Shown piece by piece: positions 1 through 64,000 of a stretch of DNA of 64,000 nt (its first letter is position 1; the number at the start of each line of letters is the position of its first letter). The stretch is taken from positions 1 to 64,000 of IMG/VR virus record IMGVR_UViG_3300044970_000730. One strand, written 5' to 3'. Origin of the DNA: a virus. The position numbers and the translations under genes are program-made. Below the pieces are notes generated by a model that searched no databases, was not told the origin of the DNA, and worked only from the letters and a program-made list of their open reading frames with translations.

Positions 1-9
1 ATCTCCTTA

Positions 10-1077
10 TTAAGCCCAGTGAAAGGTGCCAACAATATCGTTTGCGGTTACGGCTGTAGCGTCAGCGGCTGCTGCGCCGGTAACGGTTGTGTAAGCAATA
101 CCTGTACCGAAACCAATACCGCCCGGCACAGACAGTGTGATAGTACCTCCGTTGGGAGGAATACCATAGGTTTGAACCACACCCGTACCAGCGGTAGGAG
201 TAGTGGCGCTGTTGTGGAACTTGACGTATCGAACTGCTGTCGCGTTGTTGGTCAACACAAACCCAAGAAGACGGCCCGCTGAAGCCTTGAGCACAGCAGC
301 GTTAGTGGAGCCAGCGGCCACGAAGTTTGTACCCGTACCAGCACCCGTGGCGTTACCTCGGTATTGGATACCCACATCGCCGATGGCGTTGACACCGGCA
401 GGGAGAGCAACCATCGTACCTTGGTTGGCAGTGACTGTACCCGAGACTGTTTGAGTTGTAGCACCTGTGGGGATCATTGCCACAATACCCGCAGCTTGCA
501 TAGCGCGTACGGTGACGTTGATCGTGCCCGATGTGAACGCCGTGGCAATAGCGCGTACTTGAGCGAACCCGGATGCATGTCCAACCCAAGCACCAGCAGC
601 GGTAGCAGTCGTCACAGAAGCGACGTTGACGCTACCACCTGCCGGAAGGACCGCTACCGTAAACCAATCCGTCCCGTTAATCGTGCCTTGGAACGTGACC
701 GTGGCAGTGAACGTACCACGCAAGTCCACAGCAAAACCTGTTGCTCCGTTAAGAGCAAGAGGTACGGCTCCGTTGAGGGCAGTGATAGGTCCGCTGGCCG
801 ACACACCCGCCTGATTGACTGGAATAACTGACTGATCCGAGGCGATGACCACCGGAGAAGAACCAGACGCTGTAGTCTGACCCAATGCTGGAGTCTTGGT
901 GTTGATTGTTGCAAGAGTGTTGTTACCCGTGACTTGGTTAGCAGCAGAAGCGTCTCCACCCCCACCCCCGCCGCCGCCTGCTGCGTAAGCCTCACCAGTT
1001 GCCGGATCGACCAGCAAGATGGGGACAGGGCGAGTCCCTCGTGCCGGCTCCGGGAAGATTTGATCGTAATTGGACAT
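10..1077 (-). CDS. Virion structural (fibre- or decoration-like) protein, copy 1
   Basis: 355 residues. The N-terminus is followed by an uninterrupted poly-Gly tract (about residues 34-41). The rest is rich in Thr, Val, Gly and Ala and reads as beta-strand-forming surface-protein sequence, with phrases such as NGTDWFTVAV and the C-terminal end IVGTFHWA. It is the leftmost gene of the leftward virion block, and a Shine-Dalgarno-like AAGGAGAT for another gene lies just beyond its stop at positions 1-8. A near-identical C-terminus recurs at 63817-64000. I infer a virion surface role from composition and position; no catalytic motif is visible. The exact structural role (fibre, decoration or baseplate) is uncertain. 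Confidence 0.75.
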   Translation of the reverse strand: MSNYDQIFPEPARGTRPVPILLVDPATGEAYAAGGGGGGGGDASAANQVTGNNTLATINTKTPALGQTTASGSSPVVIASDQSVIPVNQAGVSASGPITALNGAVPLALNGATGFAVDLRGTFTATVTFQGTINGTDWFTVAVLPAGGSVNVASVTTATAAGAWVGHASGFAQVRAIATAFTSGTINVTVRAMQAAGIVAMIPTGATTQTVSGTVTANQGTMVALPAGVNAIGDVGIQYRGNATGAGTGTNFVAAGSTNAAVLKASAGRLLGFVLTNNATAVRYVKFHNSATTPTAGTGVVQTYGIPPNGGTITLSVPGGIGFGTGIAYTTVTGAAAADATAVTANDIVGTFHWA

Positions 1078-1135
1078 CCTTGTTTCTCTCCTTTAGTTTA
1101 GGTGTTTACTTAAGCGAAGCGGGGAACAACATGTC

Positions 1136-2173
1136 TCAACCACCACCCATCATTTGACGAAGGGCAGCCATGTTGTAGTTCATGTTCTCAGGGCGATCGT
1201 AAGCTGGCATGGGCTCCATCGGTTGAGGAGCCGTCTCCGCATTCCGATTGAACCCGCGCCTGCGTTGATTGAACGAAGGAGCCATTCCGTTGTTAATCAT
1301 CGTTTGATTACGGAGGAACGAAAGAGGATCGGTCCCTACACTACCCGCTTGGTGAGGATCACGAAGAGGGGTGCCGTCTTTACCGGCTGGTGCTCCGCCG
1401 CCTTGGCTCGCTCTCCATTCCTCTTCTGAGAGCGGGATGTCCTCACCGGGGCGAACTTCCAGCGTGCCAAACTGTCCATTTGCGAATCTGTTACTGCGTT
1501 GCCAATTGTTACGATAGTCCTCATAGCTGCCTTGTTGTCCAAACTCTTCGTTATATCGGTCTCGGAAACCCTGTTCTCTTGCGGCGTCTTCTTCAGGAGA
1601 ACGCATCATCATATCGGTCATTAAACCGCCCCTCCACTCATCATAGCTGGGAGTTTGTCCACCGCCAAATCTCGGCTGTTGATTACCAAAGAAATCGTTA
1701 ACCATCCCACCGTAGAACTGGTTGTTCATACTGCCACGTTGGCCGGGGAATCCCATCCCTCCGCCAAACTGACCCATCTGCTGGAGATACTGCTGGAACA
1801 TCTGCGGCATAGGGGCGAACTGGCCTTGACCCAGCGGACTGCCGTACGAACCCGGTAGGTTGTAATCCATCCCACCCATGTCATTCCATTGGTTCGAGTT
1901 GTAACCACCCATACCATTCATCGTCGGGGGACGATAACGCCCAAGGTTATTTTGCTGGGACCAAGCGGGAGCCATACCCTGACCTTGGAACCCAAAGGGG
2001 TTGTTGTTGCGGGGCATGTTAGCTGCTCCCCGTGGGTTGCCGTTGTACCTCCCTTGGAACGGGACGTTCCCTTGTGCTCGCTGTTGGAGCTGTTGGTTTT
2101 GTACGCCCCCTTGGGGGAGGGGGGCCGGAGCCGCCCCTCCCGTGTTCGGTTTGCTGAAGTTACCGCCGATCAT
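1136..2173 (-). CDS. Low-complexity Gly/Asn/Gln/Met-rich virion-block protein
   Basis: 345 residues dominated by Gly, Asn, Gln, Met and Pro over roughly residues 1-190, with little predicted order. A more charged segment follows (about 190-280, containing SYDEWRGG and RSPEEDAAREQG). The composition is prion-like, meaning N/Q/G-rich disordered sequence. It sits between the giant ejection-type protein and the fibre-like protein, so I infer a minor virion or ejected protein. I recognise no family. The intact frame and clean spacing to both neighbours support a real gene. Confidence 0.75.
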   Translation of the reverse strand: MIGGNFSKPNTGGAAPAPLPQGGVQNQQLQQRAQGNVPFQGRYNGNPRGAANMPRNNNPFGFQGQGMAPAWSQQNNLGRYRPPTMNGMGGYNSNQWNDMGGMDYNLPGSYGSPLGQGQFAPMPQMFQQYLQQMGQFGGGMGFPGQRGSMNNQFYGGMVNDFFGNQQPRFGGGQTPSYDEWRGGLMTDMMMRSPEEDAAREQGFRDRYNEEFGQQGSYEDYRNNWQRSNRFANGQFGTLEVRPGEDIPLSEEEWRASQGGGAPAGKDGTPLRDPHQAGSVGTDPLSFLRNQTMINNGMAPSFNQRRRGFNRNAETAPQPMEPMPAYDRPENMNYNMAALRQMMGGG

Positions 2174-2200
2174 TCTAGTCTTACTCCTCGTGGTGTGTTG

Positions 2201-5200
2201 TTAGTCGAACTTGGCAATCTCTTCGTCCATCAATCGGCGAACTGTTTCAAGACGTTGGTTGAACAGAGTTTCCAGACGAACCTTCTCTTGGCGCACTCCC
2301 TCTCGGTTGACGCGGTTCTTGATGTCGTTGACTGCAAACTGCTGCGAGAGTGGACGTGGACGGAACGGAGCACCAGCAACGACTTGATCTATCTCGTCCT
2401 TTGCTAAGGTTGCGTCTTTCAAAGCACCCCGGATCATTGTCTCGGTATCCTTAGCGGACATCCCTTGACGTTGACCCACAGCCCTCAGTGCCGTTACTGA
2501 CCGCATCATTTCTTCGTAAGGCTTTTGCTGTGCTTCGATCAACCTCACCACCTCCTCTCGGAGACGATCTTCCCCAGCCCTTTCCTCAGATGGAAGAAGC
2601 ATGATTCGCTTCAGGTCATCCGAAGGATCACGCCGAGCATTGCGGTAGTTCAAAGCCTCGAACTTCACCGACTCCCCAAGGGAGACTTCTCGCACAGGTG
2701 CTCTCACCGCCATCAAGGTTTCAATCAAGTTCCACTCGAACTCATCACCTTGCTTGTCTTGACGGACATCAGAACGAAGGATGCCTTTGAACTGGGCAGG
2801 GAATCCACCAGCGTAAGCTACGTTCGTAGCGTCAGCAGCAAACACACCAGCCTTGTCCGCAACCAGTGAGTAGAACTCCGGAGCATCCTCCTCAAGCTGA
2901 CGACCAGTGCGCTTATCCGTGAACAGACGAAGCATCATCTGGCCTAGAGGAGCACCACCCGCGAACTGACCTTGAAGGTTAGTCATGGCCCCGTTGAAAT
3001 CCCGCTCTGCCTCGTCCATGTTACCGCTCGATACATTGGCGATAGCAGAGATGATGGCTCGCATCGGAGCGTGGAGTGTGTCTCCGGGGTTGACTCGTCC
3101 AGCGTCGGTATACACAACCCGATCCCCGTTGACACCCAAGATGACAGGTTGCATACCACGTTCGTTGAACGGGAGGTTGTCTGCAATGGTCTCGTCTTCT
3201 TCCTCGGGAGAGATACCCAAGATACCGAGCACGGTAGCCGGGAGTCCGTAGGACAACCCGAGAGCTGTCACGTTACCCAAGAGCTTCTTCAACCCAGCAA
3301 TAGCCAGACGGGGGTTACCAGTCTTCAATCCGTTCTTGGTTTGAACAATACCAAGGTTGATAGATCTTGCACCGTTAGAAGCAATCTGCTCCATGTAGTT
3401 AGCGGTGTAAGACATCTGAGTGACTTCCATCCCTCGCACGATGTTACGTGTGCGTGTGTACGTGGGGTTGAGTCGGTTGGTTTGTTCTGCTGCCATGTCA
3501 CGGAGTTGCTGCTCGCTCAGGTCTGGGTAGATCGCCCTCAACTCTTCCTTGGCTGAGAAGTAGTTCCAAGCCTTCGGTACAAGCTCAAGGAAATTCACCA
3601 CCTCTCGGAGAGAGTTCACCGGGTCGGTAATACCTTTCCGAACAGCGTCTCTCACTGTGCCTTGGACAACCTGCCCTCGTTCAAAGGCGCGGGCTGCACG
3701 GGTACGGTTACGCACCTCTTCATCAGTCTGCAATTGTACCGGATCGATAACACCTTGATCCAACAGCTCGATGAAATCCTCGTTGATGTTCTTGCTTCGG
3801 TACGCTGTAAACACACTTGCTTGGATGGCTTTCATAGCCCTCGGCAGCGTGGTGATGTTTGTGTTACCGTTGGCAAGCGGCATGTAAAGGAGGTTGGTGG
3901 AGTTCAACAAGACACTGTTGAAGCCATTCATCGCGATCTGAGTGAGCTTATTGAAACCAAGCACAGGCTGTGCCTTCCTCAAAGCCCCGGCAACAGCATT
4001 ACCCACCATACCCGTGATGTCGTTACCAGCACCACCCGGAGCAAGCGTGGTTGTCTGAGCTACCACAGCATCGTGAACCTCGGGGATCGTATACATCCCA
4101 GCCAACTTACCGTACACGGTGGGGTTGTTGGGGATACGGTTGAGACGCTTAGTCTGTGGGTCTTCCCTTTCCGAGAACAGATTGGGTGCGTTGTCAAACA
4201 GGTAGTTGGACGACTTCAGGTTAGCGTATGCTGCTGCTGTCCTTTCAGCCGTGAGGTTAAACGAAAGGATGGGGTTGATGATCTCACCCCAAGCAAGACG
4301 CAAGTCAGCAGGGACTCGATCACGACGTCTCAAAGTCCGATCATCCGAACGCATAGCCCGAGCAAATTGCACAAGAGCATCGTTCTTGGTACTGTCATCG
4401 AACACACCGATCAGCTTCTGGACTGTACGATCCACTTCCTTGGCGTACTCACTCTCGGGAATCTTCTTGGCAAAGGCATCAAGCTCATCGAACATCTCTT
4501 TGATAGTCTTGCTACCGGGATTACCAAGGAAGTCCGAATACCGTTGACGAACCTCTCGGCCGAACACAGTGTCACTTGCCTCGAACTGAACCCGAGGATC
4601 ACTCAACACTTTGGCCTCTTGACGGGCATTCTCCACCCAAGAGTTCAAGCCAGCCAGCGTACCACCGATACGATTCACCAACGGCTGAATACGAGCTACT
4701 GCAACTGGATCACCACGCTTGTAGGCGTTGTACGTTTCCGTAGCATCACCCTCAACGATGTCAACCATGTACGCGCGAGTGAGGTAAGACCCCATGCGCT
4801 CCTTGATTGTCTTGAGGAGATCAAGCACACTCTCCGGCATCGTCCTTCCAGCGTAAGCCTCGACAAGATGCCTACCCACTTCCGTGGACAAACGATCCAT
4901 CTCAGCTCGTGCTTTATCGAGAGTCTTTATCAGCTCACCGTTCTTGATCTTCTTCGCGATCTCACTTTGTTTGGTGGCGTCCCTTTCTGCGAGGTATTGC
5001 GTAGCAAGCAAGGACTTACCAGTACCCGATTGCAACTCAACAGAACCGAGTTGCTTGTCCATCGCACGACCAATCGCTTGCATTTGTGCGTGAGCACGTT
5101 GGATAGCGCCTTGAGCCTTGGAGAAGGCTTCAGTGGTCTCCTTCGTACCCAGCTTGTTGGCCGAGAACAGCACGTCAATCTTTCGACTAGCGTTCCCAAT

Positions 5201-8200
5201 GAAACGACCCACTGCGTTGGTAAAGAAGCGTTCTTGCACAGAGTCACGAAACCGTTGAATCCTTCGTCCAATGTCTGTGGTAGGTTCGACTTGCGTACCT
5301 TTACCGAGGAACTGAGTGCGAGCATCGGCTACACGAGTGGAGCGAGTGGGTGTGGTAGCCCTACGAGCTTCCCCATCACCACGCACCTCCGGTGCCTTTC
5401 CTTCCCGCTTGTTAATCGCATCAGTAAGTGCATACGAAGCATCGAGCACTTCATCGAGAAGGCTCTTCTGGCTACGGGGGATACGGAGCAAAGCACGAAT
5501 AGTAGAACGTACTCTGTCCCACAGGTTCTCTTTCTTGAGGGCACTCTGGACAAGGGGGTTGGTCATCGCGTTAGCGTGGAACTCATCGACGTTCGTCGTA
5601 GCGTACTCCACCGCACTCTTCTCGTCCGGAGTCAGACCATCCTTGGGGATAGACTGCCTGAGCTTAATACGAACTGCGTTAAGGTCTTTGACTGCTTGAA
5701 TAACACCCGCATCAGTTTCACGACCCTCTTTCACAGCTCGGATAGCAGCAGCACCCTTGGCGTGGACAATCTCGTGGAGAGTAGTCTCGACCGTAGCCGT
5801 ACCATCCCGACGAGCGTAACCATCACCCACGATGGTGACTTCATCCCGGCCCGTAGCCGGGTCAACCTCGTGAAGACCCTTTGTCTGTAGTTCCTTGGGG
5901 TCATTCTTCAAGGCTTGCTGGAAAGGAGTACGAGGTTCCGTCTCCGGCTGGAGAAGGGTGAACCCGACGTTCTTCATGTCCTCGGTGGCAAGCGAATCAA
6001 TCAAGCGGTCGTACCGCTCAATCTTGGGATCAGCGCCCATACGCACAGCAGCCTTCACTCCAGCCAAGGCATCCCAAGCCGTAGTAGCACGAGAGAGTGC
6101 TTGACGAAGAGGAGTGGCTTTACGCTGTTGCGGAGGAACTTGTACGTTCATGATACGAGCGAACGCCGCTTGCTGGTCAGACGGAAGGTTGACCGAGCGG
6201 TTGGCCTTTACGTCGTTGAAGAAGTTCTCCAACTCTTGACGCTGAGTATCGTTAACCGGAACACCAACCTCCGCCGTCTGTTCACCCGTAACTCGTCCCG
6301 TCTCAAGGTCAATGACATCTTCTCGGACGATGGGAGCAGTGGCCTCACGCGGTTTGATTTCTACAATCTTGTTCCCCGCGTGCATTCCACGGTACGCTTC
6401 AAGACCGCCTACATCGTCGGCTGGTTTCCACAACTCAAGCGGGTAACTACCGACCTTGGGTGTGGTGGAGATAGGAATGTCACGGCCTGTGGGAGAAGAC
6501 CCCCAACGACCTTCTTTTTCATTCCAAGTAAGGAGAGTTGCAGTATCCCCTTGGATCACCACACGAGCACCTTTCTCCCCGAGGCCACTCAAACCGGCTG
6601 CGGAAAGCGCACTGGTCGGAACGTCAGCATAAACTGTCTTGGATGAGCGGGGTTTGATACCCGAGTCTCCTTCGTGTCCCACGTCCTTTCGTGCGGCCTT
6701 GTCTCGAATAGTAGTACCATCTTCTTGGACAGAGTACCTCGAACCCTTTTCAGTGACAAACTCCATAGTAGGCTGGGCAGGGGGCCTAGCAGCCTCCACG
6801 CGCGAGGCGCGGGTAGTGGGCAAGGGGGTAGGTGCGGGTGTAGTGAGAATGGGCTCTACGGAGCCGGGAAGAGCCGTACGAGCCAACTGGTCCACTGACG
6901 CTCGCTGAGCAAAAGAAGCTTGCTCGGTGGCAATGGTATTCAACTCTTTGCTAATAGTCTTGACCCGAGACTTCTCCTTGCGGGTCAGAGGAGCACCCTT
7001 CTGGAATAGAGCATCTCGCTCTTGGGTCAGTTCTTGCACACGGGCTTGTTGTACCGGGTTCTCGGTAAGAGGTGTTGCCTCTCCGCGAGGAGTATCCAGT
7101 CCAAGAGCAGCTGAAGGCTCTTGACCCGGTAGCACTGACACAGGTCCACGGGGCAGGCCGATATTCTCTTCAGCAGGCGTAAGTAGAGTAGAAGCCTCGG
7201 CGCGAGGTGTCTCTAGATCAACACCCTCGGCACGAGGAAGGAACGGAGAAGAAGGGCCAATAGGTTCTTGACGAACAGGTCCAAGAGGGCTTTCGGTCAC
7301 AGTACCTTTCCGAGCACTTTCTTCAGCCTGAGCCACAACAGCTGCACCTTCCGCAACCTTACCAGTTTCATCCGCAGCAGCGATTTGTGCTAGGCGTTGT
7401 TGTTCCACGCGCTGTGCGCGGGTGAGGTTGGTTCGTTCAATAACAGTGGTAGGGACGGACACCGCACCGCCACCGATACCGCCAGTGGCAGCAGCAATAC
7501 CGACGTTGTACGCAGCCTCTTCAAGAGTCTTCGGTGCAAGCTCAGGTGCAAGACCAAGCTGGACGCCTTGGCCCACTGCTTCGGTCACACCTTCAGTGCC
7601 GGCCTCAGTAGCGGTACGACGTGCAATCGTACCAGCCACCTGACGAATACCAGTCCCCGCTAGATTACCACCGGCAGGAACAAAGGCTTCGATACCATAC
7701 TCCACGCCAGCCATAGAGGCTGCATAACGCTGGGCCTCGCTGTCAGGTGCTTCGGGGTACTGACCCTTGAACTCCGCGTAAGCATCAGCGTAGGCTTGAG
7801 CAGCGGGAAGAACAGCCAAACCCCTCTGGGTAGCAAGAGCAGCAAGAGGGTTTCTGCTGACAGCACCGACAGCCAAAGCACCCGCCATAGGCGCGATGCT
7901 TGTAGCAGACCCACCAAGAGCGCCAGCAATGTCTGCTGCTACTCCAGACCCGCCTTCAGCGACGTACTGTTGTCGAAGGCGTTGGGCTTCCTCCGCATTG
8001 CGCAGACGGATAGCCAATGTCTCTTGGAGGTTCTCAGCAGAACGAGCACGAAGGGCTGCATCCGTCTCAGGAGTGGTCAGACGCCCCGCGATGTTTCCAA
8101 CGATGTTTTGTGCAGTCTCTACAACAGAGCCACCTCCGGGCACAGCACGAGCAAGCAGCGACGGCTCGATGTCAAACCAGCTACGATCACGACCTTCTTC

Positions 8201-8479
8201 AAGGGCGTTGGCAACACCAGCTTGTCCAGCAGCAGCGATACCGCTAGGGGCGGCTTCGATTGCACTGCCAAGGCTCTGACCAGCAATGTCAGTCAAACCA
8301 GTAGGTTCAAACGCAGGACCAACATTAGCCGGATCAGCGTACTGAAAACGGTACTCTCGGCGCTTACGTTCCTCTTCCGGAAGAAGGTCCAAGTACAGGT
8401 CGTCGTAGCGACCACCAGACCCCTGCGGTCGATTGGTGTTAAGCCCCTCTAGAAGATCACTGTACTTGTTCGTTGCCAT
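2201..8479 (-). CDS. Giant internal virion / DNA-ejection protein with HExxH metallopeptidase-like motif
   Basis: 2092 residues, the largest gene in the window. The N-terminal 350 residues hold several Ala/Gly-rich hydrophobic stretches (for example SIAPMAGALAVGAV). Residues 400-700 are Pro/Glu/Arg-rich and probably linker-like. A zinc-peptidase-like motif HEIVH falls at residues 902-906, with a candidate third ligand Glu966 in VDEFHAN. The C-terminal half is alpha-helical and charged and resembles the large polyvalent protein-associated (LPD38-type) domains of short-tailed phage ejection proteins. Known family members are packaged in the capsid and delivered into the host with the DNA. Peptidase activity is inferred from the motif only. 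I see no transglycosylase motif. Confidence 0.8.
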   Translation of the reverse strand: MATNKYSDLLEGLNTNRPQGSGGRYDDLYLDLLPEEERKRREYRFQYADPANVGPAFEPTGLTDIAGQSLGSAIEAAPSGIAAAGQAGVANALEEGRDRSWFDIEPSLLARAVPGGGSVVETAQNIVGNIAGRLTTPETDAALRARSAENLQETLAIRLRNAEEAQRLRQQYVAEGGSGVAADIAGALGGSATSIAPMAGALAVGAVSRNPLAALATQRGLAVLPAAQAYADAYAEFKGQYPEAPDSEAQRYAASMAGVEYGIEAFVPAGGNLAGTGIRQVAGTIARRTATEAGTEGVTEAVGQGVQLGLAPELAPKTLEEAAYNVGIAAATGGIGGGAVSVPTTVIERTNLTRAQRVEQQRLAQIAAADETGKVAEGAAVVAQAEESARKGTVTESPLGPVRQEPIGPSSPFLPRAEGVDLETPRAEASTLLTPAEENIGLPRGPVSVLPGQEPSAALGLDTPRGEATPLTENPVQQARVQELTQERDALFQKGAPLTRKEKSRVKTISKELNTIATEQASFAQRASVDQLARTALPGSVEPILTTPAPTPLPTTRASRVEAARPPAQPTMEFVTEKGSRYSVQEDGTTIRDKAARKDVGHEGDSGIKPRSSKTVYADVPTSALSAAGLSGLGEKGARVVIQGDTATLLTWNEKEGRWGSSPTGRDIPISTTPKVGSYPLELWKPADDVGGLEAYRGMHAGNKIVEIKPREATAPIVREDVIDLETGRVTGEQTAEVGVPVNDTQRQELENFFNDVKANRSVNLPSDQQAAFARIMNVQVPPQQRKATPLRQALSRATTAWDALAGVKAAVRMGADPKIERYDRLIDSLATEDMKNVGFTLLQPETEPRTPFQQALKNDPKELQTKGLHEVDPATGRDEVTIVGDGYARRDGTATVETTLHEIVHAKGAAAIRAVKEGRETDAGVIQAVKDLNAVRIKLRQSIPKDGLTPDEKSAVEYATTNVDEFHANAMTNPLVQSALKKENLWDRVRSTIRALLRIPRSQKSLLDEVLDASYALTDAINKREGKAPEVRGDGEARRATTPTRSTRVADARTQFLGKGTQVEPTTDIGRRIQRFRDSVQERFFTNAVGRFIGNASRKIDVLFSANKLGTKETTEAFSKAQGAIQRAHAQMQAIGRAMDKQLGSVELQSGTGKSLLATQYLAERDATKQSEIAKKIKNGELIKTLDKARAEMDRLSTEVGRHLVEAYAGRTMPESVLDLLKTIKERMGSYLTRAYMVDIVEGDATETYNAYKRGDPVAVARIQPLVNRIGGTLAGLNSWVENARQEAKVLSDPRVQFEASDTVFGREVRQRYSDFLGNPGSKTIKEMFDELDAFAKKIPESEYAKEVDRTVQKLIGVFDDSTKNDALVQFARAMRSDDRTLRRRDRVPADLRLAWGEIINPILSFNLTAERTAAAYANLKSSNYLFDNAPNLFSEREDPQTKRLNRIPNNPTVYGKLAGMYTIPEVHDAVVAQTTTLAPGGAGNDITGMVGNAVAGALRKAQPVLGFNKLTQIAMNGFNSVLLNSTNLLYMPLANGNTNITTLPRAMKAIQASVFTAYRSKNINEDFIELLDQGVIDPVQLQTDEEVRNRTRAARAFERGQVVQGTVRDAVRKGITDPVNSLREVVNFLELVPKAWNYFSAKEELRAIYPDLSEQQLRDMAAEQTNRLNPTYTRTRNIVRGMEVTQMSYTANYMEQIASNGARSINLGIVQTKNGLKTGNPRLAIAGLKKLLGNVTALGLSYGLPATVLGILGISPEEEDETIADNLPFNERGMQPVILGVNGDRVVYTDAGRVNPGDTLHAPMRAIISAIANVSSGNMDEAERDFNGAMTNLQGQFAGGAPLGQMMLRLFTDKRTGRQLEEDAPEFYSLVADKAGVFAADATNVAYAGGFPAQFKGILRSDVRQDKQGDEFEWNLIETLMAVRAPVREVSLGESVKFEALNYRNARRDPSDDLKRIMLLPSEERAGEDRLREEVVRLIEAQQKPYEEMMRSVTALRAVGQRQGMSAKDTETMIRGALKDATLAKDEIDQVVAGAPFRPRPLSQQFAVNDIKNRVNREGVRQEKVRLETLFNQRLETVRRLMDEEIAKFD

Positions 8480-9094
8480 TTATCGGATCATCTCCATATC
8501 GGTAGGTGTGTCCAGTCGCCCTCGAAGTGCTCGCAGGCGAGCGAGTTTCTGGTCAAGCGGGAGGCCAGAGCCGTAGATAGCCGCTGCTGCTGCCTTGGCC
8601 TCGCTGTCACCGGCCTCAGAGATCAGGCTGTACTCTTGCATCAGAGCGGTATCCACACGGTTAGCAGATACACCACCAGCAGCAGAACCCATCTTACTTG
8701 CCTTTGTGCTGGCCTCGATTTCCTTCTGTCGGAGGCCAAGGCCTTGTTGCTGGATACCAAGCATACCTTGGTTGTAAGCTGCCGTCTGTTCCATCTGCTG
8801 CTCACGGAGAGCACGATCAGCCGCAGACTCTTGAGCACGGAAGGACTGCTCTTGCATAGCAAGACCCTTGCGCATTTTGAAGTCTTCTTGGCGAGCCTGA
8901 GCATCCAGCGCAGCGCGCTTGTTGAACATCTTTTCTTCGTATTCTCGCCGGCTCCGCTCTTGCGAGTCTGCTGCCTTTCGTGCAATCTGGTCACGTTTAT
9001 CTTGGTACTTCCGCTGCTCCCGCTCTTCGAGCGAGTTGATCGTAGCAGCGAACGCTTGCTGGCTAAGGCCAGCCCACGCATCACCCCATCCCAT
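8480..9094 (-). CDS. Helical (coiled-coil) virion protein, ejection-complex candidate
   Basis: 204 residues, long-helical and rich in Gln, Glu, Arg and Ala (for example EEREQRKYQDKRDQIARK and RAQESAADRALREQQ), typical of internal core proteins. I chose the ATG at 9092-9094, read as MGWGDAW, because it overlaps the end of the upstream gene by 14 bases and has GGGAGG upstream. The longer open frame to 9175 would run deep into that gene. Its stop abuts the start of the 2092-residue ejection protein, so the two are probably translationally coupled partners. Confidence 0.75.
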   Translation of the reverse strand: MGWGDAWAGLSQQAFAATINSLEEREQRKYQDKRDQIARKAADSQERSRREYEEKMFNKRAALDAQARQEDFKMRKGLAMQEQSFRAQESAADRALREQQMEQTAAYNQGMLGIQQQGLGLRQKEIEASTKASKMGSAAGGVSANRVDTALMQEYSLISEAGDSEAKAAAAAIYGSGLPLDQKLARLRALRGRLDTPTDMEMIR

Positions 9095-9563
9095 CAGGCA
9101 TACCTCCCATCGTAGGGGCTGGTCCGCCTTGGGGCGGTCCCGGCTGTTGTTCCATAGCAGCGCCTTCCTCCCCACGCTTCTGGAGAAGAACGGCTACGTT
9201 ATCAATAACCCCTTCGATGAACCCATCAGGAAGAGCGATACCGTTTGCCTCGGCTACTTTCTCAATGTCGTCCTCAGCCTCATCAATAGCCCCATCTTCC
9301 ATCAACCAAACCTCGGGGATCATGGGCGTATCGGTGTTCATGGATTCGGTCAAGGCCATCTCCATGATCTGAGCAATAACCATCGCCAGTGCCTTCTCGG
9401 GTTCTGGGCTGGAAAGGGCAGTCACTACCGACTGCTCCCCTTCTTCAGACAAGAAGGCATTGGTAAGCATAGATGCAGCAATCTTCCTGTCAGCCTTCAT
9501 CTCAGACGGCATAGAGTCTTCTTTACCCATCTTGGTGTTGTTCTGTGGAGCTTTGCTCAACAT
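9081..9563 (-). CDS. Acidic virion-block protein of unknown function
   Basis: 160 residues, acidic in the middle (MEDGAIDEAEDDIEKVAEANG) with a Pro/Gly/Gln-rich tail (EQQPGPPQGGPAPTMGG). It lies between two low-complexity or helical structural genes and overlaps the next one by 14 bases, so it belongs to the same leftward transcript. I recognise no domain. Small acidic helical proteins at this position in podoviruses are often minor virion components; that role is inferred from context. Confidence 0.7.
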   Translation of the reverse strand: MLSKAPQNNTKMGKEDSMPSEMKADRKIAASMLTNAFLSEEGEQSVVTALSSPEPEKALAMVIAQIMEMALTESMNTDTPMIPEVWLMEDGAIDEAEDDIEKVAEANGIALPDGFIEGVIDNVAVLLQKRGEEGAAMEQQPGPPQGGPAPTMGGMPDGMG

Positions 9564-9566
9564 GGC

Positions 9567-9944
9567 TTAACCTCCCCTCGGTTGATTTGAAGGGGGCTGT
9601 GGACCAAGCCCTGACACGCGCTGGTACACCTCGTCATTGGGTACTGGGTTGTCCGGTAGTTCAGGGACATCTATCGTGTTCTGGAACTGATAACCCTGTG
9701 GCGCCAATCCCTGTTGTCGCGCTAACCCCCGGAAGGCGTTGGCCCTCCGTTCTCGTTCCCGCTGGACAGACCGTTCCATAAGAGCGTTCTCATATTCAGC
9801 AGTCCGACGAGCCTCAAACCCAGAAAGAGGCACAGCCTCTTTACTAATCATTGCCTCGAATTGGCTTTGCTCCTTTGCACCCTTGGAGGCTCTTCGCGCT
9901 GAGTAAGCACTGACAGCAGCTCCAATAATCGCAGTCCAGACCAT
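9567..9944 (-). CDS. Small Arg/Ala-rich virion-block protein, gp14-like position
   Basis: 125 residues. It begins with a short hydrophobic, Ala-rich helix (about residues 1-18, IGAAVSAYSARRASKG) and continues as a charged helix with RSVQRERERRAN. The end is Pro-rich. The hydrophobic N-terminus and position upstream of the large ejection proteins recall small internal-core proteins such as T7 gp14, but there is no clear sequence match. It is separated from its upstream neighbour by a 6-base gap. Confidence 0.65.
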   Translation of the reverse strand: MVWTAIIGAAVSAYSARRASKGAKEQSQFEAMISKEAVPLSGFEARRTAEYENALMERSVQRERERRANAFRGLARQQGLAPQGYQFQNTIDVPELPDNPVPNDEVYQRVSGLGPQPPSNQPRGG

Positions 9945-9950
9945 AGCGTA

Positions 9951-10892
9951 TTAACCTCCGCCGTAAATAGAATTGAACAAGCTCATGAAGTTGGGACGGA
10001 AGCTTTGTCCAAAGTTCATGATAGCCTGTTGGACGTAGGGGTCATTCATGGTGCCGGGGTTATCCCAGAATTCATCGCCCATCCGGTTATAGAAGTTACC
10101 CATCGCTTGTAGACCCATACCGTACTCAGCCATCGTGAGTTGGTTGAGAACATCTCGTTGGCCTTCTTGGCTGTTGTAGTAATCCTGAGCACCCATTCGA
10201 CCGAGATCGAACCCAAACCCTTGTTCGTTCAATCCACGCTGGAACCCGTACTGCTGTTGTCCACGCGTCAGATCAGCACCCAGACCAAACTGAGCCATCT
10301 GCTGTTGCTGGAATCGATCAAGCCCTTGCTGTTCACCCGAGAACGCAAGGTTCTCACGTTGACGCTGAAGTTCGAGCTGCATCCCTTCACGAGCAAGCAT
10401 CGCTTGAAGCTGAGCATTCTGACCCGAGCTAGCCGCTCGCAGACCTTCCATCGTCTGCTGGTTCATGATGTCGCGCTCTTGCATCAAGCCTTGATTAAGA
10501 GCACCCATGTTCTCGGACTGAGTACGTCCATAGGTTGCTGCATCAGCTTGGGCAATAGGCATAGCGGCTTCAAGAGAAGAACGCTCTGCGCTACCTGCTG
10601 CAATCGAGCTGTTGAGAAGTCCACGGCGGTTAGCCGTTTCCATCCCACGCTGAGCAGCGTTTTGCATGTACGCCCCGCCACGGTTCATCAAGCCTTGCAT
10701 CCGGTTCTGGACCAACTCGTTTCCCGTCACATTGCGGGTGTACGCTCGGTTGTCAGTACCGTAGATCCCTTGAGCTTGGCTGTTCCGAGGAGGACTTACC
10801 CCTTGGTACAAGCCACGACTACCCAACGTACCGGAAGTACCCCAGTTGGTTGTGCCGGTCGTGGTATTGGTGTTGTTCACCAACTCAACCAT
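9951..10892 (-). CDS. Gln/Met/Gly-rich internal virion protein candidate
   Basis: 313 residues using the ATG at 10890-10892, which has AAGGAG upstream on the minus strand. An earlier in-frame start near 10961 would overlap the tail gene and lacks such a site. The protein has helical Gln-rich stretches (GLMQERDIMNQQT, DRFQQQQMAQFG) and ends in aromatic-rich sequence. It is the third low-complexity protein between the tail gene and the giant ejection protein. I infer an internal or ejected virion protein; no family is recognised. Confidence 0.72.
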   Translation of the reverse strand: MVELVNNTNTTTGTTNWGTSGTLGSRGLYQGVSPPRNSQAQGIYGTDNRAYTRNVTGNELVQNRMQGLMNRGGAYMQNAAQRGMETANRRGLLNSSIAAGSAERSSLEAAMPIAQADAATYGRTQSENMGALNQGLMQERDIMNQQTMEGLRAASSGQNAQLQAMLAREGMQLELQRQRENLAFSGEQQGLDRFQQQQMAQFGLGADLTRGQQQYGFQRGLNEQGFGFDLGRMGAQDYYNSQEGQRDVLNQLTMAEYGMGLQAMGNFYNRMGDEFWDNPGTMNDPYVQQAIMNFGQSFRPNFMSLFNSIYGGG

Positions 10893-10938
10893 ATTAGCAT
10901 CTCCTTGTGTATTAAGATGTGGGGTGAAGCGGGAGCTA

Positions 10939-13900
10939 TTAAGCGTCCCGCTTACCTCCATTCTGGAACTGGACCAACAAGACTTGAAAGACTGTCGGAG
11001 GAACCAGTGTCTTCTTGGTCTCGTCTCGCTTGATGCGATAGGACAGAGACCGGCCGTCCTTGGCTACATTCGCCATAGTGGTTGATGGCTTGGGGTCGTC
11101 ACTCACCGTAGCCGCGGGATTACGCGGAAGGGAGATATTGACATCGGTAGTTGAGTACGAGTCTTCATCGTAATCAGCACCAACCGTTATTGTATACGGC
11201 CCATAACCGCGAGTCAAGCCATCAGCGCGCACTTTTCTGACAGTTGTGTCTCGAAACGGGTCTTTGTACGAGAAAGCCGTATCAAAGAACGCATCGAACC
11301 AAGACCCATCAAAACCCAACCCCCGTTCAAACTCGTACACGAACTTGGAGTTAGCGCTTGAGATACTAGACCGGGGGCTGTAATGAGCCAAGTGAATTCG
11401 TTCTCGACCATCACCATCCACTTGCGAGGAGTGAGCAATAGGCACAAGGAACTGACTCTCAGCTTCGTTGAGGTAGTACAAGGCGTAGGTGAATGCCAAG
11501 GTGCCGTCACCGTTCATGGTCAAGATCAACACACGACCGTCCCTGAAGAACAGACGGTATTGGTTCTTGGCTCTGACGGGTACGGCACACACCACACCAG
11601 CTCCCTTGTTCAACGAGAACAGGTCGTCAGCTCTTGTCATCCGAGGAAGAATCCAAGGACTTACTTTCTGGCTGATACGGATACCCACGAAGTTACCGTA
11701 CTTCTGGCTTTGTTCGAGAGTCGAGATACCACGGTTGTCACAGTACAGCGGGATACCCATGTCCACTACCGTGTACTCAATCGCTCCGGTCTTGGGGGCT
11801 AGAGTCTCCACGTTGAACGTATCGGCATTATCTCCGAGGATCGTGTAGATAGAGTTCTCACAGAACACACCAAGGGCTTTACCACGCATCGCCAGCAAGC
11901 CGGTTACGCGGTCTCCTACGCCCACCTCAGCAGCACCTAGTAGGCCATCAAAGTTCTCGGGTTCACCGGGCACAGAGAAGCGCACAGTGCCGTCCTTGTA
12001 GCCTAGGGCTAGGTGGTACTGGTGGAACTCGATGTGTCTTGGTTTATCCTCGTCGGGTACAACGGTGTTAGTGTAGATGAACTGGAGATACTGTTCCTCG
12101 TCTCCGTCATCATCGGCATCGAACGCAGCAAACGAGAAGGCTTTACCCGCACCACTTACTCCGTAGAACCCATCCCAATCCTCGCGAGCGAAGAAGTTAG
12201 CTGTGATGAACTGATAACGAGAGCCAGCGGCGATGATGTCCTTCAAGGCCGGTAGGCCGTTAAGAGACATAGCAACTTGACCGGATGTACCTGCCACGTC
12301 AGCAACCTTACGGGGGTCGGGGCCAAGCGGGTCATTGAGGAAAATCTCATCACCCCCAAGGATACACGTCTTCAAGTCAGAACCCGTCGTCACCGACTGG
12401 ACATTGACAACCTGAAGATCGCCCTTGGCGTTACCATCCCGAAGCTGACCCGATGTTACTGTGTTACTAACCAGATCGAACGAAAGAACCTTGGTTCCTT
12501 CCTTGACGTAGTAGCGAGCTGAAGGCTGGTCATAGTAAATGCGGATCACGAGAGAATCGAAGCTAAGACGACAAGCCCCCACAAGACCGAAGGGATCGGC
12601 AGAGTTGGCAACAACTTCAATACCGGGCACAGAGTTAGAAAGACTCTCTCCGTACAACACCATACCAAACTCATTCTTGTCGAAGTCTTCTCGGTCGAAG
12701 TCCACCAAACCAAACAGATCGGTAGAAGACCCAATCAACAGATCAGACTTTGATGCATCCGAGTAAGTCAGAAGGATGTCGTGGTTAGTGCCACTAGAAG
12801 AGGTAGATGTGTAAGAAGCTCGTCCACTCGGAAGAGTAAGCGTAGTGGATCGCTTTTGTCCGCGTGTACTGAACTTCCCAGCCTCGGTGTCATAATTACC
12901 AAACTGAGCAGAGCACACAAACAAGGTGCTTACTTGGTCTAACAGAGCTTGCTCAGCTAGAGCTACTGTAGCGTAAGTAGCAGAAGGCATCAAACCTCGG
13001 CAACCAAACCCAGCCTTGATTCGGCTACGAACCTCCAGTCCAGAGATCTGAGCATCTCGGGGAATAAGGTCCAAGATCGGACCCAACCCAAGGAACATCA
13101 TGGGGCTACGGGCCGATGAGAAACCAGCCGCAGCAGTACCCGTGTCCGGAAGAGGGATAACAGGAACGGAAGCCAATCGAAGGGCTACCGACGCTGGTTG
13201 ATTGTTGACAAGTGCGTTGGCAATGCGAGTGGTCAACCCATCTGCTGCTCTTACACCAAAGTCAATGTCACCAATCAGATAGTCGTTGTCCTCGCTACGA
13301 AGAGTCTCGTCGTCCGTAGCAACAGCGGTTGAGGTGAACCAGCCCGGATCGTTTGGAGTGATCTCGGTGTTCTCGGGAGCAAGGTCTGTGCCGTTGAACC
13401 ACAGGGCACTTAAGCCCTCTTGATCGTCAGTATCAAACTGGAAGTTGTTGTCAACACTCCGCTCTACTTCTCGCAAGGCGTTGGAAAAGGAGAACCCGTT
13501 CTCGTAGGAAAGCTTCCAACCTGTCTCGATGTTCTCCCAACCACCTTGGGTGGGTTCGTCGGTGTTTCTCCACAACCCCGCGAAAGAAGGCACAGGGTCA
13601 GTGGATGTCAAAGCTCTTGCGGTGAACGCATTGAGTTGAAGATCGTTGACTGTACCAGCAATCACCGGGATTATGTCGATCAGGTCAAAGTTACCTGACA
13701 CCGGGACGGTGGGGTTGAAGATGTCCTCCACTCCATTCCAGAACGTCACAGGCTTCACCAGAAGCGTTCCAACAGCCGTCCCGGCTGCCCACGTACCCGA
13801 GGCTAGGGTTACCTCTAGAACACGCGCACAGAACGTTGTGCGGTCTGCTGTGATGATTATATCGTTCGGCTTGATAACAGTCGTCCCACCACTGTTGAAC

Positions 13901-14529
13901 CCAAGCACAAGGTGATCGGTGACTGCGTACAGTCGATCACGATACCAGTGGAGTCCAATAGGTTGGGAAGGAAGCGCATCAACACGGCTACGGAGAACAG
14001 CATTCCAAGTCTGGTATTCTTGGAAGATAGTAGCTGCGGTAGAGTTCGCGGTAAGAGCCGGGGACTCCGTGTACCGTACAGCCGTGGAAGAAGATGTGAA
14101 CGAAAGGACTGATCCCGTTACGACGGGGATTAGTGTACGTCCCGAGGGGACGATAGCGTCAGAGTTGTACCGGGCATAGATCATCCAGTTGACACCACCC
14201 ACCACACGGGTAGCTACGCACACACCAAAGCGTGTCTGGGGGCTAATACCTGTGTCAGCGATGATCTCACCGGGATCAGCAGAACCCAGCCCTGTGTACG
14301 AGAAAGCCCAGAACTCAACTTGGTCTGGGCTCAGGGACCCATCAAAGCGATCAAACCCGGCTACCGTTTGATAGCCGAGTCGATCCACTACCTCGAAGTT
14401 GTTACAATCCCGAAGGGCGCCCTTGTCCACCATGAGATTGGAGGACACCAGATCAAGACCGGAGTTAAGGGTGATCCCATCGTTCTCCAGTTCTACCGGA
14501 GGGTTGACCTTAGAATTGACACTCGTCAT
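10939..14529 (-). CDS. Large tail protein (tail nozzle / stabilisation type)
   Basis: 1196 residues from the ATG at 14527-14529 (MTSVNSK), which overlaps the upstream adaptor gene. The sequence is almost entirely beta-type, rich in Asp, Ser, Thr, Gly and aromatic residues, with many repeated strand-turn patterns and no signal peptide. Order and size fit the distal tail protein of podoviruses (the place of T7 gp12 or a P22-like stabilisation protein), immediately after the gp11-like adaptor. It is longer than T7 gp12 (about 790 residues), so an extra receptor-binding or propeller domain is possible. Assignment rests on position and fold character. Confidence 0.72.
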   Translation of the reverse strand: MTSVNSKVNPPVELENDGITLNSGLDLVSSNLMVDKGALRDCNNFEVVDRLGYQTVAGFDRFDGSLSPDQVEFWAFSYTGLGSADPGEIIADTGISPQTRFGVCVATRVVGGVNWMIYARYNSDAIVPSGRTLIPVVTGSVLSFTSSSTAVRYTESPALTANSTAATIFQEYQTWNAVLRSRVDALPSQPIGLHWYRDRLYAVTDHLVLGFNSGGTTVIKPNDIIITADRTTFCARVLEVTLASGTWAAGTAVGTLLVKPVTFWNGVEDIFNPTVPVSGNFDLIDIIPVIAGTVNDLQLNAFTARALTSTDPVPSFAGLWRNTDEPTQGGWENIETGWKLSYENGFSFSNALREVERSVDNNFQFDTDDQEGLSALWFNGTDLAPENTEITPNDPGWFTSTAVATDDETLRSEDNDYLIGDIDFGVRAADGLTTRIANALVNNQPASVALRLASVPVIPLPDTGTAAAGFSSARSPMMFLGLGPILDLIPRDAQISGLEVRSRIKAGFGCRGLMPSATYATVALAEQALLDQVSTLFVCSAQFGNYDTEAGKFSTRGQKRSTTLTLPSGRASYTSTSSSGTNHDILLTYSDASKSDLLIGSSTDLFGLVDFDREDFDKNEFGMVLYGESLSNSVPGIEVVANSADPFGLVGACRLSFDSLVIRIYYDQPSARYYVKEGTKVLSFDLVSNTVTSGQLRDGNAKGDLQVVNVQSVTTGSDLKTCILGGDEIFLNDPLGPDPRKVADVAGTSGQVAMSLNGLPALKDIIAAGSRYQFITANFFAREDWDGFYGVSGAGKAFSFAAFDADDDGDEEQYLQFIYTNTVVPDEDKPRHIEFHQYHLALGYKDGTVRFSVPGEPENFDGLLGAAEVGVGDRVTGLLAMRGKALGVFCENSIYTILGDNADTFNVETLAPKTGAIEYTVVDMGIPLYCDNRGISTLEQSQKYGNFVGIRISQKVSPWILPRMTRADDLFSLNKGAGVVCAVPVRAKNQYRLFFRDGRVLILTMNGDGTLAFTYALYYLNEAESQFLVPIAHSSQVDGDGRERIHLAHYSPRSSISSANSKFVYEFERGLGFDGSWFDAFFDTAFSYKDPFRDTTVRKVRADGLTRGYGPYTITVGADYDEDSYSTTDVNISLPRNPAATVSDDPKPSTTMANVAKDGRSLSYRIKRDETKKTLVPPTVFQVLLVQFQNGGKRDA

Positions 14530-15445
14530 ATCGGTTAGCACCCCATTTCAATTCAGGAAGTTTGTTGACGTTAAGCCGGTTCTTGTAAAGGTTGTACCGA
14601 CGCTCGGCACGAGCGAACACTTGGGGCTTCTCATCGTAGTCTGCGTAGTTCATCAAGGCTCGCCACACGATAACATCGTGGTACTCGACCGGGGCTACGG
14701 GTTCATCCGTCTCATCATCAAGAAGCTGGGGGACGGTGGTGTACGTGTATGTGATCCGGTATTGCTTGTTGGGACGTGGGTACAGGTCATACGTACCGTC
14801 AGGTGTCTCGGTGATAGCCACCGGAACACCGAAGTAGCCAGCGTGTTGGTTGGCGAGGTTTTGGAACTCTTCGTAGGACACCCACCGGAGACGCCTACGG
14901 TCTGCTCCCGTCTCCGGGTCAAGGATGTAGAATGAACTCTTGTTGACTTCGTAGGATTCAGTTGTATCAGTGATGAGGTCATACGTACCGTACCACTTGA
15001 TCTTGAACACATCTACGTTAGCGGGGGTGGGATCACTCTCATCGAACGTCTCACCGAACACATAGTTGTTTGAGGTAAGGGTGTCTAGGTCAAGGATAGC
15101 CTCGGCTGTTCCTGCTGACCACGACCCTGAGAGGAGAGTCACGGCCTTGACCGTGATCTCCAAGTTGCTGGTGTCCCCTTCAAACACAGAGTCCACCGGA
15201 GGGGTTGTTGCTCGGTCACCGTCCTTGATAAGAATACGAGGACGAATGTCCATCTGACCGACCTTCTGAGTGAACTCCCAATCCTTTCGGGAGAGTTGCT
15301 CATCGAACCAAGCATCGGCCACCCACTCTTTGAAGCGAACGTACATGGGGTCGGAGGGAGAGGCAAAGTCACCTGAAGTCAACTCGTCCAACTCCACACC
15401 GGCATTTCTGATTGTTTTGTTTACGAGTTCGATATAGGTTGCCAT
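14510..15445 (-). CDS. Tail adaptor (gp11-like head-tail connector)
   Basis: 311 residues. The N-terminal part (MATYIELVNKTIRNAGV, then WVADAWFDEQLSRKDWEF) has the pattern of podovirus tail-tube A or adaptor proteins, which form the ring between portal and nozzle. The middle carries an insertion of beta-type sequence (about residues 60-160). Those proteins are usually about 200 residues, so this is a longer version. It overlaps the large tail gene by 20 bases, consistent with coupled expression of partners. Confidence 0.75.
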   Translation of the reverse strand: MATYIELVNKTIRNAGVELDELTSGDFASPSDPMYVRFKEWVADAWFDEQLSRKDWEFTQKVGQMDIRPRILIKDGDRATTPPVDSVFEGDTSNLEITVKAVTLLSGSWSAGTAEAILDLDTLTSNNYVFGETFDESDPTPANVDVFKIKWYGTYDLITDTTESYEVNKSSFYILDPETGADRRRLRWVSYEEFQNLANQHAGYFGVPVAITETPDGTYDLYPRPNKQYRITYTYTTVPQLLDDETDEPVAPVEYHDVIVWRALMNYADYDEKPQVFARAERRYNLYKNRLNVNKLPELKWGANRYDECQF

Positions 15446-15469
15446 TGCCTCTCTTTGTCCTCCTAGTTA

Positions 15470-16210
15470 TTAGTCTTCAGATTCCGAGCTAAGCTCAACC
15501 TTCTTGGGACGACCGGGCTTACGGGGAGCGTCTACGTTGTCCATGTGAACCATAGCGGCTTCCACTTCAAGCTTGGCCTTCTCCTTCTCCCGCTCACGCT
15601 GAGCTTCGATGAACGCATCAAGGCGAGCATCACCGAGCTTCTCACGGAGCTTGGTAGCAAAGTCAGCCTCTTGCTTACGGTTCGGCCAACGGCCGTACAG
15701 AGCACGGTGCTGGTTACGCACTGACATCCGGTCTGCACTGACAAGCGACTGAATGACCGAAGGGCCGGGGTTACGGTTGTACTCTCGGAAAGCAATCGAC
15801 TTGATCTCAACACGAACCTGCGACTCGATGCCCGTCTGTGGATCAGTCACATCCTTGGTGATGTAATCAGTGCAATCATTGAGAGCACCATCTACGATCT
15901 CCGTGGGGACATCTACGATCACACCACGCGGGATGATCGTTGCGAACTTGTTGACGAGACACTGAACGGGAGTGTCGTTACCATTCTGATCCGTCTCTGC
16001 AAGAGAGATGCGGGCAAAGCCCGGAAGGATGGGGGTAGTCATATCGTTGACTACACTGGCAACCACCTTGTTCTTCTGGCGATTGACGATAGCTCGTCGG
16101 TAATCTTCCTCACCCCAGTTTGGGCGGCCTTGGATGTTGATGGCCTGAGCCATCTTCTTCAGCTCAGCCAAGGTCTTGCCGTTCAGGTTTACAGTCTTGT
16201 TGGTACTCAT
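15470..16210 (-). CDS. DNA-binding-like protein in capsid block (HeH/SAP-like N-terminus, AT-hook C-terminus)
   Basis: 246 residues. The N-terminus (GKTLAELKKMAQAINIQG, then GRPNWGEEDYRRAI) resembles helix-extension-helix or SAP-type nucleic-acid-binding folds. The C-terminus has RKPGRPKKVE, an AT-hook-like minor-groove motif, followed by an acidic tail. The centre is beta-rich. It lies between the decoration and adaptor genes and just after a strong terminator. A virion-associated or packaging DNA-contact role is plausible but inferred. Confidence 0.65.
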   Translation of the reverse strand: MSTNKTVNLNGKTLAELKKMAQAINIQGRPNWGEEDYRRAIVNRQKNKVVASVVNDMTTPILPGFARISLAETDQNGNDTPVQCLVNKFATIIPRGVIVDVPTEIVDGALNDCTDYITKDVTDPQTGIESQVRVEIKSIAFREYNRNPGPSVIQSLVSADRMSVRNQHRALYGRWPNRKQEADFATKLREKLGDARLDAFIEAQREREKEKAKLEVEAAMVHMDNVDAPRKPGRPKKVELSSESED

Positions 16211-16253
16211 ACGTGTGATCTCCTTTTGGGAAACGAGGCCGGATTTGGCCCGA

Positions 16254-16299
16254 TTGAAAAAGAAAAGGGGAAGGGAAGGTGATTAGCCTCCCCCTCCCC
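16254..16299 (-). terminator. Rho-independent terminator after decoration/capsid genes
   Basis: On the minus strand a 13-bp G-rich/C-rich stem (plus-strand arms 16267-16279 and 16287-16299, including three G-U pairs) encloses a 7-base loop. It is followed by a U-rich run (the A-rich tract 16254-16266 on the plus strand). It lies between the decoration protein stop and the next gene, so it should attenuate read-through from the highly expressed capsid genes. Confidence 0.75.
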
Positions 16300-16345
16300 T
16301 CGTCTTATGGGTTGCCACTAGTCCTTGTGGCGAGGTGTTACTCCG

Positions 16346-16924
16346 TTAGATGCCGGAGCTGTTGTCCTGATAGTCATAGACATTCAGACCGGAGAACTCA
16401 CCCAGAGTGCGCTGCGGACCGACAAACTCAACCGTCAGCTCGATGTTACGAGCAGTGGCCGGGTTAGTAGCCGCATTGGCATCCAGAATGATCGCCACAT
16501 CAACCGAGCCGGTGGTAGCAGCAACAATCGGCAGGGTCTGGGTGTTGCCCGGTGAACGGAGGGCCGTGTCAACCGAACCAGCCGCCAGAATCGCCTCGGG
16601 AACAGCAGAAGCAATCGAGTCGGTCAGGTACGGGTTGGTGGTTGCATCAAACGCCTTACGAGCATCAACAGTCGTGCGCTGGAAACCAAGGCCCGTAGAG
16701 CTAAGGGTCGGGGTACCGTTGGTGTCAAGGTCATCGTTACGAAGAATCGTGCGGACGATCTGAGTACCGGGAGCCAGACGCAGGAACTTGATAACATCGG
16801 CGTTCAGCAGCGGGACGCCAGCGGGGATAACCACACGGGCAGTGATAGAACTGACGGCGCCTTGCTCAACGGGGCGGTACGGGAGACCGCCGTTGTTGAA
16901 CAGTTCCGAGGTATAAATAGCCAT
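16346..16924 (-). CDS. Capsid decoration / head protein candidate
   Basis: 192 residues, beta-rich, Thr/Ala/Val-rich, with no cysteine, signal or membrane segment. It directly follows the major capsid gene with a 34-base gap and is followed by a strong terminator, which implies high expression with the capsid protein. I infer a small head protein such as decoration or cement; the family was not recognised from sequence alone. Confidence 0.65.
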   Translation of the reverse strand: MAIYTSELFNNGGLPYRPVEQGAVSSITARVVIPAGVPLLNADVIKFLRLAPGTQIVRTILRNDDLDTNGTPTLSSTGLGFQRTTVDARKAFDATTNPYLTDSIASAVPEAILAAGSVDTALRSPGNTQTLPIVAATTGSVDVAIILDANAATNPATARNIELTVEFVGPQRTLGEFSGLNVYDYQDNSSGI

Positions 16925-16958
16925 TTTGTATGTCCTCCTTAATTATTGGTCGGTTGGA

Positions 16959-17981
16959 TTATTCGGAAGCCGCCGACTCAATGCGGACGCCCCAACGCTC
17001 GTTCAGGCGGGTCGCACAGTACCAGAAGACATACGATGCAAAACCACGCTGACCCAGCGGGTCGGTTTCGCTCTTCAGCGAGCCCGGAGGATTCACGTCC
17101 AGCTTGAACGAGTTGCGGGTCTTGAATTCCGTGGTGCCCCAGAAGTTCTCGGCCATCACAACGACCGGGTACACGTCAACGGCAGCGCCGTCACGAGTAC
17201 GAACACCCGTGGTGGTCGAGCTACCAGCACCCCAGAACGGCTCAAGGTGCGGAGTCAGGCAGAAGCGGATACCTTCGCAAGCACCGATTTCGTGCTCGTT
17301 CAGGAGCGTACCCGAACCATAACGCTGGCTCTCAATGAACTTGTCCAGATCACGCAGATCAGCGTCCATATCGGAGTGGGTAACGGCGATGTAACCAGCC
17401 TGCACAGGCTCAGTGGCCTGACCCGTACCAGCGCGAATCATGCTGGTCATGTACTTGCCATGGTTGTTACGCAGCACGTTGGTAGCAGTGCGGACGTGCT
17501 CAAGCAGCAGAACGTCTTCGACCGTGGCACGAGTAGTAGCGGTGCCGGTGTAGATAACCTGCGAACCACCACGAACCGTCTGCCAGTTGATGAGTTCCTT
17601 CTGGGTGCCCATGGCCTTACCAAGCTCGGCACCGATCTCCTTGAAGCCAACGTCCGAGTGGAAGTTGTACATCTTGTCGGTGACGCGGATGATCTTGCCG
17701 TACTGGTCAACCTTGTCGGTCACAGTCTCCTGCTGGAAGTTCTCAGCAGCCGGGGTCACACCCTCAACCAGAGTGTTGGTGTCAACCTCGATCTCACGCA
17801 TACGCTTCCAAACCAGCGTATCGGACTTGTTGGCGGGCAGCGGGGTACGGGTAATACCGGGCAGCTTGTCAAGAACCAGACACGGCTCAGCGTTGACAAG
17901 AGCATTCGGGACGGCGTAGATGGCAACGCGCTGGGTGATACTGACGCTATCGTAGGCCAGAAAACCTTGATTGTAAGACAT
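16959..17981 (-). CDS. Major capsid protein, N4-gp56 family-like
   Basis: 340 residues. Diagnostic features are the N-terminal SITQRVAIYAVPNAL, the central LVEGVTPAAENF (compare the EGVTP region of N4-gp56-type capsid proteins), GYIAVTHSDMDADLRDL, and the C-terminal FASYVFWYCATRLNE. It is the HK97-fold shell protein that self-assembles with the scaffold encoded just upstream. Position between scaffold and decoration genes supports this. A strong GGAGG-type ribosome site precedes the ATG at 17981. Confidence 0.85.
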   Translation of the reverse strand: MSYNQGFLAYDSVSITQRVAIYAVPNALVNAEPCLVLDKLPGITRTPLPANKSDTLVWKRMREIEVDTNTLVEGVTPAAENFQQETVTDKVDQYGKIIRVTDKMYNFHSDVGFKEIGAELGKAMGTQKELINWQTVRGGSQVIYTGTATTRATVEDVLLLEHVRTATNVLRNNHGKYMTSMIRAGTGQATEPVQAGYIAVTHSDMDADLRDLDKFIESQRYGSGTLLNEHEIGACEGIRFCLTPHLEPFWGAGSSTTTGVRTRDGAAVDVYPVVVMAENFWGTTEFKTRNSFKLDVNPPGSLKSETDPLGQRGFASYVFWYCATRLNERWGVRIESAASE

Positions 17982-18022
17982 TAGTGTCTATCCTCCTTGA
18001 TAGATGGGGTTACTTCTTTCGA

Positions 18023-19285
18023 TTAGAGTTTCAGCTTACCCTGTGCAATGGCACGATCCATCTCTTCGAGGAACGCATCAAACTCAGGGGTGCCCGGAGG
18101 AGGCGGATTCTTGATCCGCTCTTCGAGCGATGGCTTGTGGCCGGGGGGAGGTGCACTTCGAGCCGGTTGGGCAGCACTCGTAGTCAGCTTGGCTTGACGC
18201 GCTTGCTGGACTTGAGCCGCACGAGGATCAACTTCGTGGTGCTGGGCGACGGGCTGTTGGGATTGTGGCTGCTGGACATAGCCGTGGGCTGCGTTGTACC
18301 GTTCTGCCCACTGACCGTAGTGCTGCATCAGGAAAGCATAGGTATCGGCATTCGCATCGTTTGCCGCCTGTTGAAGAGTTGGCGGGAGCGAGCCAAGAAA
18401 CTCATTCCACGGACTCCAACCCGTCTTCGGGTCAACGTAGTCGATCACTTGCAAAGAGCCGGGGGCAAGTTGCTCAAGACGGGCTCGTTCACTCTGAACA
18501 ACCATCTCGAACTCTTGCTTCGCCAACTTCTCTTTAAGCTCTTCCACGGCAGACATGTCCACCCTCGGAACCGAAGCAAGCAACTGTTGCTGGGTTTCGA
18601 TGAGTGCGTCTCGGGAGACTTCTAGAACAGATGCTAGCTCCGGATCACTTGCTCGGAGACGATTGATCTGATCTGTCAAGGCTTGAACCTTAGCTGATGC
18701 GGTCTGCGCGTTAGCCGTAGTAGCGGTCGGGTTCGACGGCTGGCTAACCGCTCCATCGCGGAGCTTCAGTTCAAGTTGTTCGCGGGCTTTCCGCTCTTCT
18801 TCGTATTTCTTCTGGAAGGCAGTCTGACGACCAACTTCTGAACGATACCGCTGTTCGTGATACTCCCGAGCTTTACGCTCGGTTTCGAGTTTATCCTCGA
18901 CAATCTTACGGACAGACGGGTCAAGGGAGTTGAGCCAGTCCTCGTTCGGGTTACTCGACTGTTGCTGGGAAGTTGCGCCTTCCTTGGCGCTAGTACCGCC
19001 TTCCGCTGGAGTCGTCGTGGATTGGTTCGCTTCGGTATTCGCGGGAGGAACCTCCGGCTCACCTACCTTGGCGCTACTTTCAACCCCACTACCACTGTTG
19101 AGGAACTTCTGCAACTCTTCTTCAACCTTGGTGATCTCTTCAAGGTTGTTGGAAAGCAGAACCTGCTGGTACTTTTCAGTAAGCTGGTTCTGAAGTTCTT
19201 CACGGGAAAGTTCCGTATTGGATTCTTCCGGTGATTGGGGCTGATTGTACTGCTGTTCAGTCTGGTTGTCAAGTGTGTCACTCAT
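18023..19285 (-). CDS. Scaffolding protein
   Basis: 420 residues, highly charged, Glu/Gln/Lys-rich and helical. It has a long coiled-coil centre (about residues 120-290), disordered Gln/Pro/Ala-rich segments, and a short basic C-terminus. This is the usual architecture of phage scaffolds, which fill the procapsid and leave before packaging. It sits between portal and capsid genes, the standard location. No protease motif is seen, so it is probably not a protease-scaffold fusion. Confidence 0.78.
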   Translation of the reverse strand: MSDTLDNQTEQQYNQPQSPEESNTELSREELQNQLTEKYQQVLLSNNLEEITKVEEELQKFLNSGSGVESSAKVGEPEVPPANTEANQSTTTPAEGGTSAKEGATSQQQSSNPNEDWLNSLDPSVRKIVEDKLETERKAREYHEQRYRSEVGRQTAFQKKYEEERKAREQLELKLRDGAVSQPSNPTATTANAQTASAKVQALTDQINRLRASDPELASVLEVSRDALIETQQQLLASVPRVDMSAVEELKEKLAKQEFEMVVQSERARLEQLAPGSLQVIDYVDPKTGWSPWNEFLGSLPPTLQQAANDANADTYAFLMQHYGQWAERYNAAHGYVQQPQSQQPVAQHHEVDPRAAQVQQARQAKLTTSAAQPARSAPPPGHKPSLEERIKNPPPPGTPEFDAFLEEMDRAIAQGKLKL

Positions 19286-19348
19286 CTTTCTTGTGATCCT
19301 TTTTAGTTAGCGGCCATAATAGGCGGCTTGTGGACGGTTGAGAGGGGG

Positions 19349-19546
19349 TTAGTACGCTTTCTCAAGAGCCTTCTTGAGATGATTGATTTCCTCGTACCGA
19401 CCTCTCAACTTGTCGGTCTCGGACTGGTCGCCAGCTCGAAAGATGGCGCCAGTAACTTGCTTCTCGTGTTCTTCCAGTAGCTTCTTAATCCACCGGAAGG
19501 TGCCGCTATCAGGGTCAACATAATGACCTTCGATCTCTTTACTCAT
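19349..19546 (-). CDS. Small charged protein between portal and scaffold
   Basis: 65 residues, helical and charged (EIEGHYVDPDSGTFRWIKKLLEEHEKQ written in part: RWIKKLLEEHEK). Its start is immediately next to the portal stop, so it is probably translationally coupled to the portal. The sequence suggests a small helical head-assembly accessory protein, but I recognise no family. Confidence 0.6.
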   Translation of the reverse strand: MSKEIEGHYVDPDSGTFRWIKKLLEEHEKQVTGAIFRAGDQSETDKLRGRYEEINHLKKALEKAY

Positions 19547-21784
19547 TTAGCTACCCGATCCTGTCTTGGCTTTGAGTTGCATCTCCTCGCGCATGAGGGC
19601 TCGTTCCGACGCACCTTCAGCCGCCGAGATACCAGCAAGGAACCGACTGGTTTCATCAACCATGTTCTGCTTCTCAAGCTGGGCGATAACCTTGGCTCGG
19701 TCTGCTTCGCTACGAGCTGCAAGCTGGAGCATGGCGATCTCACGCTCAGTTTGGACTTGAAGCACTCGGCTCTGGGCATCAAACTTACGAGCCTCGATCT
19801 GCTCAAGGTTGACCATCTCTTCCAAACGAAGCTGCTGGAGTTGCTTGGTACTCTCGAACTGGAACTTCTCCCGCTCGAATGCCAGACGCTCCATCTCCAT
19901 TTGAACACGGTTCTGTTCGATCTCAAGCTTAACTTGGTTCGGATCAGGCGGTTGGGGCTGCTGTGCCCGTTCTTGTCGAATCTGTTCCACTTGCTCCGGG
20001 GTACGAATTATCCCCATCTCAGGCAGACGCATCATCGTAAGACGAGCACGAGTCAAGCTACTCTGGTCTACGTGGTCAGCCAGCTCAGGGTTCTGGGCTG
20101 CTTCAACCGACAGCTTCTCAAGGTTAGCAATCTGGATTTGCTTGTTACGAAGCTCGGTAGAACTCCGAACATCCACTTCAAAGTCGAAGTCGGCGTATTC
20201 AGGACGGAGGTTGTACTGGATGTTCCAGTGGTACAACCGATCAATCAGCTTCTGGGTGATGTAGTCATCCCAGCTTTCAGCCTTCATGTCAGTGACAATC
20301 GTAGCTGCTTGCTGGAGAATCGCCATACCCGTAGCTGAGTCACCGCCCACTTGAGCACCACCCATCCCGCCTGCAATCAGGTTGATACCTGACTCTTCCT
20401 GTGCCCATTGCTGAGCAAGCTGGAGGAGAGGCATTAGGGAGGGGGTGACGTTGGCGGGAAGGAACTGCTGCCACGCTTGATCCACATTCACAAGGGTAGA
20501 GTCAGTGACATTCCACAGCTTGTGGGGGGCTAGCTCCCACTTACCGTCTACCGGCTCCACGTATTCCTTGTTGAATACGACCATCGGACCCGACGAGATA
20601 CTTGCATTGTCAAGAATCATGTGCAGAGTAGATGTGTGGATACGCTGGCTGTCTTCCATCTCGATGGGAAGACCGAAGCCGAATGGACTGTTCGGGTCTT
20701 TCTCCCACACACACGCCATGTAAGGCAGCTCGTAAGCCCCCTCAATGGCCTCCAGAGAGGCTCGGATAACCCGACCGTTACACACCCACACCTCGCCCAT
20801 GTAAGAGTTACCAAGGCTGTCGTAGGTGGGTTCTAGGCCCAGTGCGTTAGCTTGCTCCACGGACACGGGTCCGTTGTACTCGATGACGACGTACTTGTGC
20901 TTGAGGTAGTTGTCCCCTGAATCAGTCTGAGCACGAACATCCGAAAAGAACTCTCCGTTGTACTCATCCGGCCCATTAAGGAGAAGCTCGCGGATAACGT
21001 CATCGAAAAAGCCTTCGGACGTAGCCAGCTTACCGAACTGGGTCTTGGACATCGGGTGGATTTCGAGAACCCACTCCGCATCACAAATGTCGTTGACCGT
21101 GGTATCCGGGTAGAACATCCACGGATCAACACGGTAGACTTCGGGGGCGGGAATCGTCTCGTAGGTAGGAATAGCTACAAGAGTACCGTCAGGCGCTTGC
21201 GTGGATTGATACACACGCTTGGGCTTGAGGCTGGGGACTGGACCTTTGAGAATACCCGTGCCAAGACGAACCATGTCCGAGATCGCTTGGCGAGCCTTGG
21301 GTCCGTACTTGGTAGCACTCAGTTGATCGTAGATTTCTTGCTCAAGGGCTCGGGATGCTTGAGCCGCGAGTGCCGGGTCTACGTCAGGTCGGGGACTAGG
21401 CTTGATGTCCCAGTTCTTATCACCACCAGAGAATTGCTGGCTCCAGATTTGAGCCTCAGCAATCTTACACTTCTCTGACACTAGGTTGTGATCCGGCCGG
21501 GCTCGGCTGGATTCAGTGGTGGTTTGTGTGTTGAGGGTACTGCCTCGACTCGAACTCTTGTTCCCGAGAAGGAGGCGCATGGCTCGTCGCCACTCTTCCT
21601 CTTTCATGTTGCGGTCAGACGAAGCTCGTTTCCATTTATCCTCGATGGAGTGAGCCAAGCCGTCAAGGAGTTGACGGCGTTGGTTGTCAATGGCTTCCGC
21701 TTCCTCTTGAATCCTCATCATCTCTTCGGGGCTAAGTTCGATCTCGGCAACGATGACTGCATCTACCGGCTGTTGCTCAATCAT
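19547..21784 (-). CDS. Portal protein
   Basis: 745 residues. The helical N-terminus (about 20-75) contains KEEEWRRAMRLLLG. The portal core includes MVRLGTGILKGPVPSLK and YRVDPWMFYPDTTVNDI, typical of the P22/Ep15-type portal fold. A long helical barrel-like C-terminus (about 530-745) is rich in Gln, Glu and Arg. It forms the dodecameric DNA channel at one capsid vertex. It lies directly downstream of TerL, the normal order. Size matches long podovirus portals. Confidence 0.85.
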   Translation of the reverse strand: MIEQQPVDAVIVAEIELSPEEMMRIQEEAEAIDNQRRQLLDGLAHSIEDKWKRASSDRNMKEEEWRRAMRLLLGNKSSSRGSTLNTQTTTESSRARPDHNLVSEKCKIAEAQIWSQQFSGGDKNWDIKPSPRPDVDPALAAQASRALEQEIYDQLSATKYGPKARQAISDMVRLGTGILKGPVPSLKPKRVYQSTQAPDGTLVAIPTYETIPAPEVYRVDPWMFYPDTTVNDICDAEWVLEIHPMSKTQFGKLATSEGFFDDVIRELLLNGPDEYNGEFFSDVRAQTDSGDNYLKHKYVVIEYNGPVSVEQANALGLEPTYDSLGNSYMGEVWVCNGRVIRASLEAIEGAYELPYMACVWEKDPNSPFGFGLPIEMEDSQRIHTSTLHMILDNASISSGPMVVFNKEYVEPVDGKWELAPHKLWNVTDSTLVNVDQAWQQFLPANVTPSLMPLLQLAQQWAQEESGINLIAGGMGGAQVGGDSATGMAILQQAATIVTDMKAESWDDYITQKLIDRLYHWNIQYNLRPEYADFDFEVDVRSSTELRNKQIQIANLEKLSVEAAQNPELADHVDQSSLTRARLTMMRLPEMGIIRTPEQVEQIRQERAQQPQPPDPNQVKLEIEQNRVQMEMERLAFEREKFQFESTKQLQQLRLEEMVNLEQIEARKFDAQSRVLQVQTEREIAMLQLAARSEADRAKVIAQLEKQNMVDETSRFLAGISAAEGASERALMREEMQLKAKTGSGS

Positions 21785-21810
21785 GGTTGTTTACTTGCAC
21801 TCCTTTGCAA

Positions 21811-23424
21811 TTACACATCGTATGTCTTACCCGAGGCTCCGGTAAAAGAAGATGGGTTTCGTGGGATCGGGGGTTGTTTGGCGTGCTTCAATGCTGCACT
21901 GCAATAACGTAGTGCGTCGATTAAGTGGTCGTTCTCTTTGATGACGCGGCCCTTCTGGTCCCTTCGGTAGACCACATACTCCTTGGAAAGCTCGGAAAGG
22001 CTGCGGAAGAACTTCAATCGACCTGTAGCCAACATCTCTTGCAAGGCGTAAATGCCAGATTCCACAGCATTGTCTGCTGGAAACAGCTTAACTCCCAAAT
22101 CTCGATAGAGATTGAAGAGTTGTTTACCGTCTACCTGCGATCTTCCTCTGGAAGCTGGATCGATTGCCACCGGAATCCAGTCACCACGGCCTTTTACAGC
22201 CTGAGCGTGGACAATTGGCTCCGCTTGACCCCTTTTGTACTCGGAATAAGCGAACACTTCCTTGGTATCGGGGTTCTCAGCCAGCCAAACACACGCGGTG
22301 TTGTTCCAACCCACGTCCATACCCGCGATTTTCTTCCAGTGTTTCGGAATATCGAAGTCTTTGACGAGAATTTCTTCGAGTGGGATGGTGAAAATCGTAC
22401 CCGAACCCATCGAAGGAAGGCCCTTTGAGCGGGATTCTTTCAAGTGGGAGGGGGTGGCGTCCAACATACGCTTCTTAGCGTCTTCGGTAAGCCACGGAGC
22501 GTCATCCCATCCAGCGATAATCACCGCCTTAGAGGTTTCAGACGACTTTTCGATGGAGTCGATTTCACCTTTTCGCAGTCGTTCCTTGTCCCGCTCCTCG
22601 GCATCTTCACGAGAGAGCTTCACAATGCCCGGAATCTCCGACCCTCGGGGCAGGAACTCGGCATTGTTGTAGAAAGAAAGGACGAGAGGGGTTAGACCGG
22701 CCAAAGGGGTGGCGGTGACATACATGATGCCGTTGGTGGTCATCGTTCGGAGGTAGCACTCCGAGTAAATGTCTGCTGGAGGAAGCTCGTCCATCCAGAT
22801 AACATCTTTTTCCGTACCGTAGAACGACACGATACCCTGCTCGGATGACTTGAAGCCGATTCGGGAAAGACCGCCGAAGGCTGATTTGACAAGAACGTAG
22901 TCAACGGCGCCACCGGAGTTGGGGCGATAAACCACCTTCTCAATCCGGTCGGCAGGAATCATACCTGTACCGATCTTACCGACATCTCCAATGAGGATTT
23001 TCTGGATGATGTCTCGACAGGTTTCTTTGTTGTCACCAACAACCCACATATCCACAGGCTTGTCGAACTTTCTGCCGGGCCACCAAGGGGCATACTCACC
23101 CAAGGCGTGGCACGCGGTCTGGTAAGCGCCAGCGTAACTTTTGCCAACCCTGTTTGCCGCCGAGAAGTATGTCTCTTGGTAGAGCTTACTGGCCGAAAAG
23201 AAAGCGTAGTGCTTCGGAAGATTCTCAATCCCATACGGAGTACCGGGAGTAAACCACCTCACCCAACCACTCAGCTTCTCAGCTTCTTTCTTGGCTTCCA
23301 ATGTTTCCAGCAAATCAATCAGGTGTTGGGTATCGTCATCTAAACTAAGCTCAAGAGGCTTATCCAGATCAACACTATCTACCTTGAACACCAACGTACC
23401 ATCAAACCCCAGCTTACTCGCCAT
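21811..23424 (-). CDS. terL: Terminase large subunit
   Basis: 537 residues. The ATPase domain has a Walker A-like loop at residues 89-96 (AANRVGKS) and a Walker B at about 208-213 (VIWMDE). The TATPL coupling motif follows. The nuclease domain starts near IAGMDVGWNN with a catalytic-type Asp and ends with DHLIDALRY, which supplies another acidic residue. The protein pumps DNA through the portal and cuts concatemers. It overlaps terS by 11 bases and is followed by the portal gene. Confidence 0.92.
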   Translation of the reverse strand: MASKLGFDGTLVFKVDSVDLDKPLELSLDDDTQHLIDLLETLEAKKEAEKLSGWVRWFTPGTPYGIENLPKHYAFFSASKLYQETYFSAANRVGKSYAGAYQTACHALGEYAPWWPGRKFDKPVDMWVVGDNKETCRDIIQKILIGDVGKIGTGMIPADRIEKVVYRPNSGGAVDYVLVKSAFGGLSRIGFKSSEQGIVSFYGTEKDVIWMDELPPADIYSECYLRTMTTNGIMYVTATPLAGLTPLVLSFYNNAEFLPRGSEIPGIVKLSREDAEERDKERLRKGEIDSIEKSSETSKAVIIAGWDDAPWLTEDAKKRMLDATPSHLKESRSKGLPSMGSGTIFTIPLEEILVKDFDIPKHWKKIAGMDVGWNNTACVWLAENPDTKEVFAYSEYKRGQAEPIVHAQAVKGRGDWIPVAIDPASRGRSQVDGKQLFNLYRDLGVKLFPADNAVESGIYALQEMLATGRLKFFRSLSELSKEYVVYRRDQKGRVIKENDHLIDALRYCSAALKHAKQPPIPRNPSSFTGASGKTYDV

Positions 23425-23818
23425 TGTTCGTTACCTCTCCTTCAATAACCCGCGGGAGAAGCTCGGGCATGTAAGCCTGTAGGCGCTTGACCAATTCTTC
23501 CTTCGTAACCTCGGCATTGACCGAGAGCTGCCTTGTGTTTTGATCCACTTTATCTGCCCAATCGTACAGATGACTCATCCGCGCTTTGTAAAGGGCAGTG
23601 TTGAAATCCTTATCCTTGAGATTCATCCGACCTTGCCGAATGTTCCACGCTTCCGCTATATCATTACCGCGCTCAACGAGTTCTCGGAACTGCGGGTTAG
23701 TTTGACACAGCTGGGCGAACTGGCGCTTGGTCATTTCCAAGTGTTCCGCCACCTCTACGTTTGTGTAGCCTTCTTTGTACAGAGCGATAATCTCGCCGGC
23801 CGTAAACTCCTTAGCCAC
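23414..23818 (-). CDS. terS: Terminase small subunit
   Basis: 134 residues. An N-terminal helix-turn-helix (EIIALYKEGYTNVEVAEHL) is followed by a helical oligomerisation region, the layout of small terminase subunits that recognise the packaging site and regulate TerL. It overlaps terL by 11 bases. The gene comes directly downstream of the tRNA pair on the same strand. Confidence 0.82.
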   Translation of the reverse strand: MAKEFTAGEIIALYKEGYTNVEVAEHLEMTKRQFAQLCQTNPQFRELVERGNDIAEAWNIRQGRMNLKDKDFNTALYKARMSHLYDWADKVDQNTRQLSVNAEVTKEELVKRLQAYMPELLPRVIEGEVTNNGE

Positions 23819-23888
23819 GTTCTCTGATCTCCTTATCCCGAGACGGCCAAAGGCCGGAGGTTGTTAGCCCCCGGCCCCGGCGGTTGGT

Positions 23889-23964
23889 TGGTGGAAAGGG
23901 CTGGAGTCGAACCAGCGACATCGGGGTTATGAGCCCCGCACTCTGCCATCTGAGTTACCTTTCC
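23889..23964 (-). tRNA. tRNA with CAT anticodon (Met, or Ile2 if lysidine-modified)
   Basis: A complete 76-base cloverleaf on the minus strand. It has a 7-bp acceptor stem GGAAAGG/CCTTTCC, an anticodon stem CGGGG/CCCCG with loop CTCATAA, a T-arm with GTTCGAC, and an encoded CCA end (plus-strand TGG at 23889-23891). The CAT anticodon fits elongator Met or tRNA-Ile2; I cannot separate these by eye. Confidence 0.93.
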
Positions 23965-23972
23965 GTTACGTC

Positions 23973-24049
23973 TGGCGGATTTGGTAGGAATCGAACCTAC
24001 GACAAATGGCTTAACAGGCCACTGCTCTGACCAACTGAGCTACAAATCC
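23973..24049 (-). tRNA. tRNA-Asn (GTT)
   Basis: A complete 77-base cloverleaf on the minus strand, 8 bases from the preceding tRNA. The acceptor stem is GGATTTG/CAAATCC, the anticodon loop CTGTTAA, and the T-arm GTAGG-TTCGATT-CCTAC. The CCA end is encoded at plus-strand 23973-23975. Confidence 0.94.
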
Positions 24050-24052
24050 GTT

Positions 24053-24457
24053 TTAAATTTTCTGCAACACCCCAGTGAAAGTATGCCACGCCGGGGGTGG
24101 TGGACTAAACTGAGGTCCGGGGTTAATAACATGATTCGCAATAAGAGCGGTATACGAAATCTTACCCGGCTCAACAACATCCAAATCAATACGCCCCGCG
24201 TTCGGTCCCGTCTCGTAACCACGGATCAAATCAAACGGACCCGAGGCCGTAGGACGAAGAAGAGTAAAATTACCCGTTCCACGGGGGCTCACACCCACAA
24301 GCCAAATTTGATTACCCTTATTATCGTAGGTGTAAATCTGGATGCTTTGCGTCTCTTCCGAGTGATTGATAATGCAACAACCCCACCCAGACTTCTCCGG
24401 GTTGTAGTACGCACCACTCAAATCAAGGGTAGACTCTGCTTTAGACTTCTTAGCCAT
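24053..24457 (-). CDS. Small beta-domain protein with SGxYYNPxxSGWG signature
   Basis: 134 residues from the ATG at 24455-24457, preceded by GAGGAG. The body contains SGAYYNPEKSGWGCCIINH, then IYTYDNKGNQIWLVGVSP. This pattern (SGxW/Y-Y/W-NPxxSGWG ... YDxxGxPxWLVG) is one I associate with repeated beta domains of secreted proteobacterial proteins of unknown function. No signal peptide is seen. It lies in the virion block upstream of the tRNA pair and next to the endolysin, so a virion surface or receptor role is possible. Function is unproven. Confidence 0.65.
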   Translation of the reverse strand: MAKKSKAESTLDLSGAYYNPEKSGWGCCIINHSEETQSIQIYTYDNKGNQIWLVGVSPRGTGNFTLLRPTASGPFDLIRGYETGPNAGRIDLDVVEPGKISYTALIANHVINPGPQFSPPPPAWHTFTGVLQKI

Positions 24458-24486
24458 TTTGATTGGCTCCTCTAGTTGGGTTGGAA

Positions 24487-24500
24487 GCGTCGCTAGACGC
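24487..24500. repeat. Dispersed 5-bp-arm inverted repeat around TAGC/GCTA
   Basis: GCGTC-GCTA-GACGC, a perfect 14-base inverted repeat, about 30 bases upstream of the start of the minus-strand gene at 24457. Similar elements are at 29540, 32606 and 52679, and a variant is at 28313. Confidence 0.6.
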
Positions 24501-24596
24501 AACTTGGGGTTGAGCTAGTGGGTTAACGAACCGACTGCGTTGCTCAGGCGAGTCCAGTCCGAGACTAAAGACCACCTCCTTGGTTAATGCCGCTTT

Positions 24597-25340
24597 CTAC
24601 TTGTCCCTCTTAGAGAGCATATACCAAATCGCCAACAGAGAGACACCAACAAACAGATAGCTAACAAACTGGCTGAGTCCAGCTAGAGGGGCAAGGGCAT
24701 CCCGCACCACCTCTACTTGGGAGACTTGGGAAGCAACGCCTGCTGTGGCTGCGACTCCACCGGCAACCTTCTGGACTTGAGTGTTGTCGGGCACGGCATC
24801 GGGAACCACGTTGGATGTGGGCTCGGAAGACTTGTGCGGCTTCGATTCTTCGGCATCGAATCTTTCATCCTTTGTGTAGGTGGTTCCGGTAAGGAACATA
24901 CCGGCCTCCTCCTTACGTCGGTTAACCAGCCCTTGAACTACCTTGCCTCCTGCCCGGTTCCACCGGGGGAACTCAGCATAAGCCCCCGTGAAATCAGATT
25001 GGTTCAACTTGCGGAGAAGGGTAGAACGAGCGAAGGCTCCGGGGCCAATGTTATAGCAAAGGGATACAACAGCGTCCCACTGGGGTTGGCTAAGAGGAAC
25101 CTTGATAAGCTGACGACAAGAGATTTCATCTTGAGCTACGTGCTGGATGAGAAGCTGCTCAGCGAACTCTCGGGTAATGGTGTTACCCTCGAAAGCGTGA
25201 CTAGGGTCAGTGATTCCATAACCAATAGTCCACACACCTACAAGGTCTTTGTAGGCTTTAGCAGAGAATCCTTCCCAACGCTTAATTACAGCTAGGCCGT
25301 TCTCAGAGATTCTTCGATCTCGGTTCGGGTTAGTGGTCAT
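24597..25340 (-). CDS. Endolysin: GH24 lysozyme with C-terminal membrane segment
   Basis: 247 residues. The catalytic triad spacing is canonical: Glu23 (WEG), eight residues to Asp32, and five to Thr38 in VWTIGYG. LCYNIGPGAF follows. This fits a T4/lambdoid-type muramidase cleaving peptidoglycan. After a Thr/Val/Ala-rich linker (about 160-215) comes a hydrophobic segment (about residues 222-243, SYLFVGVSLLAIWYML) and the basic end SKRDK, a tail-anchor arrangement. Most membrane-tethered endolysins carry an N-terminal SAR domain, so the C-terminal anchor is unusual. It lies far from the spanin genes. Confidence 0.88.
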   Translation of the reverse strand: MTTNPNRDRRISENGLAVIKRWEGFSAKAYKDLVGVWTIGYGITDPSHAFEGNTITREFAEQLLIQHVAQDEISCRQLIKVPLSQPQWDAVVSLCYNIGPGAFARSTLLRKLNQSDFTGAYAEFPRWNRAGGKVVQGLVNRRKEEAGMFLTGTTYTKDERFDAEESKPHKSSEPTSNVVPDAVPDNTQVQKVAGGVAATAGVASQVSQVEVVRDALAPLAGLSQFVSYLFVGVSLLAIWYMLSKRDK

Positions 25341-25376
25341 TTATTGACTTCCGTTTTGTTTGTGAAACAACATATG

Positions 25377-27083
25377 TTACATCCAGCTCGGCACTGTCGG
25401 GCCGATACCGTGGCCGACGAAATGGCAAACGTCGGCGTTTGATCCACCAGTGATTCGCCACGCCGAGTAGAACCAACGGAAAGTATCTGCCGATGTCGGC
25501 ATTCCACTAGTTAACGTTTCTTCCCACAACAAAGAGCCATTGATCGACCTGATTCGAGCGACAACCGATGTAGCTGACAAGACGATTAAATCAACCATGT
25601 ACGCCGTGTTTGACGCAAACGTATAGGTAGTAGCTGAATCCGTTGATGTGCTAGATGCTCTCGCTCTCAGGATTGCAGTTCCGCCTGATTGGAACTCAAC
25701 ATAAAACCCATCTGTCGGGTCAGCGACGGCAGGGACGCCGCCATTGCAACCAACGCGGATTACTCGGTCCGATATTGTGGAGTTTGTAACTACAATGCAC
25801 CGAATGCAGTTGTTGGTCGAGAAGTTCGTTCCGTTGCTCGAAAGAACATAGCCGGAGTTTGCCGATGCGGAGGATCGGATTCCTACGGAAAAGGCGTAAT
25901 CGGTAAGGCTTGTGCCACCCGTATTTCCAGAAGCAAGCGCAGTTCCGTTTGGAAACGGCGGCACGCCAAGAACGTTTCCCGTGTACCCGTACCAAGAAAA
26001 GCGCGAGTCGGCAAAGGTAAAATCTCCGACTACGGCTGCAACTTCATCAATAGCAGCTTGCACGTCTGTGGCAATCAGGCCGCTTGTAGTGTTGTCATAC
26101 GAAACATTATCTGCTGTGATAGAATCACCAGCGATAACATCAAACGTAGACGTAGCCACCAGCTTGACCGTAGCCGTCTCGCCCGGAGCAATAACCGTAG
26201 GACCATTGATCGTCGTAGACGATGGTGTGATTGTCAAGTTCCCGGAAGCTGCCGCGTTGCGGAGATTGAACTCAGCGTCGGTAGTAGTCACACCCGTACC
26301 GAACGTAGCGGTCTTAGCCCCCGTGTTAGTAAACCGGATGTAAGCCCCCGCATCTGTGTTCGAGATGTTCCGATTAGTTCCGCTTTCCGTTACGACAGGT
26401 GCCGGACCAGCAGCAATAGCAATATCCCCCGAGCCAAGAAGGCTCGTGGAGTTGATGGTCTTGATGTTCGTACCAGACACAAGGGTATCTTGCTTGGAAC
26501 TCGGGCTAAAGTTACCCGCGTGCCACATCAAGTTTCCGTTGAACTCGGGGGTGGTTGATCCACTGGTGAACGTGAACGTAGCGGTATCACCGCCCGAATC
26601 ACCAATAGCCTCAAGAGTCCAACCTGTTTCGGTAGACCCGGTACGGCCCATCTCCAATTTAGCATAGGAGCCTGTGTCCGTGGGGTGGTTGTACTGGATA
26701 GTCAACTCATCCAAACCCACGATAGACCTAGTACCGGCTCCTGTAGAAGCTCCGATCTGAAGGGAACCGGGAAGGGTGAGGATAGTTCCATCCCACGCCG
26801 TCCCGGCGATACCTCCAAACACGGTCGAGCTGCTTCGGAACTGGAGCTGAGTCCCGGTTCCACCGGGGGAGCTACCACCACCTCCCCCGGATTCTGGAGC
26901 ATTCTCCCACGCCATAAGGGTTGCGTTGTACTTCAACACCTCCCCGTCTGCGGGGTTAAGGATCACCACATCGCTCAAGTCATTGAGACTAGAATCTTGG
27001 ACGATAGACTCAAACAGCCTACGAAGTGCTACTTCCTCGTCAACTGGAAACGGAAAGAGCTTTGACTTCCGAATGTCAACCAT
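25377..27083 (-). CDS. Fibre-like virion protein
   Basis: 568 residues. The short helical N-terminus (FPVDEEVALRRLFES) probably attaches to the virion. A Gly/Ser-rich hinge (about 65-80) precedes a long beta-rich repeat region (SSLNDLSDV, GSTETGWTLEAIGD, LLGSGDIAIA) with phrases typical of phage fibre shafts. The C-terminal domain (about 370-568) is compact and lectin-like in composition, ending VCHFVGHGIGPTVPSWM. I infer a receptor-binding or fibre role. It is the first large gene of the leftward virion transcript. Confidence 0.7.
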   Translation of the reverse strand: MVDIRKSKLFPFPVDEEVALRRLFESIVQDSSLNDLSDVVILNPADGEVLKYNATLMAWENAPESGGGGGSSPGGTGTQLQFRSSSTVFGGIAGTAWDGTILTLPGSLQIGASTGAGTRSIVGLDELTIQYNHPTDTGSYAKLEMGRTGSTETGWTLEAIGDSGGDTATFTFTSGSTTPEFNGNLMWHAGNFSPSSKQDTLVSGTNIKTINSTSLLGSGDIAIAAGPAPVVTESGTNRNISNTDAGAYIRFTNTGAKTATFGTGVTTTDAEFNLRNAAASGNLTITPSSTTINGPTVIAPGETATVKLVATSTFDVIAGDSITADNVSYDNTTSGLIATDVQAAIDEVAAVVGDFTFADSRFSWYGYTGNVLGVPPFPNGTALASGNTGGTSLTDYAFSVGIRSSASANSGYVLSSNGTNFSTNNCIRCIVVTNSTISDRVIRVGCNGGVPAVADPTDGFYVEFQSGGTAILRARASSTSTDSATTYTFASNTAYMVDLIVLSATSVVARIRSINGSLLWEETLTSGMPTSADTFRWFYSAWRITGGSNADVCHFVGHGIGPTVPSWM

Positions 27084-27119
27084 CGTGGTTAAAGCCCTCC
27101 TTGGCTAGATTGGTGGGAC

Positions 27120-27314
27120 TTAGAGCGTGGGTGCAGCGTAGTTCGTGTCGGTCACACCGGCGTCAGCGTTGAGCTTCAAGCGCAGGGTATTCCCCCAAGT
27201 AACAAGGGACTCAATATTCGCCTCGATCTTGGCAAAGGCATCAGCCAGTTCCTTGGCCTTCTCGGAATCACCTTGGCTGAAGAAATCACGGGGTTTCAGG
27301 TTTGCTGCGGGCAT
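27120..27314 (-). CDS. Small helical protein, first gene of the late block
   Basis: 64 residues with one main helix (SEKAKELADAFAKIEANIES) and a Thr/Ala-rich tail. It is preceded by GGAGG and by a consensus promoter at 27352-27380, and followed closely by the fibre-like gene. It may be a small virion or fibre-attachment protein; the family is not recognised. Confidence 0.65.
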   Translation of the reverse strand: MPAANLKPRDFFSQGDSEKAKELADAFAKIEANIESLVTWGNTLRLKLNADAGVTDTNYAAPTL

Positions 27315-27351
27315 TGGGTGTTACCTCCGTTACGGTTGGTTGGGAGTCGCG

Positions 27352-27380
27352 ATTGTAACGATGTTCAACAGTTGTGTCAA
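27352..27380 (-). promoter_or_regulatory. Sigma70 promoter for the leftward virion genes
   Basis: On the minus strand: TTGACA (plus 27375-27380), a 17-base spacer, and TACAAT (plus 27352-27357). This is 6/6 and 5/6 to consensus. The start of the first late gene is 38 bases downstream of the -10 box. It implies host RNA polymerase transcribes the virion genes. Confidence 0.85.
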
Positions 27381-27400
27381 GAGAGAGAGCGAAGCGAACG

Positions 27401-27673
27401 CTAAGAGAGTAGCTTCTCCGCTTGTTCCTTAATCTCATCGGTAAACGGGAAGTCAAACCCAGAAGCCCCCTCCCAATCTCGGAAGTAGTCGAGGTGGTAC
27501 GGAACCTTCTCGGATTCCTCGGGATGCTCCGCCTGAAGCTTGACCAACTCTCGGGACCACATATCGAACACACAATCGGGGACCACGGACTCGTACATCC
27601 GGTAGTACAGGTACGAGTGAACGGCGATGTTACGGCGAAGCTCAGTGATACGATCACAAACAACACTTTTCAC
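27401..27673 (-). CDS. Stand-alone LigA domain Ia-like protein
   Basis: 90 residues from a GTG start at 27671-27673, chosen because GGGAGG lies 6 bases upstream. A longer frame to 27778 has no such site and a low-complexity leader. The motif run ITELRRNIAVHSYLYYRMY, then VPDCVFD and ELVKLQAEHPE matches the N-terminal domain Ia of NAD-dependent DNA ligase, which binds the NMN half of NAD. Residues equivalent to E. coli LigA Tyr22, Asp32 and Asp36 are kept; His23 is Tyr and Tyr35 is Phe. There is no adenylation domain. It may be a ligase accessory or NAD-binding protein; the role is inferred. Confidence 0.75.
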   Translation of the reverse strand: MKSVVCDRITELRRNIAVHSYLYYRMYESVVPDCVFDMWSRELVKLQAEHPEESEKVPYHLDYFRDWEGASGFDFPFTDEIKEQAEKLLS

Positions 27674-27770
27674 GATAGACCTCCCGTCGTCCTTCGGACT
27701 CCTTACGTTCGCCTGCGGCTCTCTAGGAGCCTCTCTACGGCCTTCCGGCCCCTTACCCGCACCCAAGCCC

Positions 27771-27941
27771 TTACCCACGGTCTAGGTCGGGCTTAGAGAG
27801 GCTCTCAGGAGCCTTGGCGTCGATACCACGCTGTAACTCATCAAGAGCCTTCCGGGTTTCGTACCGATTCCTCGATTCGACGGATAGACGGTGGATGAGT
27901 TCGGAGAGTTGTTCGTTGGATAGCGCGGTGTAGTCGGTCAC
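27771..27941 (-). CDS. Small helical protein, overlapping its upstream gene
   Basis: 56 residues from a GTG at 27939-27941 that overlaps the upstream stop as GTGA. The protein (MTDYTALSNEQLSELIHRLS in part) is a charged helix ending at a TAA at 27771-27773. Translational coupling and clean codon use support it. It is too short for most gene callers. I recognise no family. Confidence 0.65.
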   Translation of the reverse strand: MTDYTALSNEQLSELIHRLSVESRNRYETRKALDELQRGIDAKAPESLSKPDLDRG

Positions 27942-28285
27942 TTGGTCAAATCCTCAGTGGAGGCGGTAAGGGGTTTGGTTCGGTCCATCGTATCGGGAAA
28001 CTTGTACTTGGGGCGAACAAACATCGAAAACTTCTCTCGGATAGCCCACGCACAAGGATCAGGAATGCGAATCTCGGAAGGATCGTCCCACGGCCAGATG
28101 GGAAGACCACGCCAGTATTCCCAGCCCCACACTTGGAAATACTTTCCCGTCTTGGCCTCGTGTTCGTCGCTTAGCCGGTTGAACTCAGCTACTGCTGCCC
28201 AATACTCTTTTCCCGTCTCGAAGTCGTGGGGATTGGGATACTTGATTCCATCGAGAGGTGGAACACCGTAGTTGTCGGGGGTCAC
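27938..28285 (-). CDS. Hypothetical protein, Trp/Pro-rich
   Basis: 115 residues from a GTG at 28283-28285, which has GAGGAG nine bases upstream. The longer frame from 28348 overlaps the -10 box of a promoter and so is less likely. Notable segments are FETGKEYWAAVAEFNRLS and VWGWEYWRGLPIWPWDDPSE. No family is recognised. It is the first gene of a small leftward operon with the 56-residue and LigA-Ia-like genes. Confidence 0.68.
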   Translation of the reverse strand: MTPDNYGVPPLDGIKYPNPHDFETGKEYWAAVAEFNRLSDEHEAKTGKYFQVWGWEYWRGLPIWPWDDPSEIRIPDPCAWAIREKFSMFVRPKYKFPDTMDRTKPLTASTEDLTK

Positions 28286-28312
28286 TTGGGGTTGCTCCTC
28301 GGTGTGGTAATC

Positions 28313-28327
28313 GCCGCTAGACGCGGC
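28313..28327. repeat. Inverted repeat GCCGC-TAGAC-GCGGC in leader
   Basis: A 5-bp-arm inverted repeat in the predicted 5' leader of the gene starting at 28285, between its promoter and ribosome site. It resembles the dispersed TAGC hairpins but has a 5-base loop. Confidence 0.5.
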
Positions 28328-28347
28328 TTGTTGGTTACGACGCCACA

Positions 28348-28376
28348 AGTATAGTCCTTCGACGCAAGAGTGTCTA
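28348..28376 (-). promoter_or_regulatory. Sigma70 promoter for leftward early genes
   Basis: On the minus strand: TAGACA (plus 28371-28376), 17 bases, TATACT (plus 28348-28353), each 5/6 to consensus. An inverted repeat AAACC-TAC-GGTTT (28385-28397) lies 8 bases upstream of the -35 box and may be an operator. Confidence 0.8.
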
Positions 28377-28767
28377 GTATCTACAAACCGTAGGTTTAGT
28401 TGTTATTTAGTCTTGTGTGTATTTTATGTAATAAGGGTTGTTAGTTCTTAGAGAGAGTAGGTTTTAACTTAGTAGGTTAGTTAGTTATACGGAGTATAAC
28501 ACTTAATAGTGTTAGTAGTAAGTAAAAGATCAAGAGCTTAAAGAGCTTTTAGTAAAGAGCTTAAGAGCAAGAGCTTAAGAGCAAGAGCTTAAGAGCAAGA
28601 GCTTAAGAGCAAGAGCTTAAGATCAAAAGCTTTAAGAGCAAGAGCTCTTATTATAATTCTTCTTGGGAAGTCTGTCAAGCCCCCATCGCCAAGCAGAGCT
28701 TGGCTCTTATCATTCCCGCCAGAGGCGGGTTCTGTACCCTATCGCTCTACCTCAACTTCTAACAATC
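28377..28767. other. AT-rich non-coding region with iterons: candidate replication origin
   Basis: There is no convincing gene in this stretch. From 28385 to 28540 it is strongly AT-rich. Two overlapping hairpins are present: GTTATA-CGGAG-TATAAC (28484-28500) and AACACT-TAAT-AGTGTT (28498-28513). The iteron array at 28557-28626 follows, and then a GC-rich segment. Melting-prone DNA next to direct repeats is the usual architecture of an initiator-dependent origin. This is inference without experimental support. Confidence 0.45.
28557..28626. repeat. Five tandem 14-bp iterons (GAGCTTAAGAGCAA)
   Basis: Four perfect copies (28557-28612) and a fifth with one change (GATCAA instead of GAGCAA) are head to tail. 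Degenerate copies flank them from about 28531 to 28655. The core of each unit contains CTTAAG and AGAGC half-sites. There are no spacers, so this is not a CRISPR. It may bind an initiator or regulator. Confidence 0.8.
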
Positions 28768-29469
28768 TCAACAAGTTAGCACTTCTACCGTCTTTCTTAC
28801 ACTCCTTCCTCCACCTCTCATCTCCTTCGGTAAGACTTCCCTTAGCTGAATGTTCCCTAACCGAAGGGGTATGGTCGTATCCAACCTTTCTAGCCGTATA
28901 CTTCCACCCCTTCCCCCATCTCTCGTATCCCGAATGTACTCCGCTACCGTACCCACCCAAGGGTACACGTAGGAGACCATGAATGATCCCATCACAACGG
29001 ACACAAACTCCTCCCGACTCAACTCAACTGGAATCTTAGCCATCTTCCACACATCGAGAAGATAGTCGTACCGAAACCCCATATCTGCCCTTCTCCTTCT
29101 CTCTCGTTCGTCGTACTTCTCCAACTTACTTCTCCGTCGTTCCCACCCCTTTTTCAACAAAAGACTCATGTCTTTCTTCTTTAACAGCTTGTTCAGTTTG
29201 TCTTGCTCATCAGGTCGGAGGGGTTTGTCAGAGAAGTACGCCTTACGAAAGAGGTAGTCCGCGTGTGAGGCGATAGGAGGGGCTTCTACGTACGACCCTA
29301 GGCTACCCCTGCTCCTCTCCTCTAGGTGCGCCTCTAGGAGCCTCCTGTTGAGTTCTAGGACCACTGGGCAGTAGTCCTCCGCGTCTATCGACGGGTACTC
29401 CATCCGCACTTCGTGCGTTCCGTTACAGAAGCTACACAGTCTAGTTTGTAGATCGTCGTTACAAGTCAT
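28768..29469 (-). CDS. Hypothetical zinc-knuckle protein, possibly HNH-like
   Basis: 233 residues. The N-terminus has LCSFCNGTHE, a CxxC zinc-ligand-like pair. The middle is very basic (GWERRRSKLEKYDERERRRR). Near the end RLERLDTTIPLRLGNIQ recalls the D-R-x-D...Y..GN-x segment of some HNH proteins, but the catalytic His is not evident. It is driven by a consensus promoter at 29511-29539, with AAGGAG before the ATG, so it is probably expressed early. Function unknown; DNA or RNA binding is plausible. Confidence 0.65.
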   Translation of the reverse strand: MTCNDDLQTRLCSFCNGTHEVRMEYPSIDAEDYCPVVLELNRRLLEAHLEERSRGSLGSYVEAPPIASHADYLFRKAYFSDKPLRPDEQDKLNKLLKKKDMSLLLKKGWERRRSKLEKYDERERRRRADMGFRYDYLLDVWKMAKIPVELSREEFVSVVMGSFMVSYVYPWVGTVAEYIRDTRDGGRGGSIRLERLDTTIPLRLGNIQLREVLPKEMRGGGRSVRKTVEVLTC

Positions 29470-29510
29470 ACGCTGTAACTCCTTGATGCGATTGTCAAAA
29501 GTAGTGCCCG

Positions 29511-29539
29511 ATTGTAGATGTTTTAGACTTCTCTGTCAA
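29511..29539 (-). promoter_or_regulatory. Sigma70 promoter for the zinc-knuckle gene
   Basis: On the minus strand: TTGACA (plus 29534-29539), 17 bases, TACAAT (plus 29511-29516), 11 of 12 consensus bases. The inverted repeat at 29540-29553 directly abuts the -35 box. The start codon is about 42 bases downstream of the -10 box. Confidence 0.87.
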
Positions 29540-29553
29540 GCGACGCTAGTCGC
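29540..29553. repeat. Inverted repeat GCGAC-GCTA-GTCGC abutting a -35 box
   Basis: A perfect 14-base inverted repeat. Read on the minus strand it is GCGAC-TAGC-GTCGC followed at once by TTGACA. The same arrangement, with different arm bases, is at 52679-52698. Confidence 0.75.
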
Positions 29554-29716
29554 GTCTAGATACTGAGGGAATTACGGAAGGAAATCGTTAAGTTTGTAAT
29601 TGGGATTTTTACCGGGAGAGGGAGGGGGCCACCCCCACCCACCCCACCCACGCGAAAGGGGATACCCCCGGGGGTCTAATCACACACGAAGGAGAGCCCC
29701 CGACTGACCCAGAATG

Positions 29717-29733
29717 TTCGTTACGATAACGAA
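29717..29733. promoter_or_regulatory. Operator-like inverted repeat TTCGTTA-CGA-TAACGAA
   Basis: A perfect 7-bp inverted repeat with a 3-base centre. A further ATAACGAA follows in direct orientation at 29738-29745. It is a candidate regulator-binding site. Confidence 0.45.
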
Positions 29734-29871
29734 TCGGATAACGAAAGCGTAACCAACGAAGAGGATGAACTGTAACAAACTGTCATTCGATCAACGCGTA
29801 GGCGTATGAATGGGAACAGGGCAGGTCATGACACTCCGTCTGTCGAAGGTGCTGGGCTCTATTGTGTTAAG

Positions 29872-29899
29872 AATATGTTAATTGGTTACGTAACATATT
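29872..29899. promoter_or_regulatory. Operator-like inverted repeat AATATGTTA...TAACATATT
   Basis: Perfect 9-bp arms separated by 10 bases. The TGTTA/TAACA half-sites recur at 30076-30090 with closer spacing. A second inverted repeat, CAGTCA-TCC-TGACTG, is at 29921-29935. These are candidate operators controlling the switch between divergent units. Confidence 0.5.
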
Positions 29900-30282
29900 C
29901 CCCCACCCACAGCAGTAGTTCAGTCATCCTGACTGTATTGGTACGTAACAGAATGATCGATTGGTCTGTTAAGTAATGGATCAAACAAGTGAGGGAGGGT
30001 GGGGAAGACACACTAGCCCATCGGAAGACTGCCCATTAATATACACGTGTGCACTAATACCCGCCTAAGATGTTATGTTATACCGTAACAGTAAGAAGGC
30101 GAGGGCGGAGCTATACACGCGCGTGAGCGCGCATCTTTATCCCGCACGCTGTGCGGAGTGATCCCACACTTGGCACAATCGTTTACAAAAGAATCGCCCT
30201 GGGCGCTTGTGTCGGTGCCTTGTCCGTGGTCTACTAGCTCCACGCCGCAGCCACACCGGCTGCACCATTCGGAGAGAACACC

Positions 30283-30489
30283 ATGTTTACCAACCGCACC
30301 GACCTGTCTGATAAAGCCCGCGCCTTCCTCGCCAAGAACCCTACACACATTGGAACCGTGCTAGGCGTTGATTACTTCGAGCATCCGACGCTCGGCGACG
30401 AGGCGCCGCTAGTAATGATCGGTCCCGATGGTAAGGTCAGGCACTCGGACCACTGGGACTTGCCGACCGTCGAGGAATTGCGCGGTTAG
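30283..30489 (+). CDS. Small hypothetical protein, first rightward gene
   Basis: 68 residues, soluble, with DLSDKARAFLAKNP and a C-terminal HWDLPTVEELRG. GGAGAG precedes the ATG. As the first rightward gene it is probably expressed immediately after infection and may be a host-takeover protein. No family is recognised. Confidence 0.6.
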   Translation: MFTNRTDLSDKARAFLAKNPTHIGTVLGVDYFEHPTLGDEAPLVMIGPDGKVRHSDHWDLPTVEELRG

Positions 30490-30545
30490 TTCAACCCGTG
30501 TCAATCTAGCCCCACACAAGACGAGACCCCAAGAGGAGTTATACC

Positions 30546-30845
30546 GTGAGCCAGAAATACCGTGCAGACCGCAGCGAAACCCAAGCCGATGGCGCTATCT
30601 GCTGGTTTGCGGATTGGATGGGTGGACCTACCCTGTCTAAGATAAACAAGTGCCGCATCGACGGCCTGGGCGACAAGCGTTTGACGGTTTACATTACCGG
30701 CGAAGACGCTGATCTTTGGTTTTCCGTCCCAGCCAGCACGCGCTACCGTGGCCAGTATGTCCGGGGCTATGTCACGTCGGACGATGCGGGTTATATCTTC
30801 CACTCGGTAGATCGCCACAAATCGCGCCTTGTTTCTTCCGACTAA
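30546..30845 (+). CDS. Hypothetical protein
   Basis: 99 residues from a GTG start with AGGAG upstream. It is predicted beta-rich, with RLTVYITGEDADLWFSVPA in the middle and two Trp in ICWFADWMGG. It has no membrane segment and no recognised domain. It belongs to the string of small early genes. Confidence 0.6.
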   Translation: MSQKYRADRSETQADGAICWFADWMGGPTLSKINKCRIDGLGDKRLTVYITGEDADLWFSVPASTRYRGQYVRGYVTSDDAGYIFHSVDRHKSRLVSSD

Positions 30846-30858
30846 GGGATCCAAACCC

Positions 30859-30978
30859 GTGATAGACTACACAGATGAAATGACAGACGGCGAGCTAATC
30901 GCCTATCTGTCCGAGCTAGCCCGCATCGAATCCGAATCGAGCGCGGACATGGACACCTACGCCTACGGGAGCTATTGA
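30859..30978 (+). CDS. Very small acidic protein
   Basis: 39 residues from a GTG start. It is acidic with one short helix (DGELIAYLSELARIESES). It ends one base before the next start, consistent with polycistronic translation. Evidence is limited to frame and spacing. Confidence 0.4.
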   Translation: MIDYTDEMTDGELIAYLSELARIESESSADMDTYAYGSY

Positions 30979-30979
30979 T

Positions 30980-31072
30980 ATGAACGACTTCAACCCGCTC
31001 GACACGAAAAAGATGACCCACAGCGCACTAGAGCGGGTAGCGTTCAACCCCTCAGAGGATTATCTAAGATGA
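30980..31072 (+). CDS. Very small protein overlapping the next gene
   Basis: 30 residues (MNDFNPLDTKKMTHSALERV in part). The stop overlaps the next start as ATGA, typical of coupled phage genes. No function can be suggested. Confidence 0.4.
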   Translation: MNDFNPLDTKKMTHSALERVAFNPSEDYLR

Positions 31073-31281
31073 ACTCCAAAGAAGTACAAGCCCACATGAA
31101 AGCACAAAACAAATTTTTAGTTACTCTTGATGAGTACGGAATACCCGACACAATCAAAAAGAATGGGAAAATCATCAGTGCTGCAACAAAAGACGCACAA
31201 AGGATTTTGCGATCATTAGACAAAGGTGTTATCCCTTGTGGCGTGAGCATCGCCGAGCACAAAAAGAACCCAAACCAATGA
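31069..31281 (+). CDS. Small basic protein, MNSKEV family copy 1
   Basis: 70 residues, basic, starting MNSKEVQAHM. The next gene starts with nearly the same ten residues. The rest (GKIISAATKDAQRILRSLDK) is helical and soluble. A small tandem duplication of the gene start is the likely origin. Confidence 0.55.
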   Translation: MNSKEVQAHMKAQNKFLVTLDEYGIPDTIKKNGKIISAATKDAQRILRSLDKGVIPCGVSIAEHKKNPNQ

Positions 31282-31508
31282 ACAGCAAAGAAGTAACCGC
31301 CCACATGCACCTCTATCGCCAAGCGATGGAAAGCCGAGCCGAACGCGACACAAGCGCACTAGCGCGGACTAGTTTGTATCAACATGAGCGCCGCGAAGCG
31401 GAGCGAAAAGCCCGCAGGGCGAATCGTTTGCTTGTCGTCTCGGTTTGGGTGTTGACAGCGCTGGTTGCGTGTGTCACTATCTTTTCCACGACGTTCACTA
31501 CCAACTGA
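31278..31508 (+). CDS. Small membrane protein, MNSKEV family copy 2
   Basis: 76 residues. The start MNSKEVTAHM mirrors the upstream gene. A basic helix (ERREAERKARRANR) is followed by one membrane segment (about residues 50-72, LLVVSVWVLTALVACVTIF). It overlaps the upstream stop as ATGA. Predicted inner-membrane protein with the N-terminus in the cytoplasm. Confidence 0.6.
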   Translation: MNSKEVTAHMHLYRQAMESRAERDTSALARTSLYQHERREAERKARRANRLLVVSVWVLTALVACVTIFSTTFTTN

Positions 31509-31527
31509 CTAACCCGGAGAAACCCCC

Positions 31528-31818
31528 ATGCGCATCACAATCAAACACCTGCGTCCCCTTGTGGATCGCTTGAACCGCGTAGCCGGCCATCCACTTGAGC
31601 CGTGGTCGCGTGGTGAGGACGGCAAGCTTCGCGCCAACATCGGAAACTTTCACATCGACCAAGCTTGTGGAGGTTACAGCCTTCATAAGATGGCAAACGA
31701 GTGCGGCGGGGTTAACGATGTGTTCCGCGTTGGACACATCTCCGCTCGCGCCTTGTATGACCAGATTCACGCATTTCTGTGTGGGATGGAGTACGCGAAC
31801 AAGGGAGAAACACCATGA
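31528..31818 (+). CDS. Hypothetical protein
   Basis: 96 residues. It contains LRPLVDRLNRVAGHPLEPW and DQACGGYSLHKMANECGG, a pattern I associate with small uncharacterised proteins in proteobacterial phages and prophages. GGAG precedes the ATG. It is coupled by overlap to the next gene. Function unknown. Confidence 0.62.
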   Translation: MRITIKHLRPLVDRLNRVAGHPLEPWSRGEDGKLRANIGNFHIDQACGGYSLHKMANECGGVNDVFRVGHISARALYDQIHAFLCGMEYANKGETP

Positions 31819-32087
31819 GAAAGCTCGAATCCGATATGCTCGCCGCGATCAAAGCCGGCCGTAACTGGCAGAGCGGGAACACGCAGATCACGCATCAGCC
31901 CAATCCGTCCATCTACCTGCATGGGAACCGTATCGCCTTCACATGCCCGGAATATGATGGGCTTCGCTGTGATACTTGGGTTTTCAAGAACTGGCCCACA
32001 CGCACTACGGTCTCCCGTCTCCGGGCTCTCGGGATCAATGCATGTGTGTGTAAGGGTGTCCCGATGATTGACGGGAAGCCGGTGTAA
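31815..32087 (+). CDS. Hypothetical protein
   Basis: 90 residues, soluble, with NPSIYLHGNRIAF and a Cys pair in ACVCKG. The chosen ATG at 31815 overlaps the upstream stop and follows a GGGAGAAA-type ribosome site. No family is recognised. Confidence 0.6.
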   Translation: MRKLESDMLAAIKAGRNWQSGNTQITHQPNPSIYLHGNRIAFTCPEYDGLRCDTWVFKNWPTRTTVSRLRALGINACVCKGVPMIDGKPV

Positions 32088-32105
32088 CACCCGAGCCGCT
32101 TAGAT

Positions 32106-32138
32106 ACGCAACCTTAGTTTACACTTCTAGGGTTGCGT
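32106..32138 (+). terminator. Hairpin in the gap between early genes, possible weak terminator
   Basis: Arms ACGCAACC (32106-32113) and GGTTGCGT (32131-32138) are perfect. They are followed by only a short T run (TTTC). It may be an attenuator or a regulatory hairpin. Confidence 0.4.
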
Positions 32139-32210
32139 TTCTAGGCCGCTCCGTGTAACACTCCGCTTGCTCAAGGCAACCTAGCCACACACAACACAGG
32201 ACTACACCCC

Positions 32211-32540
32211 ATGAATACCGTAGCCGTTCTAGTCTCCGAACTCACTGGCCCCGCTCTGGACTGGGCTGTGGCTAAGTGCGAGTACCCCGCTTTTGAAAGT
32301 GAAACTTGCACGGATATTGGCAATCATCGGCGGTATTCTCTTGACTGGTCCCAAGGCGGACCGATTATTGGCCGGGAGTTGATTTCCACAGATTGGGATA
32401 ACGACTGTTGGAATGCGTCGGTGGGGGACTTCGGGGGTTACTCCTCTGGTCCCACTGCCCTAATCGCCGCCATGCGTTGCTACGTGGTGTCAAAGCTGGG
32501 TGGTGTTGTTGACATCCCCGCCGAACTCGTGGCACAGTAA
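32211..32540 (+). CDS. DUF2591 (NinX-like) phage protein
   Basis: 109 residues. The layout ELTGPALDWAVAKCE at the start, GGPIIGRELIST in the middle, and GPTALIAAMRCYVVSKLG followed by VDIPAEL at the end matches the DUF2591 family, found in lambdoid phages (where some are called NinX) and many prophages. Its biochemical role is not known to me. Its presence supports exchange with temperate phages. Confidence 0.85.
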   Translation: MNTVAVLVSELTGPALDWAVAKCEYPAFESETCTDIGNHRRYSLDWSQGGPIIGRELISTDWDNDCWNASVGDFGGYSSGPTALIAAMRCYVVSKLGGVVDIPAELVAQ

Positions 32541-32605
32541 GTCAACAAACCACACCCACCGGAGAAAGTGCCCCTCTCACCGGCCCCGGCCGGCTCACCC
32601 CGCAA

Positions 32606-32619
32606 GCGTCGCTAGACGC
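32606..32619. repeat. Inverted repeat GCGTC-GCTA-GACGC
   Basis: Identical 14-mer to that at 24487. It lies 17 bases upstream of the start codon at 32637, where it could fold in the mRNA next to the ribosome site. Confidence 0.6.
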
Positions 32620-32636
32620 GACTATCGGAGATTGCT

Positions 32637-33032
32637 ATGCCCATCGTCCGCACCATCCAAAGCTTCAACGAGTTCGCCGAGTCCTTCCGTTCCATGGGAC
32701 GTGGGGATCAGTTCCAAAACCTTGAATGGCTTTATGATTACCTTGAAGAATACTCGGACAGTTGCGGAGAGCCTGTCAAGCTTGATGTAATCGCCTTGTG
32801 CTGCGAGTACACGGAAGACACATACGACTCCATCGCAGACAGCTATCCCGATATCGACATGCCCGACGAGGCCGATTACTCCGACCTTGACGAAGGCGGC
32901 GAAGTCATCGACGGCACGCTAGATGAAGAAGCCTTCGCCGAAGCTCGACGCGAAGCGATTCTAGACTATCTGCGGGATAACACTTGCGTGTGTGGGTACG
33001 ACGACGAGACGGTGCTTTATGCTCAGTTCTAA
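32637..33032 (+). CDS. Acidic hypothetical phage/plasmid-type protein
   Basis: 131 residues, strongly acidic. Features are FNEFAESFRSMGRGDQF, the central LDVIALCCEYTE, and the end YLRDNTCVCGYDDETVLYAQF. This set of phrases occurs in a common family of small uncharacterised proteins from enterobacterial and pseudomonad phages and plasmids. The acidity would fit DNA mimicry or protein inhibition, but that is speculation. Confidence 0.7.
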   Translation: MPIVRTIQSFNEFAESFRSMGRGDQFQNLEWLYDYLEEYSDSCGEPVKLDVIALCCEYTEDTYDSIADSYPDIDMPDEADYSDLDEGGEVIDGTLDEEAFAEARREAILDYLRDNTCVCGYDDETVLYAQF

Positions 33033-33048
33033 CCAAAAGGTGCCCAAC

Positions 33049-33894
33049 ATGACCACTACCACAAAGAAGCCGAAATACGTCTATGTCCTGCGCGTCAACG
33101 ACGCGGAGAACAAGTCCTGTAGAAAGACGTTCCAGTACCCGAAGAGGGGCACCGTAACTGCTCCCGACTGGAGCCCCGACCCTGTGTGTGGTGGGGGGCT
33201 CCACGGGTGGGAGAATGGCGAGGGTGACTCTTCCGTCGCAGAATGGTACGATGACGGGGTTTGGCTTGTTCTCAAAGTGCTTGAATCTGACCTTGTGCGC
33301 CTTGGCGGTAAAGTGAAGTTCAAGACCGGCACTATCGCCCACGCTGGCACCAAAGAAAGCGCAACGCGCTATATTTGGGAGAAGACAAAGGCTCCCCGTA
33401 TTATTGGGTTGGTTCTCACGGGTGGGGATTACTCCACCCTCACGGGTGGGGATCGCTCCACCCTCACGGGTGGGTATTACTCCACCCTCACGGGTGGGGA
33501 TGGTTCCACCCTCACGGGTGGGTATGGTTCCACCCTCACGGGTGGGCATCGCTCCACCCTCACGGGTGGGTATGGTTCCACCCTCACGGGTGGGCATCGC
33601 TCCACCCTCACGGGTGGGCATCGCTCCACCCTCACGGGTGGGGATTACTCCACCCTCACGGGTGGGGATGGTTCCACCCTCACGGGTGGGTATGGTTCCA
33701 CCCTCACGGGTGGGGATTACTCCACCCTCACGGGTGGGGATCGCTCCACCCTCACGGGTGGGGATCGCTCCACCCTTTGCTGGCGCGTATGGGACGGTAA
33801 CGCGAACCGTCTACACGTCCGGTACACTGGCGAGGATGGAATCGAACCGAACAAGGCTTATCGGTTCGTAAACGGTGAAGTGGTGGCTGTGTGA
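33049..33894 (+). CDS. Ice-nucleation-protein-like beta-solenoid with phage N-terminal domain
   Basis: 281 residues from the ATG at 33049. Residues 1-123 form a soluble domain with the signature CGGGLHGWENGEGD, a pattern I associate with DUF7666 (name to be verified). Residues 124-243 are 15 perfect octapeptides of form TGG-x-x-STL, where the first variable residue is D, Y or H and the second Y, R or G. Residues 244-281 have WRVWDGN, TGEDGIE and FVNGEVV, which resemble the C-terminal cap of bacterial ice-nucleation proteins (WDG ... TGE.GVE ... YVN). Those proteins also carry STLT octapeptides with TxT water-ordering motifs. No signal peptide is seen. Role unknown; ice binding or a templating surface are options. 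Confidence 0.8.
   Translation: MTTTTKKPKYVYVLRVNDAENKSCRKTFQYPKRGTVTAPDWSPDPVCGGGLHGWENGEGDSSVAEWYDDGVWLVLKVLESDLVRLGGKVKFKTGTIAHAGTKESATRYIWEKTKAPRIIGLVLTGGDYSTLTGGDRSTLTGGYYSTLTGGDGSTLTGGYGSTLTGGHRSTLTGGYGSTLTGGHRSTLTGGHRSTLTGGDYSTLTGGDGSTLTGGYGSTLTGGDYSTLTGGDRSTLTGGDRSTLCWRVWDGNANRLHVRYTGEDGIEPNKAYRFVNGEVVAV
33418..33777 (+). repeat. 15 x 24-bp in-frame tandem repeats
   Basis: Fifteen head-to-tail 24-base units encode TGGxxSTL. Between units nearly all differences fall in the two variable codons: GAT, TAT or CAT, then TAC, CGC or GGT. The last unit also ends CTT instead of CTC. Because the unit is a multiple of three, other frames stay open too and give false overlapping open frames. Confidence 0.97.
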
Positions 33895-34076
33895 ATACCG
33901 AACTGGCTACCGAACTCTTCGCCGTCTTCATCCCCTCCCGGGGAGACATTCCACAGGTTTCTATGCAAACCCAGCGAGGCGCTATCGGCTTGTGCAAAGC
34001 CCTTCACGAACTAGGACACACGGATGCGGACTACTATCGGTACACGTGCGAACACTCAGACGGTTTCGACCACTAG
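33891..34076 (+). CDS. Small hypothetical protein
   Basis: 61 residues from a GTG overlapping the stop of the repeat protein (GTGA). It contains TELFAVFIPSRGDIPQVS and a C-terminal HTDADYYRYTCEHSDGF. No domain is recognised. Coupling to the upstream gene suggests co-expression and perhaps joint function. Confidence 0.55.
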   Translation: MNTELATELFAVFIPSRGDIPQVSMQTQRGAIGLCKALHELGHTDADYYRYTCEHSDGFDH

Positions 34077-34095
34077 CAATAAAGGAGCGCACAAC

Positions 34096-34380
34096 ATGAC
34101 TACCGAAAGCCGCCCGTGGAAGAAGGATGTAACGAAAGGGGAGTGGATCGCAGACTTTGGTAGTCATCTTTTGTCCCCTTCTAGCTTGAGACTAATTGCC
34201 GTCGTACAGCACGGACCATCCCAAGCAGCGGACGTGATTTTTATCAAAGAAGCGTCTAAAGTATTCCACCAAACCGGAATGACCCCCGGAGAACTCGCGG
34301 AGCGGGTTAGGGAGTTGAAGTTTGAGTTGGAAGATGCACTAGAAGAACTCAAGTCACTACGATTCAGCAGAGGACTCTAA
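34096..34380 (+). CDS. Hypothetical protein with C-terminal coiled coil
   Basis: 94 residues from an ATG preceded by AAGGAG. The C-terminal third (ELAERVRELKFELEDALEEL) is a heptad-like helix. The N-terminal part is mixed. No family is recognised. Confidence 0.6.
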   Translation: MTTESRPWKKDVTKGEWIADFGSHLLSPSSLRLIAVVQHGPSQAADVIFIKEASKVFHQTGMTPGELAERVRELKFELEDALEELKSLRFSRGL

Positions 34381-34381
34381 C

Positions 34382-34579
34382 ATGCCCCACATGCTAGTAA
34401 GCCTAGGCAAAGACGTTTTCTCTCTCGTCTACGCCATCCACCCCAAACCATCCGTTATCCGAAAGGCGATTGAACTAGCCTTTCCTATTGCCCCCGGCTT
34501 GGCTGTATCGTACCGGGATCAGGCTTCCGGGGCTTGGTATCGTTGCACTAAACTGACAGAAGAGGACAAGAACCAATGA
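34382..34579 (+). CDS. Small hypothetical protein
   Basis: 65 residues, soluble, starting one base after the previous stop and overlapping the next start. It contains HPKPSVIRKAIELAFPIAPG. No function is recognised. Confidence 0.55.
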   Translation: MPHMLVSLGKDVFSLVYAIHPKPSVIRKAIELAFPIAPGLAVSYRDQASGAWYRCTKLTEEDKNQ

Positions 34580-34896
34580 ACAATTCCCCCAAGCACACGC
34601 CGGGTCCGTGGGTGTGGGTGTTTGACGGTTACTATACTCAGCTTCTAGATGCGAACGGGGAAGTCGTCATGGATGATGGGTCAGCCGGGGGTGAGTATGC
34701 TCCGGTTATTGAACCTGACTCAGCCAACGCCCGCTTGATCGCCGCCGCGCCAGAATTGCTTTCCGCCATTAAAGCTTTGATGAATCGAGCCCTGAAAGAC
34801 GCTGAACATTATGCGCCAGAAGGAAACGAGCCAATATGGGCTTTTATTGCTGACGCATCCGACGCCATCGCCAAAGCCACAGGCGGTGCCGCATGA
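34576..34896 (+). CDS. HTPGPW-type phage protein of unknown function
   Basis: 106 residues. The start KHTPGPWVW and the middle ANARLIAAAPELLSAIKAL are signature phrases of a very common uncharacterised phage and prophage family. It is predicted to be a small soluble alpha/beta protein. Overlap with both neighbours indicates operon expression. Confidence 0.8.
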   Translation: MNNSPKHTPGPWVWVFDGYYTQLLDANGEVVMDDGSAGGEYAPVIEPDSANARLIAAAPELLSAIKALMNRALKDAEHYAPEGNEPIWAFIADASDAIAKATGGAA

Positions 34897-35108
34897 CCAA
34901 CCCCCTTGCATGGTGGATCATCACGTGTGGATTGTTCACAGCGTGGATGATCCTTCGAGCAGAAATCAAGATGGCTGAACACAGCGCTAAGGTGTGGGAC
35001 GATCCCTCCGAGAATCTAAAGCCGATGTGGTACACTGTGGAAACCCTGTTGCCATTCGGTTACATGGTTACGGCATCGATTACGTGGTTGACTTGGTGGA
35101 TTGGGTAA
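34893..35108 (+). CDS. Small membrane protein, two segments
   Basis: 71 residues. Hydrophobic segments are at about residues 5-22 (AWWIITCGLFTAWMIL) and 48-70 (TLLPFGYMVTASITWLTWW). Function unknown. It overlaps the upstream stop as ATGA. Confidence 0.6.
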   Translation: MTNPLAWWIITCGLFTAWMILRAEIKMAEHSAKVWDDPSENLKPMWYTVETLLPFGYMVTASITWLTWWIG

Positions 35109-35135
35109 CGAACACAAACACACTAGGAGATAGCA

Positions 35136-35378
35136 ATGAAATGGCAACCGATTGAGACGGCACCGAAGGATGGGACGCGCATTCTGCTACGCGAGCGATG
35201 GGCCGGCTATCCATTTGTCGGCTACTGGACCGGCCGGCTTTGGACTGGCGAGACGGAACACCTGAAGGCGGAGGGCGGCTGGGACGGCGCGATCATCGTG
35301 GACCACACGACGCAAGCCGACATCTTCGAGTGGTGCCCTATCCCCGCATGGACCCAGCCCGGAGCCGACGCACCATGA
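35136..35378 (+). CDS. DUF551-like protein
   Basis: 80 residues. The start WQPIETAPKDGTRILL and the end FEWCPIP.W pattern match DUF551, small proteins common in phages and prophages, function not known. It is coupled by overlap to the next gene. Confidence 0.82.
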   Translation: MKWQPIETAPKDGTRILLRERWAGYPFVGYWTGRLWTGETEHLKAEGGWDGAIIVDHTTQADIFEWCPIPAWTQPGADAP

Positions 35379-35755
35379 CCACGACAAACGACGAAGTGAT
35401 GACAAAGAACGAAGTGATGAAGACGAGCGAAGCGAGTATTAACGACGGCGGCCCGGTGCACCCGATGGTGATGAAGGCGGCGCGGGCTTCTAGCGACACC
35501 GAGGCCGAAATTTATGGGATTGACCCCAATCTCAAATGGGAAATTGGGAAGGAGCGCCACATTAAAACAGCCCAAGCCGCACTCACCGAATGCGGGGCGC
35601 TGGAGTGTTTGGGGTCGTTGGAGCGGTTGCGTGGGGAGTGGGCTTACCAGTGCAGCAAAGGCAATGTGCCGGAAGGTCGTGTTGAAGCGGAAATGGCTGA
35701 CAAAGCCATCGCCAAGGCGAAAGCCGTTGAGGTCTACGGGAGCGCGCCAGGATGA
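35375..35755 (+). CDS. Hypothetical protein
   Basis: 126 residues from the ATG at 35375 that overlaps the DUF551 gene stop. The N-terminus has a short internal repeat (NDEVMTKNEVM). The rest has HIKTAQAALTECGALECLG and a helical end rich in Ala and Lys. No family is recognised. Confidence 0.6.
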   Translation: MTTTNDEVMTKNEVMKTSEASINDGGPVHPMVMKAARASSDTEAEIYGIDPNLKWEIGKERHIKTAQAALTECGALECLGSLERLRGEWAYQCSKGNVPEGRVEAEMADKAIAKAKAVEVYGSAPG

Positions 35756-36096
35756 GCTTTGAAATGATGCTTATTGCGCTCATTGGTGCGCATGCATTCT
35801 TTGACTACGCCGGACAAGGCGACTTCATGTCGAAGGCGAAGAATAGAGCATCCCCAATTCCTGGCGTGCCGTGGTGTAGCGTGCTTGCCGCTCATTCATC
35901 CATTCACGGGGCTGCTGTTGCGCTGATAACCGGGATTTGGTGGCTGTTCGTACTTGAGTCTGTAATTCACTTCTTAACCGACGACGCAAAGTGTAATGGC
36001 AGAATTTCATTCAACGAAGACCAGCTAATACATGTTCTTTGCAAGGTGCTGTGGTGCGCGATCGCTACCTATCTCCAACAAGGATTAACACCATGA
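35752..36096 (+). CDS. DUF3307 membrane protein
   Basis: 114 residues. Phrases IGAHAFFDYAGQGDFMSKAK, LAAHSSIHGAAVAL, ESVIHFLTDDAKC and NEDQLIHVLCK follow the DUF3307 pattern of conserved His and Asp residues in membrane segments. It is predicted to have three or four segments. Function unknown. It overlaps both neighbours. Confidence 0.8.
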   Translation: MSFEMMLIALIGAHAFFDYAGQGDFMSKAKNRASPIPGVPWCSVLAAHSSIHGAAVALITGIWWLFVLESVIHFLTDDAKCNGRISFNEDQLIHVLCKVLWCAIATYLQQGLTP

Positions 36097-36326
36097 CTGA
36101 ACCAACCAACGCGAAGAGAGAAGTAGCCAAGTACCGACTTCGAGTCATTGAACAAACCGAAGCTTGGGTAGCTGGTCAACCTAGGCACAATATGATCGAT
36201 GACGAGTGCTGCCCGGACTTCTCATGCTGCTGTCCTGATCTATTTGAAGCAGACAGAGGAAAGCGATTCGAGTATTTACAGGAGCTGCGAATGAAGTACG
36301 GGTACAAGCGGAGGACGGACGCATGA
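36093..36326 (+). CDS. Cys-rich small phage protein
   Basis: 77 residues with DDECCPDFSCCCPDLF, a cysteine cluster typical of a widespread small phage and plasmid family of unknown function; metal binding is likely. The ATG at 36093 overlaps the DUF3307 stop. Confidence 0.72.
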   Translation: MTEPTNAKREVAKYRLRVIEQTEAWVAGQPRHNMIDDECCPDFSCCCPDLFEADRGKRFEYLQELRMKYGYKRRTDA

Positions 36327-37450
36327 ACACTGACGCCAACGCGAAGAGAGATAAAGTGGAGTTTGCCCTTCGAGACGCCGGCTTTGATTATGACGATGCT
36401 GCACGAATCGCGATGCTGGCGCATCCTATTGTTTCCACCAACGCGGGGCCGGTGTTGCCGGCGCTTCTTGAGCATCCTGATTACTGCACCCCAGCAGGAT
36501 GGGCGCAGAGAGAAGTCCGCGACATCGAAGCCTACGGCCGCCAGTGCTGGAACGCCTGCGACAAGCATGTGGCGGGGCCGCTGCGGGAGGCACTGAGCGA
36601 GTGCGCGACAGCAGTCGGCGCCGGGGTCTCTCCGGATTGCAGCGTCGAGTTCCTGCGCGAAGTGCCGCGCGAAGTCGAGCTTGTCGTGGCGAAGCTGCGC
36701 GAGCGGGTCGCCCAACTTGAAATTGATGTTGAGTATTATCGCAGAGAGGCCGATAAACTCCGCCTGCGCATCATGACCGGTAAGAAGTGCGTAGCGGAGC
36801 TGGAGGCCGAGCGCTCCGAAGCCGCGCGCCTTTCTCACCAGTACCGCAACGAGGCTGAGAGGCAGCAGAAGCGGGTCGCGGAGCTGGAGGCGCAGAACGC
36901 CGAGCTTGAGCGCTTGTGCGACGAGAAGTATTGCGCTACCGGGGCGGATGCTTACTACCACTGCTGCGGACAGACCGAGGCGTGGGATGCCGACCGTCTG
37001 ACGAAGGGGTTAGCGCCGATCTACGGGCCGGGCGAAGGACGCTCACTCTGTGGCTGGATCGAGAGCATCCGCGAGCTGTTGGACAACGCAGAGGCCGACC
37101 GCGACCGCCTCCGCGCCGAGAACGCCCGATTGATCGAAGACCGCGCGCGCTTCCCGGATCGGCCCGACGACATCGGGAACATGATCGGCGCGCATATCGG
37201 GAACCTCGAAGCCAAGGCTGATGCAACAGAGGTCGCGTATCACAAGGTGCAGCTTGCGCTTGACGTGTCGCGCGCCCAGAACGAGGCGCTTACATGGCTT
37301 GTCTCGAAAGAGCTGGTCGCACACAGAATGGTTGATACCGGTCTTTGGATGATCGTCACCGGAGAGGGATATCCAGCAATCGACGGCAGCGAGCACGAAA
37401 CCGCACTGGCCGCCATCGACGCCGCACGCGCGGCGAGGGAGGGGAAGTGA
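36323..37450 (+). CDS. Coiled-coil phage protein (Ea22/Ead-like layout)
   Basis: 375 residues. A globular N-terminus (about 1-110) is followed by a long coiled coil (about 110-205, for example RVAELEAQNAELERL) and further helical segments to about 310. The C-terminus has MVDTGLWMIVTGEGYPAIDG. The codon use is visibly more GC-rich than in the replication genes to the right. The architecture resembles Ea22/Ead-type proteins of temperate phages. Function unknown. Confidence 0.68.
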   Translation: MNTDANAKRDKVEFALRDAGFDYDDAARIAMLAHPIVSTNAGPVLPALLEHPDYCTPAGWAQREVRDIEAYGRQCWNACDKHVAGPLREALSECATAVGAGVSPDCSVEFLREVPREVELVVAKLRERVAQLEIDVEYYRREADKLRLRIMTGKKCVAELEAERSEAARLSHQYRNEAERQQKRVAELEAQNAELERLCDEKYCATGADAYYHCCGQTEAWDADRLTKGLAPIYGPGEGRSLCGWIESIRELLDNAEADRDRLRAENARLIEDRARFPDRPDDIGNMIGAHIGNLEAKADATEVAYHKVQLALDVSRAQNEALTWLVSKELVAHRMVDTGLWMIVTGEGYPAIDGSEHETALAAIDAARAAREGK

Positions 37451-37692
37451 AAACTCATGTAGTTTACAGATTGAACATGTATGGAAAGAAGTGCGTAGCC
37501 CCGTTCATAAATGAGTGGAATGTAGGAGACATTCCGGTAAAGGAATGGACACCCGCTGTGCAACAGGCTGTCCGTCACGCTTATGAGTTGGGCATCATTC
37601 ACACAAAGAAACAAATGTCGGAGTGCATCCGCGATATTCGGCACTTCTTACCGAAACAAGGGTTGTGGGAAGTTAAGGAAACCTCTGAATGA
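37447..37692 (+). CDS. Small hypothetical protein
   Basis: 81 residues from a GTG that overlaps the upstream stop (GTGA). It has AVQQAVRHAYELGIIHTKKQ and RDIRHFLPKQGLWEVK. No family is recognised. Confidence 0.58.
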   Translation: MKTHVVYRLNMYGKKCVAPFINEWNVGDIPVKEWTPAVQQAVRHAYELGIIHTKKQMSECIRDIRHFLPKQGLWEVKETSE

Positions 37693-37880
37693 ATTCCCTC
37701 CCCCTAGACTACACCCGCTGTTCCAGCGATAGTTGCATCCTCCGGGCTAAGTGCCTCCGGTGGACAGACACCAAACGAGACAACGGCTCCCTCATGTGGT
37801 TCTCGGATTTCACGAACGTGTGTGAGAGCGGGACGAGTAACCACTTCATTCTGGATGAAAGGAAGCAACCTAGTGACTAA
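37689..37880 (+). CDS. Small Cys-containing protein
   Basis: 63 residues with CSSDSCILRAKCLRW and a later Cys (NVCESG), a four-cysteine pattern that suggests a small zinc-binding fold. It overlaps neighbours on both sides. Confidence 0.62.
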   Translation: MNSLPLDYTRCSSDSCILRAKCLRWTDTKRDNGSLMWFSDFTNVCESGTSNHFILDERKQPSD

Positions 37881-38367
37881 CCGAACCCTCTACGGAGAAA
37901 CGTGGACTCCCGTCGATACTCGCAACATCCTCCGGCTAGCAGCTCAGTGCGATGGACTCCCTTCCTACCGAGTAGACTTTGACATCAACGGGAAGCCACT
38001 TCTAAGCTTCGGTAAGGAGCACGTAAGGCCGGGGGAATACCTACCTAGCGGTACTATCTGTCCGTCGCTCCTAGAGGCTGACGGATGGTCGGGGAGGGAT
38101 TCCCTGTACGGGGTACTGACCCGCACGGATGTGCGTGGTGTGACGTGGGATGCAGTGCAAGGCACTGGACGAGGAGAGCACTTGCGCTTCGCCTTCCGAG
38201 ACGTAAACAATCCTTACAAGCGTAGCCCCTTGATTCTGCTGGGAAGAGCTGGATATTTCTACCTTTTCCGAGGGATCGGTACGCTTCCCGGTAGGCTCAA
38301 GGCTACACTCCTTCAGCTTGGGTACATCTTGGAACCGCATAGTACGCCCTCGGCGGCTAGTTGTTAA
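37873..38367 (+). CDS. Hypothetical protein
   Basis: 164 residues from a GTG at 37873 overlapping the upstream gene by 8 bases; a longer frame from 37822 would overlap more. It is alpha/beta in character with SYRVDFDINGKPLLSF and HLRFAFRDVNNPYKRS. No family is recognised. It is the last gene of the accessory cluster before a 75-base gap with an AGTGC-GAA-GCACT hairpin. Confidence 0.6.
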   Translation: MTNRTLYGETWTPVDTRNILRLAAQCDGLPSYRVDFDINGKPLLSFGKEHVRPGEYLPSGTICPSLLEADGWSGRDSLYGVLTRTDVRGVTWDAVQGTGRGEHLRFAFRDVNNPYKRSPLILLGRAGYFYLFRGIGTLPGRLKATLLQLGYILEPHSTPSAASC

Positions 38368-38442
38368 AGATAAGCTCTTCCAGTGCGAAGCACTAGATTA
38401 ACTTCTAATGAGTAACAAACAAACCAACTAAGAGAGAAAGAT

Positions 38443-38733
38443 ATGTCTGTATATCTAGAAGTAACTAACAATCTTCTTCAGTTGCTTAGTGAAGCAGATT
38501 GGGAAAAGAACAAGTTGGATGACTCTCTCCTACAAGACTTGTTCCGTAGCTTGATGTATGGGGTTATTACCGACGTAAACCACCCAAAGTATTCACAATC
38601 CACTCAGAAGACGGTTGAGGTTGCTCTCCGAATCATCTTCAATGAGATAGAACAGTTCACGCCAGACGGCGTGGGTATGGGTCTTCCCCAGTACGTCCAC
38701 GACATCATTGATTCCTACAAGGCGGAGGGTTGA
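38443..38733 (+). CDS. Hypothetical helical protein
   Basis: 96 residues, acidic and helical (TNNLLQLLSEADWEKNKLDD). GAGAG precedes the ATG. It begins the next run of genes after the accessory cluster. No family is recognised. Confidence 0.62.
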   Translation: MSVYLEVTNNLLQLLSEADWEKNKLDDSLLQDLFRSLMYGVITDVNHPKYSQSTQKTVEVALRIIFNEIEQFTPDGVGMGLPQYVHDIIDSYKAEG

Positions 38734-38737
38734 GCAG

Positions 38738-39070
38738 ATGAGCACCAAAGTCGAGAAGTACATACGCGAGGATGGTATGGTGGGTGTTCTTGTTTCTCCG
38801 GGATACGGCGCTGGTTGGAGCACTTGGGCACGGCCAGCGGAAGAGGAAGCTATGTTGTTTGACAAGCGGATTGTTCAAGCTGTTCTTGACGAAAAGTCGG
38901 AGGAAGAGATCGTTGCTATTTCAAACGAGGTCGCCCCTGAATCATACAAGGGCGGTGCTGAGCAACTTGAGGTCGAGTGGGTTACCCCCAGCACTTTCTT
39001 CGAGATTCAAGAATACGATGGTAACGAGTCCCTCCGCTACTTCGGTCAGATTGACTTTCACGTTGCTTAA
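38738..39070 (+). CDS. Hypothetical protein with VSPGYGAGWSTW signature
   Basis: 110 residues from the ATG at 38738. The phrase VGVLVSPGYGAGWSTW followed by FDKRIVQAVL and YDGNESL recurs in uncharacterised phage and prophage proteins. Predicted small alpha/beta protein. Function unknown. Confidence 0.68.
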   Translation: MSTKVEKYIREDGMVGVLVSPGYGAGWSTWARPAEEEAMLFDKRIVQAVLDEKSEEEIVAISNEVAPESYKGGAEQLEVEWVTPSTFFEIQEYDGNESLRYFGQIDFHVA

Positions 39071-39084
39071 CCGGAGAACCCCTA

Positions 39085-39357
39085 ATGGCTGGTGATCGTC
39101 CTATTGACCCCCCGAGTGATCCCTTGGATAGCTTCATCGAAGAGGCAGAGGCACGGTGGGATAGTGCCATCATAGCCTGCGACACGAGGTACGGAGAGGA
39201 TTACCGTCGAAGCAGTTATCTCGTGGAGGTTCTAATCGGCAGCGGTTTCTCCCCGGAGTTGCTGAACGACTGCATTGTAGACAAGAGCGACACACTGATT
39301 ATCCGCTTAGCCAAACGGTTGTACAGCGAGGCTAACTCAACTAAGGGGTACGACTAA
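39085..39357 (+). CDS. Hypothetical acidic protein
   Basis: 90 residues, acidic, with DSFIEEAEARWDSAIIA and LIIRLAKRLYSE. It lies in a tight operon with short spacing to the next ATG. No domain is recognised. Confidence 0.58.
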   Translation: MAGDRPIDPPSDPLDSFIEEAEARWDSAIIACDTRYGEDYRRSSYLVEVLIGSGFSPELLNDCIVDKSDTLIIRLAKRLYSEANSTKGYD

Positions 39358-39358
39358 C

Positions 39359-39715
39359 ATGACTACCGAAACGAAGTTTGAAGTGAACAAGTACTACAAG
39401 CGTGGTGACGGTGAGCTTATCCGGGTGGTGTGTGTTGATGCTCCGGGTGATTGGCCGGTGATCGGGCATGACCGGTTCGGGAATGTAGTGCAGTTTACGT
39501 CGCTTGGGTGGTTCTGGGATGACATTCCTTCTGAATCTTCTGACCTCATCCCCACCCCCATCGAACCGAAAAGGAAAGGGGTTGTGTGGGTGAATGTATA
39601 CGATGACGCCACGAGGGCCGGGGTCTACCAGACACGGCAGGACGCTGACATGTGGTCGAAGTACGCCATCGCCCGTATCCGGGTGAGCTGGGAAGAGGGG
39701 AGGTTTGATGAGTAA
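39359..39715 (+). CDS. Hypothetical protein
   Basis: 118 residues. The N-terminal part KYYKRGDGELIRVVCVD, then GNVVQFTSLGWFWDD, suggests a small beta-barrel. It overlaps the next gene by 8 bases. No family is recognised. Confidence 0.6.
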   Translation: MTTETKFEVNKYYKRGDGELIRVVCVDAPGDWPVIGHDRFGNVVQFTSLGWFWDDIPSESSDLIPTPIEPKRKGVVWVNVYDDATRAGVYQTRQDADMWSKYAIARIRVSWEEGRFDE

Positions 39716-39905
39716 TCCATCGCTGGAAGATGGTGTGTGGGAAACACCTCCATTGTACGAACTGGTGTACGGTCTGGGGACAGCAGTAATCTCTGCGCAG
39801 GTAGTACTGGGCATGATCTCACCGGAGAACACCCACGACCAATGGCGTTTGTTCAAATTGATCTCCGATATGCGTGACATCATCAACAACCCACCAAAGG
39901 TTTAA
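39708..39905 (+). CDS. Small hypothetical protein
   Basis: 65 residues from the ATG at 39708. It has one hydrophobic helix (LVYGLGTAVISAQVVLGMI), which could associate with membranes or be a buried helix. It overlaps its upstream neighbour. Confidence 0.55.
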   Translation: MSNPSLEDGVWETPPLYELVYGLGTAVISAQVVLGMISPENTHDQWRLFKLISDMRDIINNPPKV

Positions 39906-39911
39906 GACGAT

Positions 39912-40229
39912 ATGACGACTACCGAACGTAAACCCCACCCCCATGCGGAAGTGATTAAGGCTTGGGCTGATGGGTATGAGATTGAGTGGTGGAATGATGT
40001 GAATGACGGGTGGGCAGTCCTTAGTAAACCTTCATTCTGCCCCGGACAAGAGTACCGTATTAAACCCGAACCCAAGAAGCCCCCTACGACTTGGTATCAG
40101 GTGGTGTTTCGTAATGAGCTTGGCGACGCCGACCTCAGCGACATCTTGTGGGAGGAGTGCGAAGCCAAGGACACCTACGGCTCTCGTCTGCTGAAGCTCA
40201 TCCCCATCTACACCGAGGAGAGTGAGTAA
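39912..40229 (+). CDS. Common small phage protein (PHAEVIKAWADG type)
   Basis: 105 residues. The phrase HPHAEVIKAWADGYEIEWW and the later QEYRIKPEP belong to a frequent family of uncharacterised phage proteins. Beta-rich N-terminal domain. Function unknown. Confidence 0.72.
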   Translation: MTTTERKPHPHAEVIKAWADGYEIEWWNDVNDGWAVLSKPSFCPGQEYRIKPEPKKPPTTWYQVVFRNELGDADLSDILWEECEAKDTYGSRLLKLIPIYTEESE

Positions 40230-40574
40230 GTGCCTTTGATGACAAGTGCGGATATTGATGGTCTTGGAAGGGTTTTATCGATCCTTCGGGCTGTTCACAG
40301 GTGGGCACTTAGCCCGACGGTGTTCTCAGAACTAACTGATGTTGCGGAGACTTGCCAAGAGATCGGCAGGTCTTTTAAACAACACCAACCCAGTACATTG
40401 TACATGGTTGGTTTCAACAAGAACGAACAGGCGTGGCCTGTACAGCGAAAGGAGCTAGCAGGCACAAAAGAAGCTTTGCTTCTGTACCTCCGGTTGATTG
40501 CAAGGTTGGAGGAGTACATGGACAAGCACTACATTAAGCGCGAATACGACACCGAGGAGAATCCCAATGAGTAA
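40230..40574 (+). CDS. Hypothetical protein
   Basis: 114 residues from a GTG directly after the previous stop; an ATG at 40239 is an alternative start. It is helical with RVLSILRAVHRWALSP and a C-terminal EYMDKHYIKREYD. No family is recognised. Confidence 0.57.
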   Translation: MPLMTSADIDGLGRVLSILRAVHRWALSPTVFSELTDVAETCQEIGRSFKQHQPSTLYMVGFNKNEQAWPVQRKELAGTKEALLLYLRLIARLEEYMDKHYIKREYDTEENPNE

Positions 40575-40845
40575 CCGAGAAGCACACCTCCTAGATCGTG
40601 TTCGGGAAACCGCGAAGCGGTGTATCGATCTAGGTGTGAGGGTGGATGCAATGGGGTTTTTCCCTAACAACCAGATAGAAACAGACGCAGTGGGTGATTT
40701 CTATGAGGCTTGCTTCCATGCTCGTTTCCAACTGGCTGAGGTAGCGGGTTGGGATGAGAGGTATACGAAGGAGGATGTGGACCAAGCTCGGAGTGATGGT
40801 TACTCTGAGTGCCGGAGGGAGATGCGCTATGCAGTCAACGACTGA
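40567..40845 (+). CDS. Hypothetical helical protein
   Basis: 92 residues from the ATG at 40567, overlapping the previous gene by 8 bases. It contains HLLDRVRETAKRCIDLG and AGWDERYTKEDVDQARSDG. It overlaps the ligase-like gene by 17 bases. Unknown function. Confidence 0.58.
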   Translation: MSNREAHLLDRVRETAKRCIDLGVRVDAMGFFPNNQIETDAVGDFYEACFHARFQLAEVAGWDERYTKEDVDQARSDGYSECRREMRYAVND

Positions 40846-41380
40846 ATCACCTTTTGCTTTTGAAGCGTGGCCCAAGATGGGCCGCCTGTTTCGAGAGATT
40901 GTTGTTACCGAGAAGTTGGACGGAACCAACGCACAAGTGTTTATTCCCGAGGACGGTGGTCCGATTCTAGCTGGTTCTCGTACTCGGTGGATCACACCGG
41001 AGGACGACAACTTCGGCTTCGCCAAGTGGGTCCGGGAGAACGAGGAAGAGCTGCGTAACCTCGGCCCCGGTCGTCACTTTGGGGAGTGGTGGGGTGCCGG
41101 TATCCAGCGTCGGTATGGAATGAGTGAGCGTAGGTTCTCGCTGTTTAACACCCTGCGTTGGAACAAGGACAACATCCCGGCTTGCTGTGATGTGGTCCCT
41201 GTGTTGTATCAGGGTATGTTCTACGAGAGCTTTGTCCACGATTGTCTTGACCAGTTGAAAGAGGAAGGGTCGGTGGCTGCCCCCGGTTTTATGAACCCCG
41301 AAGGGGTGATTGTGTACCACACCGCAGCGCGGATTGGATTCAAGTACACGCTTGATGGTGACGGGCACAAGGGGTCTTAA
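40829..41380 (+). CDS. RNA-ligase-fold nucleotidyltransferase (Rnl2-like)
   Basis: 183 residues. It shows the covalent nucleotidyltransferase motifs in order: motif I KLDG with nucleophile Lys29, motif III-type FGEWWG, motif IV EGVIVY, and motif V-like FKYTL near the end. It therefore has the minimal adenylation domain of the T4 Rnl2 family and lacks an extra C-terminal domain. It seals nicks or activates ends by AMP transfer, with DNA or RNA as possible substrates. It is directly upstream of the primase-helicase, with stop and start overlapping. Confidence 0.82.
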   Translation: MQSTTESPFAFEAWPKMGRLFREIVVTEKLDGTNAQVFIPEDGGPILAGSRTRWITPEDDNFGFAKWVRENEEELRNLGPGRHFGEWWGAGIQRRYGMSERRFSLFNTLRWNKDNIPACCDVVPVLYQGMFYESFVHDCLDQLKEEGSVAAPGFMNPEGVIVYHTAARIGFKYTLDGDGHKGS

Positions 41381-43050
41381 TGGCTCTCAGTAATAGACGA
41401 GTTGCTTGCCCTCTGTGCCGAAGCGAGGGCAAAGACAGCACAGGCAACCACCTTCGGTTGTTTGAGGATGGTACTGGGGGTTGGTGTTATCACGGGCATG
41501 GGAAGGTGATGTTGGATGGAGGTGACAGTGGTATGGAGTATAGCCGACCTAGTAACCGAGGACCGAATAGCGAAGCCCTTTCCCTGAGTGTGGTGAACAC
41601 GTACCCCATCCGTCCGTACCCGGATCGGAAGATCAGTCAAGCGACAATGGATCGGTACGGAGTACGGTGTGAGTCGGACACTAGCACGGGTGATCCCGCT
41701 GCCTTGTACTATCCGTACCACTCCGAGGATGGGAACGTAAGCGGGTACAAGAAGCGCAGGCTGGATGACAAGTCCTTCATGGTAGTGGGTAAGCCGAAGG
41801 GACTCTTCGGCCAGAAGGCTTGCAAACCCAACGCCAAGTTCGTGATTGTTGTGGAAGGAGAGCAAGATGTCCTAGCAGCGTGGGAACTCCTCCAGTCCCG
41901 TGGTAAGGACTGGAATGTGGTCAGCATCCCCAACGGAGCCAACGAGGAAGGTGTCCTCGATAAGCAGACTCTAAGCGCCTTGGAGTGGATTGCATCCCAC
42001 CCCGGTGTGTGCCTAGCCCTTGATGCGGACAAGCCCGGCAAGGCCACGGCAAAGGCTCTGGCGGAGGCGTTGGTCTCCCAGACGGAAGTCAAGATCGCTA
42101 ACCTCTCTCCAAGGAAGGACACGGCTGACTATTGGGAAGCGGGTGATGTAACCGGGTGGTTCAAGTGTATCAATGGGGCACAGACCTATCGGCCGGAGGC
42201 CGTGGTTGAGGGGTGTGACATTGATGTGGAAGTGCTCATGACTCCGAAGGAGCCGGGGATTGAGCTTCCTTACCCGAAGCTCCAGCGTATGACTTGGGGG
42301 TTGAGGAAAGGGGAGATTACGCTCCTTACTGCTGGCTCCGGTATCGGTAAGAGTACGTTTGCGCGAGAGGTTGCGTTTCACCTACTTAAACAGAACTACA
42401 CCATTGCCTTCATTGCACTTGAAACTTCGATGGAGGATGTGGCTAGGTCCATCATTGCGATGGACAACGGAGTACCTCCTACGAAGTTGATGTTCAACCC
42501 GAAGTGTATCCCGAAGGAAGACTACGTCAGGTCGGTAGACAAGTGGTTCAAGTCGAACAAGGTACATCTCTTTCGCCACTGGGGTTCCTTGGATGTGGAC
42601 ACCCTTCGCAAGAAGATGCTATACTTCGCCAAGGCTCTGGGCGTGGACTTCATCGTACTGGATCATTGCTCAATGGTCGTAGCTGGCGCAGATGTGGACG
42701 AGCGCAAAGACCTTGATCGTTTGTTCGAGGCTATGACACAGATTTGTGTGGAGACTGGTGTCGGTATCCTGCCCATCATTCACCTCAAAAGAAGTCCCAA
42801 CAAACGCTTCAACAAAGGGGACGAAGTGGAGTTGACTGATCTTCGCGGATCGGCCGGGAGCGAACAGATGAGTTGGAATGTCTGGGCTTTGGAGCGCAAC
42901 CAACAGACAGAGGATGGGGAGAAAGACCTAGTGAAGCTACGCATCCTGAAGAACCGGACAATGGGGTTCACTGGGTTGGCCGACATCCTCCGGTATGACC
43001 ATGACACAGGCCGGCTTGGGTTACACACGATCCAAGAATTTGATGCTTGA
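41380..43050 (+). CDS. Primase-helicase (T7 gp4-like)
   Basis: 556 residues. An N-terminal zinc motif has Cys10, Cys13, Cys36 and His38. The TOPRIM-type primase domain includes VVEGEQDVLAA and LALDADKPGK. The RecA-fold helicase domain (about 290-556) has a Walker A at 319-326 (GSGIGKST) and a Walker B DFIVLDH. It unwinds the fork and makes primers with the polymerase encoded downstream. Length matches the full T7 gp4 layout (566 residues). Confidence 0.93.
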   Translation: MALSNRRVACPLCRSEGKDSTGNHLRLFEDGTGGWCYHGHGKVMLDGGDSGMEYSRPSNRGPNSEALSLSVVNTYPIRPYPDRKISQATMDRYGVRCESDTSTGDPAALYYPYHSEDGNVSGYKKRRLDDKSFMVVGKPKGLFGQKACKPNAKFVIVVEGEQDVLAAWELLQSRGKDWNVVSIPNGANEEGVLDKQTLSALEWIASHPGVCLALDADKPGKATAKALAEALVSQTEVKIANLSPRKDTADYWEAGDVTGWFKCINGAQTYRPEAVVEGCDIDVEVLMTPKEPGIELPYPKLQRMTWGLRKGEITLLTAGSGIGKSTFAREVAFHLLKQNYTIAFIALETSMEDVARSIIAMDNGVPPTKLMFNPKCIPKEDYVRSVDKWFKSNKVHLFRHWGSLDVDTLRKKMLYFAKALGVDFIVLDHCSMVVAGADVDERKDLDRLFEAMTQICVETGVGILPIIHLKRSPNKRFNKGDEVELTDLRGSAGSEQMSWNVWALERNQQTEDGEKDLVKLRILKNRTMGFTGLADILRYDHDTGRLGLHTIQEFDA

Positions 43051-43091
43051 CAACGTACTTGAAATAACGTACCATATAGGAGCCCTGAAGG

Positions 43092-43719
43092 ATGGGTAGA
43101 CCGAGGAAGTACACTGATGAGGAACGGAAACAGCGGGCGAGGGATAAGTCAAAGCGATGGCGAGAGCAGAATCCTGAGCGAGTGCGGGAGTACAACCGCA
43201 ACCGAGGAAAGGTGGCTCCCAGTAGTGGGGTATGAGGGTAGGTACGAGGTGTCTGATCTCGGCCGGGTACGTTCTTTGATCGGTGGTGTTCGTCTACTAC
43301 GCGAGTTGGACAACGGTGCAGGTTACAAGCAGTTCAGTCTGTGCCATGTAAGCGGGAAGATACACAAAGTGTACGCACACAGGGCTGTGCTTGAAGCGTT
43401 CGTCGGCCCGCGACCTCACAAGTACCACGCTTGTCACGAGGACAATGATCGCAGCAACAACTCACTGAGTAATCTTCGCTGGGACACCTGCGCAAACAAC
43501 CATGCCGACAAGCGGAAGCATGGAACCAATCCGAAGGGCGAGTCTCATATGTGGAGCAAGCTGTCTCTTGATGAGGTTCTCCAGATCAAGCGCTTGCTGA
43601 AAGAAGGCAGGTTATCCCAACCAAAGATTGCAGGCATGTTCGGTGTTCAGCAGTCGCACGTTTCCGCTATAAAGACGGGAAAGGCATGGGCTCATGTTCT
43701 CATAGAGGAGTTCCAGTAA
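43092..43719 (+). pseudogene. HNH homing endonuclease with frameshift
   Basis: The gene reads in two frames. From the ATG at 43092, with AGGAG upstream, comes MGRPRKYTDEERKQRARDKS and a basic helix, ending at a stop at 43233-43235. From about 43200 the +1 frame continues with EERWLPVVGYEGRYEVSDLG (NUMOD4), an HNH domain (YHACHEDNDRSNNSLSNLRW) and a C-terminal helix-turn-helix (LSQPKIAGMFGVQQSHVSAI), stopping at 43719. The N-terminal piece looks like the normal start of such enzymes. Either a programmed +1 shift, a real mutation or a sequence error separates the two. It cuts DNA and is a mobile intruder between replication genes. Confidence 0.75.
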
Positions 43720-43720
43720 A

Positions 43721-43939
43721 ATGAAGAGCGAAGATTGGCTTGCACTAGTGTTGCTGACGTTCGTGATTGTGCTGATGATACTTGGTCCTCGCGTAGAGAG
43801 AAGCAGGATTGCTAACCACTGCTCCCTCACCGGAACCTACGTCATCGACAACGACACGGTTTTGGCATGTCGTGTGATTAAGAGGAATACCGACGAGGCG
43901 AAGCCGAGTGAACCGAAGGAAGAGGAGCAAAGCCTTTAA
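43721..43939 (+). CDS. Small single-pass membrane protein
   Basis: 72 residues with one N-terminal membrane segment (about 6-24, LALVLLTFVIVLMILGP), two Cys in the outer part and an acidic, Pro-rich tail (EAKPSEPKEEEQ). Function unknown. Confidence 0.6.
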   Translation: MKSEDWLALVLLTFVIVLMILGPRVERSRIANHCSLTGTYVIDNDTVLACRVIKRNTDEAKPSEPKEEEQSL

Positions 43940-44124
43940 TGAGCCGCATTAAAACCTACCGAACAAGTAACTACGATGCTGCATGTCTTGCTTGCCGAGA
44001 GAAGCTAAACCTCGGGGTTCAGTTCTCGGCTGAGTACGATTTCGTGGCCAAGGAGTGGTTGATTTCTTATCCGCTCGCGGAGCGAGATGATCTTCCTCCG
44101 ACTAAACCAACTGAGGTGGTGTGA
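43939..44124 (+). CDS. Small hypothetical protein
   Basis: 61 residues with LACRE and a Pro-rich C-terminus. It starts at the stop of the previous gene (TAATG). No family is recognised. Confidence 0.52.
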   Translation: MSRIKTYRTSNYDAACLACREKLNLGVQFSAEYDFVAKEWLISYPLAERDDLPPTKPTEVV

Positions 44125-44125
44125 C

Positions 44126-44410
44126 ATGACGTACAACGAACAGATCGAAGAAATCCTTGAGAACTTTGAGTGGGAACGGTTTCTCAAGCTGTACCACTTC
44201 GATCAAGGCGACACCACGTTTAAACGTGTGTTCCCTGACCGGGTTGATAGTTGCCGACGGCTTGCCCGTGAGCTACTTGAATCTGTTGCAAAGAGGGCTC
44301 CTCTTGGTGACGAGGTTGCTTACACTAGTACAGCATGTCTCACTGCCTACAACTGGCACGGTCGTCTCCGGTTGTGTGGTGAGTTTTGTGATTGGGATAC
44401 AACGGAGTAA
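44126..44410 (+). CDS. Hypothetical protein
   Basis: 94 residues from the ATG at 44126. It is acidic and helical (IEEILENFEWERFLKL) with a C-terminal WHGRLRLCGEFCDWD. It lies just before the exonuclease domain gene. No family is recognised. Confidence 0.57.
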   Translation: MTYNEQIEEILENFEWERFLKLYHFDQGDTTFKRVFPDRVDSCRRLARELLESVAKRAPLGDEVAYTSTACLTAYNWHGRLRLCGEFCDWDTTE

Positions 44411-44416
44411 ACTAGA

Positions 44417-44962
44417 ATGACCACCCTCATCCTTGACATCGAGAGTGACGGACTAATCCCCCTCATCAAGAACATTTGGCTGGTCTGCACGAAAGTAGTT
44501 GAGACGGGAGATAAGCGATCGTTTAGATCGCGGGAGGATTTCCAGCAATACGTGTCCGATCTAAACCCAACCTTAGTTGTGGGTCACAACGTTACCTTCG
44601 ATCTCGAAGCCCTCCGTCGTATATGGGGTATCGAGTACAAGTGGGACACCAAGGATTGCTCGTTCAACGGCAAGCCGGTGCGGTTTCTTGATACGCTTCA
44701 GTTGTCACAGTTTCTTAACGCGGACAGACAACCCGGGCATTCGTTGGAAGCGTGGGGAGAGGTGTTGGCAAGGGCAATCGAGGACTATGAGATGAGCACA
44801 GGAGAATCATTCGGCGACCTCTACCCCGACGACGTGAAGAAATTGAAGTTCAACGACTGGTCTAAATACTCCGATGAGATGTTGGTTTACTGTCAACGGG
44901 ACGTTGACCTGACTGGGTTGGTGTACAAGAGATTACTCAAAGAGCTAGAGGAGTACGAGTAA
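44417..44962 (+). CDS. DNA polymerase 3'-5' exonuclease domain (separate gene)
   Basis: 181 residues. It carries the DEDD exonuclease motifs: LILDIESDGL (Exo I), VGHNVTFDLEAL (Exo II) and YCQRDVDLTGLVYK (Exo III with Tyr-x3-Asp). This matches the N-terminal proofreading domain of T7 DNA polymerase. The polymerase domain is on a different gene at 45376, so proofreading probably works as a subunit in trans. Confidence 0.9.
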   Translation: MTTLILDIESDGLIPLIKNIWLVCTKVVETGDKRSFRSREDFQQYVSDLNPTLVVGHNVTFDLEALRRIWGIEYKWDTKDCSFNGKPVRFLDTLQLSQFLNADRQPGHSLEAWGEVLARAIEDYEMSTGESFGDLYPDDVKKLKFNDWSKYSDEMLVYCQRDVDLTGLVYKRLLKELEEYE

Positions 44963-45192
44963 TGACTACGGTTTCGGTTAACGCACAAGTAGATGTTAGT
45001 TCAGATCAGTTGGCAGACGAAACCAACCGGGACGATTTGATCCAGTTCATCCGAGACATTTGCTTTGCAAAGTGCCGCGATGATTTCTACGAGGAGTTGA
45101 TTCTCTTTTTGTGTGAAGATATGTCTGACCCAAACATCGTCCGTTCAGAGTTTATCGTAAAGGTTAAGCATGCACTGAAAGGGTACGAATAA
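44962..45192 (+). CDS. Small acidic protein inside the split polymerase locus
   Basis: 76 residues, acidic and helical (DDLIQFIRDICFAKCRDDF). The start overlaps the exonuclease stop (TAATG). It could be an insertion or an accessory to the split polymerase. No family is recognised. Confidence 0.58.
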   Translation: MTTVSVNAQVDVSSDQLADETNRDDLIQFIRDICFAKCRDDFYEELILFLCEDMSDPNIVRSEFIVKVKHALKGYE

Positions 45193-45374
45193 TGAAGTGG
45201 GGTGATGACTACAACACAGCCTTGGCTGAGGCAATGGAGCGACTTGCGGAGCAAGAGGAAGATGGGTGGAGTTCACCTTTGATCTCGAAGCTGAATAGTA
45301 TCCGCATATTCCTTGCAAACATAGAGCAGTTTATGTACCAACAAGATATAATCTACCAAAAGAACGAGGAGTGA
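45192..45374 (+). CDS. Small helical protein inside the split polymerase locus
   Basis: 60 residues, acidic N-terminus and a helix ending QQDIIYQKNEE. It ends one base before the TTG start of the polymerase gene. Unknown function. Confidence 0.55.
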   Translation: MKWGDDYNTALAEAMERLAEQEEDGWSSPLISKLNSIRIFLANIEQFMYQQDIIYQKNEE

Positions 45375-45375
45375 C

Positions 45376-46932
45376 TTGAAGATAAACGAGCTTCTTGAGT
45401 GGAAGCCTTACATTTGCTTCTCGATGGATTCGTATCTCACCTCGGTTCGTGGGTTCACGGGTATCGGGTTCAACAAAGAACGCGCTGAAGGGTTGCTTGT
45501 CCGGATCGAAGGAGAGATGACGGAGATTGAGCAAACCATCGAGCCACAACTACCTCCCCGGCCTTTGAACAAAGGAGAGCTAGACAAGTATCGGTTCCCA
45601 GCCAAGCCGTTTAAGAAGGACGGGTCGCTGTCCAGTTCGATGGTGAACTGGATGGAACGTCTCGGAGCAAAGCTCCACACGGAGCGGGACATCTTGTTGG
45701 AAGGTAACGTGTACCCGATCAAAGGAGGCGAGCCAACCATCATCACTGGACCTATGCGCCTAGCTAATCAGGATGATCTCAAGAACTTCCTTATCGCCGA
45801 GGGGTGGGTGCCGACCCTTTTCAATTTCAAGCGGGACGAACGAGGGAAGCCAGCTCGTGACGAGAAAGGAAACATCATCCTCACTACCCCTAAACTCCAA
45901 GAGAACGGTCGCCTATGTCCGAACCTTGAAGAGATGGCAGGTGATCTGGTACGTCCTGTGGTTCGCTGGCTTAGCCTACGCAACCGCAAATCTGTGATTG
46001 AAGGGTGGCTCGGGAACGAGCGGCTTGCGTACGACGGTCGGTTGAGTGCTGGTGCTAGTGGGTATACACCTACGTTTCGGAAGCGGCACTCTGTTGTCAC
46101 GAATCTCCCCAAGGCGGACGGTAAGGTACTCTATGGCGTAGAGGTTCGCTCTCTCTTCTGCGCAAAGCGACCGGGCTACACGATGGTTGGGTTCGATGCG
46201 TCTGGACTTGAAGCCCGGGTGGAGGCGCACTTCACCAGCATCTACGAAGGCGGGCAGGAGTACGCTCGTGAGTTGATCGAGGGGGACATCCACCTTAAGA
46301 CCGCAGAGAAGATGTTTGCCGATAAGATCGGCCACTTGTTCGGACACCCTGACTATAGTAAGGACCACCCCGAGGTAAAAACTTGGCGTAACAAGGCGAA
46401 GACTGTTCGCTACGCGAGCGCCTACGGAGCTTCAGCTAAGAAGCTGGCAGCTACTCTCGGGGAATCCCAGCAACGCGGTGAGCAAATCTTCAACGACTTC
46501 TGGGAAGCTGCTGCGCCGCTTGCAAAGTTCAAGGAGAGGTTGACCCAGCATTGGGAAACACAGGGTAAGGAGCGGATCAAGGGTCTTGATGGTAGGTGGG
46601 TACGTACCCGGAGCAAACATTCGTTGGTGAACACCGCCCAACAGTCGGCCGGCGCGATAATTTTTCAGGTGACAACCTTGTTCTTGCATAAATGGTTGGA
46701 CGGCCTAGTGCTTGACAACGACAACAACCTTGCCTATACTTTCCAGTCCCGGTTCATCTATCCTCTTTCTGAGGTTCACGATGAACAATGCTGGGAGGTG
46801 CCGGAAGAAGTAGCCGAGGACTTTGGCAAGCTGGCAGAGAAGGCGCTCGAAGCAGCAGGTAAGTACCTGAAGGTTCGGGTTCCGATTGTTGGTGAGGCTA
46901 AGGCGGGGAGGTCGTGGGATTTGATCCACTAG
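45376..46932 (+). CDS. Family A DNA polymerase, polymerase domain only
   Basis: 518 residues from a TTG start with GAGGAG upstream. Motif A is GFDASGLEARV, motif B RNKAKTVRYASAYG, motif C EVHDEQCWEV, all as in T7 gp5. The 3'-5' exonuclease domain is missing from this chain and lies in the gene at 44417-44962. The gene ends GRSWDLIH, followed by an HNH gene. It replicates phage DNA; whether it uses host thioredoxin is not visible. Confidence 0.93.
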   Translation: MKINELLEWKPYICFSMDSYLTSVRGFTGIGFNKERAEGLLVRIEGEMTEIEQTIEPQLPPRPLNKGELDKYRFPAKPFKKDGSLSSSMVNWMERLGAKLHTERDILLEGNVYPIKGGEPTIITGPMRLANQDDLKNFLIAEGWVPTLFNFKRDERGKPARDEKGNIILTTPKLQENGRLCPNLEEMAGDLVRPVVRWLSLRNRKSVIEGWLGNERLAYDGRLSAGASGYTPTFRKRHSVVTNLPKADGKVLYGVEVRSLFCAKRPGYTMVGFDASGLEARVEAHFTSIYEGGQEYARELIEGDIHLKTAEKMFADKIGHLFGHPDYSKDHPEVKTWRNKAKTVRYASAYGASAKKLAATLGESQQRGEQIFNDFWEAAAPLAKFKERLTQHWETQGKERIKGLDGRWVRTRSKHSLVNTAQQSAGAIIFQVTTLFLHKWLDGLVLDNDNNLAYTFQSRFIYPLSEVHDEQCWEVPEEVAEDFGKLAEKALEAAGKYLKVRVPIVGEAKAGRSWDLIH

Positions 46933-46949
46933 TTTTGACAAGGAGTTAT

Positions 46950-47456
46950 ATGACTGGAGAGTTGACTCAAGAGAGGTTGAAGGAAGTTATGCATTACGAC
47001 CCGGAGACGGGTCTATTTATATGGAAAGTGTCAGCACCTCCGAACGGAAAGATAGGTAGTGTTGCAGGCTACACACGCAAGGATGGAAGATGTGTGATCG
47101 GTTTTAAGGGCGAGCTGTACCTTAGATCGAGGCTTGCATTTTTGTATATGGAGGGGTTCTTTCCGCAAGAAAGCGTTGACCACATTAATAGGATTACATC
47201 AGACGATAGGTGGTCTAACTTACGATCCGTCTCTCAAAGAGAGAACCTCAGTAACACCGGGCTGAGAAGTAACAACAAGTCCGGGTACAAAGGCGTCTCA
47301 TTCCACGCAGAGAAAGGTAAGTGGGGAGCTGCGATAAAGACAAGAGAAGGGAAAATATTCCTTGGCTACTACAGTGACCCGCTGCACGCTGCACATGAAT
47401 ACAACAAAGCCGCTGTCAAGTACTTCGGTGAGTTCGCTGTACTCAACCCAATCTAA
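46950..47456 (+). CDS. HNH endonuclease with AP2 domain
   Basis: 168 residues from an ATG with AAGGAG. The N-terminal segment (HYDPETGLFIWKVSA) leads to an HNH_3-type core (VDHINRITSDDRWSNLRSVS) and a C-terminal AP2-like DNA-binding domain (SGYKGVSFHAEKGKWGAAIK). A free-standing homing endonuclease placed directly after the polymerase gene, probably a selfish insertion that cuts phages lacking it. Confidence 0.88.
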   Translation: MTGELTQERLKEVMHYDPETGLFIWKVSAPPNGKIGSVAGYTRKDGRCVIGFKGELYLRSRLAFLYMEGFFPQESVDHINRITSDDRWSNLRSVSQRENLSNTGLRSNNKSGYKGVSFHAEKGKWGAAIKTREGKIFLGYYSDPLHAAHEYNKAAVKYFGEFAVLNPI

Positions 47457-47474
47457 CTAGGAACCAAATCACAC

Positions 47475-48440
47475 ATGAGCTTTACTTTCCGCCCCGCGCA
47501 GACCAAGCAGCCCACCAACAGTAACTCCAACTACGAGCGTCGTGATGTCGATTGGGAGACACTCAACGCCCACCTAATCGAAGCAGCCGGTACGGCTACC
47601 AGCCCTGAAGTCTACCCCGGTGTCATCTCCCAGATTGTTGACCTTGGTATTCATCTAAAGGTGAACGATGAGGACTTCGATCCCGACATCACTTACCCGG
47701 AAAACGCTACGTTCTACACGTCGAAGGGTGTCAAGAAAGTGAAGTACACCACTGGTCGTGAACTCCAGTACGTCGCAGTCTTGGTTGACTTCCCCGACAT
47801 CATCGTTGACAAGTCTCTTTACTTCACGGGAGAGTCTAACCCTCTTCCACTTCGCATGATCTTGAACGGTGAGCGGGGTCGCCGAGAGGCAGATGGTAAA
47901 TGGGTGGTCTACGTTGACAAGATGTTCTCTCTTGGTCAGATGAAGCACCCCAATGGGAAGTTCGCCCTTGCTAAGCAGAACAAGCTGCACGTTCTGGCTG
48001 AGAAGGCTGGGCTGCTGGATAGCGATGGTCTGTTTACCCCGGACCGTATTGGTGAGCTTCTTGGTAAGGCGCTGATGTTCGAGATCAATCTTCGAATGAA
48101 TCAGGCTGATAACGGGAAGTTGTACTTTAACGAGAGTATCAAGAGCCCGACAATCATCCCCCGTTCGATCAAGGCTCCGACTCTTGATCCGTCGCTGATC
48201 GGTGGCGTGCTGTGGTCCGACGGTTCGGACCCGGATGAGAACGAAGTAAAGAAGCTCCGTGCTTCGGTGAAGAACACCATCAAAAACGCCACAAACTTTA
48301 ACGGTTCCACCATCGCCCCATTGATTGACAAGCCCCGCGAACAAAACGACAATGCTCGTCCCGCAAAGGAGCCGGCGAAGCCGGTGACGAAGACAGCTCC
48401 CGCGAAAGCGGCGAGTTGGGAAGATGATGAACCCTTCTGA
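47475..48440 (+). CDS. Single-stranded DNA-binding protein candidate
   Basis: 321 residues. A beta-rich core (about 30-230) is followed by a Pro/Ala/Lys-rich disordered tail that ends WEDDEPF, closely like the acidic tip (DDDIPF) of bacterial SSB proteins and phage SSBs, which recruits partner proteins. Position after the polymerase supports a replisome role. It is longer than T7 gp2.5 (232), and I see no direct sequence match to it. Confidence 0.72.
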   Translation: MSFTFRPAQTKQPTNSNSNYERRDVDWETLNAHLIEAAGTATSPEVYPGVISQIVDLGIHLKVNDEDFDPDITYPENATFYTSKGVKKVKYTTGRELQYVAVLVDFPDIIVDKSLYFTGESNPLPLRMILNGERGRREADGKWVVYVDKMFSLGQMKHPNGKFALAKQNKLHVLAEKAGLLDSDGLFTPDRIGELLGKALMFEINLRMNQADNGKLYFNESIKSPTIIPRSIKAPTLDPSLIGGVLWSDGSDPDENEVKKLRASVKNTIKNATNFNGSTIAPLIDKPREQNDNARPAKEPAKPVTKTAPAKAASWEDDEPF

Positions 48441-48473
48441 TGCCGATAGCCCGTTTGGTTGAGGAGTGAGCCT

Positions 48474-48686
48474 GTGAGAAAGTTCCGTATCGAGCCGTTC
48501 ATCGGTAAGGTTATTGAGGTTGTTGCTACTTCGTACTACGTTTCGGAACGACTCGTGGTCTTTGAGAAGTCGGTAGTGACTGGCGAGGACAGGGAGTTCA
48601 TCCCGATCCTTGCACTTCAATCCTCTGACATCGCCCGTATCGAATACATTGGAGAACACACCGAATCCGCACCGGAGGTGCTATGA
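48474..48686 (+). CDS. Small beta-barrel-like protein
   Basis: 70 residues from a GTG with GAGGAG upstream; an in-frame TTG at 48459 is less likely. It reads as a small beta protein (FIGKVIEVVATSYYVSERLVV). Function unknown. It overlaps the next gene. Confidence 0.57.
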   Translation: MRKFRIEPFIGKVIEVVATSYYVSERLVVFEKSVVTGEDREFIPILALQSSDIARIEYIGEHTESAPEVL

Positions 48687-48862
48687 CCAGAGAGCGAAAA
48701 ACTCTTACTGAGTTGGAATATCTCCGCTTGTTCTTCCGCTTTGCGGATTGGGATTCCCTCACCAAGACATCGCGTGAGTGGATTAACTGGTCAATCGAAG
48801 AGTTTACCTGTAAGCGTGTTCCGTCCAAGTACCGAATCACCGAAGAGGGAAACACCAAGTGA
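48683..48862 (+). CDS. Small hypothetical protein
   Basis: 59 residues starting within the stop of the upstream gene (ATGA) and ending within the next start (GTGA). It contains LTELEYLRLFFRFADWDSL. Its tight coupling supports reality even though it is short. Confidence 0.6.
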   Translation: MTRERKTLTELEYLRLFFRFADWDSLTKTSREWINWSIEEFTCKRVPSKYRITEEGNTK

Positions 48863-49251
48863 CCACGCCTGCTGTTGGTGGTGTAGTTTTGGTCAGGTGC
48901 ATTGTCACCGGAGTCGGACGAATGTGCTATTCAAACGAGCCGGTGCTTGATGTCTATGTCGATGGCAGGAAGCACGTGAGCTTCTCTGTTATCCCCGGTG
49001 TACATACCCACGTAACCGACGCTAACGAAGAAGAGGAATCTAACGGAATGACCACCACCACGTTCACCATTCACCGCAACAACCGCCGCTTCAATTCCAA
49101 AAAGTTCTCCCGATATGAGGGGGCTCGGTCGTATACACGTAAGTGGATTCGAGCTAACCTCGGTACGAGTGACTTCGACTACTCGGCCAACGAGTACCGT
49201 AACCCGAGCATTGATCTGTACGGGTTCTCGATTAAGCGGGTGGGGGGTTAA
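48859..49251 (+). CDS. Hypothetical protein
   Basis: 130 residues from a GTG overlapping the upstream stop. The N-terminal half is beta-rich with GRMCYSNEPVLDVYVDG. An internal methionine (TTTTFTIHRNNRRF region) starts a basic second half and might be a separate start. No family is recognised. Confidence 0.57.
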   Translation: MTTPAVGGVVLVRCIVTGVGRMCYSNEPVLDVYVDGRKHVSFSVIPGVHTHVTDANEEEESNGMTTTTFTIHRNNRRFNSKKFSRYEGARSYTRKWIRANLGTSDFDYSANEYRNPSIDLYGFSIKRVGG

Positions 49252-49458
49252 GTGCTTACTGTTGGGCGTTTGGTAGAGATTTTGCAAAAGTGTGACCAGT
49301 CTCTTCCCGTAGCTTACAGGTGCTTCAGCGAGTTCTGTCTGATGGAGGAGTTCCAAGTGGGTGTTGACACTCTGTCCATTGCACGCGAAGACGGGTGGGT
49401 GCCTCGAACACGTCCAGACAAAGAGACAACGGAGTATTTCCTTTTTCCCGGAAACTAA
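49252..49458 (+). CDS. Small hypothetical protein
   Basis: 68 residues from a GTG directly after the previous stop. The start TVGRLVEILQKCDQSLPVAY is typical of small phage proteins that begin with a helix and continue with YRCFSEF. Unknown function. Confidence 0.58.
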   Translation: MLTVGRLVEILQKCDQSLPVAYRCFSEFCLMEEFQVGVDTLSIAREDGWVPRTRPDKETTEYFLFPGN

Positions 49459-49478
49459 TTATGCAACTCCGCATAATT
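49457..49478. promoter_or_regulatory. Perfect 8-bp hairpin AATTATGC-AACTCC-GCATAATT
   Basis: Lies just before tRNA-Gln, overlapping the stop of the previous gene. It may be a processing or terminating element. Confidence 0.45.
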
Positions 49479-49499
49479 GATGATAATTTCACAAACAAT

Positions 49500-49574
49500 A
49501 GCCCCGTAGCCAAGCGATCAAGGCAATAGGTTTTGACCCTATGACCGCAGGTTTGAATCCTGCCGGGGTTGCCA
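49500..49574 (+). tRNA. tRNA-Gln (TTG)
   Basis: A complete cloverleaf. The acceptor stem is AGCCCCG/CGGGGTT (one G-U), the anticodon arm ATAGG-TTTTGAC-CCTAT, and the T-arm GCAGG-TTTGAAT-CCTGC, with encoded CCA at 49572-49574. Confidence 0.9.
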
Positions 49575-49577
49575 CTT

Positions 49578-49712
49578 TTGAAGAGCAACACACGAAGTGT
49601 GGGTGTAACCCACCACATGCGCGTTATCCCGGTGGCTCTGTAACAGGTGCAACCACCACAACGGGGTGCCGATGATCTCCACCTGTTATTATCGGAGTGT
49701 GTTGTTCTTCAA
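49578..49712 (+). ncRNA. Candidate structured RNA next to tRNA-Gln
   Basis: A closing stem of 16 bp (49578-49593 with 49697-49712, one G-U) encloses two clear inner helices: GTGGGT-GTA-ACCCAC (49599-49613) and a perfect 9-bp TAACAGGTG/CACCTGTTA (49641-49649 with 49680-49688). No gene of reasonable length fits. It begins 3 bases after tRNA-Gln, so it is probably co-transcribed and processed with it. Strand is inferred from that. Family unknown. Confidence 0.5.
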
Positions 49713-49764
49713 TCCAAACACAAGGTGAAGCGCGCAGTGGCGATGCGCTAATCAGTGGAGCGAG

Positions 49765-49848
49765 AGCTACGATAGCACAGTTGGTATGAGGCAGCGAGCG
49801 GTGTCCAGTCCGTCTTGTATATCGTAGGTTCGAGTCCTACCGAAGCTA
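49765..49848 (+). tRNA. tRNA-like element, isotype uncertain
   Basis: An acceptor-like stem AGCTACG/CGAAGCT (one mismatch), D-loop-like AGTTGGTA, and a canonical T-arm GTAGG-TTCGAGT-CCTAC are present. The anticodon arm is not clear, the D stem is poor and no CCA is encoded. At 84 bases it is longer than a class I tRNA. It may be a decayed or non-canonical tRNA. Confidence 0.45.
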
Positions 49849-49926
49849 TAAAACGAGGCGTTACAATGCACGCCTATTGCCCACAAGCCGGGATCGCTTC
49901 CGGCCACCTTGTTCTTTTAACCAACC

Positions 49927-49957
49927 GCCCCGGTGCTCTCCTAGGCCGGGGCTTTTT
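49927..49957 (+). terminator. Rho-independent terminator after the RNA cluster
   Basis: Stem GCCCCGG (49927-49933) / CCGGGGC (49946-49952) is followed by TTTTT. It ends the tRNA and candidate RNA transcript before nrdB. An upstream hairpin GCCGG-GATCGCTT-CCGGC is at about 49891-49908. Confidence 0.85.
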
Positions 49958-50013
49958 ATTCCCCACAACAATCCACTTAACCACAACGAACACGGAGGTT
50001 CGAGAGAACAAGA

Positions 50014-50985
50014 ATGACGAGGATCATGCAGCCAAAGTCAACGTACACAGTTGACTACCCCGAGGCAATCGAGTTCACTAACAAGCAGGTGTCTATCTTC
50101 TGGCCACCTGACGAGATCAAGGTTGAAAAGGATGTCCACGACATCCGTGTTGAGATGACTGAGGCTGAGCGTCACGGTGTGTTGAGTACGCTCAAGCTGT
50201 TTACCATGTACGAGTTGATTGTGGGTGGTGAGTATTGGGGTGAGAAGGTGTTCAACATGTTCCCTCGCCCTGACATTCAGCGTATGGCTAATTGCTTTTC
50301 CTTCTACGAGTTGAACATCCATGCTCCGTTCTACGCCAAGATCAACGAGGCTTTGAACCTAGCAAACGATGAGTTCTACACGGATTACTTGAAAGACCCG
50401 GTGTTGAAGGAACGGATCGAATCACTTGAAGCAGCTGCTTCCCTTGGTCCTTTGCACTTTCTTGTGACTCTTGGTGTTACTGAGGGTGTAATTCTGTACT
50501 CGTCGTTTGCTTTTCTCAAGCACTTCCAAGCCAAGGGCAAGAACAAGCTGTTGAACATTGTGCGAGGTATCAACTTCTCGGCACGAGACGAGGCCCTTCA
50601 CTCCGAAGCATCGGCTTGGTTGTTCCGTACACTTTGCGCAGAGTCTGGCACTCCCCCGGCAGCAATGACCTTTGTTGCGTATCCGATTGTTGAATCTGCT
50701 GTTGAGCACGAGAAGAAGATCGCTGCCAAGATTTTCGAGAAGGGAGAGATCGACGGTATCACCCAGAAGCAGCTTGAAAACTTCATCGAGAGCCGGGCTG
50801 ATGTAGTTCTGCGTAACTTCGGGATGGCTCCTCTCTACAACGTGGAGTACAACCCCATTGGTGAGTGGTTCTATCGGGGGATCAACGGGTACATGGCTAA
50901 TGACTTCTTCACCGGAATGGGTCGAGAGTACACCCGCTCATGGGATGCAAGCAGCTTTAAGTGGGAGGCACAAGAACAAGAATGA
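50014..50985 (+). CDS. nrdB: Ribonucleotide reductase class I beta subunit
   Basis: 323 residues. The diiron-type helices are visible: FYELNIHAPFY (Glu and His ligands), TEGVILYSSFAFL, and RDEALHSEAS. C-terminal EAQEQE is short. The subunit supplies the radical to NrdA, with which it overlaps as ATGA. Together they make deoxynucleotides for replication. The preceding terminator means it has its own promoter or reads from one I did not find. Confidence 0.92.
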   Translation: MTRIMQPKSTYTVDYPEAIEFTNKQVSIFWPPDEIKVEKDVHDIRVEMTEAERHGVLSTLKLFTMYELIVGGEYWGEKVFNMFPRPDIQRMANCFSFYELNIHAPFYAKINEALNLANDEFYTDYLKDPVLKERIESLEAAASLGPLHFLVTLGVTEGVILYSSFAFLKHFQAKGKNKLLNIVRGINFSARDEALHSEASAWLFRTLCAESGTPPAAMTFVAYPIVESAVEHEKKIAAKIFEKGEIDGITQKQLENFIESRADVVLRNFGMAPLYNVEYNPIGEWFYRGINGYMANDFFTGMGREYTRSWDASSFKWEAQEQE

Positions 50986-52670
50986 GCGGGCACTACGACG
51001 CAACCAAACAAGAGAAGAAGAAGATGCAAGGGCTGGGTCTTGTCCCTGAGTGGATGAGTACCCCCGGCTACCAGCTGTTCAAATCAAAGTATCTCCACCA
51101 CAAGGACAACTTCTACGGCCAAGCCCGTCTGATCGCGCAGACTCTTGCAAAGCACAGTCCCGACTACCACTACTACGCGGAGGAGTTCTTTCAGCTTATT
51201 TGGAAGGGGTGGTTGTCTTGCTCCACTCCTGTACTGGCTAACACGGGAACTGATCGCGGTCTTCCGGTGTCGTGCTCAGGTCAGTACGTACCTGACTCTA
51301 TCGAGGGGTTCTATGAGTCCCGTAAGGAAGCCGCCATCCTGACTAAGCACGGGTTTGGTACGTCAGGCTACCTTGGCGACATCCGCCCACGAGGCGCTCC
51401 AATCTCCGTAGGAGGCAAGGCAAGCGGCACCCTGCCCGAGATCAAGGGTTTCGTGCAAGTCTCCCGTGATGTCTCTCAGGGCGGTGTGCGTCGAGGTTCG
51501 TTTGCCTCGTACCTTCCGATGGATCACGGTGACTTCTGGGAAGTGGTGCATCACCTTGAGAGCAATCCCGATGATTTGAACCTTGGGTGGAATATCTCGG
51601 ACAGTTTCCTCAAGAGGCTTCGTTCCGGTGAACCTGAGGCAGTAGCTCGTTATCAGGAAGCCTTGAAGGTCAAGATGATCACGGGAAAGGGGTACTTCTT
51701 CTTTCCTGACAAGGCCAACCGACGATTGCCTGAACCGTACAAGAAGTTCCACAAGAAGGTCCACGCATCTAACCTTTGCTCTGAGATCATCCTTCCGAGC
51801 GATGAGCAGCACACGTTTACGTGTGTCTTGTCCTCCATGAACCTGAGCCGGTGGGATGAGTGGAAGGACACCAACGCAGTCCAGATTGCCACGGTGTTCC
51901 TTGATTGTGTGGCGTCTGAGTTCATTGCCAAGGCCAAGAACATCACGGGTCTTGACCGGGCTGTAGCTTTCACGGAGAAGGCTCGTGCCCTTGGCTTGGG
52001 TGCTTGTGGGTTCCACACGTACCTTCAGATGAAGGGTGTTCCGTTCGAGAGTCTTGACGCGATGTACCTTAACCACGACTTCTTCTCGCACATCAAGCAA
52101 GAGTCAGACAAGGCTACGCGGTACTTGGCCGAAGAGCTTGGTGAGCCAGAGTGGTGCAAAGGGTTTGGTGTTCGTAACGCTTCTCTTCGTGCAGTAGCCC
52201 CTACCAAGAGCACTGCTCTTATCATGGGCGGTATCTCGGAGGGTATTAATCCTGACCCAGCGATGATCTACAATCAGGCTACGGCAGCTGGCGAGGTTGA
52301 TCGAATCAACCCGGTGCTGTACGAGATGATGAAGGAACGCGGTGTCTACAACAAGCGAGAGATCAACAAGGTCATTGACGACTTCGGTTCAGTGAAGGGT
52401 GTTGACTGGCTGAGTGATTCCGAGAAGGAAGTATTCAAAACTGCCTTTGAGATCGGGCAGGGCAGCGTGGTGCGTCTGGCTTCCAGCCGTGCTCGTTACC
52501 TTGACCAGTGGCAAAGCGTCAACCTGTTCTTTGCGGGTAACGCACCTCCGGAGTACATCTCGCAAGTTCACCAGATGGCGTTCGAGGATGAGAACATGTT
52601 GGCGCTGTACTACGTGTATTCATCTTCAGGCGTAGGTGCCTCGAAGGATGAGTGTGTTGCGTGCATGTAG
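50982..52670 (+). CDS. nrdA: Ribonucleotide reductase class I alpha subunit
   Basis: 562 residues from the ATG overlapping nrdB. Key segments are SCSTPVLANTGT, the active-site NLCSEI (Asn-x-Cys-x-Glu), CVLSSMNLS and the C-terminal redox pair CVACM. It is shorter than typical cellular NrdA (about 750), lacking an obvious N-terminal ATP-cone, so allosteric control may be reduced. It reduces ribonucleotides in the cytoplasm. Confidence 0.92.
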   Translation: MSGHYDATKQEKKKMQGLGLVPEWMSTPGYQLFKSKYLHHKDNFYGQARLIAQTLAKHSPDYHYYAEEFFQLIWKGWLSCSTPVLANTGTDRGLPVSCSGQYVPDSIEGFYESRKEAAILTKHGFGTSGYLGDIRPRGAPISVGGKASGTLPEIKGFVQVSRDVSQGGVRRGSFASYLPMDHGDFWEVVHHLESNPDDLNLGWNISDSFLKRLRSGEPEAVARYQEALKVKMITGKGYFFFPDKANRRLPEPYKKFHKKVHASNLCSEIILPSDEQHTFTCVLSSMNLSRWDEWKDTNAVQIATVFLDCVASEFIAKAKNITGLDRAVAFTEKARALGLGACGFHTYLQMKGVPFESLDAMYLNHDFFSHIKQESDKATRYLAEELGEPEWCKGFGVRNASLRAVAPTKSTALIMGGISEGINPDPAMIYNQATAAGEVDRINPVLYEMMKERGVYNKREINKVIDDFGSVKGVDWLSDSEKEVFKTAFEIGQGSVVRLASSRARYLDQWQSVNLFFAGNAPPEYISQVHQMAFEDENMLALYYVYSSSGVGASKDECVACM

Positions 52671-52678
52671 CGCTCTTC

Positions 52679-52692
52679 GCCCCTAGCGGGGC
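52679..52692. repeat. Inverted repeat GCCCC-TAGC-GGGGC abutting a -35 box
   Basis: A perfect 14-base repeat directly followed by TTGACA at 52693. Same geometry and TAGC centre as at 29540 (minus strand) but different arms. Confidence 0.7.
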
Positions 52693-52721
52693 TTGACACA
52701 CCCCTGTTAACTGAGTAAAGT
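52693..52721 (+). promoter_or_regulatory. Sigma70 promoter upstream of a non-coding region
   Basis: TTGACA (52693-52698), 17 bases, TAAAGT (52716-52721), 6/6 and 4/6 to consensus. The next gene starts about 270 bases downstream, so the transcript has a long non-coding part. Confidence 0.68.
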
Positions 52722-52727
52722 TGTTTC

Positions 52728-52945
52728 CGAAGCACCGAGAGAGACGCTCAAACCGCGAGGCCGTAGTTGCCGAGCAAGCCTATCCCTCGGTAAAAGGGCG
52801 GGAACGCTAGGACTTCTGGACGTATCCGGGGGACGCGCACCTAGCTAGTACCGCCCCGCTTCACCCCGCCCCGGATTGACTGACTCCGAGTCTATAACGG
52901 CGCAGTAGTAACCCTAGTTCGACGATGAGGACTAGGCCGAGCCTG
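52728..52945 (+). ncRNA. Candidate structured RNA or long regulatory leader
   Basis: Nested helices are visible: GGGCGG (52796-52801) with CCGCCC (52851-52856); inside it GCTAGG (52806-52811) with CCTAGC (52840-52845); inside that CTGGA-CGTA-TCCGG (52816-52829). Further hairpins are GACT-CCG-AGTC at about 52882-52892 and CCTAGT/ACTAGG (52913-52918 with 52931-52936). No credible coding frame is present. It starts at a promoter. It may be a free RNA or a 5' leader of the gene at 52999. Confidence 0.5.
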
Positions 52946-52998
52946 TGGGGCACTCACGTCAATCACCTCTTAACCAATACACCCCGGAGGGGTTGTGT

Positions 52999-53217
52999 AT
53001 GCAAAAGCCAGAGCCACCGCAGTATCGTTCTGCGGGCGACATTGAGGTTCTCCACCCTGAGCTTAAAAAAGGGTGTTGGTTGTATCTACGTTGTGACGGA
53101 GGCGATGGTTTGTCTGTGTGGTCTATCGAAGAAGCCGAGATGCTTATCTTCGCCCTTCAAGAATGGATCGAGTACAAGCGTCAGCTTGAGAAGTGGGAAC
53201 GGGAGAACAAAGAATGA
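52999..53217 (+). CDS. Small hypothetical protein
   Basis: 72 residues from the ATG at 52999 with GGAGGGG upstream. It has LKKGCWLYLRCDGGDGLSVW and a helical end (FALQEWIEYKRQLEKWE). It is the first gene after the candidate RNA. Unknown function. Confidence 0.62.
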   Translation: MQKPEPPQYRSAGDIEVLHPELKKGCWLYLRCDGGDGLSVWSIEEAEMLIFALQEWIEYKRQLEKWERENKE

Positions 53218-53396
53218 AAAGCGCCGGCTATTACTGTGACAAGCGCGAGCAATGGGTCTATGATTACGACTCTTTTGAAGAAGAGTTTTGGGCGACTCAG
53301 GGACAAACACCCGTAGCAATGCTATCTGTGACAGCGGAAGAACTCTATGATCTCTTCAAGAAGCGTCTTAAAGAGGAACGGGAGAGTGCGCTATGA
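53214..53396 (+). CDS. Small acidic protein
   Basis: 60 residues, coupled to both neighbours (ATGA overlaps). It has YDYDSFEEEFWATQGQTP and a helical charged end. No family is recognised. Confidence 0.57.
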   Translation: MKSAGYYCDKREQWVYDYDSFEEEFWATQGQTPVAMLSVTAEELYDLFKKRLKEERESAL

Positions 53397-53581
53397 ACGT
53401 CTCATTGGAGACATTGAATAAGTGTATCCCCAAAGACGGTTCTCGTCATTTCATACGCGCACAACCTTCAGGTGCTGGTTACTTCGAGGTATATTGGGAC
53501 ATTGAGAAAGGGAAGTATATTCTTCCTTGGTGCGTTACCGCTTCAGGGGCTTACAATCTCAAACAGGTAGACGAAGAATGA
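53393..53581 (+). CDS. Small hypothetical protein
   Basis: 62 residues. Beta-type middle (AGYFEVYWDIEKGKYILPW). Overlaps both neighbours by 4 bases. Unknown. Confidence 0.57.
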   Translation: MNVSLETLNKCIPKDGSRHFIRAQPSGAGYFEVYWDIEKGKYILPWCVTASGAYNLKQVDEE

Positions 53582-53688
53582 GCGCCTTGGTAATGAGCTA
53601 CATCTTGGACTTCGAGCCCACCATGTCCGCAGAAGAGTACATGGGGTGGTGGCTACACACTGGAGGAGATGCTTGGTATGCTGATTGA
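53578..53688 (+). CDS. Very small acidic protein
   Basis: 36 residues (MSALVMSYILDFEPTMSAEE in part), starting in the upstream stop and overlapping the next start by 11 bases. Only frame and coupling support it. Confidence 0.42.
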   Translation: MSALVMSYILDFEPTMSAEEYMGWWLHTGGDAWYAD

Positions 53689-53884
53689 ATTCTTGTTTAT
53701 GGTAGCAACCCTACCACCCTACCTTGTCACCAACCAAGGTGATCTTCGAGTTACCACCCCTACCGGGGTGCTTATCACCATCCCAGAAGGGAGCGAGTGG
53801 AACACTAACAATCTAAATGTTAGATTGGATGCTCGTGTTATCACTCTTGATAACACACGTATTTTTGGAGATGGGTTCGAGTGA
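53678..53884 (+). CDS. Small hypothetical protein with hydrophobic N-terminus
   Basis: 68 residues from the ATG at 53678, chosen because GGAGGAG is nine bases upstream; an ATG at 53669 is too close to that site. A hydrophobic start (MLIEFLFMVATLPPYLV) could be a signal or anchor. The rest is beta-type (GVLITIPEGSEW). Confidence 0.55.
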   Translation: MLIEFLFMVATLPPYLVTNQGDLRVTTPTGVLITIPEGSEWNTNNLNVRLDARVITLDNTRIFGDGFE

Positions 53885-54069
53885 GTCTTAAAGAGTTGTG
53901 TTACCAGTTCTGGGATGACCAGCGTCCCAAGACATTCCGACAAGCGCGAGTTTGTGTTGAGCACTACAACATCCAAGAGAGCACGCTGATGGTTTACTTC
54001 ACCCACTGGCGGAAGAAGGAGGGTCTGAGTAAGCCAAGGCCGCATCGTAGGAAGCACAAAGATGAGTGA
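53881..54069 (+). CDS. Small basic helix-turn-helix-like protein
   Basis: 62 residues from a GTG overlapping the previous stop. The pattern FRQARVCVEHYNIQESTLMVYFTHWR resembles a small winged-helix or HTH; quoted here only as a fold impression. The C-terminus is very basic (KPRPHRRKHK). DNA binding is plausible. Confidence 0.57.
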   Translation: MSLKELCYQFWDDQRPKTFRQARVCVEHYNIQESTLMVYFTHWRKKEGLSKPRPHRRKHKDE

Positions 54070-54295
54070 GTACGATATTGTTGCCGAGCGTCTTCGGTGG
54101 GAGTACCAGTCCGGAGATAACCTGTTGACCCACCCTTGGTACTTGGAGTACGCCGAGAGGCGTCTTGACCCTACATTCCGAATGAGTGCCTACGCGGAGC
54201 GGTTGTGTGCTGCTGCTTACGGCCTGAATAGACTTTGGCACGAAGACGAGAAGTGGATTGAAGAACTAGAGCGGACGGCTAAAGAGTATGAATAA
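54062..54295 (+). CDS. Hypothetical protein
   Basis: 77 residues, helical, with IVAERLRWEYQSGDNLL and a C-terminal EELERTAKEYE. It overlaps both neighbours by 8 bases. No family is recognised. Confidence 0.57.
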   Translation: MSEYDIVAERLRWEYQSGDNLLTHPWYLEYAERRLDPTFRMSAYAERLCAAAYGLNRLWHEDEKWIEELERTAKEYE

Positions 54296-54530
54296 CCTAG
54301 ACAAGTGGTACTACTTTGTGGAGTCTGCTGCGATGGGCTTTAAAGGAGCAACAGCCACCCGACACATCTTTATGAAGGGCACACACATCGTGAAGATGGT
54401 GCGCTCACAGGACATACGTTACGAGGAGCACACTGATCTAGAGGTTCTTCGGGATTTTGTAGATGTCCATTGGGCATCGGAAGCTCTTGATCCGGGGCAC
54501 AGTCTGCCGGGGTGGAAGGGCGATGAGTGA
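54288..54530 (+). CDS. Hypothetical protein
   Basis: 80 residues with ESAAMGFKGATATRHIFMK in the first half and an acidic end. It overlaps the flap exonuclease gene by 8 bases. Unknown. Confidence 0.57.
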   Translation: MNNLDKWYYFVESAAMGFKGATATRHIFMKGTHIVKMVRSQDIRYEEHTDLEVLRDFVDVHWASEALDPGHSLPGWKGDE

Positions 54531-55329
54531 CATCGTAGCCTCCTACGTACCGTCCAAGACGGCTCATCTCCTGCCTTTGATTGACGCTGATAGTCTTGTG
54601 TATCGAGCCGGTTTCTCGGGGGTGGAACGAGACGAAGAAGGTAAGCCACAGCACACCCCGTTAGCACACAGCCTTTCTAACCTGCGGACAATCATGGATA
54701 ACATCCTTGACAAGTTCCCACGGAGAGAAGGTGAGCACGTATTCCTTACCCCTAGCGGGGGGTTTCGTTACAAGGTAGCGAAGATTCGCGAGTACAAGGG
54801 CAACCGTAAGGCAAGCAAGCCCGAGCATTTCACGGCCATGCGTGAGTACTTACAGAAGAAATACGGCGCTGTTGTTGTGGATGAAGAACTACCACCAGAT
54901 GAGCGCCGAGAGGCGGATGATTTCTGTGGTATGTACCAGTGGGCGAAGCCCGATAAGTCTACGTGTGTGGTAAGTGGTGATAAGGATTTGAAACAGATTC
55001 CGGGGTGGCTTCTGAACCCGCAAAAGGATGAGTTTCAGATGCGCACCCTTCGAGACGCAGACCTTTTCTTCTGGTATCAGATGTGCGTAGGTGACTCTGT
55101 TGACAATGTGGCTGGCCTGAAAGGCATGGGTCCGAAGAAGACTGAGGGGTTGCTTGAGTCATGTAGTCGTAAGCCAGTGCGTATTATGAAGGCAGTAGCT
55201 ACGTTGTACAAGAAAGAGTTCTCCGGTCGGTGGAAAGATGCGTTGGATGAGAATGCCCAACTCCTCTTTATCCATCGAGAGGAAGGTAAGAAGTGGGATC
55301 ACTATTTCGGAGAAGTCCTTGATCTCTAA
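54523..55329 (+). CDS. 5'-3' exonuclease / flap endonuclease (T7 gp6-like)
   Basis: 268 residues from the ATG at 54523. Acidic active-site segments are LIDADSLVYRAG, EADDFCGMYQWA and VVSGDKDLKQIPG. The helix-hairpin-helix DNA-binding part is VAGLKGMGPKKTEGLL. It removes RNA primers and resects DNA ends in T7-like replication and recombination. Length is near T7 gp6 (300). Confidence 0.88.
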   Translation: MSDIVASYVPSKTAHLLPLIDADSLVYRAGFSGVERDEEGKPQHTPLAHSLSNLRTIMDNILDKFPRREGEHVFLTPSGGFRYKVAKIREYKGNRKASKPEHFTAMREYLQKKYGAVVVDEELPPDERREADDFCGMYQWAKPDKSTCVVSGDKDLKQIPGWLLNPQKDEFQMRTLRDADLFFWYQMCVGDSVDNVAGLKGMGPKKTEGLLESCSRKPVRIMKAVATLYKKEFSGRWKDALDENAQLLFIHREEGKKWDHYFGEVLDL

Positions 55330-55513
55330 TACCTACTACGTCAGTAAAGGCGCCTACTCCAACCTTAGCCATGCCTTCTCTTCTAAGGAAGATGCTGAGT
55401 CCTACGCAGAGGGTATCAGCCGTACCCAAGGGAGCGAGGCTTTTGTTTTTGTTCCTGTCACCCGGTTCGTTCCGGGTGTTCGTCCAGTAACTAAGGAATG
55501 CTTGTGTGATTAA
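55319..55513 (+). CDS. Small hypothetical protein
   Basis: 64 residues from a TTG at 55319 with CGGAG upstream, overlapping the previous gene. It has YVSKGAYSNLSHAFSSKEDA and a C-terminal ECLCD. Unknown. Confidence 0.52.
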   Translation: MISNTYYVSKGAYSNLSHAFSSKEDAESYAEGISRTQGSEAFVFVPVTRFVPGVRPVTKECLCD

Positions 55514-55952
55514 CCTAGAAATCAAAAAGCTTCGCCCCGAAGCAAACCTCCCCACCAAAGCTAACCCAGCGGATGCTGGGCTGGACTTGTACTGTTTCCC
55601 CAAGAACGGCTCTCCGTATGCGGAGATTGCTCCGGGTAAATCTGCTCTAGTTGGGACTGGTATCTCAGTCTCTATCCCAGAGGGGTACTTCGGATACATC
55701 CGTAGCCGCTCTGGGCTGGCATCTAAGAACCACCTGGAGGTGGGTGCTGGGGTGGTAGACGGCGGGTATACGGGCGAGGTCTGCGTGCTTCTCAGGAACC
55801 ACGGTGATCGTATTCAGTACCTAGTGGCCGGTGATCGCATCGCCCAGCTGCTCATCCTCCCGGTTCCAAAGGTTAATGTGGTGGAGGTTAAGGAGTTCAC
55901 CACGGTAGTGGGTGAGCGTGGTGATGGTGGCTTCGGCTCATCGGGGGTTTGA
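55506..55952 (+). CDS. dut: dUTPase
   Basis: 148 residues with the five trimeric-dUTPase motifs in order: ADAGLDLY, RSRSGLA, GVVDGGYTGE, GDRIAQLLI and RGDGGFGSSG. It hydrolyses dUTP to dUMP, feeding ThyX encoded downstream and keeping uracil out of DNA. The GTG start overlaps the upstream gene by 8 bases. Confidence 0.95.
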   Translation: MINLEIKKLRPEANLPTKANPADAGLDLYCFPKNGSPYAEIAPGKSALVGTGISVSIPEGYFGYIRSRSGLASKNHLEVGAGVVDGGYTGEVCVLLRNHGDRIQYLVAGDRIAQLLILPVPKVNVVEVKEFTTVVGERGDGGFGSSGV

Positions 55953-55953
55953 T

Positions 55954-56190
55954 ATGGATGTGTTGTTTGTTGTAGTATTCACTGTGCTTGCGTTGGGTAT
56001 CTCCTTTGCAGGCGGGTACTTCACTGGTCGCCGTAAGGAAGAGGAGGCAATTGCCGATAAGTTCACCTCTGCGATTTCTGATCTCCTTACAAGCGGTACT
56101 CTTCGCAACCCAGCGTACACCGTTTACACCTACAACATTTCGGACGGAACATTTGAGATTCCAGTCCAGCTAGGAGATAACAAAGATTGA
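55954..56190 (+). CDS. Small single-pass membrane protein
   Basis: 78 residues. One N-terminal membrane segment (about 2-22, VLFVVVFTVLALGISFAGGYF), then GRRKEEEA and a soluble tail. Function unknown. Confidence 0.6.
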   Translation: MDVLFVVVFTVLALGISFAGGYFTGRRKEEEAIADKFTSAISDLLTSGTLRNPAYTVYTYNISDGTFEIPVQLGDNKD

Positions 56191-56513
56191 ACATTGATCC
56201 CCGATTTGAACAACAGTTCCGAGAGATGACCGACGCAGATCGCCAAGTCATCCTCCAGTGTGGTCGGTACTTCGCCTACAAGATTCTCACCCCTATCGGG
56301 ATGGTAAAGCGAGACTACCTGAGCCCTGACGAGCACCTCAACCTAGCAGCTATCCACGACCAGTGGGGTCTTAACATCCCGAACGTGGTTCTCCAAGCGG
56401 CTACCACCTATGCCCTTGCTGAGTTGATCTCGGTGGGTTTGGCTGGACCAGAAGCGATTGTAAACGTGGAGCGGTTCTTCTCGGATTTGATTAAAGCGGA
56501 GGGGGGTGGTTGA
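56187..56513 (+). CDS. Hypothetical helical protein
   Basis: 108 residues from a TTG overlapping the previous stop. Helical with FREMTDADRQVILQCGRYF and VVLQAATTYALAELISVGL. No family is recognised. Confidence 0.57.
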   Translation: MNIDPRFEQQFREMTDADRQVILQCGRYFAYKILTPIGMVKRDYLSPDEHLNLAAIHDQWGLNIPNVVLQAATTYALAELISVGLAGPEAIVNVERFFSDLIKAEGGG

Positions 56514-56514
56514 C

Positions 56515-56895
56515 ATGGCTATTCTTGCTAAGGGTCCGCCGTACATGACAGAAGATGATGCGTTGTACTACAAGGGCTTTGGTGTATACAAACCACCTAT
56601 GCCAGAAGTAGAGAAGCGTCACGACGAAGCCCTCGCCAAGCTGCTCAAGCAAGAGGCTCCTTGGGAAAAGAAGCACCAAGTCGGAGGCACCCACTACTCC
56701 GATCTCTCCATCCAGCCTTGGGATGCTATGCGAGCGTGGTTCACTCCTGCTGAGTATGCGTCGTACCACATCGGGTCAGTTATCGGTTACCTGAGTCGTC
56801 ACCGCAAGAAGGGTGGATTGAGCGACATCAAGAAAGCACACCACCACTTGAGTGAGTTGATTCGGTACTTTGAAGAGGAAGAGGAATACGAATGA
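56515..56895 (+). CDS. DUF3310 protein (often annotated nucleotide kinase)
   Basis: 126 residues from the ATG at 56515 with GGAGGGG upstream. The C-terminal domain has VGGTHYSDLSIQPWDAM, SYHIGSVIGYLSRHRKKG and DIKKAHHHLSELI, the DUF3310 pattern. Related T7-group phage proteins (gp1.7) act as nucleotide kinases, but the activity here is inferred only. Confidence 0.83.
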   Translation: MAILAKGPPYMTEDDALYYKGFGVYKPPMPEVEKRHDEALAKLLKQEAPWEKKHQVGGTHYSDLSIQPWDAMRAWFTPAEYASYHIGSVIGYLSRHRKKGGLSDIKKAHHHLSELIRYFEEEEEYE

Positions 56896-57131
56896 AACTC
56901 TCTCTGTACCGCACAGCGCATGTTGTCGTGAAACGAGAAGGCGAGGAGCCTTACGTGCTTTGCACGATGACAGGTATCCAAGGTGACACCACCTCTTTTG
57001 AGATAGAGATTACCCTTCGTGAAGGCGGTCCCCATGAAGATGAGTCTATGGTTTCCATGTTTCTGAAGGAAGCCAAGCGTTTCCAACGGTCATTGAAGAA
57101 GGAGTTTACGGATGAACCGCGTTTGTCTTAA
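56892..57131 (+). CDS. Small hypothetical protein
   Basis: 79 residues; beta-rich N-terminus (HVVVKREGEEPYVLCTM) and helical C-terminus. ATGA overlap with the DUF3310 gene. Unknown. Confidence 0.57.
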   Translation: MKLSLYRTAHVVVKREGEEPYVLCTMTGIQGDTTSFEIEITLREGGPHEDESMVSMFLKEAKRFQRSLKKEFTDEPRLS

Positions 57132-57324
57132 ACCAGATAACGGTTCTAACGACATCTGGCTGATTGTCCACCCGGGGACAGGTGCTGTAGATGCCACCTT
57201 CATGAAGGTTCGGGACAAATGTGAGATGAAGCTGCACTCTTGCACAGGTACTACCTATTGGACATCGCCAGCCCTTGACATTATTGTTGACAAGTGGGTT
57301 GAGTTTAAGGAGGTTCACAAGTGA
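57112..57324 (+). CDS. Small hypothetical protein
   Basis: 70 residues, beta-type, with IWLIVHPGTGAVDATFMK and three Cys. It overlaps neighbours on both sides. Unknown. Confidence 0.57.
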   Translation: MNRVCLKPDNGSNDIWLIVHPGTGAVDATFMKVRDKCEMKLHSCTGTTYWTSPALDIIVDKWVEFKEVHK

Positions 57325-57611
57325 AGCGTAACAAGGACGTAACCGCCGACGACGAGAAGTACCAGCTTGCCGTTGAGAAGTTCAACCGAGCTAAGCGTCG
57401 TAGTATCCAAGACAAGACCAAGGGTAACAAGCGAGCCGAGGCTAAGATCACCGAGCTAACCGATGAGGTGGGTCGTCTTAGCCAACGGTTGAAGATGGCT
57501 ACCGCTCTTCTGCGTTGGTTGGTGAAGCACATGCCGGAGAGTGTTCGTACGGAGTACGAGTTGTATCGAGCGGCTATTAATAGTGGGGATGTTGATGACA
57601 TCCACCCCTAA
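57321..57611 (+). CDS. Basic coiled-coil protein
   Basis: 96 residues, strongly basic first half (NRAKRRSIQDKTKGNKR) then a coiled coil (ITELTDEVGRLSQRLKMA). It overlaps the endonuclease I gene by 17 bases. Nucleic-acid binding is plausible. Confidence 0.6.
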   Translation: MKRNKDVTADDEKYQLAVEKFNRAKRRSIQDKTKGNKRAEAKITELTDEVGRLSQRLKMATALLRWLVKHMPESVRTEYELYRAAINSGDVDDIHP

Positions 57612-58011
57612 GCCGAAGGGTAAGCCGAAGTTCCGATCAGGATACGAGGCCAAGGCGTACAAGGGGCTACAAGCCCGTGGCCTAGACTTCACCTACGAGG
57701 AGGAGAAGCTCCCGTATCGTGTTCCCGAGAGGAAGGCGTACTACCTCCCGGATATGGTGATTACTCGCGAGGATGGTACTAAGTTGTACCTTGAGTACAA
57801 AGGTCAGTTCTCTGCGGCTGATCGTCGTAAGATGGAATTGGTTATCGAGCAACATCCTGACAAGGACATCAGGCTTATCTTCATGCGAAATAACAAGCTG
57901 CGTAAGGACTCCCGCACTTCGTACACAGACTGGTGCCACAAGCGAGGGATCAAGTGCGCCGTATCCGCCACAGGCTTTGTACCCGATAGTTGGATTCGAG
58001 GGGATGAATGA
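57595..58011 (+). CDS. Endonuclease I, Holliday-junction resolvase (T7 gp3-like)
   Basis: 138 residues. RSGYEAKAY, then YYLPDMVI and LYLEYKGQF carry the Glu, Asp and Glu-x-Lys of the T7 endonuclease I active site. ELVIEQHPDKDIRLIFMR is also typical. It resolves branched DNA and helps degrade host DNA. The ATG at 57595 is chosen; 57589 is an equal alternative. It ends within the start of thyX. Confidence 0.9.
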   Translation: MTSTPKPKGKPKFRSGYEAKAYKGLQARGLDFTYEEEKLPYRVPERKAYYLPDMVITREDGTKLYLEYKGQFSAADRRKMELVIEQHPDKDIRLIFMRNNKLRKDSRTSYTDWCHKRGIKCAVSATGFVPDSWIRGDE

Positions 58012-58697
58012 AGTACGCTGACGAAGCAATCACTGTAACCCCTGTTGCCATGACCATGCCGATTGTTGATTTCATCCCGAACACGGATGACCTCACATCG
58101 TACATGGCTCGTGTCAGCAACCCGTTAAACCAGACCAACTTCAAAACGGCAGACAAGCTTCTCAAGCATTGTGCAGAGGAGGGGCACTGGTCTGTGTTCG
58201 ATATGGTGGATGTGGTCTTTGAGGTAGAGGCCCCTCGCGACATCTCTCGACAAATCCTTCGCCACTACTCGATGCGGTTCCAAGAGTTCTCGCAACGTTA
58301 TGCAGACGTAACCGAAGACATGTTCGTACTTCGCGAACTGCGAATGCAAGACACAAAGAACCGTCAGAATTCTTTGCCGTGCGAGAACGAGGAACTGAAA
58401 GAGGAGTGGGAACTTGATCTTCGCAACTTGATTTCCCGTGTAACTGCGTTCCAAAAGAAGTACCGGGATGCAGGGGCGGCGAAGGAGTGTGTACGTGTCA
58501 TGTTCCCCGAGGGACTCACGATGTCACGGATGTATGCGAAGATTCCTCTCCGCACTCTGACCCACTACATCAAGACGCGGGGGCACGAGTCTACACAGAG
58601 AGAGCACCGCTTGGTTGTAGAGAAGATGCTTCCGTACATCCCGCAGTTGTTCCCGTTGTCCTACAAGTTTCTACTTCCCGAGGAAACAACCCTATGA
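58008..58697 (+). CDS. thyX: Flavin-dependent thymidylate synthase
   Basis: 229 residues. The ThyX signature lies at 85-98 as RHYSMRFQEFSQRY, keeping Arg, His, Glu93, Ser95, Arg97 and Tyr98, with the third Arg changed to Tyr. RTLTHYIKTRG near the C-terminus is also typical. It methylates dUMP to dTMP with FAD and methylene-tetrahydrofolate and works with the phage dUTPase and reductase. Confidence 0.92.
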   Translation: MKYADEAITVTPVAMTMPIVDFIPNTDDLTSYMARVSNPLNQTNFKTADKLLKHCAEEGHWSVFDMVDVVFEVEAPRDISRQILRHYSMRFQEFSQRYADVTEDMFVLRELRMQDTKNRQNSLPCENEELKEEWELDLRNLISRVTAFQKKYRDAGAAKECVRVMFPEGLTMSRMYAKIPLRTLTHYIKTRGHESTQREHRLVVEKMLPYIPQLFPLSYKFLLPEETTL

Positions 58698-58876
58698 TCT
58701 ACTTCTGGACTATCGTCCTTGGCTTCTATCTCCTTGGTGTGTTGGTGTCTATGACAGCCCTTGAGAGTCGTCCTCGTCCTTCTTGGAAGGACTTCCTCCG
58801 GTCCCTTGGCCTTAGCCTCGTGTGGCCTTTCGTACTCATCCTTGGCTTGATCCAAGCCTACCGAGCCGAGAAGTAA
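58694..58876 (+). CDS. Small two-segment membrane protein
   Basis: 60 residues overlapping the thyX stop. Membrane segments at about 3-20 (YFWTIVLGFYLLGVLVSM) and 38-55 (LGLSLVWPFVLILGLIQ). It heads a run of three tiny membrane proteins. Function unknown. Confidence 0.6.
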   Translation: MIYFWTIVLGFYLLGVLVSMTALESRPRPSWKDFLRSLGLSLVWPFVLILGLIQAYRAEK

Positions 58877-58880
58877 CCCA

Positions 58881-59054
58881 ATGCTAGCTATCTACATTGT
58901 TGTGTCGTTTCTCTGTTTCTTGTTCCTCTTTAGAATCACAGGCGCGTTCTTCGGGTCTGCTGTTCTAGGTGCCATCTGGCCTTTTACTGGACTAGTCATA
59001 CTAGCCGCTCTTGCAGCGGATGGCTACTACTTCAACTTCCGTCATAAGGATTAA
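58881..59054 (+). CDS. Small two-segment membrane protein
   Basis: 57 residues starting MLAIYIVVSFLCFLFLF, with a second hydrophobic stretch (WPFTGLVILAALAA). The next gene starts with the similar MLALYLYVV, suggesting related or duplicated genes. Unknown. Confidence 0.58.
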   Translation: MLAIYIVVSFLCFLFLFRITGAFFGSAVLGAIWPFTGLVILAALAADGYYFNFRHKD

Positions 59055-59059
59055 CCCAC

Positions 59060-59224
59060 ATGCTAGCCCTCTATCTGTACGTTGTTGCCTGTGTTCACTT
59101 CTACTGGCTTGAGTCCGATGAGCCCAATGCCAATGACCCGATGCACCTAGCCGAGATCATTTTCTGGCCGGTGCTTTATCCGCTTTACTTGGTAACTCTT
59201 TGGTACAAGAACCGGAAGGGGTAG
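59060..59224 (+). CDS. Small membrane-associated protein
   Basis: 54 residues with a hydrophobic start (MLALYLYVVACVHFYWL) and a second hydrophobic helix (IIFWPVLYPLYLVTLWY) before a basic end. It is the third of the consecutive small membrane genes. Unknown. Confidence 0.57.
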   Translation: MLALYLYVVACVHFYWLESDEPNANDPMHLAEIIFWPVLYPLYLVTLWYKNRKG

Positions 59225-59229
59225 TCTTG

Positions 59230-59424
59230 GTGGTCAAGTTCTATATGTGGTGGTGGGCTTTCCGGCGAAAGCACCTGTGTAGTCGAGGGTATCACGGCTT
59301 CCCGTTGTCCTCGCTCGATGGCTCCATAGTTCATCATTCGTATCACACGAAAAGGAACCAGCAAGTGTTTGAGCGACGATGTTCTGTGTGTGGTGGTCGC
59401 GAGGAGATTATCCGGCATGGTTAA
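59230..59424 (+). CDS. Small basic protein with CxxC
   Basis: 64 residues from a GTG at 59230 (TTG at 59227 is possible). It is rich in His and Arg and ends with CSVCGGREEIIRHG, a likely zinc site. It overlaps the next gene by 8 bases. Confidence 0.55.
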   Translation: MVKFYMWWWAFRRKHLCSRGYHGFPLSSLDGSIVHHSYHTKRNQQVFERRCSVCGGREEIIRHG

Positions 59425-60190
59425 GATGCTTTTCCTAGATATTGAGACACTCCCCCATCACGCTGCGGTGTGGGGTTTGTGGGGCCAGAACGTAGGTATC
59501 AAGCAGATTATCAAGCCCGGTCGTACTACGTGTGCTGCTTGGAAGTGGTTGGGGGCTAAGAAGATTGGGTTTGCTGCCGAGTGGCATCCGATCAAGGAGC
59601 AAGAGAGTTGGTTCTGCTACAAGGAGTTCCTTACTCGTCTTCACGAGGTTCTTGACGGAGCTGACGTAGTTGTCACCTACAACGGAAAGCGTTTCGACAT
59701 CCCAACGCTGTACAAAGAGTTCGTCCTGTACGATCTCCCACCCCCGTCTCCGTTCCACCACATTGATTTGTACCAAACAGTGAAGCGCCAGTTCCGGTGG
59801 GCTAGCAACAAGCTCGACTTCGTTTGTCAACAGCTCGGCCTCGGTGCTAAGGTACATCACAAAGGTCAAGAACTATGGACGGATGTTGAGGCTGGTTGCC
59901 CCAAGGCACAGAAGGTCATGGAACGGTACAACCGTGGTGATGTCACCCTGCTTGAGAAGCTGTACAACCGTCTGAAGCCGTGGATAAAATCGCACCCCAA
60001 CCTCGCTCTCCTAGAGGAGAAGTCCGGTATCGTCTGCCCCACCTGCGGTTCCGATGACATTGAGTTCCGTGGTTATAGATATACGAAGACTCGCCGGTAT
60101 CGTAGGATGGTTTGCAATTCTTGCCATAGCTGGTCATCGGTAACAGCTTCCGATAAGGAAGTGGTTGGTGAGACAGGCTCGTGTTCGTAG
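59417..60190 (+). CDS. RNase H-fold exonuclease (YprB-like) with C-terminal zinc ribbon
   Basis: 257 residues from the ATG at 59417. DEDD-type motifs are FLDIETLPH (Asp8, Glu10), VVTYNGKRFDIPTL and YNRGDVTLLEKLY. The C-terminus has a zinc ribbon, CPTCG then CNSCHSW. It matches the YprB_RNaseH-like family. A DNA or RNA 3'-5' exonuclease role is expected; the substrate is not known. It is distinct from the polymerase proofreading gene. Confidence 0.83.
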   Translation: MVKMLFLDIETLPHHAAVWGLWGQNVGIKQIIKPGRTTCAAWKWLGAKKIGFAAEWHPIKEQESWFCYKEFLTRLHEVLDGADVVVTYNGKRFDIPTLYKEFVLYDLPPPSPFHHIDLYQTVKRQFRWASNKLDFVCQQLGLGAKVHHKGQELWTDVEAGCPKAQKVMERYNRGDVTLLEKLYNRLKPWIKSHPNLALLEEKSGIVCPTCGSDDIEFRGYRYTKTRRYRRMVCNSCHSWSSVTASDKEVVGETGSCS

Positions 60191-60681
60191 CTGCTCGCGG
60201 AGCAATCCTTGAAGACCGTGACTTCGTAGACTTCCTCGGTCATTGTTGGAGATACTCGGAGTTGGACACTCAGATAATGACGGAAGTCATTGCTAAGTGT
60301 GGGTACGGTCTGTGCTTCGTCCAACCGGAACCTGTCCCTGTTGACACACCCCTCCTGCTGGAGTACGATGGCTTCACGACTAACACCAACACGGAGGTTG
60401 AACCACCAATCACTATGGACGATTTCATTCAAACTTGTAACACTTACGGGACGTACCGCGCTTTGGACCAACTAGACTACATCATTGATATTGTGGACCG
60501 ATGCAGTCCCCACCACGATGATCCTGAAGACCTTTACCAAGCTCTCCAAGAGATTCGTCGCCTAGCTGTAGAGGCTATCATGTGGGGTGAGATGACCACC
60601 GAAGATAACGACGAGGAACCTTCCGACGAGGATGGGTTGTTCGATTACGACCGAGACGGGGAAGACGATAATGACCGATGA
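60181..60681 (+). CDS. Acidic hypothetical protein
   Basis: 166 residues from a GTG overlapping the exonuclease stop. Helical N-terminal part and a very acidic C-terminus (EDNDEEPSDEDGLFDYDRDG). It could be a DNA mimic or a partner-binding tail; no family is recognised. Confidence 0.58.
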   Translation: MFVAARGAILEDRDFVDFLGHCWRYSELDTQIMTEVIAKCGYGLCFVQPEPVPVDTPLLLEYDGFTTNTNTEVEPPITMDDFIQTCNTYGTYRALDQLDYIIDIVDRCSPHHDDPEDLYQALQEIRRLAVEAIMWGEMTTEDNDEEPSDEDGLFDYDRDGEDDNDR

Positions 60682-61087
60682 CCCTCGCATCCTAGTGATG
60701 CGTGCTCCCGGCAAAGAGTACGTCCTAGCAGCCTACGCCTCTAAGCCACCACATGCCGAGGCATCTGTTAAACTGTATCAGTCCTACTCCGAGATGGACC
60801 GTACCAAGGATTGTTTTCTGTTTCGACTAGACAAGTGCTGCGTTTCTGGTCTCTGGGGGTTTGCTGAACACAATACCCTTCTCGGACCAATCATCTTCGA
60901 TTCGGGCAGGAGCGCACCTTGCCCTTTCGTTATGAGCGATGCTCTCGCTCTGGCTAAGCACACTGTCTATTGGCTTGAGAACGACTTCGATGAAACTATC
61001 TCTCGGTACGGAAGCGTGACGCTGGTCAATATTAACGGTAAGCTTTTTGATGTAAAGGTATCCGAACAACGAGGTCCAAACCTATGA
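60671..61087 (+). CDS. Hypothetical protein
   Basis: 138 residues from the ATG at 60671. Mixed fold with ILVMRAPGKEYVLAAYAS and SRYGSVTLVNINGKLFDV. It overlaps neighbours on both sides. Unknown. Confidence 0.57.
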   Translation: MTDDPRILVMRAPGKEYVLAAYASKPPHAEASVKLYQSYSEMDRTKDCFLFRLDKCCVSGLWGFAEHNTLLGPIIFDSGRSAPCPFVMSDALALAKHTVYWLENDFDETISRYGSVTLVNINGKLFDVKVSEQRGPNL

Positions 61088-61416
61088 CCGATGAAACCGA
61101 CATCCCCGAGGATGGTGACGAAGACGAGGAAGTAGAACTCATAGCCAAAGAGTCAGGTGGTATGCTCCGAGTCAACGGGAGTAATACCGTCTTGATGCTT
61201 AAGGGTCCATCTCCGTTTCCTACTCCGTTTGATCACATCAAGAATTGTTGCGGGATGCACGTCACCGTGTCCTCTAACCCGGCTAAGCCGGACAAGTACG
61301 AGTACCTAGTCATGGTGGAAGACTCTTTTGAGTGGCGAGCTATCGAGGAGTGTCTCAACGTATTCTCGGAGAAGGAGTACGAGCCGGTGAAGAGGAGCTT
61401 GAGGACGGTGAATTGA
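61084..61416 (+). CDS. Hypothetical protein with acidic N-terminus
   Basis: 110 residues. Acidic start (DEDEEVELIAKESGG), then a basic-neutral domain with CCGMHVTVSSNPAKPDKYEY. Unknown. Confidence 0.57.
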   Translation: MTDETDIPEDGDEDEEVELIAKESGGMLRVNGSNTVLMLKGPSPFPTPFDHIKNCCGMHVTVSSNPAKPDKYEYLVMVEDSFEWRAIEECLNVFSEKEYEPVKRSLRTVN

Positions 61417-61417
61417 G

Positions 61418-61633
61418 ATGGAGTCTGCACGAGTAGCCTTCAAACAAGCCAGCGGCCGTTGGCCGAACTGGAAAGAGACGATGAGTATGATGCTTGCTTT
61501 AGCAAAACAAGAAGGCAAAGTAAAGGACATTTCGCCATACGTCGATCTCCTTTGCAATGGAAGTCGTTGGGTTGCTGACGATGGAAGGACAGTGGGACAG
61601 ATCATTTACGACCTGAGACACGGGGTGAATTGA
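61418..61633 (+). CDS. Small hypothetical protein
   Basis: 71 residues, helical, with ARVAFKQASGRWPNWKETM. Starts just after the previous stop. Unknown. Confidence 0.55.
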   Translation: MESARVAFKQASGRWPNWKETMSMMLALAKQEGKVKDISPYVDLLCNGSRWVADDGRTVGQIIYDLRHGVN

Positions 61634-61634
61634 G

Positions 61635-61850
61635 ATGCGTGACCTATCTTATATCGAAGTCAAAATTTGTATTGCAATGCGTGAAGATGGCTTTGTTCGG
61701 TGTCTTCCTTGTGGAACTGGAAACATCCAGAGAGAGCATCTCTTCAATGAGATGCTTCAGGAAGTACGTGAGGACACACGGTTCCGTTGGTCATTGAAGA
61801 CCATCAAGACCAAAGTCCCAATGCCTTGGCAATTTGAAGAGATTGATTAA
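61635..61850 (+). CDS. Small hypothetical protein, last rightward gene
   Basis: 71 residues with CLPCGTGNIQREHLFNEML and a basic C-terminal part (SLKTIKTKVPMPW). It ends 22 bases before the bidirectional terminator. Unknown. Confidence 0.57.
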   Translation: MRDLSYIEVKICIAMREDGFVRCLPCGTGNIQREHLFNEMLQEVREDTRFRWSLKTIKTKVPMPWQFEEID

Positions 61851-61867
61851 GTAAAATCCAACAGGCA

Positions 61868-61908
61868 AAAAGAAAGCCCGGTCACCTCTCACGAGGGCCG
61901 GGCTTTTT
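61868..61908. terminator. Bidirectional terminator between convergent units
   Basis: Stem AAAGCCCGG (61873-61881) / CCGGGCTTT (61898-61906) is flanked by an A-run on the left and a T-run on the right, so it should terminate transcripts from both directions. It sits exactly between the last rightward gene and the spanin genes. Confidence 0.92.
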
Positions 61909-61914
61909 GCGTTT

Positions 61915-62190
61915 CTAGGGTTTCGGTTTGTCTGCTTCTATACACGACCTGAGTATCTCGTGCTTGAGCTTACACTCTTTGTATTGCAACCCCCACACCA
62001 TCATCGCTGTACCTATCGGAAGAGTCTCATCTAACACAAGAGACTCGCACGGTTGAAGTGCTAGTTCCGACACGTAATCACAGTGACGGGATGGGTTACT
62101 GGGTGGATCGCGCCAGTTCCGAGAGCACCCGGCGCTGGTCATCACTAACACAAGCCACAGGGTCAACCTCGTGAGGTTTTGCATCCTCAT
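61915..62190 (-). CDS. Outer-membrane spanin, Rz1-like lipoprotein
   Basis: 91 residues. An N-terminal signal with lipobox SAGC (LWLVLVMTSAGC) indicates a lipoprotein; CSRNWRDPPSNPSRHCDY is Pro-containing as in Rz1 proteins. It overlaps the Rz-like gene by 95 bases in another frame, the usual Rz/Rz1 arrangement. It joins the inner spanin to fuse the two membranes at lysis. Confidence 0.82.
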   Translation of the reverse strand: MRMQNLTRLTLWLVLVMTSAGCSRNWRDPPSNPSRHCDYVSELALQPCESLVLDETLPIGTAMMVWGLQYKECKLKHEILRSCIEADKPKP

Positions 62191-62446
62191 ACTGCCTCCG
62201 TATCTCTGATGCCTCTAAACGCCCCTGAGAGAGCTTCTGAGCGTCTTCCGACGCTTTCCTTGACGCTACCCTTGCCAGAGCCTTCTCGCTCTCTAGGAGC
62301 TTCTCGTTGGCTTCTAGGAGCCTCTCGTTAAACCTCTCCTCCGCAGCTTCGCTGCCCTTGTAATACCCGTAGGAGAAAGTAGCCCCCAAAGAGAGGGCTA
62401 CTCCTATCCCGAGCATCACGTACTTGTTCGGGAGTGTAGGGATCAT
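62096..62446 (-). CDS. Inner-membrane spanin, Rz-like
   Basis: 116 residues. One N-terminal membrane segment (about 9-29, YVMLGIGVALSLGATFSYGY) is followed by a long periplasmic coiled coil (ERFNERLLEANEKLLESEKA). It matches type-II single-pass inner spanins. It overlaps the Rz1-like gene and its start overlaps the upstream gene (4 bases). Confidence 0.82.
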   Translation of the reverse strand: MIPTLPNKYVMLGIGVALSLGATFSYGYYKGSEAAEERFNERLLEANEKLLESEKALARVASRKASEDAQKLSQGRLEASEIRRQYEDAKPHEVDPVACVSDDQRRVLSELARSTQ

Positions 62447-62757
62447 TCCGGCGGCCCGTATAGCTTCAAGCTATTGATGGCATTTATGGTTGTCCTCAAG
62501 TCACCCTTGAGTTCTCCAATCGCTTCCCGCAAAGGGGCAAGACTCTCTCGGACAACCTCCTTCATATCGTTCTTAGAGGCGTACTCCGCGATGAGCTTCT
62601 TCTCCAAGTCGTGAACTGACTCTTTCACGAGACTGATCTCTTTGTGTAGTTCATCCCGTACATCCTCCGTCTTACCTTTCAGATACCACAGCCAGAAACA
62701 CACACCACCTATGGTGAATAGGATGATCCCTTCCAGTAGCGTCGGTGACAAATCCAT
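62443..62757 (-). CDS. Single-pass membrane coiled-coil protein, possible holin or lysis accessory
   Basis: 104 residues. Membrane segment at about 8-26 (LEGIILFTIGGVCFWLWYL) followed by an amphipathic coiled coil. Layout resembles XhlA-type or T7-like class II holin neighbours of spanins. There is no other clear holin in the window, so it is the best candidate, but the assignment is from context. Confidence 0.55.
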   Translation of the reverse strand: MDLSPTLLEGIILFTIGGVCFWLWYLKGKTEDVRDELHKEISLVKESVHDLEKKLIAEYASKNDMKEVVRESLAPLREAIGELKGDLRTTINAINSLKLYGPPE

Positions 62758-62799
62758 GTCGTTTTGTTACTCCCCTGTTTTATGTATCCGTGTGAATCG

Positions 62800-63501
62800 T
62801 TAGTTGCTACGCTGTCGGGTTGCTATTCCGTGAGCTAGGAGCCTAGCACCGGGAGCACCACCGCCACCACTTGCTCCCGACGACGACCCACCACCTCCGG
62901 ATGATCCGCCTCCACCTCCCCCACCGCTACCACCACTGGCACCTTCCGGTGCCCTCATCATCCCTTGGCCTGTACCATAAAGAGGTGCCGGAGGAGCACG
63001 GAACATCCCTTGCCCGTTTCCGTACAAAGGCGCTGGTGCCATACTAGGTCCCATGAACGACTGGAACCCAAGGGTAGGTGCTGGACCGCCTGTACCCCAA
63101 GAGGGGGACGAGAACCCCCGCTCTTGCTGTGGTGAGTACGGGTTGAAGGTAGGAGCAGGTGAGGGAGAAGCGTCACCTTCTCGTCCTAGTGCCTGATTGA
63201 ACCAACTTCTGATTCGTTGGCCCAAGCCATTCCGTTCGTTACCGGGATCGTTCCTCATCATCTGGCGCATGTACGCATCGTACTCACGCTGGTTACGAGC
63301 ACCCGTAGCTCCCGTCAAACGATCCACTTGGTTACGGACGTTACTTCCTGTGAACCTGTCGATCAACCCCGCTGGTCCGGGAAGAGAACCCATCGCAATA
63401 TCGGAGGCTAGGAGGCGCGGATTAAAGAACGTATTGAGACGGGAGTACGGGCTTCTGCTTGCTTGTCCCTCCATGTTGAAGGGTATTGGGTATCTTTCCA
63501 T
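62800..63501 (-). CDS. Low-complexity Gly/Ser-rich virion-block protein
   Basis: 233 residues. The C-terminus carries a Gly/Ser tract (about 190-220) after an imperfect repeat (APLYGNGQGMF and APLYGTGQGMM). N-terminal part has NQREYDAYMRQMMRN. Similar in style to the Gly/Asn/Gln-rich protein at 1136-2173. I infer a virion protein; family not recognised. Confidence 0.68.
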   Translation of the reverse strand: MERYPIPFNMEGQASRSPYSRLNTFFNPRLLASDIAMGSLPGPAGLIDRFTGSNVRNQVDRLTGATGARNQREYDAYMRQMMRNDPGNERNGLGQRIRSWFNQALGREGDASPSPAPTFNPYSPQQERGFSSPSWGTGGPAPTLGFQSFMGPSMAPAPLYGNGQGMFRAPPAPLYGTGQGMMRAPEGASGGSGGGGGGGSSGGGGSSSGASGGGGAPGARLLAHGIATRQRSN

Positions 63502-63531
63502 CTTTAGCTACGCCCTCCTTTTACCGAGAGC

Positions 63532-63801
63532 TTACTCGAAAGAGAAGGTCAGGGTGCTAGTACCAGCTTCGGGATCGTTGACACGAGAGATCAAGGCGGT
63601 CGGGAAGACCGGCTGTGCTTGGGGAATCAGTGTCATGCGAAGATCAGCGATAGGGGACTCTTCGAGCGGGGGAATGTAGCCGATGGGGATGACAACAGTA
63701 ACACCCTCGTCTTCGGTAAAACCAATAGCCGGGTGGGTAACATTCACAACGCCCTCAACGTCACGAACTTCGAGCAACATATCAACAGTCTTGGTAGCCA
63801 T
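63532..63801 (-). CDS. Small beta-rich virion-block protein
   Basis: 89 residues, beta-type (VDMLLEVRDVEGVVNVTH, VTVVIPIGYIPPLEES), ending STLTFSFE. AAGGAGAT precedes the ATG and is shared with the upstream gene whose stop is 15 bases away. In the left copy of that upstream gene the same ribosome site lies at the very edge of the window. Unknown structural role. Confidence 0.68.
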   Translation of the reverse strand: MATKTVDMLLEVRDVEGVVNVTHPAIGFTEDEGVTVVIPIGYIPPLEESPIADLRMTLIPQAQPVFPTALISRVNDPEAGTSTLTFSFE

Positions 63802-63816
63802 GTGTGTATCTCCTTA

Positions 63817-64000
63817 TTAAGCCCAGTGAAAGGTGCCAACAATATCGTTGGCGGTTACGGCTGTGGCGTCAGCGGCTGCTGCGCCGGTAACGGTTGTGTA
63901 AGCAATACCTGTACCGAAACCAATACCACCCGGCACAGACAACGTGATAGTACCTCCGTTGGGAGGAATACCATAGGTTTGAACCACACCCGTACCAGCG
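63817..64000 (-). CDS. Fibre- or decoration-like protein, copy 2 (C-terminal part only)
   Basis: About 60 C-terminal residues, identical in protein sequence to the gene at 10-1077 but with five synonymous base changes. The gene runs off the right end of the window. It is either the same locus reached again in a circular or redundant genome, or a tandem paralogue. See the finding on the ends. Confidence 0.85.
   Translation of the reverse strand, partial: AGTGVVQTYGIPPNGGTITLSVPGGIGFGTGIAYTTVTGAAAADATAVTANDIVGTFHWA

Follow-up and report, generated by a model that had tools for sequence, protein, structure and literature searches.

The question raised by this locus is what lies behind a promoter that is not directly followed by a plausible gene. 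The window analysed here comprises 64,000 nucleotides of a 64,166-base virus record, whose genes include those for NrdB, NrdA, DNA polymerase, primase/helicase, thymidylate synthase and terminase; judged by terminase, Stenotrophomonas phage StenR_269 is the top-scoring annotated phage (46% identity). On the + strand nrdA (50961-52670) reaches its stop at 52670, and is followed by a sigma-70-type promoter, TTGACA-N17-TAAAGT (52693-52721), and then by 271 nt, counted from the expected start site, in which the + strand holds no plausible gene. Several small genes begin at the ATG at 52999, and the product of the first (52999-53217, MQKPEPP...) has no match in Pfam or PHROGs. A first-pass annotation had read the segment as promoter-driven, highly structured and non-coding, possibly a small regulatory RNA or a long leader; the promoter that it proposed is nearly identical in the relatives described below, with a spacer that is almost unchanged. 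A hairpin, GCCCCTAGCGGGGC, with no T-run after it, also occurs between nrdA and the promoter (52677-52692); it is found in the relatives L001 and L002, and is absent from L003, L142 and L152.

Folding energy alone does not demonstrate a structure in this segment. Taken whole, it is no exceptional fold, being no better than its shuffles (z = -0.41, with 69 of 200 shuffles as stable), and its first part, which we call element A (52728-52862, + strand), has a fold energy z of -1.49. The structure is demonstrated by comparison. Near relatives L001-L003 were obtained from a NrdA scan of viral contigs, and L142/L153 and L152 were added by sequence-motif and downstream-exonuclease scans; in all of them the promoter is shared, and the same helices recur after it in different letters. 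Our alignment, A5, consists of five distinct sequences (the window and four from uncultured relatives) with three types of tip. When this alignment is read against a three-way-junction structure, all 155 pair cells are standard pairs, and six pairs, three in helix P3 and three in helix P4, change on both sides. The covariation score is 0.287, versus 0.185 (sd 0.026) in shuffles, none of 500 being as high, although the shuffles leave relatedness uncorrected; slid structures, a control that keeps relatedness, pair only 30-53% of cells and never show more than one doubly changed pair. RNAalifold recovers the same core unaided. Conservation of paired positions in relatives, which had been proposed as the check on this structure, is thus what we find, with no broken pair. 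Among the five sequences helix P0 is without variation, as are most of P1 and P2, and these helices are compatible with the structure rather than proven.

Comparative analysis shows element A, which scores 145.5 bits in the window with model R1, to be a + strand three-way junction of about 135 nt, with a near-constant core and a hypervariable P1 tip. It consists of P0, P1 and a P2-P3-P4 arm, and its 5' end is expected at 52727-52729 from the spacing to the -10 box. The closing helix P0 pairs GAAGC (52729-52733) with GCTTC (52858-52862) in five of five sequences, without variation, and would join the expected transcription start to the 3' end of the element, closing the molecule. P1 is formed in all five by ACCGAG (52734-52739) and CTCGGT (52786-52791), with one pair that is GC, GU or AU, and carries the tip (52740-52785), which is 46 nt long in the window and 46-55 nt in relatives. 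In the remaining arm, P2 (GGGCGG, 52796-52801, with CCGCCC, 52851-52856) leads through an invariant internal loop, GAAC (52802-52805) facing TAGTA (52846-52850), to P3 (GCTAGG, 52806-52811, with CCTAGC, 52840-52845), and from there through a second loop, in which a single A faces the conserved AYGCGCA (52833-52839), to the P4 hairpin CTTCTGGA-CGTA-TCCGGGGG (52813-52832; arms 52813-52820 and 52825-52832). P4 is 8 bp long in the window, 9 in L001 and 13 in L152, and both internal loops are of fixed sequence in the alignment. We take the GAAC opposite AGUA to resemble the bulged-G (loop E) motif, as a lead only. The three nested helices of the first-pass annotation (P2, P3 and P4) lie where it had placed them and are backed by the comparison; P0 and P1 had been overlooked.

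The same alignment bears on whether the structure could have arisen by chance, or consist of inverted repeats acting at the level of DNA. The ordinary fold energy of the single sequence would allow it, but the compensatory changes and the lack of any broken pair speak against this explanation, which we find scarcely credible. Furthermore, 19 of the 155 cells are G-U pairs, which become mismatches on the other strand, so that only 136 of 155 cells would pair there; therefore the structure is that of a + strand RNA and not of a DNA palindrome. A coding reading of element A was rejected as well, as there is no + strand ORF of at least 30 aa within 52728-52862, in agreement with the earlier view that the segment holds no plausible gene.

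Catalogued RNA families do not account for element A. With the Rfam 15 covariance models at gathering score only tRNAs are found in the window; the best match within the segment is a chance hit (E 8.3), and L001 is likewise without a family, just as inspection by eye had failed to recognise tmRNA, RNase P, 6S RNA or a riboswitch. On this evidence element A is a real, uncharacterised new RNA that matches no catalogued family, and since it is absent from Rfam, standard annotation would miss such an RNA. A riboswitch or attenuator for the first small gene would suit a gene preceded by a long, structured leader whose internal loops are invariant; it is nevertheless improbable, given that no Rfam aptamer is matched and that the distance from element A to the gene ranges from about 50 nt (L152) to more than 350 nt (L001), with unrelated blocks between.

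Element A is present as a single copy in seven of the seven clade records that cover the locus, and is by this count a fixed, clade-specific feature of this phage clade. Its promoter is conserved although the reductase gene upstream, which ends 3-22 nt 5' of it, has been replaced: the slot holds class I NrdAB in the window and in L001-L003, a class II reductase in L142 and a different class II enzyme in L152. At this slot (window 50014-52670; L142 4610-6634; L152 2977-5049; L155 2253-4163) enzymes of non-homologous classes have repeatedly replaced one another among close relatives. In the more distant L155 the corresponding place (L155 4187-4490) has a promoter of this type, TTGACA-N17-TAAATT, and then some 270 nt of non-coding DNA that neither resembles element A nor is matched by its model or by any Rfam family. 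In StenR_269 a 4-nt overlap between the reductase gene and the one after it leaves no room for element A.

Wider searches yielded little more. Distant blastn against annotated phages and plasmids returned nothing beyond nrdA and one weak match, in the terminator region of L001. Loose motif matches in viral contigs were many and almost all due to chance, and tighter motifs gained L152/L147 plus chance matches; the exact motif gave 31 matches in a GTDB-based genome collection, none scoring as element A, and when 369 genomes were searched with the covariance model, the single weak match lay in a long protein-coding frame and was taken as chance. Motif scans detect only sequences that keep the fixed loops, and distant relatives may exist.

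A promoter followed by a structured transcript is also the arrangement of the replication primer RNA II of plasmid ColE1, and the transcript could by analogy prime replication, or the DNA be an origin. This is very unlikely here: the cumulative GC skew does not turn around 52.7 kb, on which ground an origin was rejected, and L155, in which no element A is detected, shares the location close to where the replication genes end.

Downstream, element A heads a slot in which two blocks, B and C, and terminators come and go. It is followed by a short leader only in L152, by block B in L003 and L142, by block C alone in the window, by terminators and C in L002, and by B, terminators and C in L001. 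What had been described as a single segment comprises two modules, A (52728-52862) and C (52869-52964), because relatives have A without C, or other DNA between them. Block C (+ strand), shared with L001 and L002, is closed by a GATTGAC/GTCAATC helix and has a hairpin whose length varies, as well as a possible crossing helix, GCCCC/GGGGC; its pairs are almost invariant and the crossing helices are consistent, so that its structure is unproven and a pseudoknot is possible, as a lead and not a result. The two further hairpins of the first-pass annotation belong to this block: that at 52882-52892 is not conserved, being broken in each of the two relatives with C, while that at 52913/52936 is kept, its five tested pairs never varying and thus lending it no covariation support. 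Block B (L001 6910-7010, L003 2620-2718, L142 6820-6918), nearly identical in the three, does not occur in the window; it is closed by a TGGCATAC/GTATGCCA helix and may contain a crossing helix, CGGGT/ACCCG. Both blocks look structured, from distinct sequences too few for covariation.

The terminators bear more directly on what element A may do. In L001 and L002 the first gene is separated from A by a terminator pair, and this interval yielded no further promoter-like site; the first L001 terminator, located 3' of A and B, is strong (-29.8 kcal/mol, z = -3.40) and leads into a run of six T. Such a pair argues for either a separate RNA or an antiterminator. In the latter case element A would be a cis-acting leader that acts on its own polymerase or mRNA, as a put-like processive antiterminator or as a 5' stabiliser, and so permits expression of the small-gene operon from 53.0 kb; the put-like form is the most specific one, because terminators lie between A and the gene in L001 and L002. 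The putRNA of HK022 is about 70 nt long with two stem-loops, its site putL is just downstream of PL, and RNAs of this type, located on early transcripts close to the promoter, suppress pausing and termination via the beta-prime zinc-binding domain of RNA polymerase (PMC9378689). Element A is comparable in that it begins close to a host-type promoter and is a phage RNA predicted to fold where the transcript starts or nearby, with terminators downstream in two relatives, and the same small-gene family follows it in all relatives. It differs in size and shape (a junction of about 135 nt), in being present as one copy per genome, and in its hypervariable tip, which would be unexpected for an RNA that binds a conserved RNA polymerase; moreover, most versions have no terminator to read through. 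We regard a cis-acting leader as a possibility to be taken seriously, albeit a minority one.

Promoter and scaffold are nearly constant, and from the 3' arm of P1 onward the types are at least 79% alike, versus 38-46% in the tip. Comparing the window with L001, the end of nrdA is 94% alike, the stretch from inside element A to about 53.6 kb is 39-68% alike in 100-base steps, and similarity returns to 93-98% at 53.64-54.54 kb; the tip has been replaced between close relatives whose flanking genes are nearly identical, and the site, judged from this comparison, is an exchange hot spot around a fixed promoter and RNA core. An antisense action on the phage's own genome was rejected, since no target of the tip was found there (10 of 100 shuffles match as well on the + strand and 38 of 100 on the - strand).

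We favour, over a cis-acting (put-like) leader, an autonomous non-coding RNA of the phage, of which element A would form the 5' part; its core would dock on a conserved partner, and its tip would meet one that changes fast. Our confidence in this reading is just short of even. Its own promoter, its lack of coding capacity and the conservation of its structure at the RNA level are the properties expected of a phage small non-coding RNA; P0, the covariation, the strand-specific wobble pairs, the contrast between tip and core and the strong L001 terminator all point the same way. Against it, the window and L152 have no terminator-like site before the first gene, as would be the case for a leader, no target of the tip is found in the phage's own genome, and the covariation comes from P3 and P4 in five related sequences only. 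The earlier proposal, a regulatory RNA of small size or else a long leader, is partly supported: the structure is conserved as RNA and lies outside the Rfam families.

On the favoured reading, host RNA polymerase would transcribe element A from its own sigma-70-type promoter (a search with PF00940, phage RNA polymerase, found no match, but as its controls matched nothing either it does not bear on this point), and the product would act as a molecule in its own right. The paired 5' end would protect the RNA; the constant core, with its GAAC/AGUA and AYGCGCA loops, would be the docking site for a conserved protein or RNA-protein complex; and the fast-changing partner that meets the exchangeable tip would be, for example, a factor of host defence or an RNA target. 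Termination would produce the 3' end in L001 and L002, and processing elsewhere. A bolder and rather doubtful extension is that of an RNA family with a constant scaffold and an exchangeable recognition tip, which heads a cassette of structured RNAs (B, C), counters host defence or targets RNA, and changes specificity by tip swap. If the pattern does reflect a fast-changing partner, pull-down, read-through and defence assays would have in element A a defined object of 135 nt.

Few RNAs of virulent phages have been characterised, and element A would be a compact one with a conserved three-way-junction core. The closest descriptions are those of sRNA1 and sRNA2 of the virulent Pseudomonas phage PAK_P3, intergenic non-coding RNAs of about 100 nt observed by RNA-seq, with function unknown (PMC4933390). 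Element A is known from sequence alone and is likened to these intergenic RNAs by description, similarity in the annotated-phage search being limited to nrdA. Stable RNAs of a virulent phage that have no known role are likened to it in the same manner, element A having no similarity to phage records at the blastn sensitivity used.

Elsewhere in the window, two ORFs (43117-43719 and 46914-47456) have the look of possible HNH-type endonucleases and lie near DNA polymerase-related ORFs (44417-44962 and 45376-46932), and the ORF at 32992-33894 has a tandem GG(D/Y)xSTLTGG repeat.
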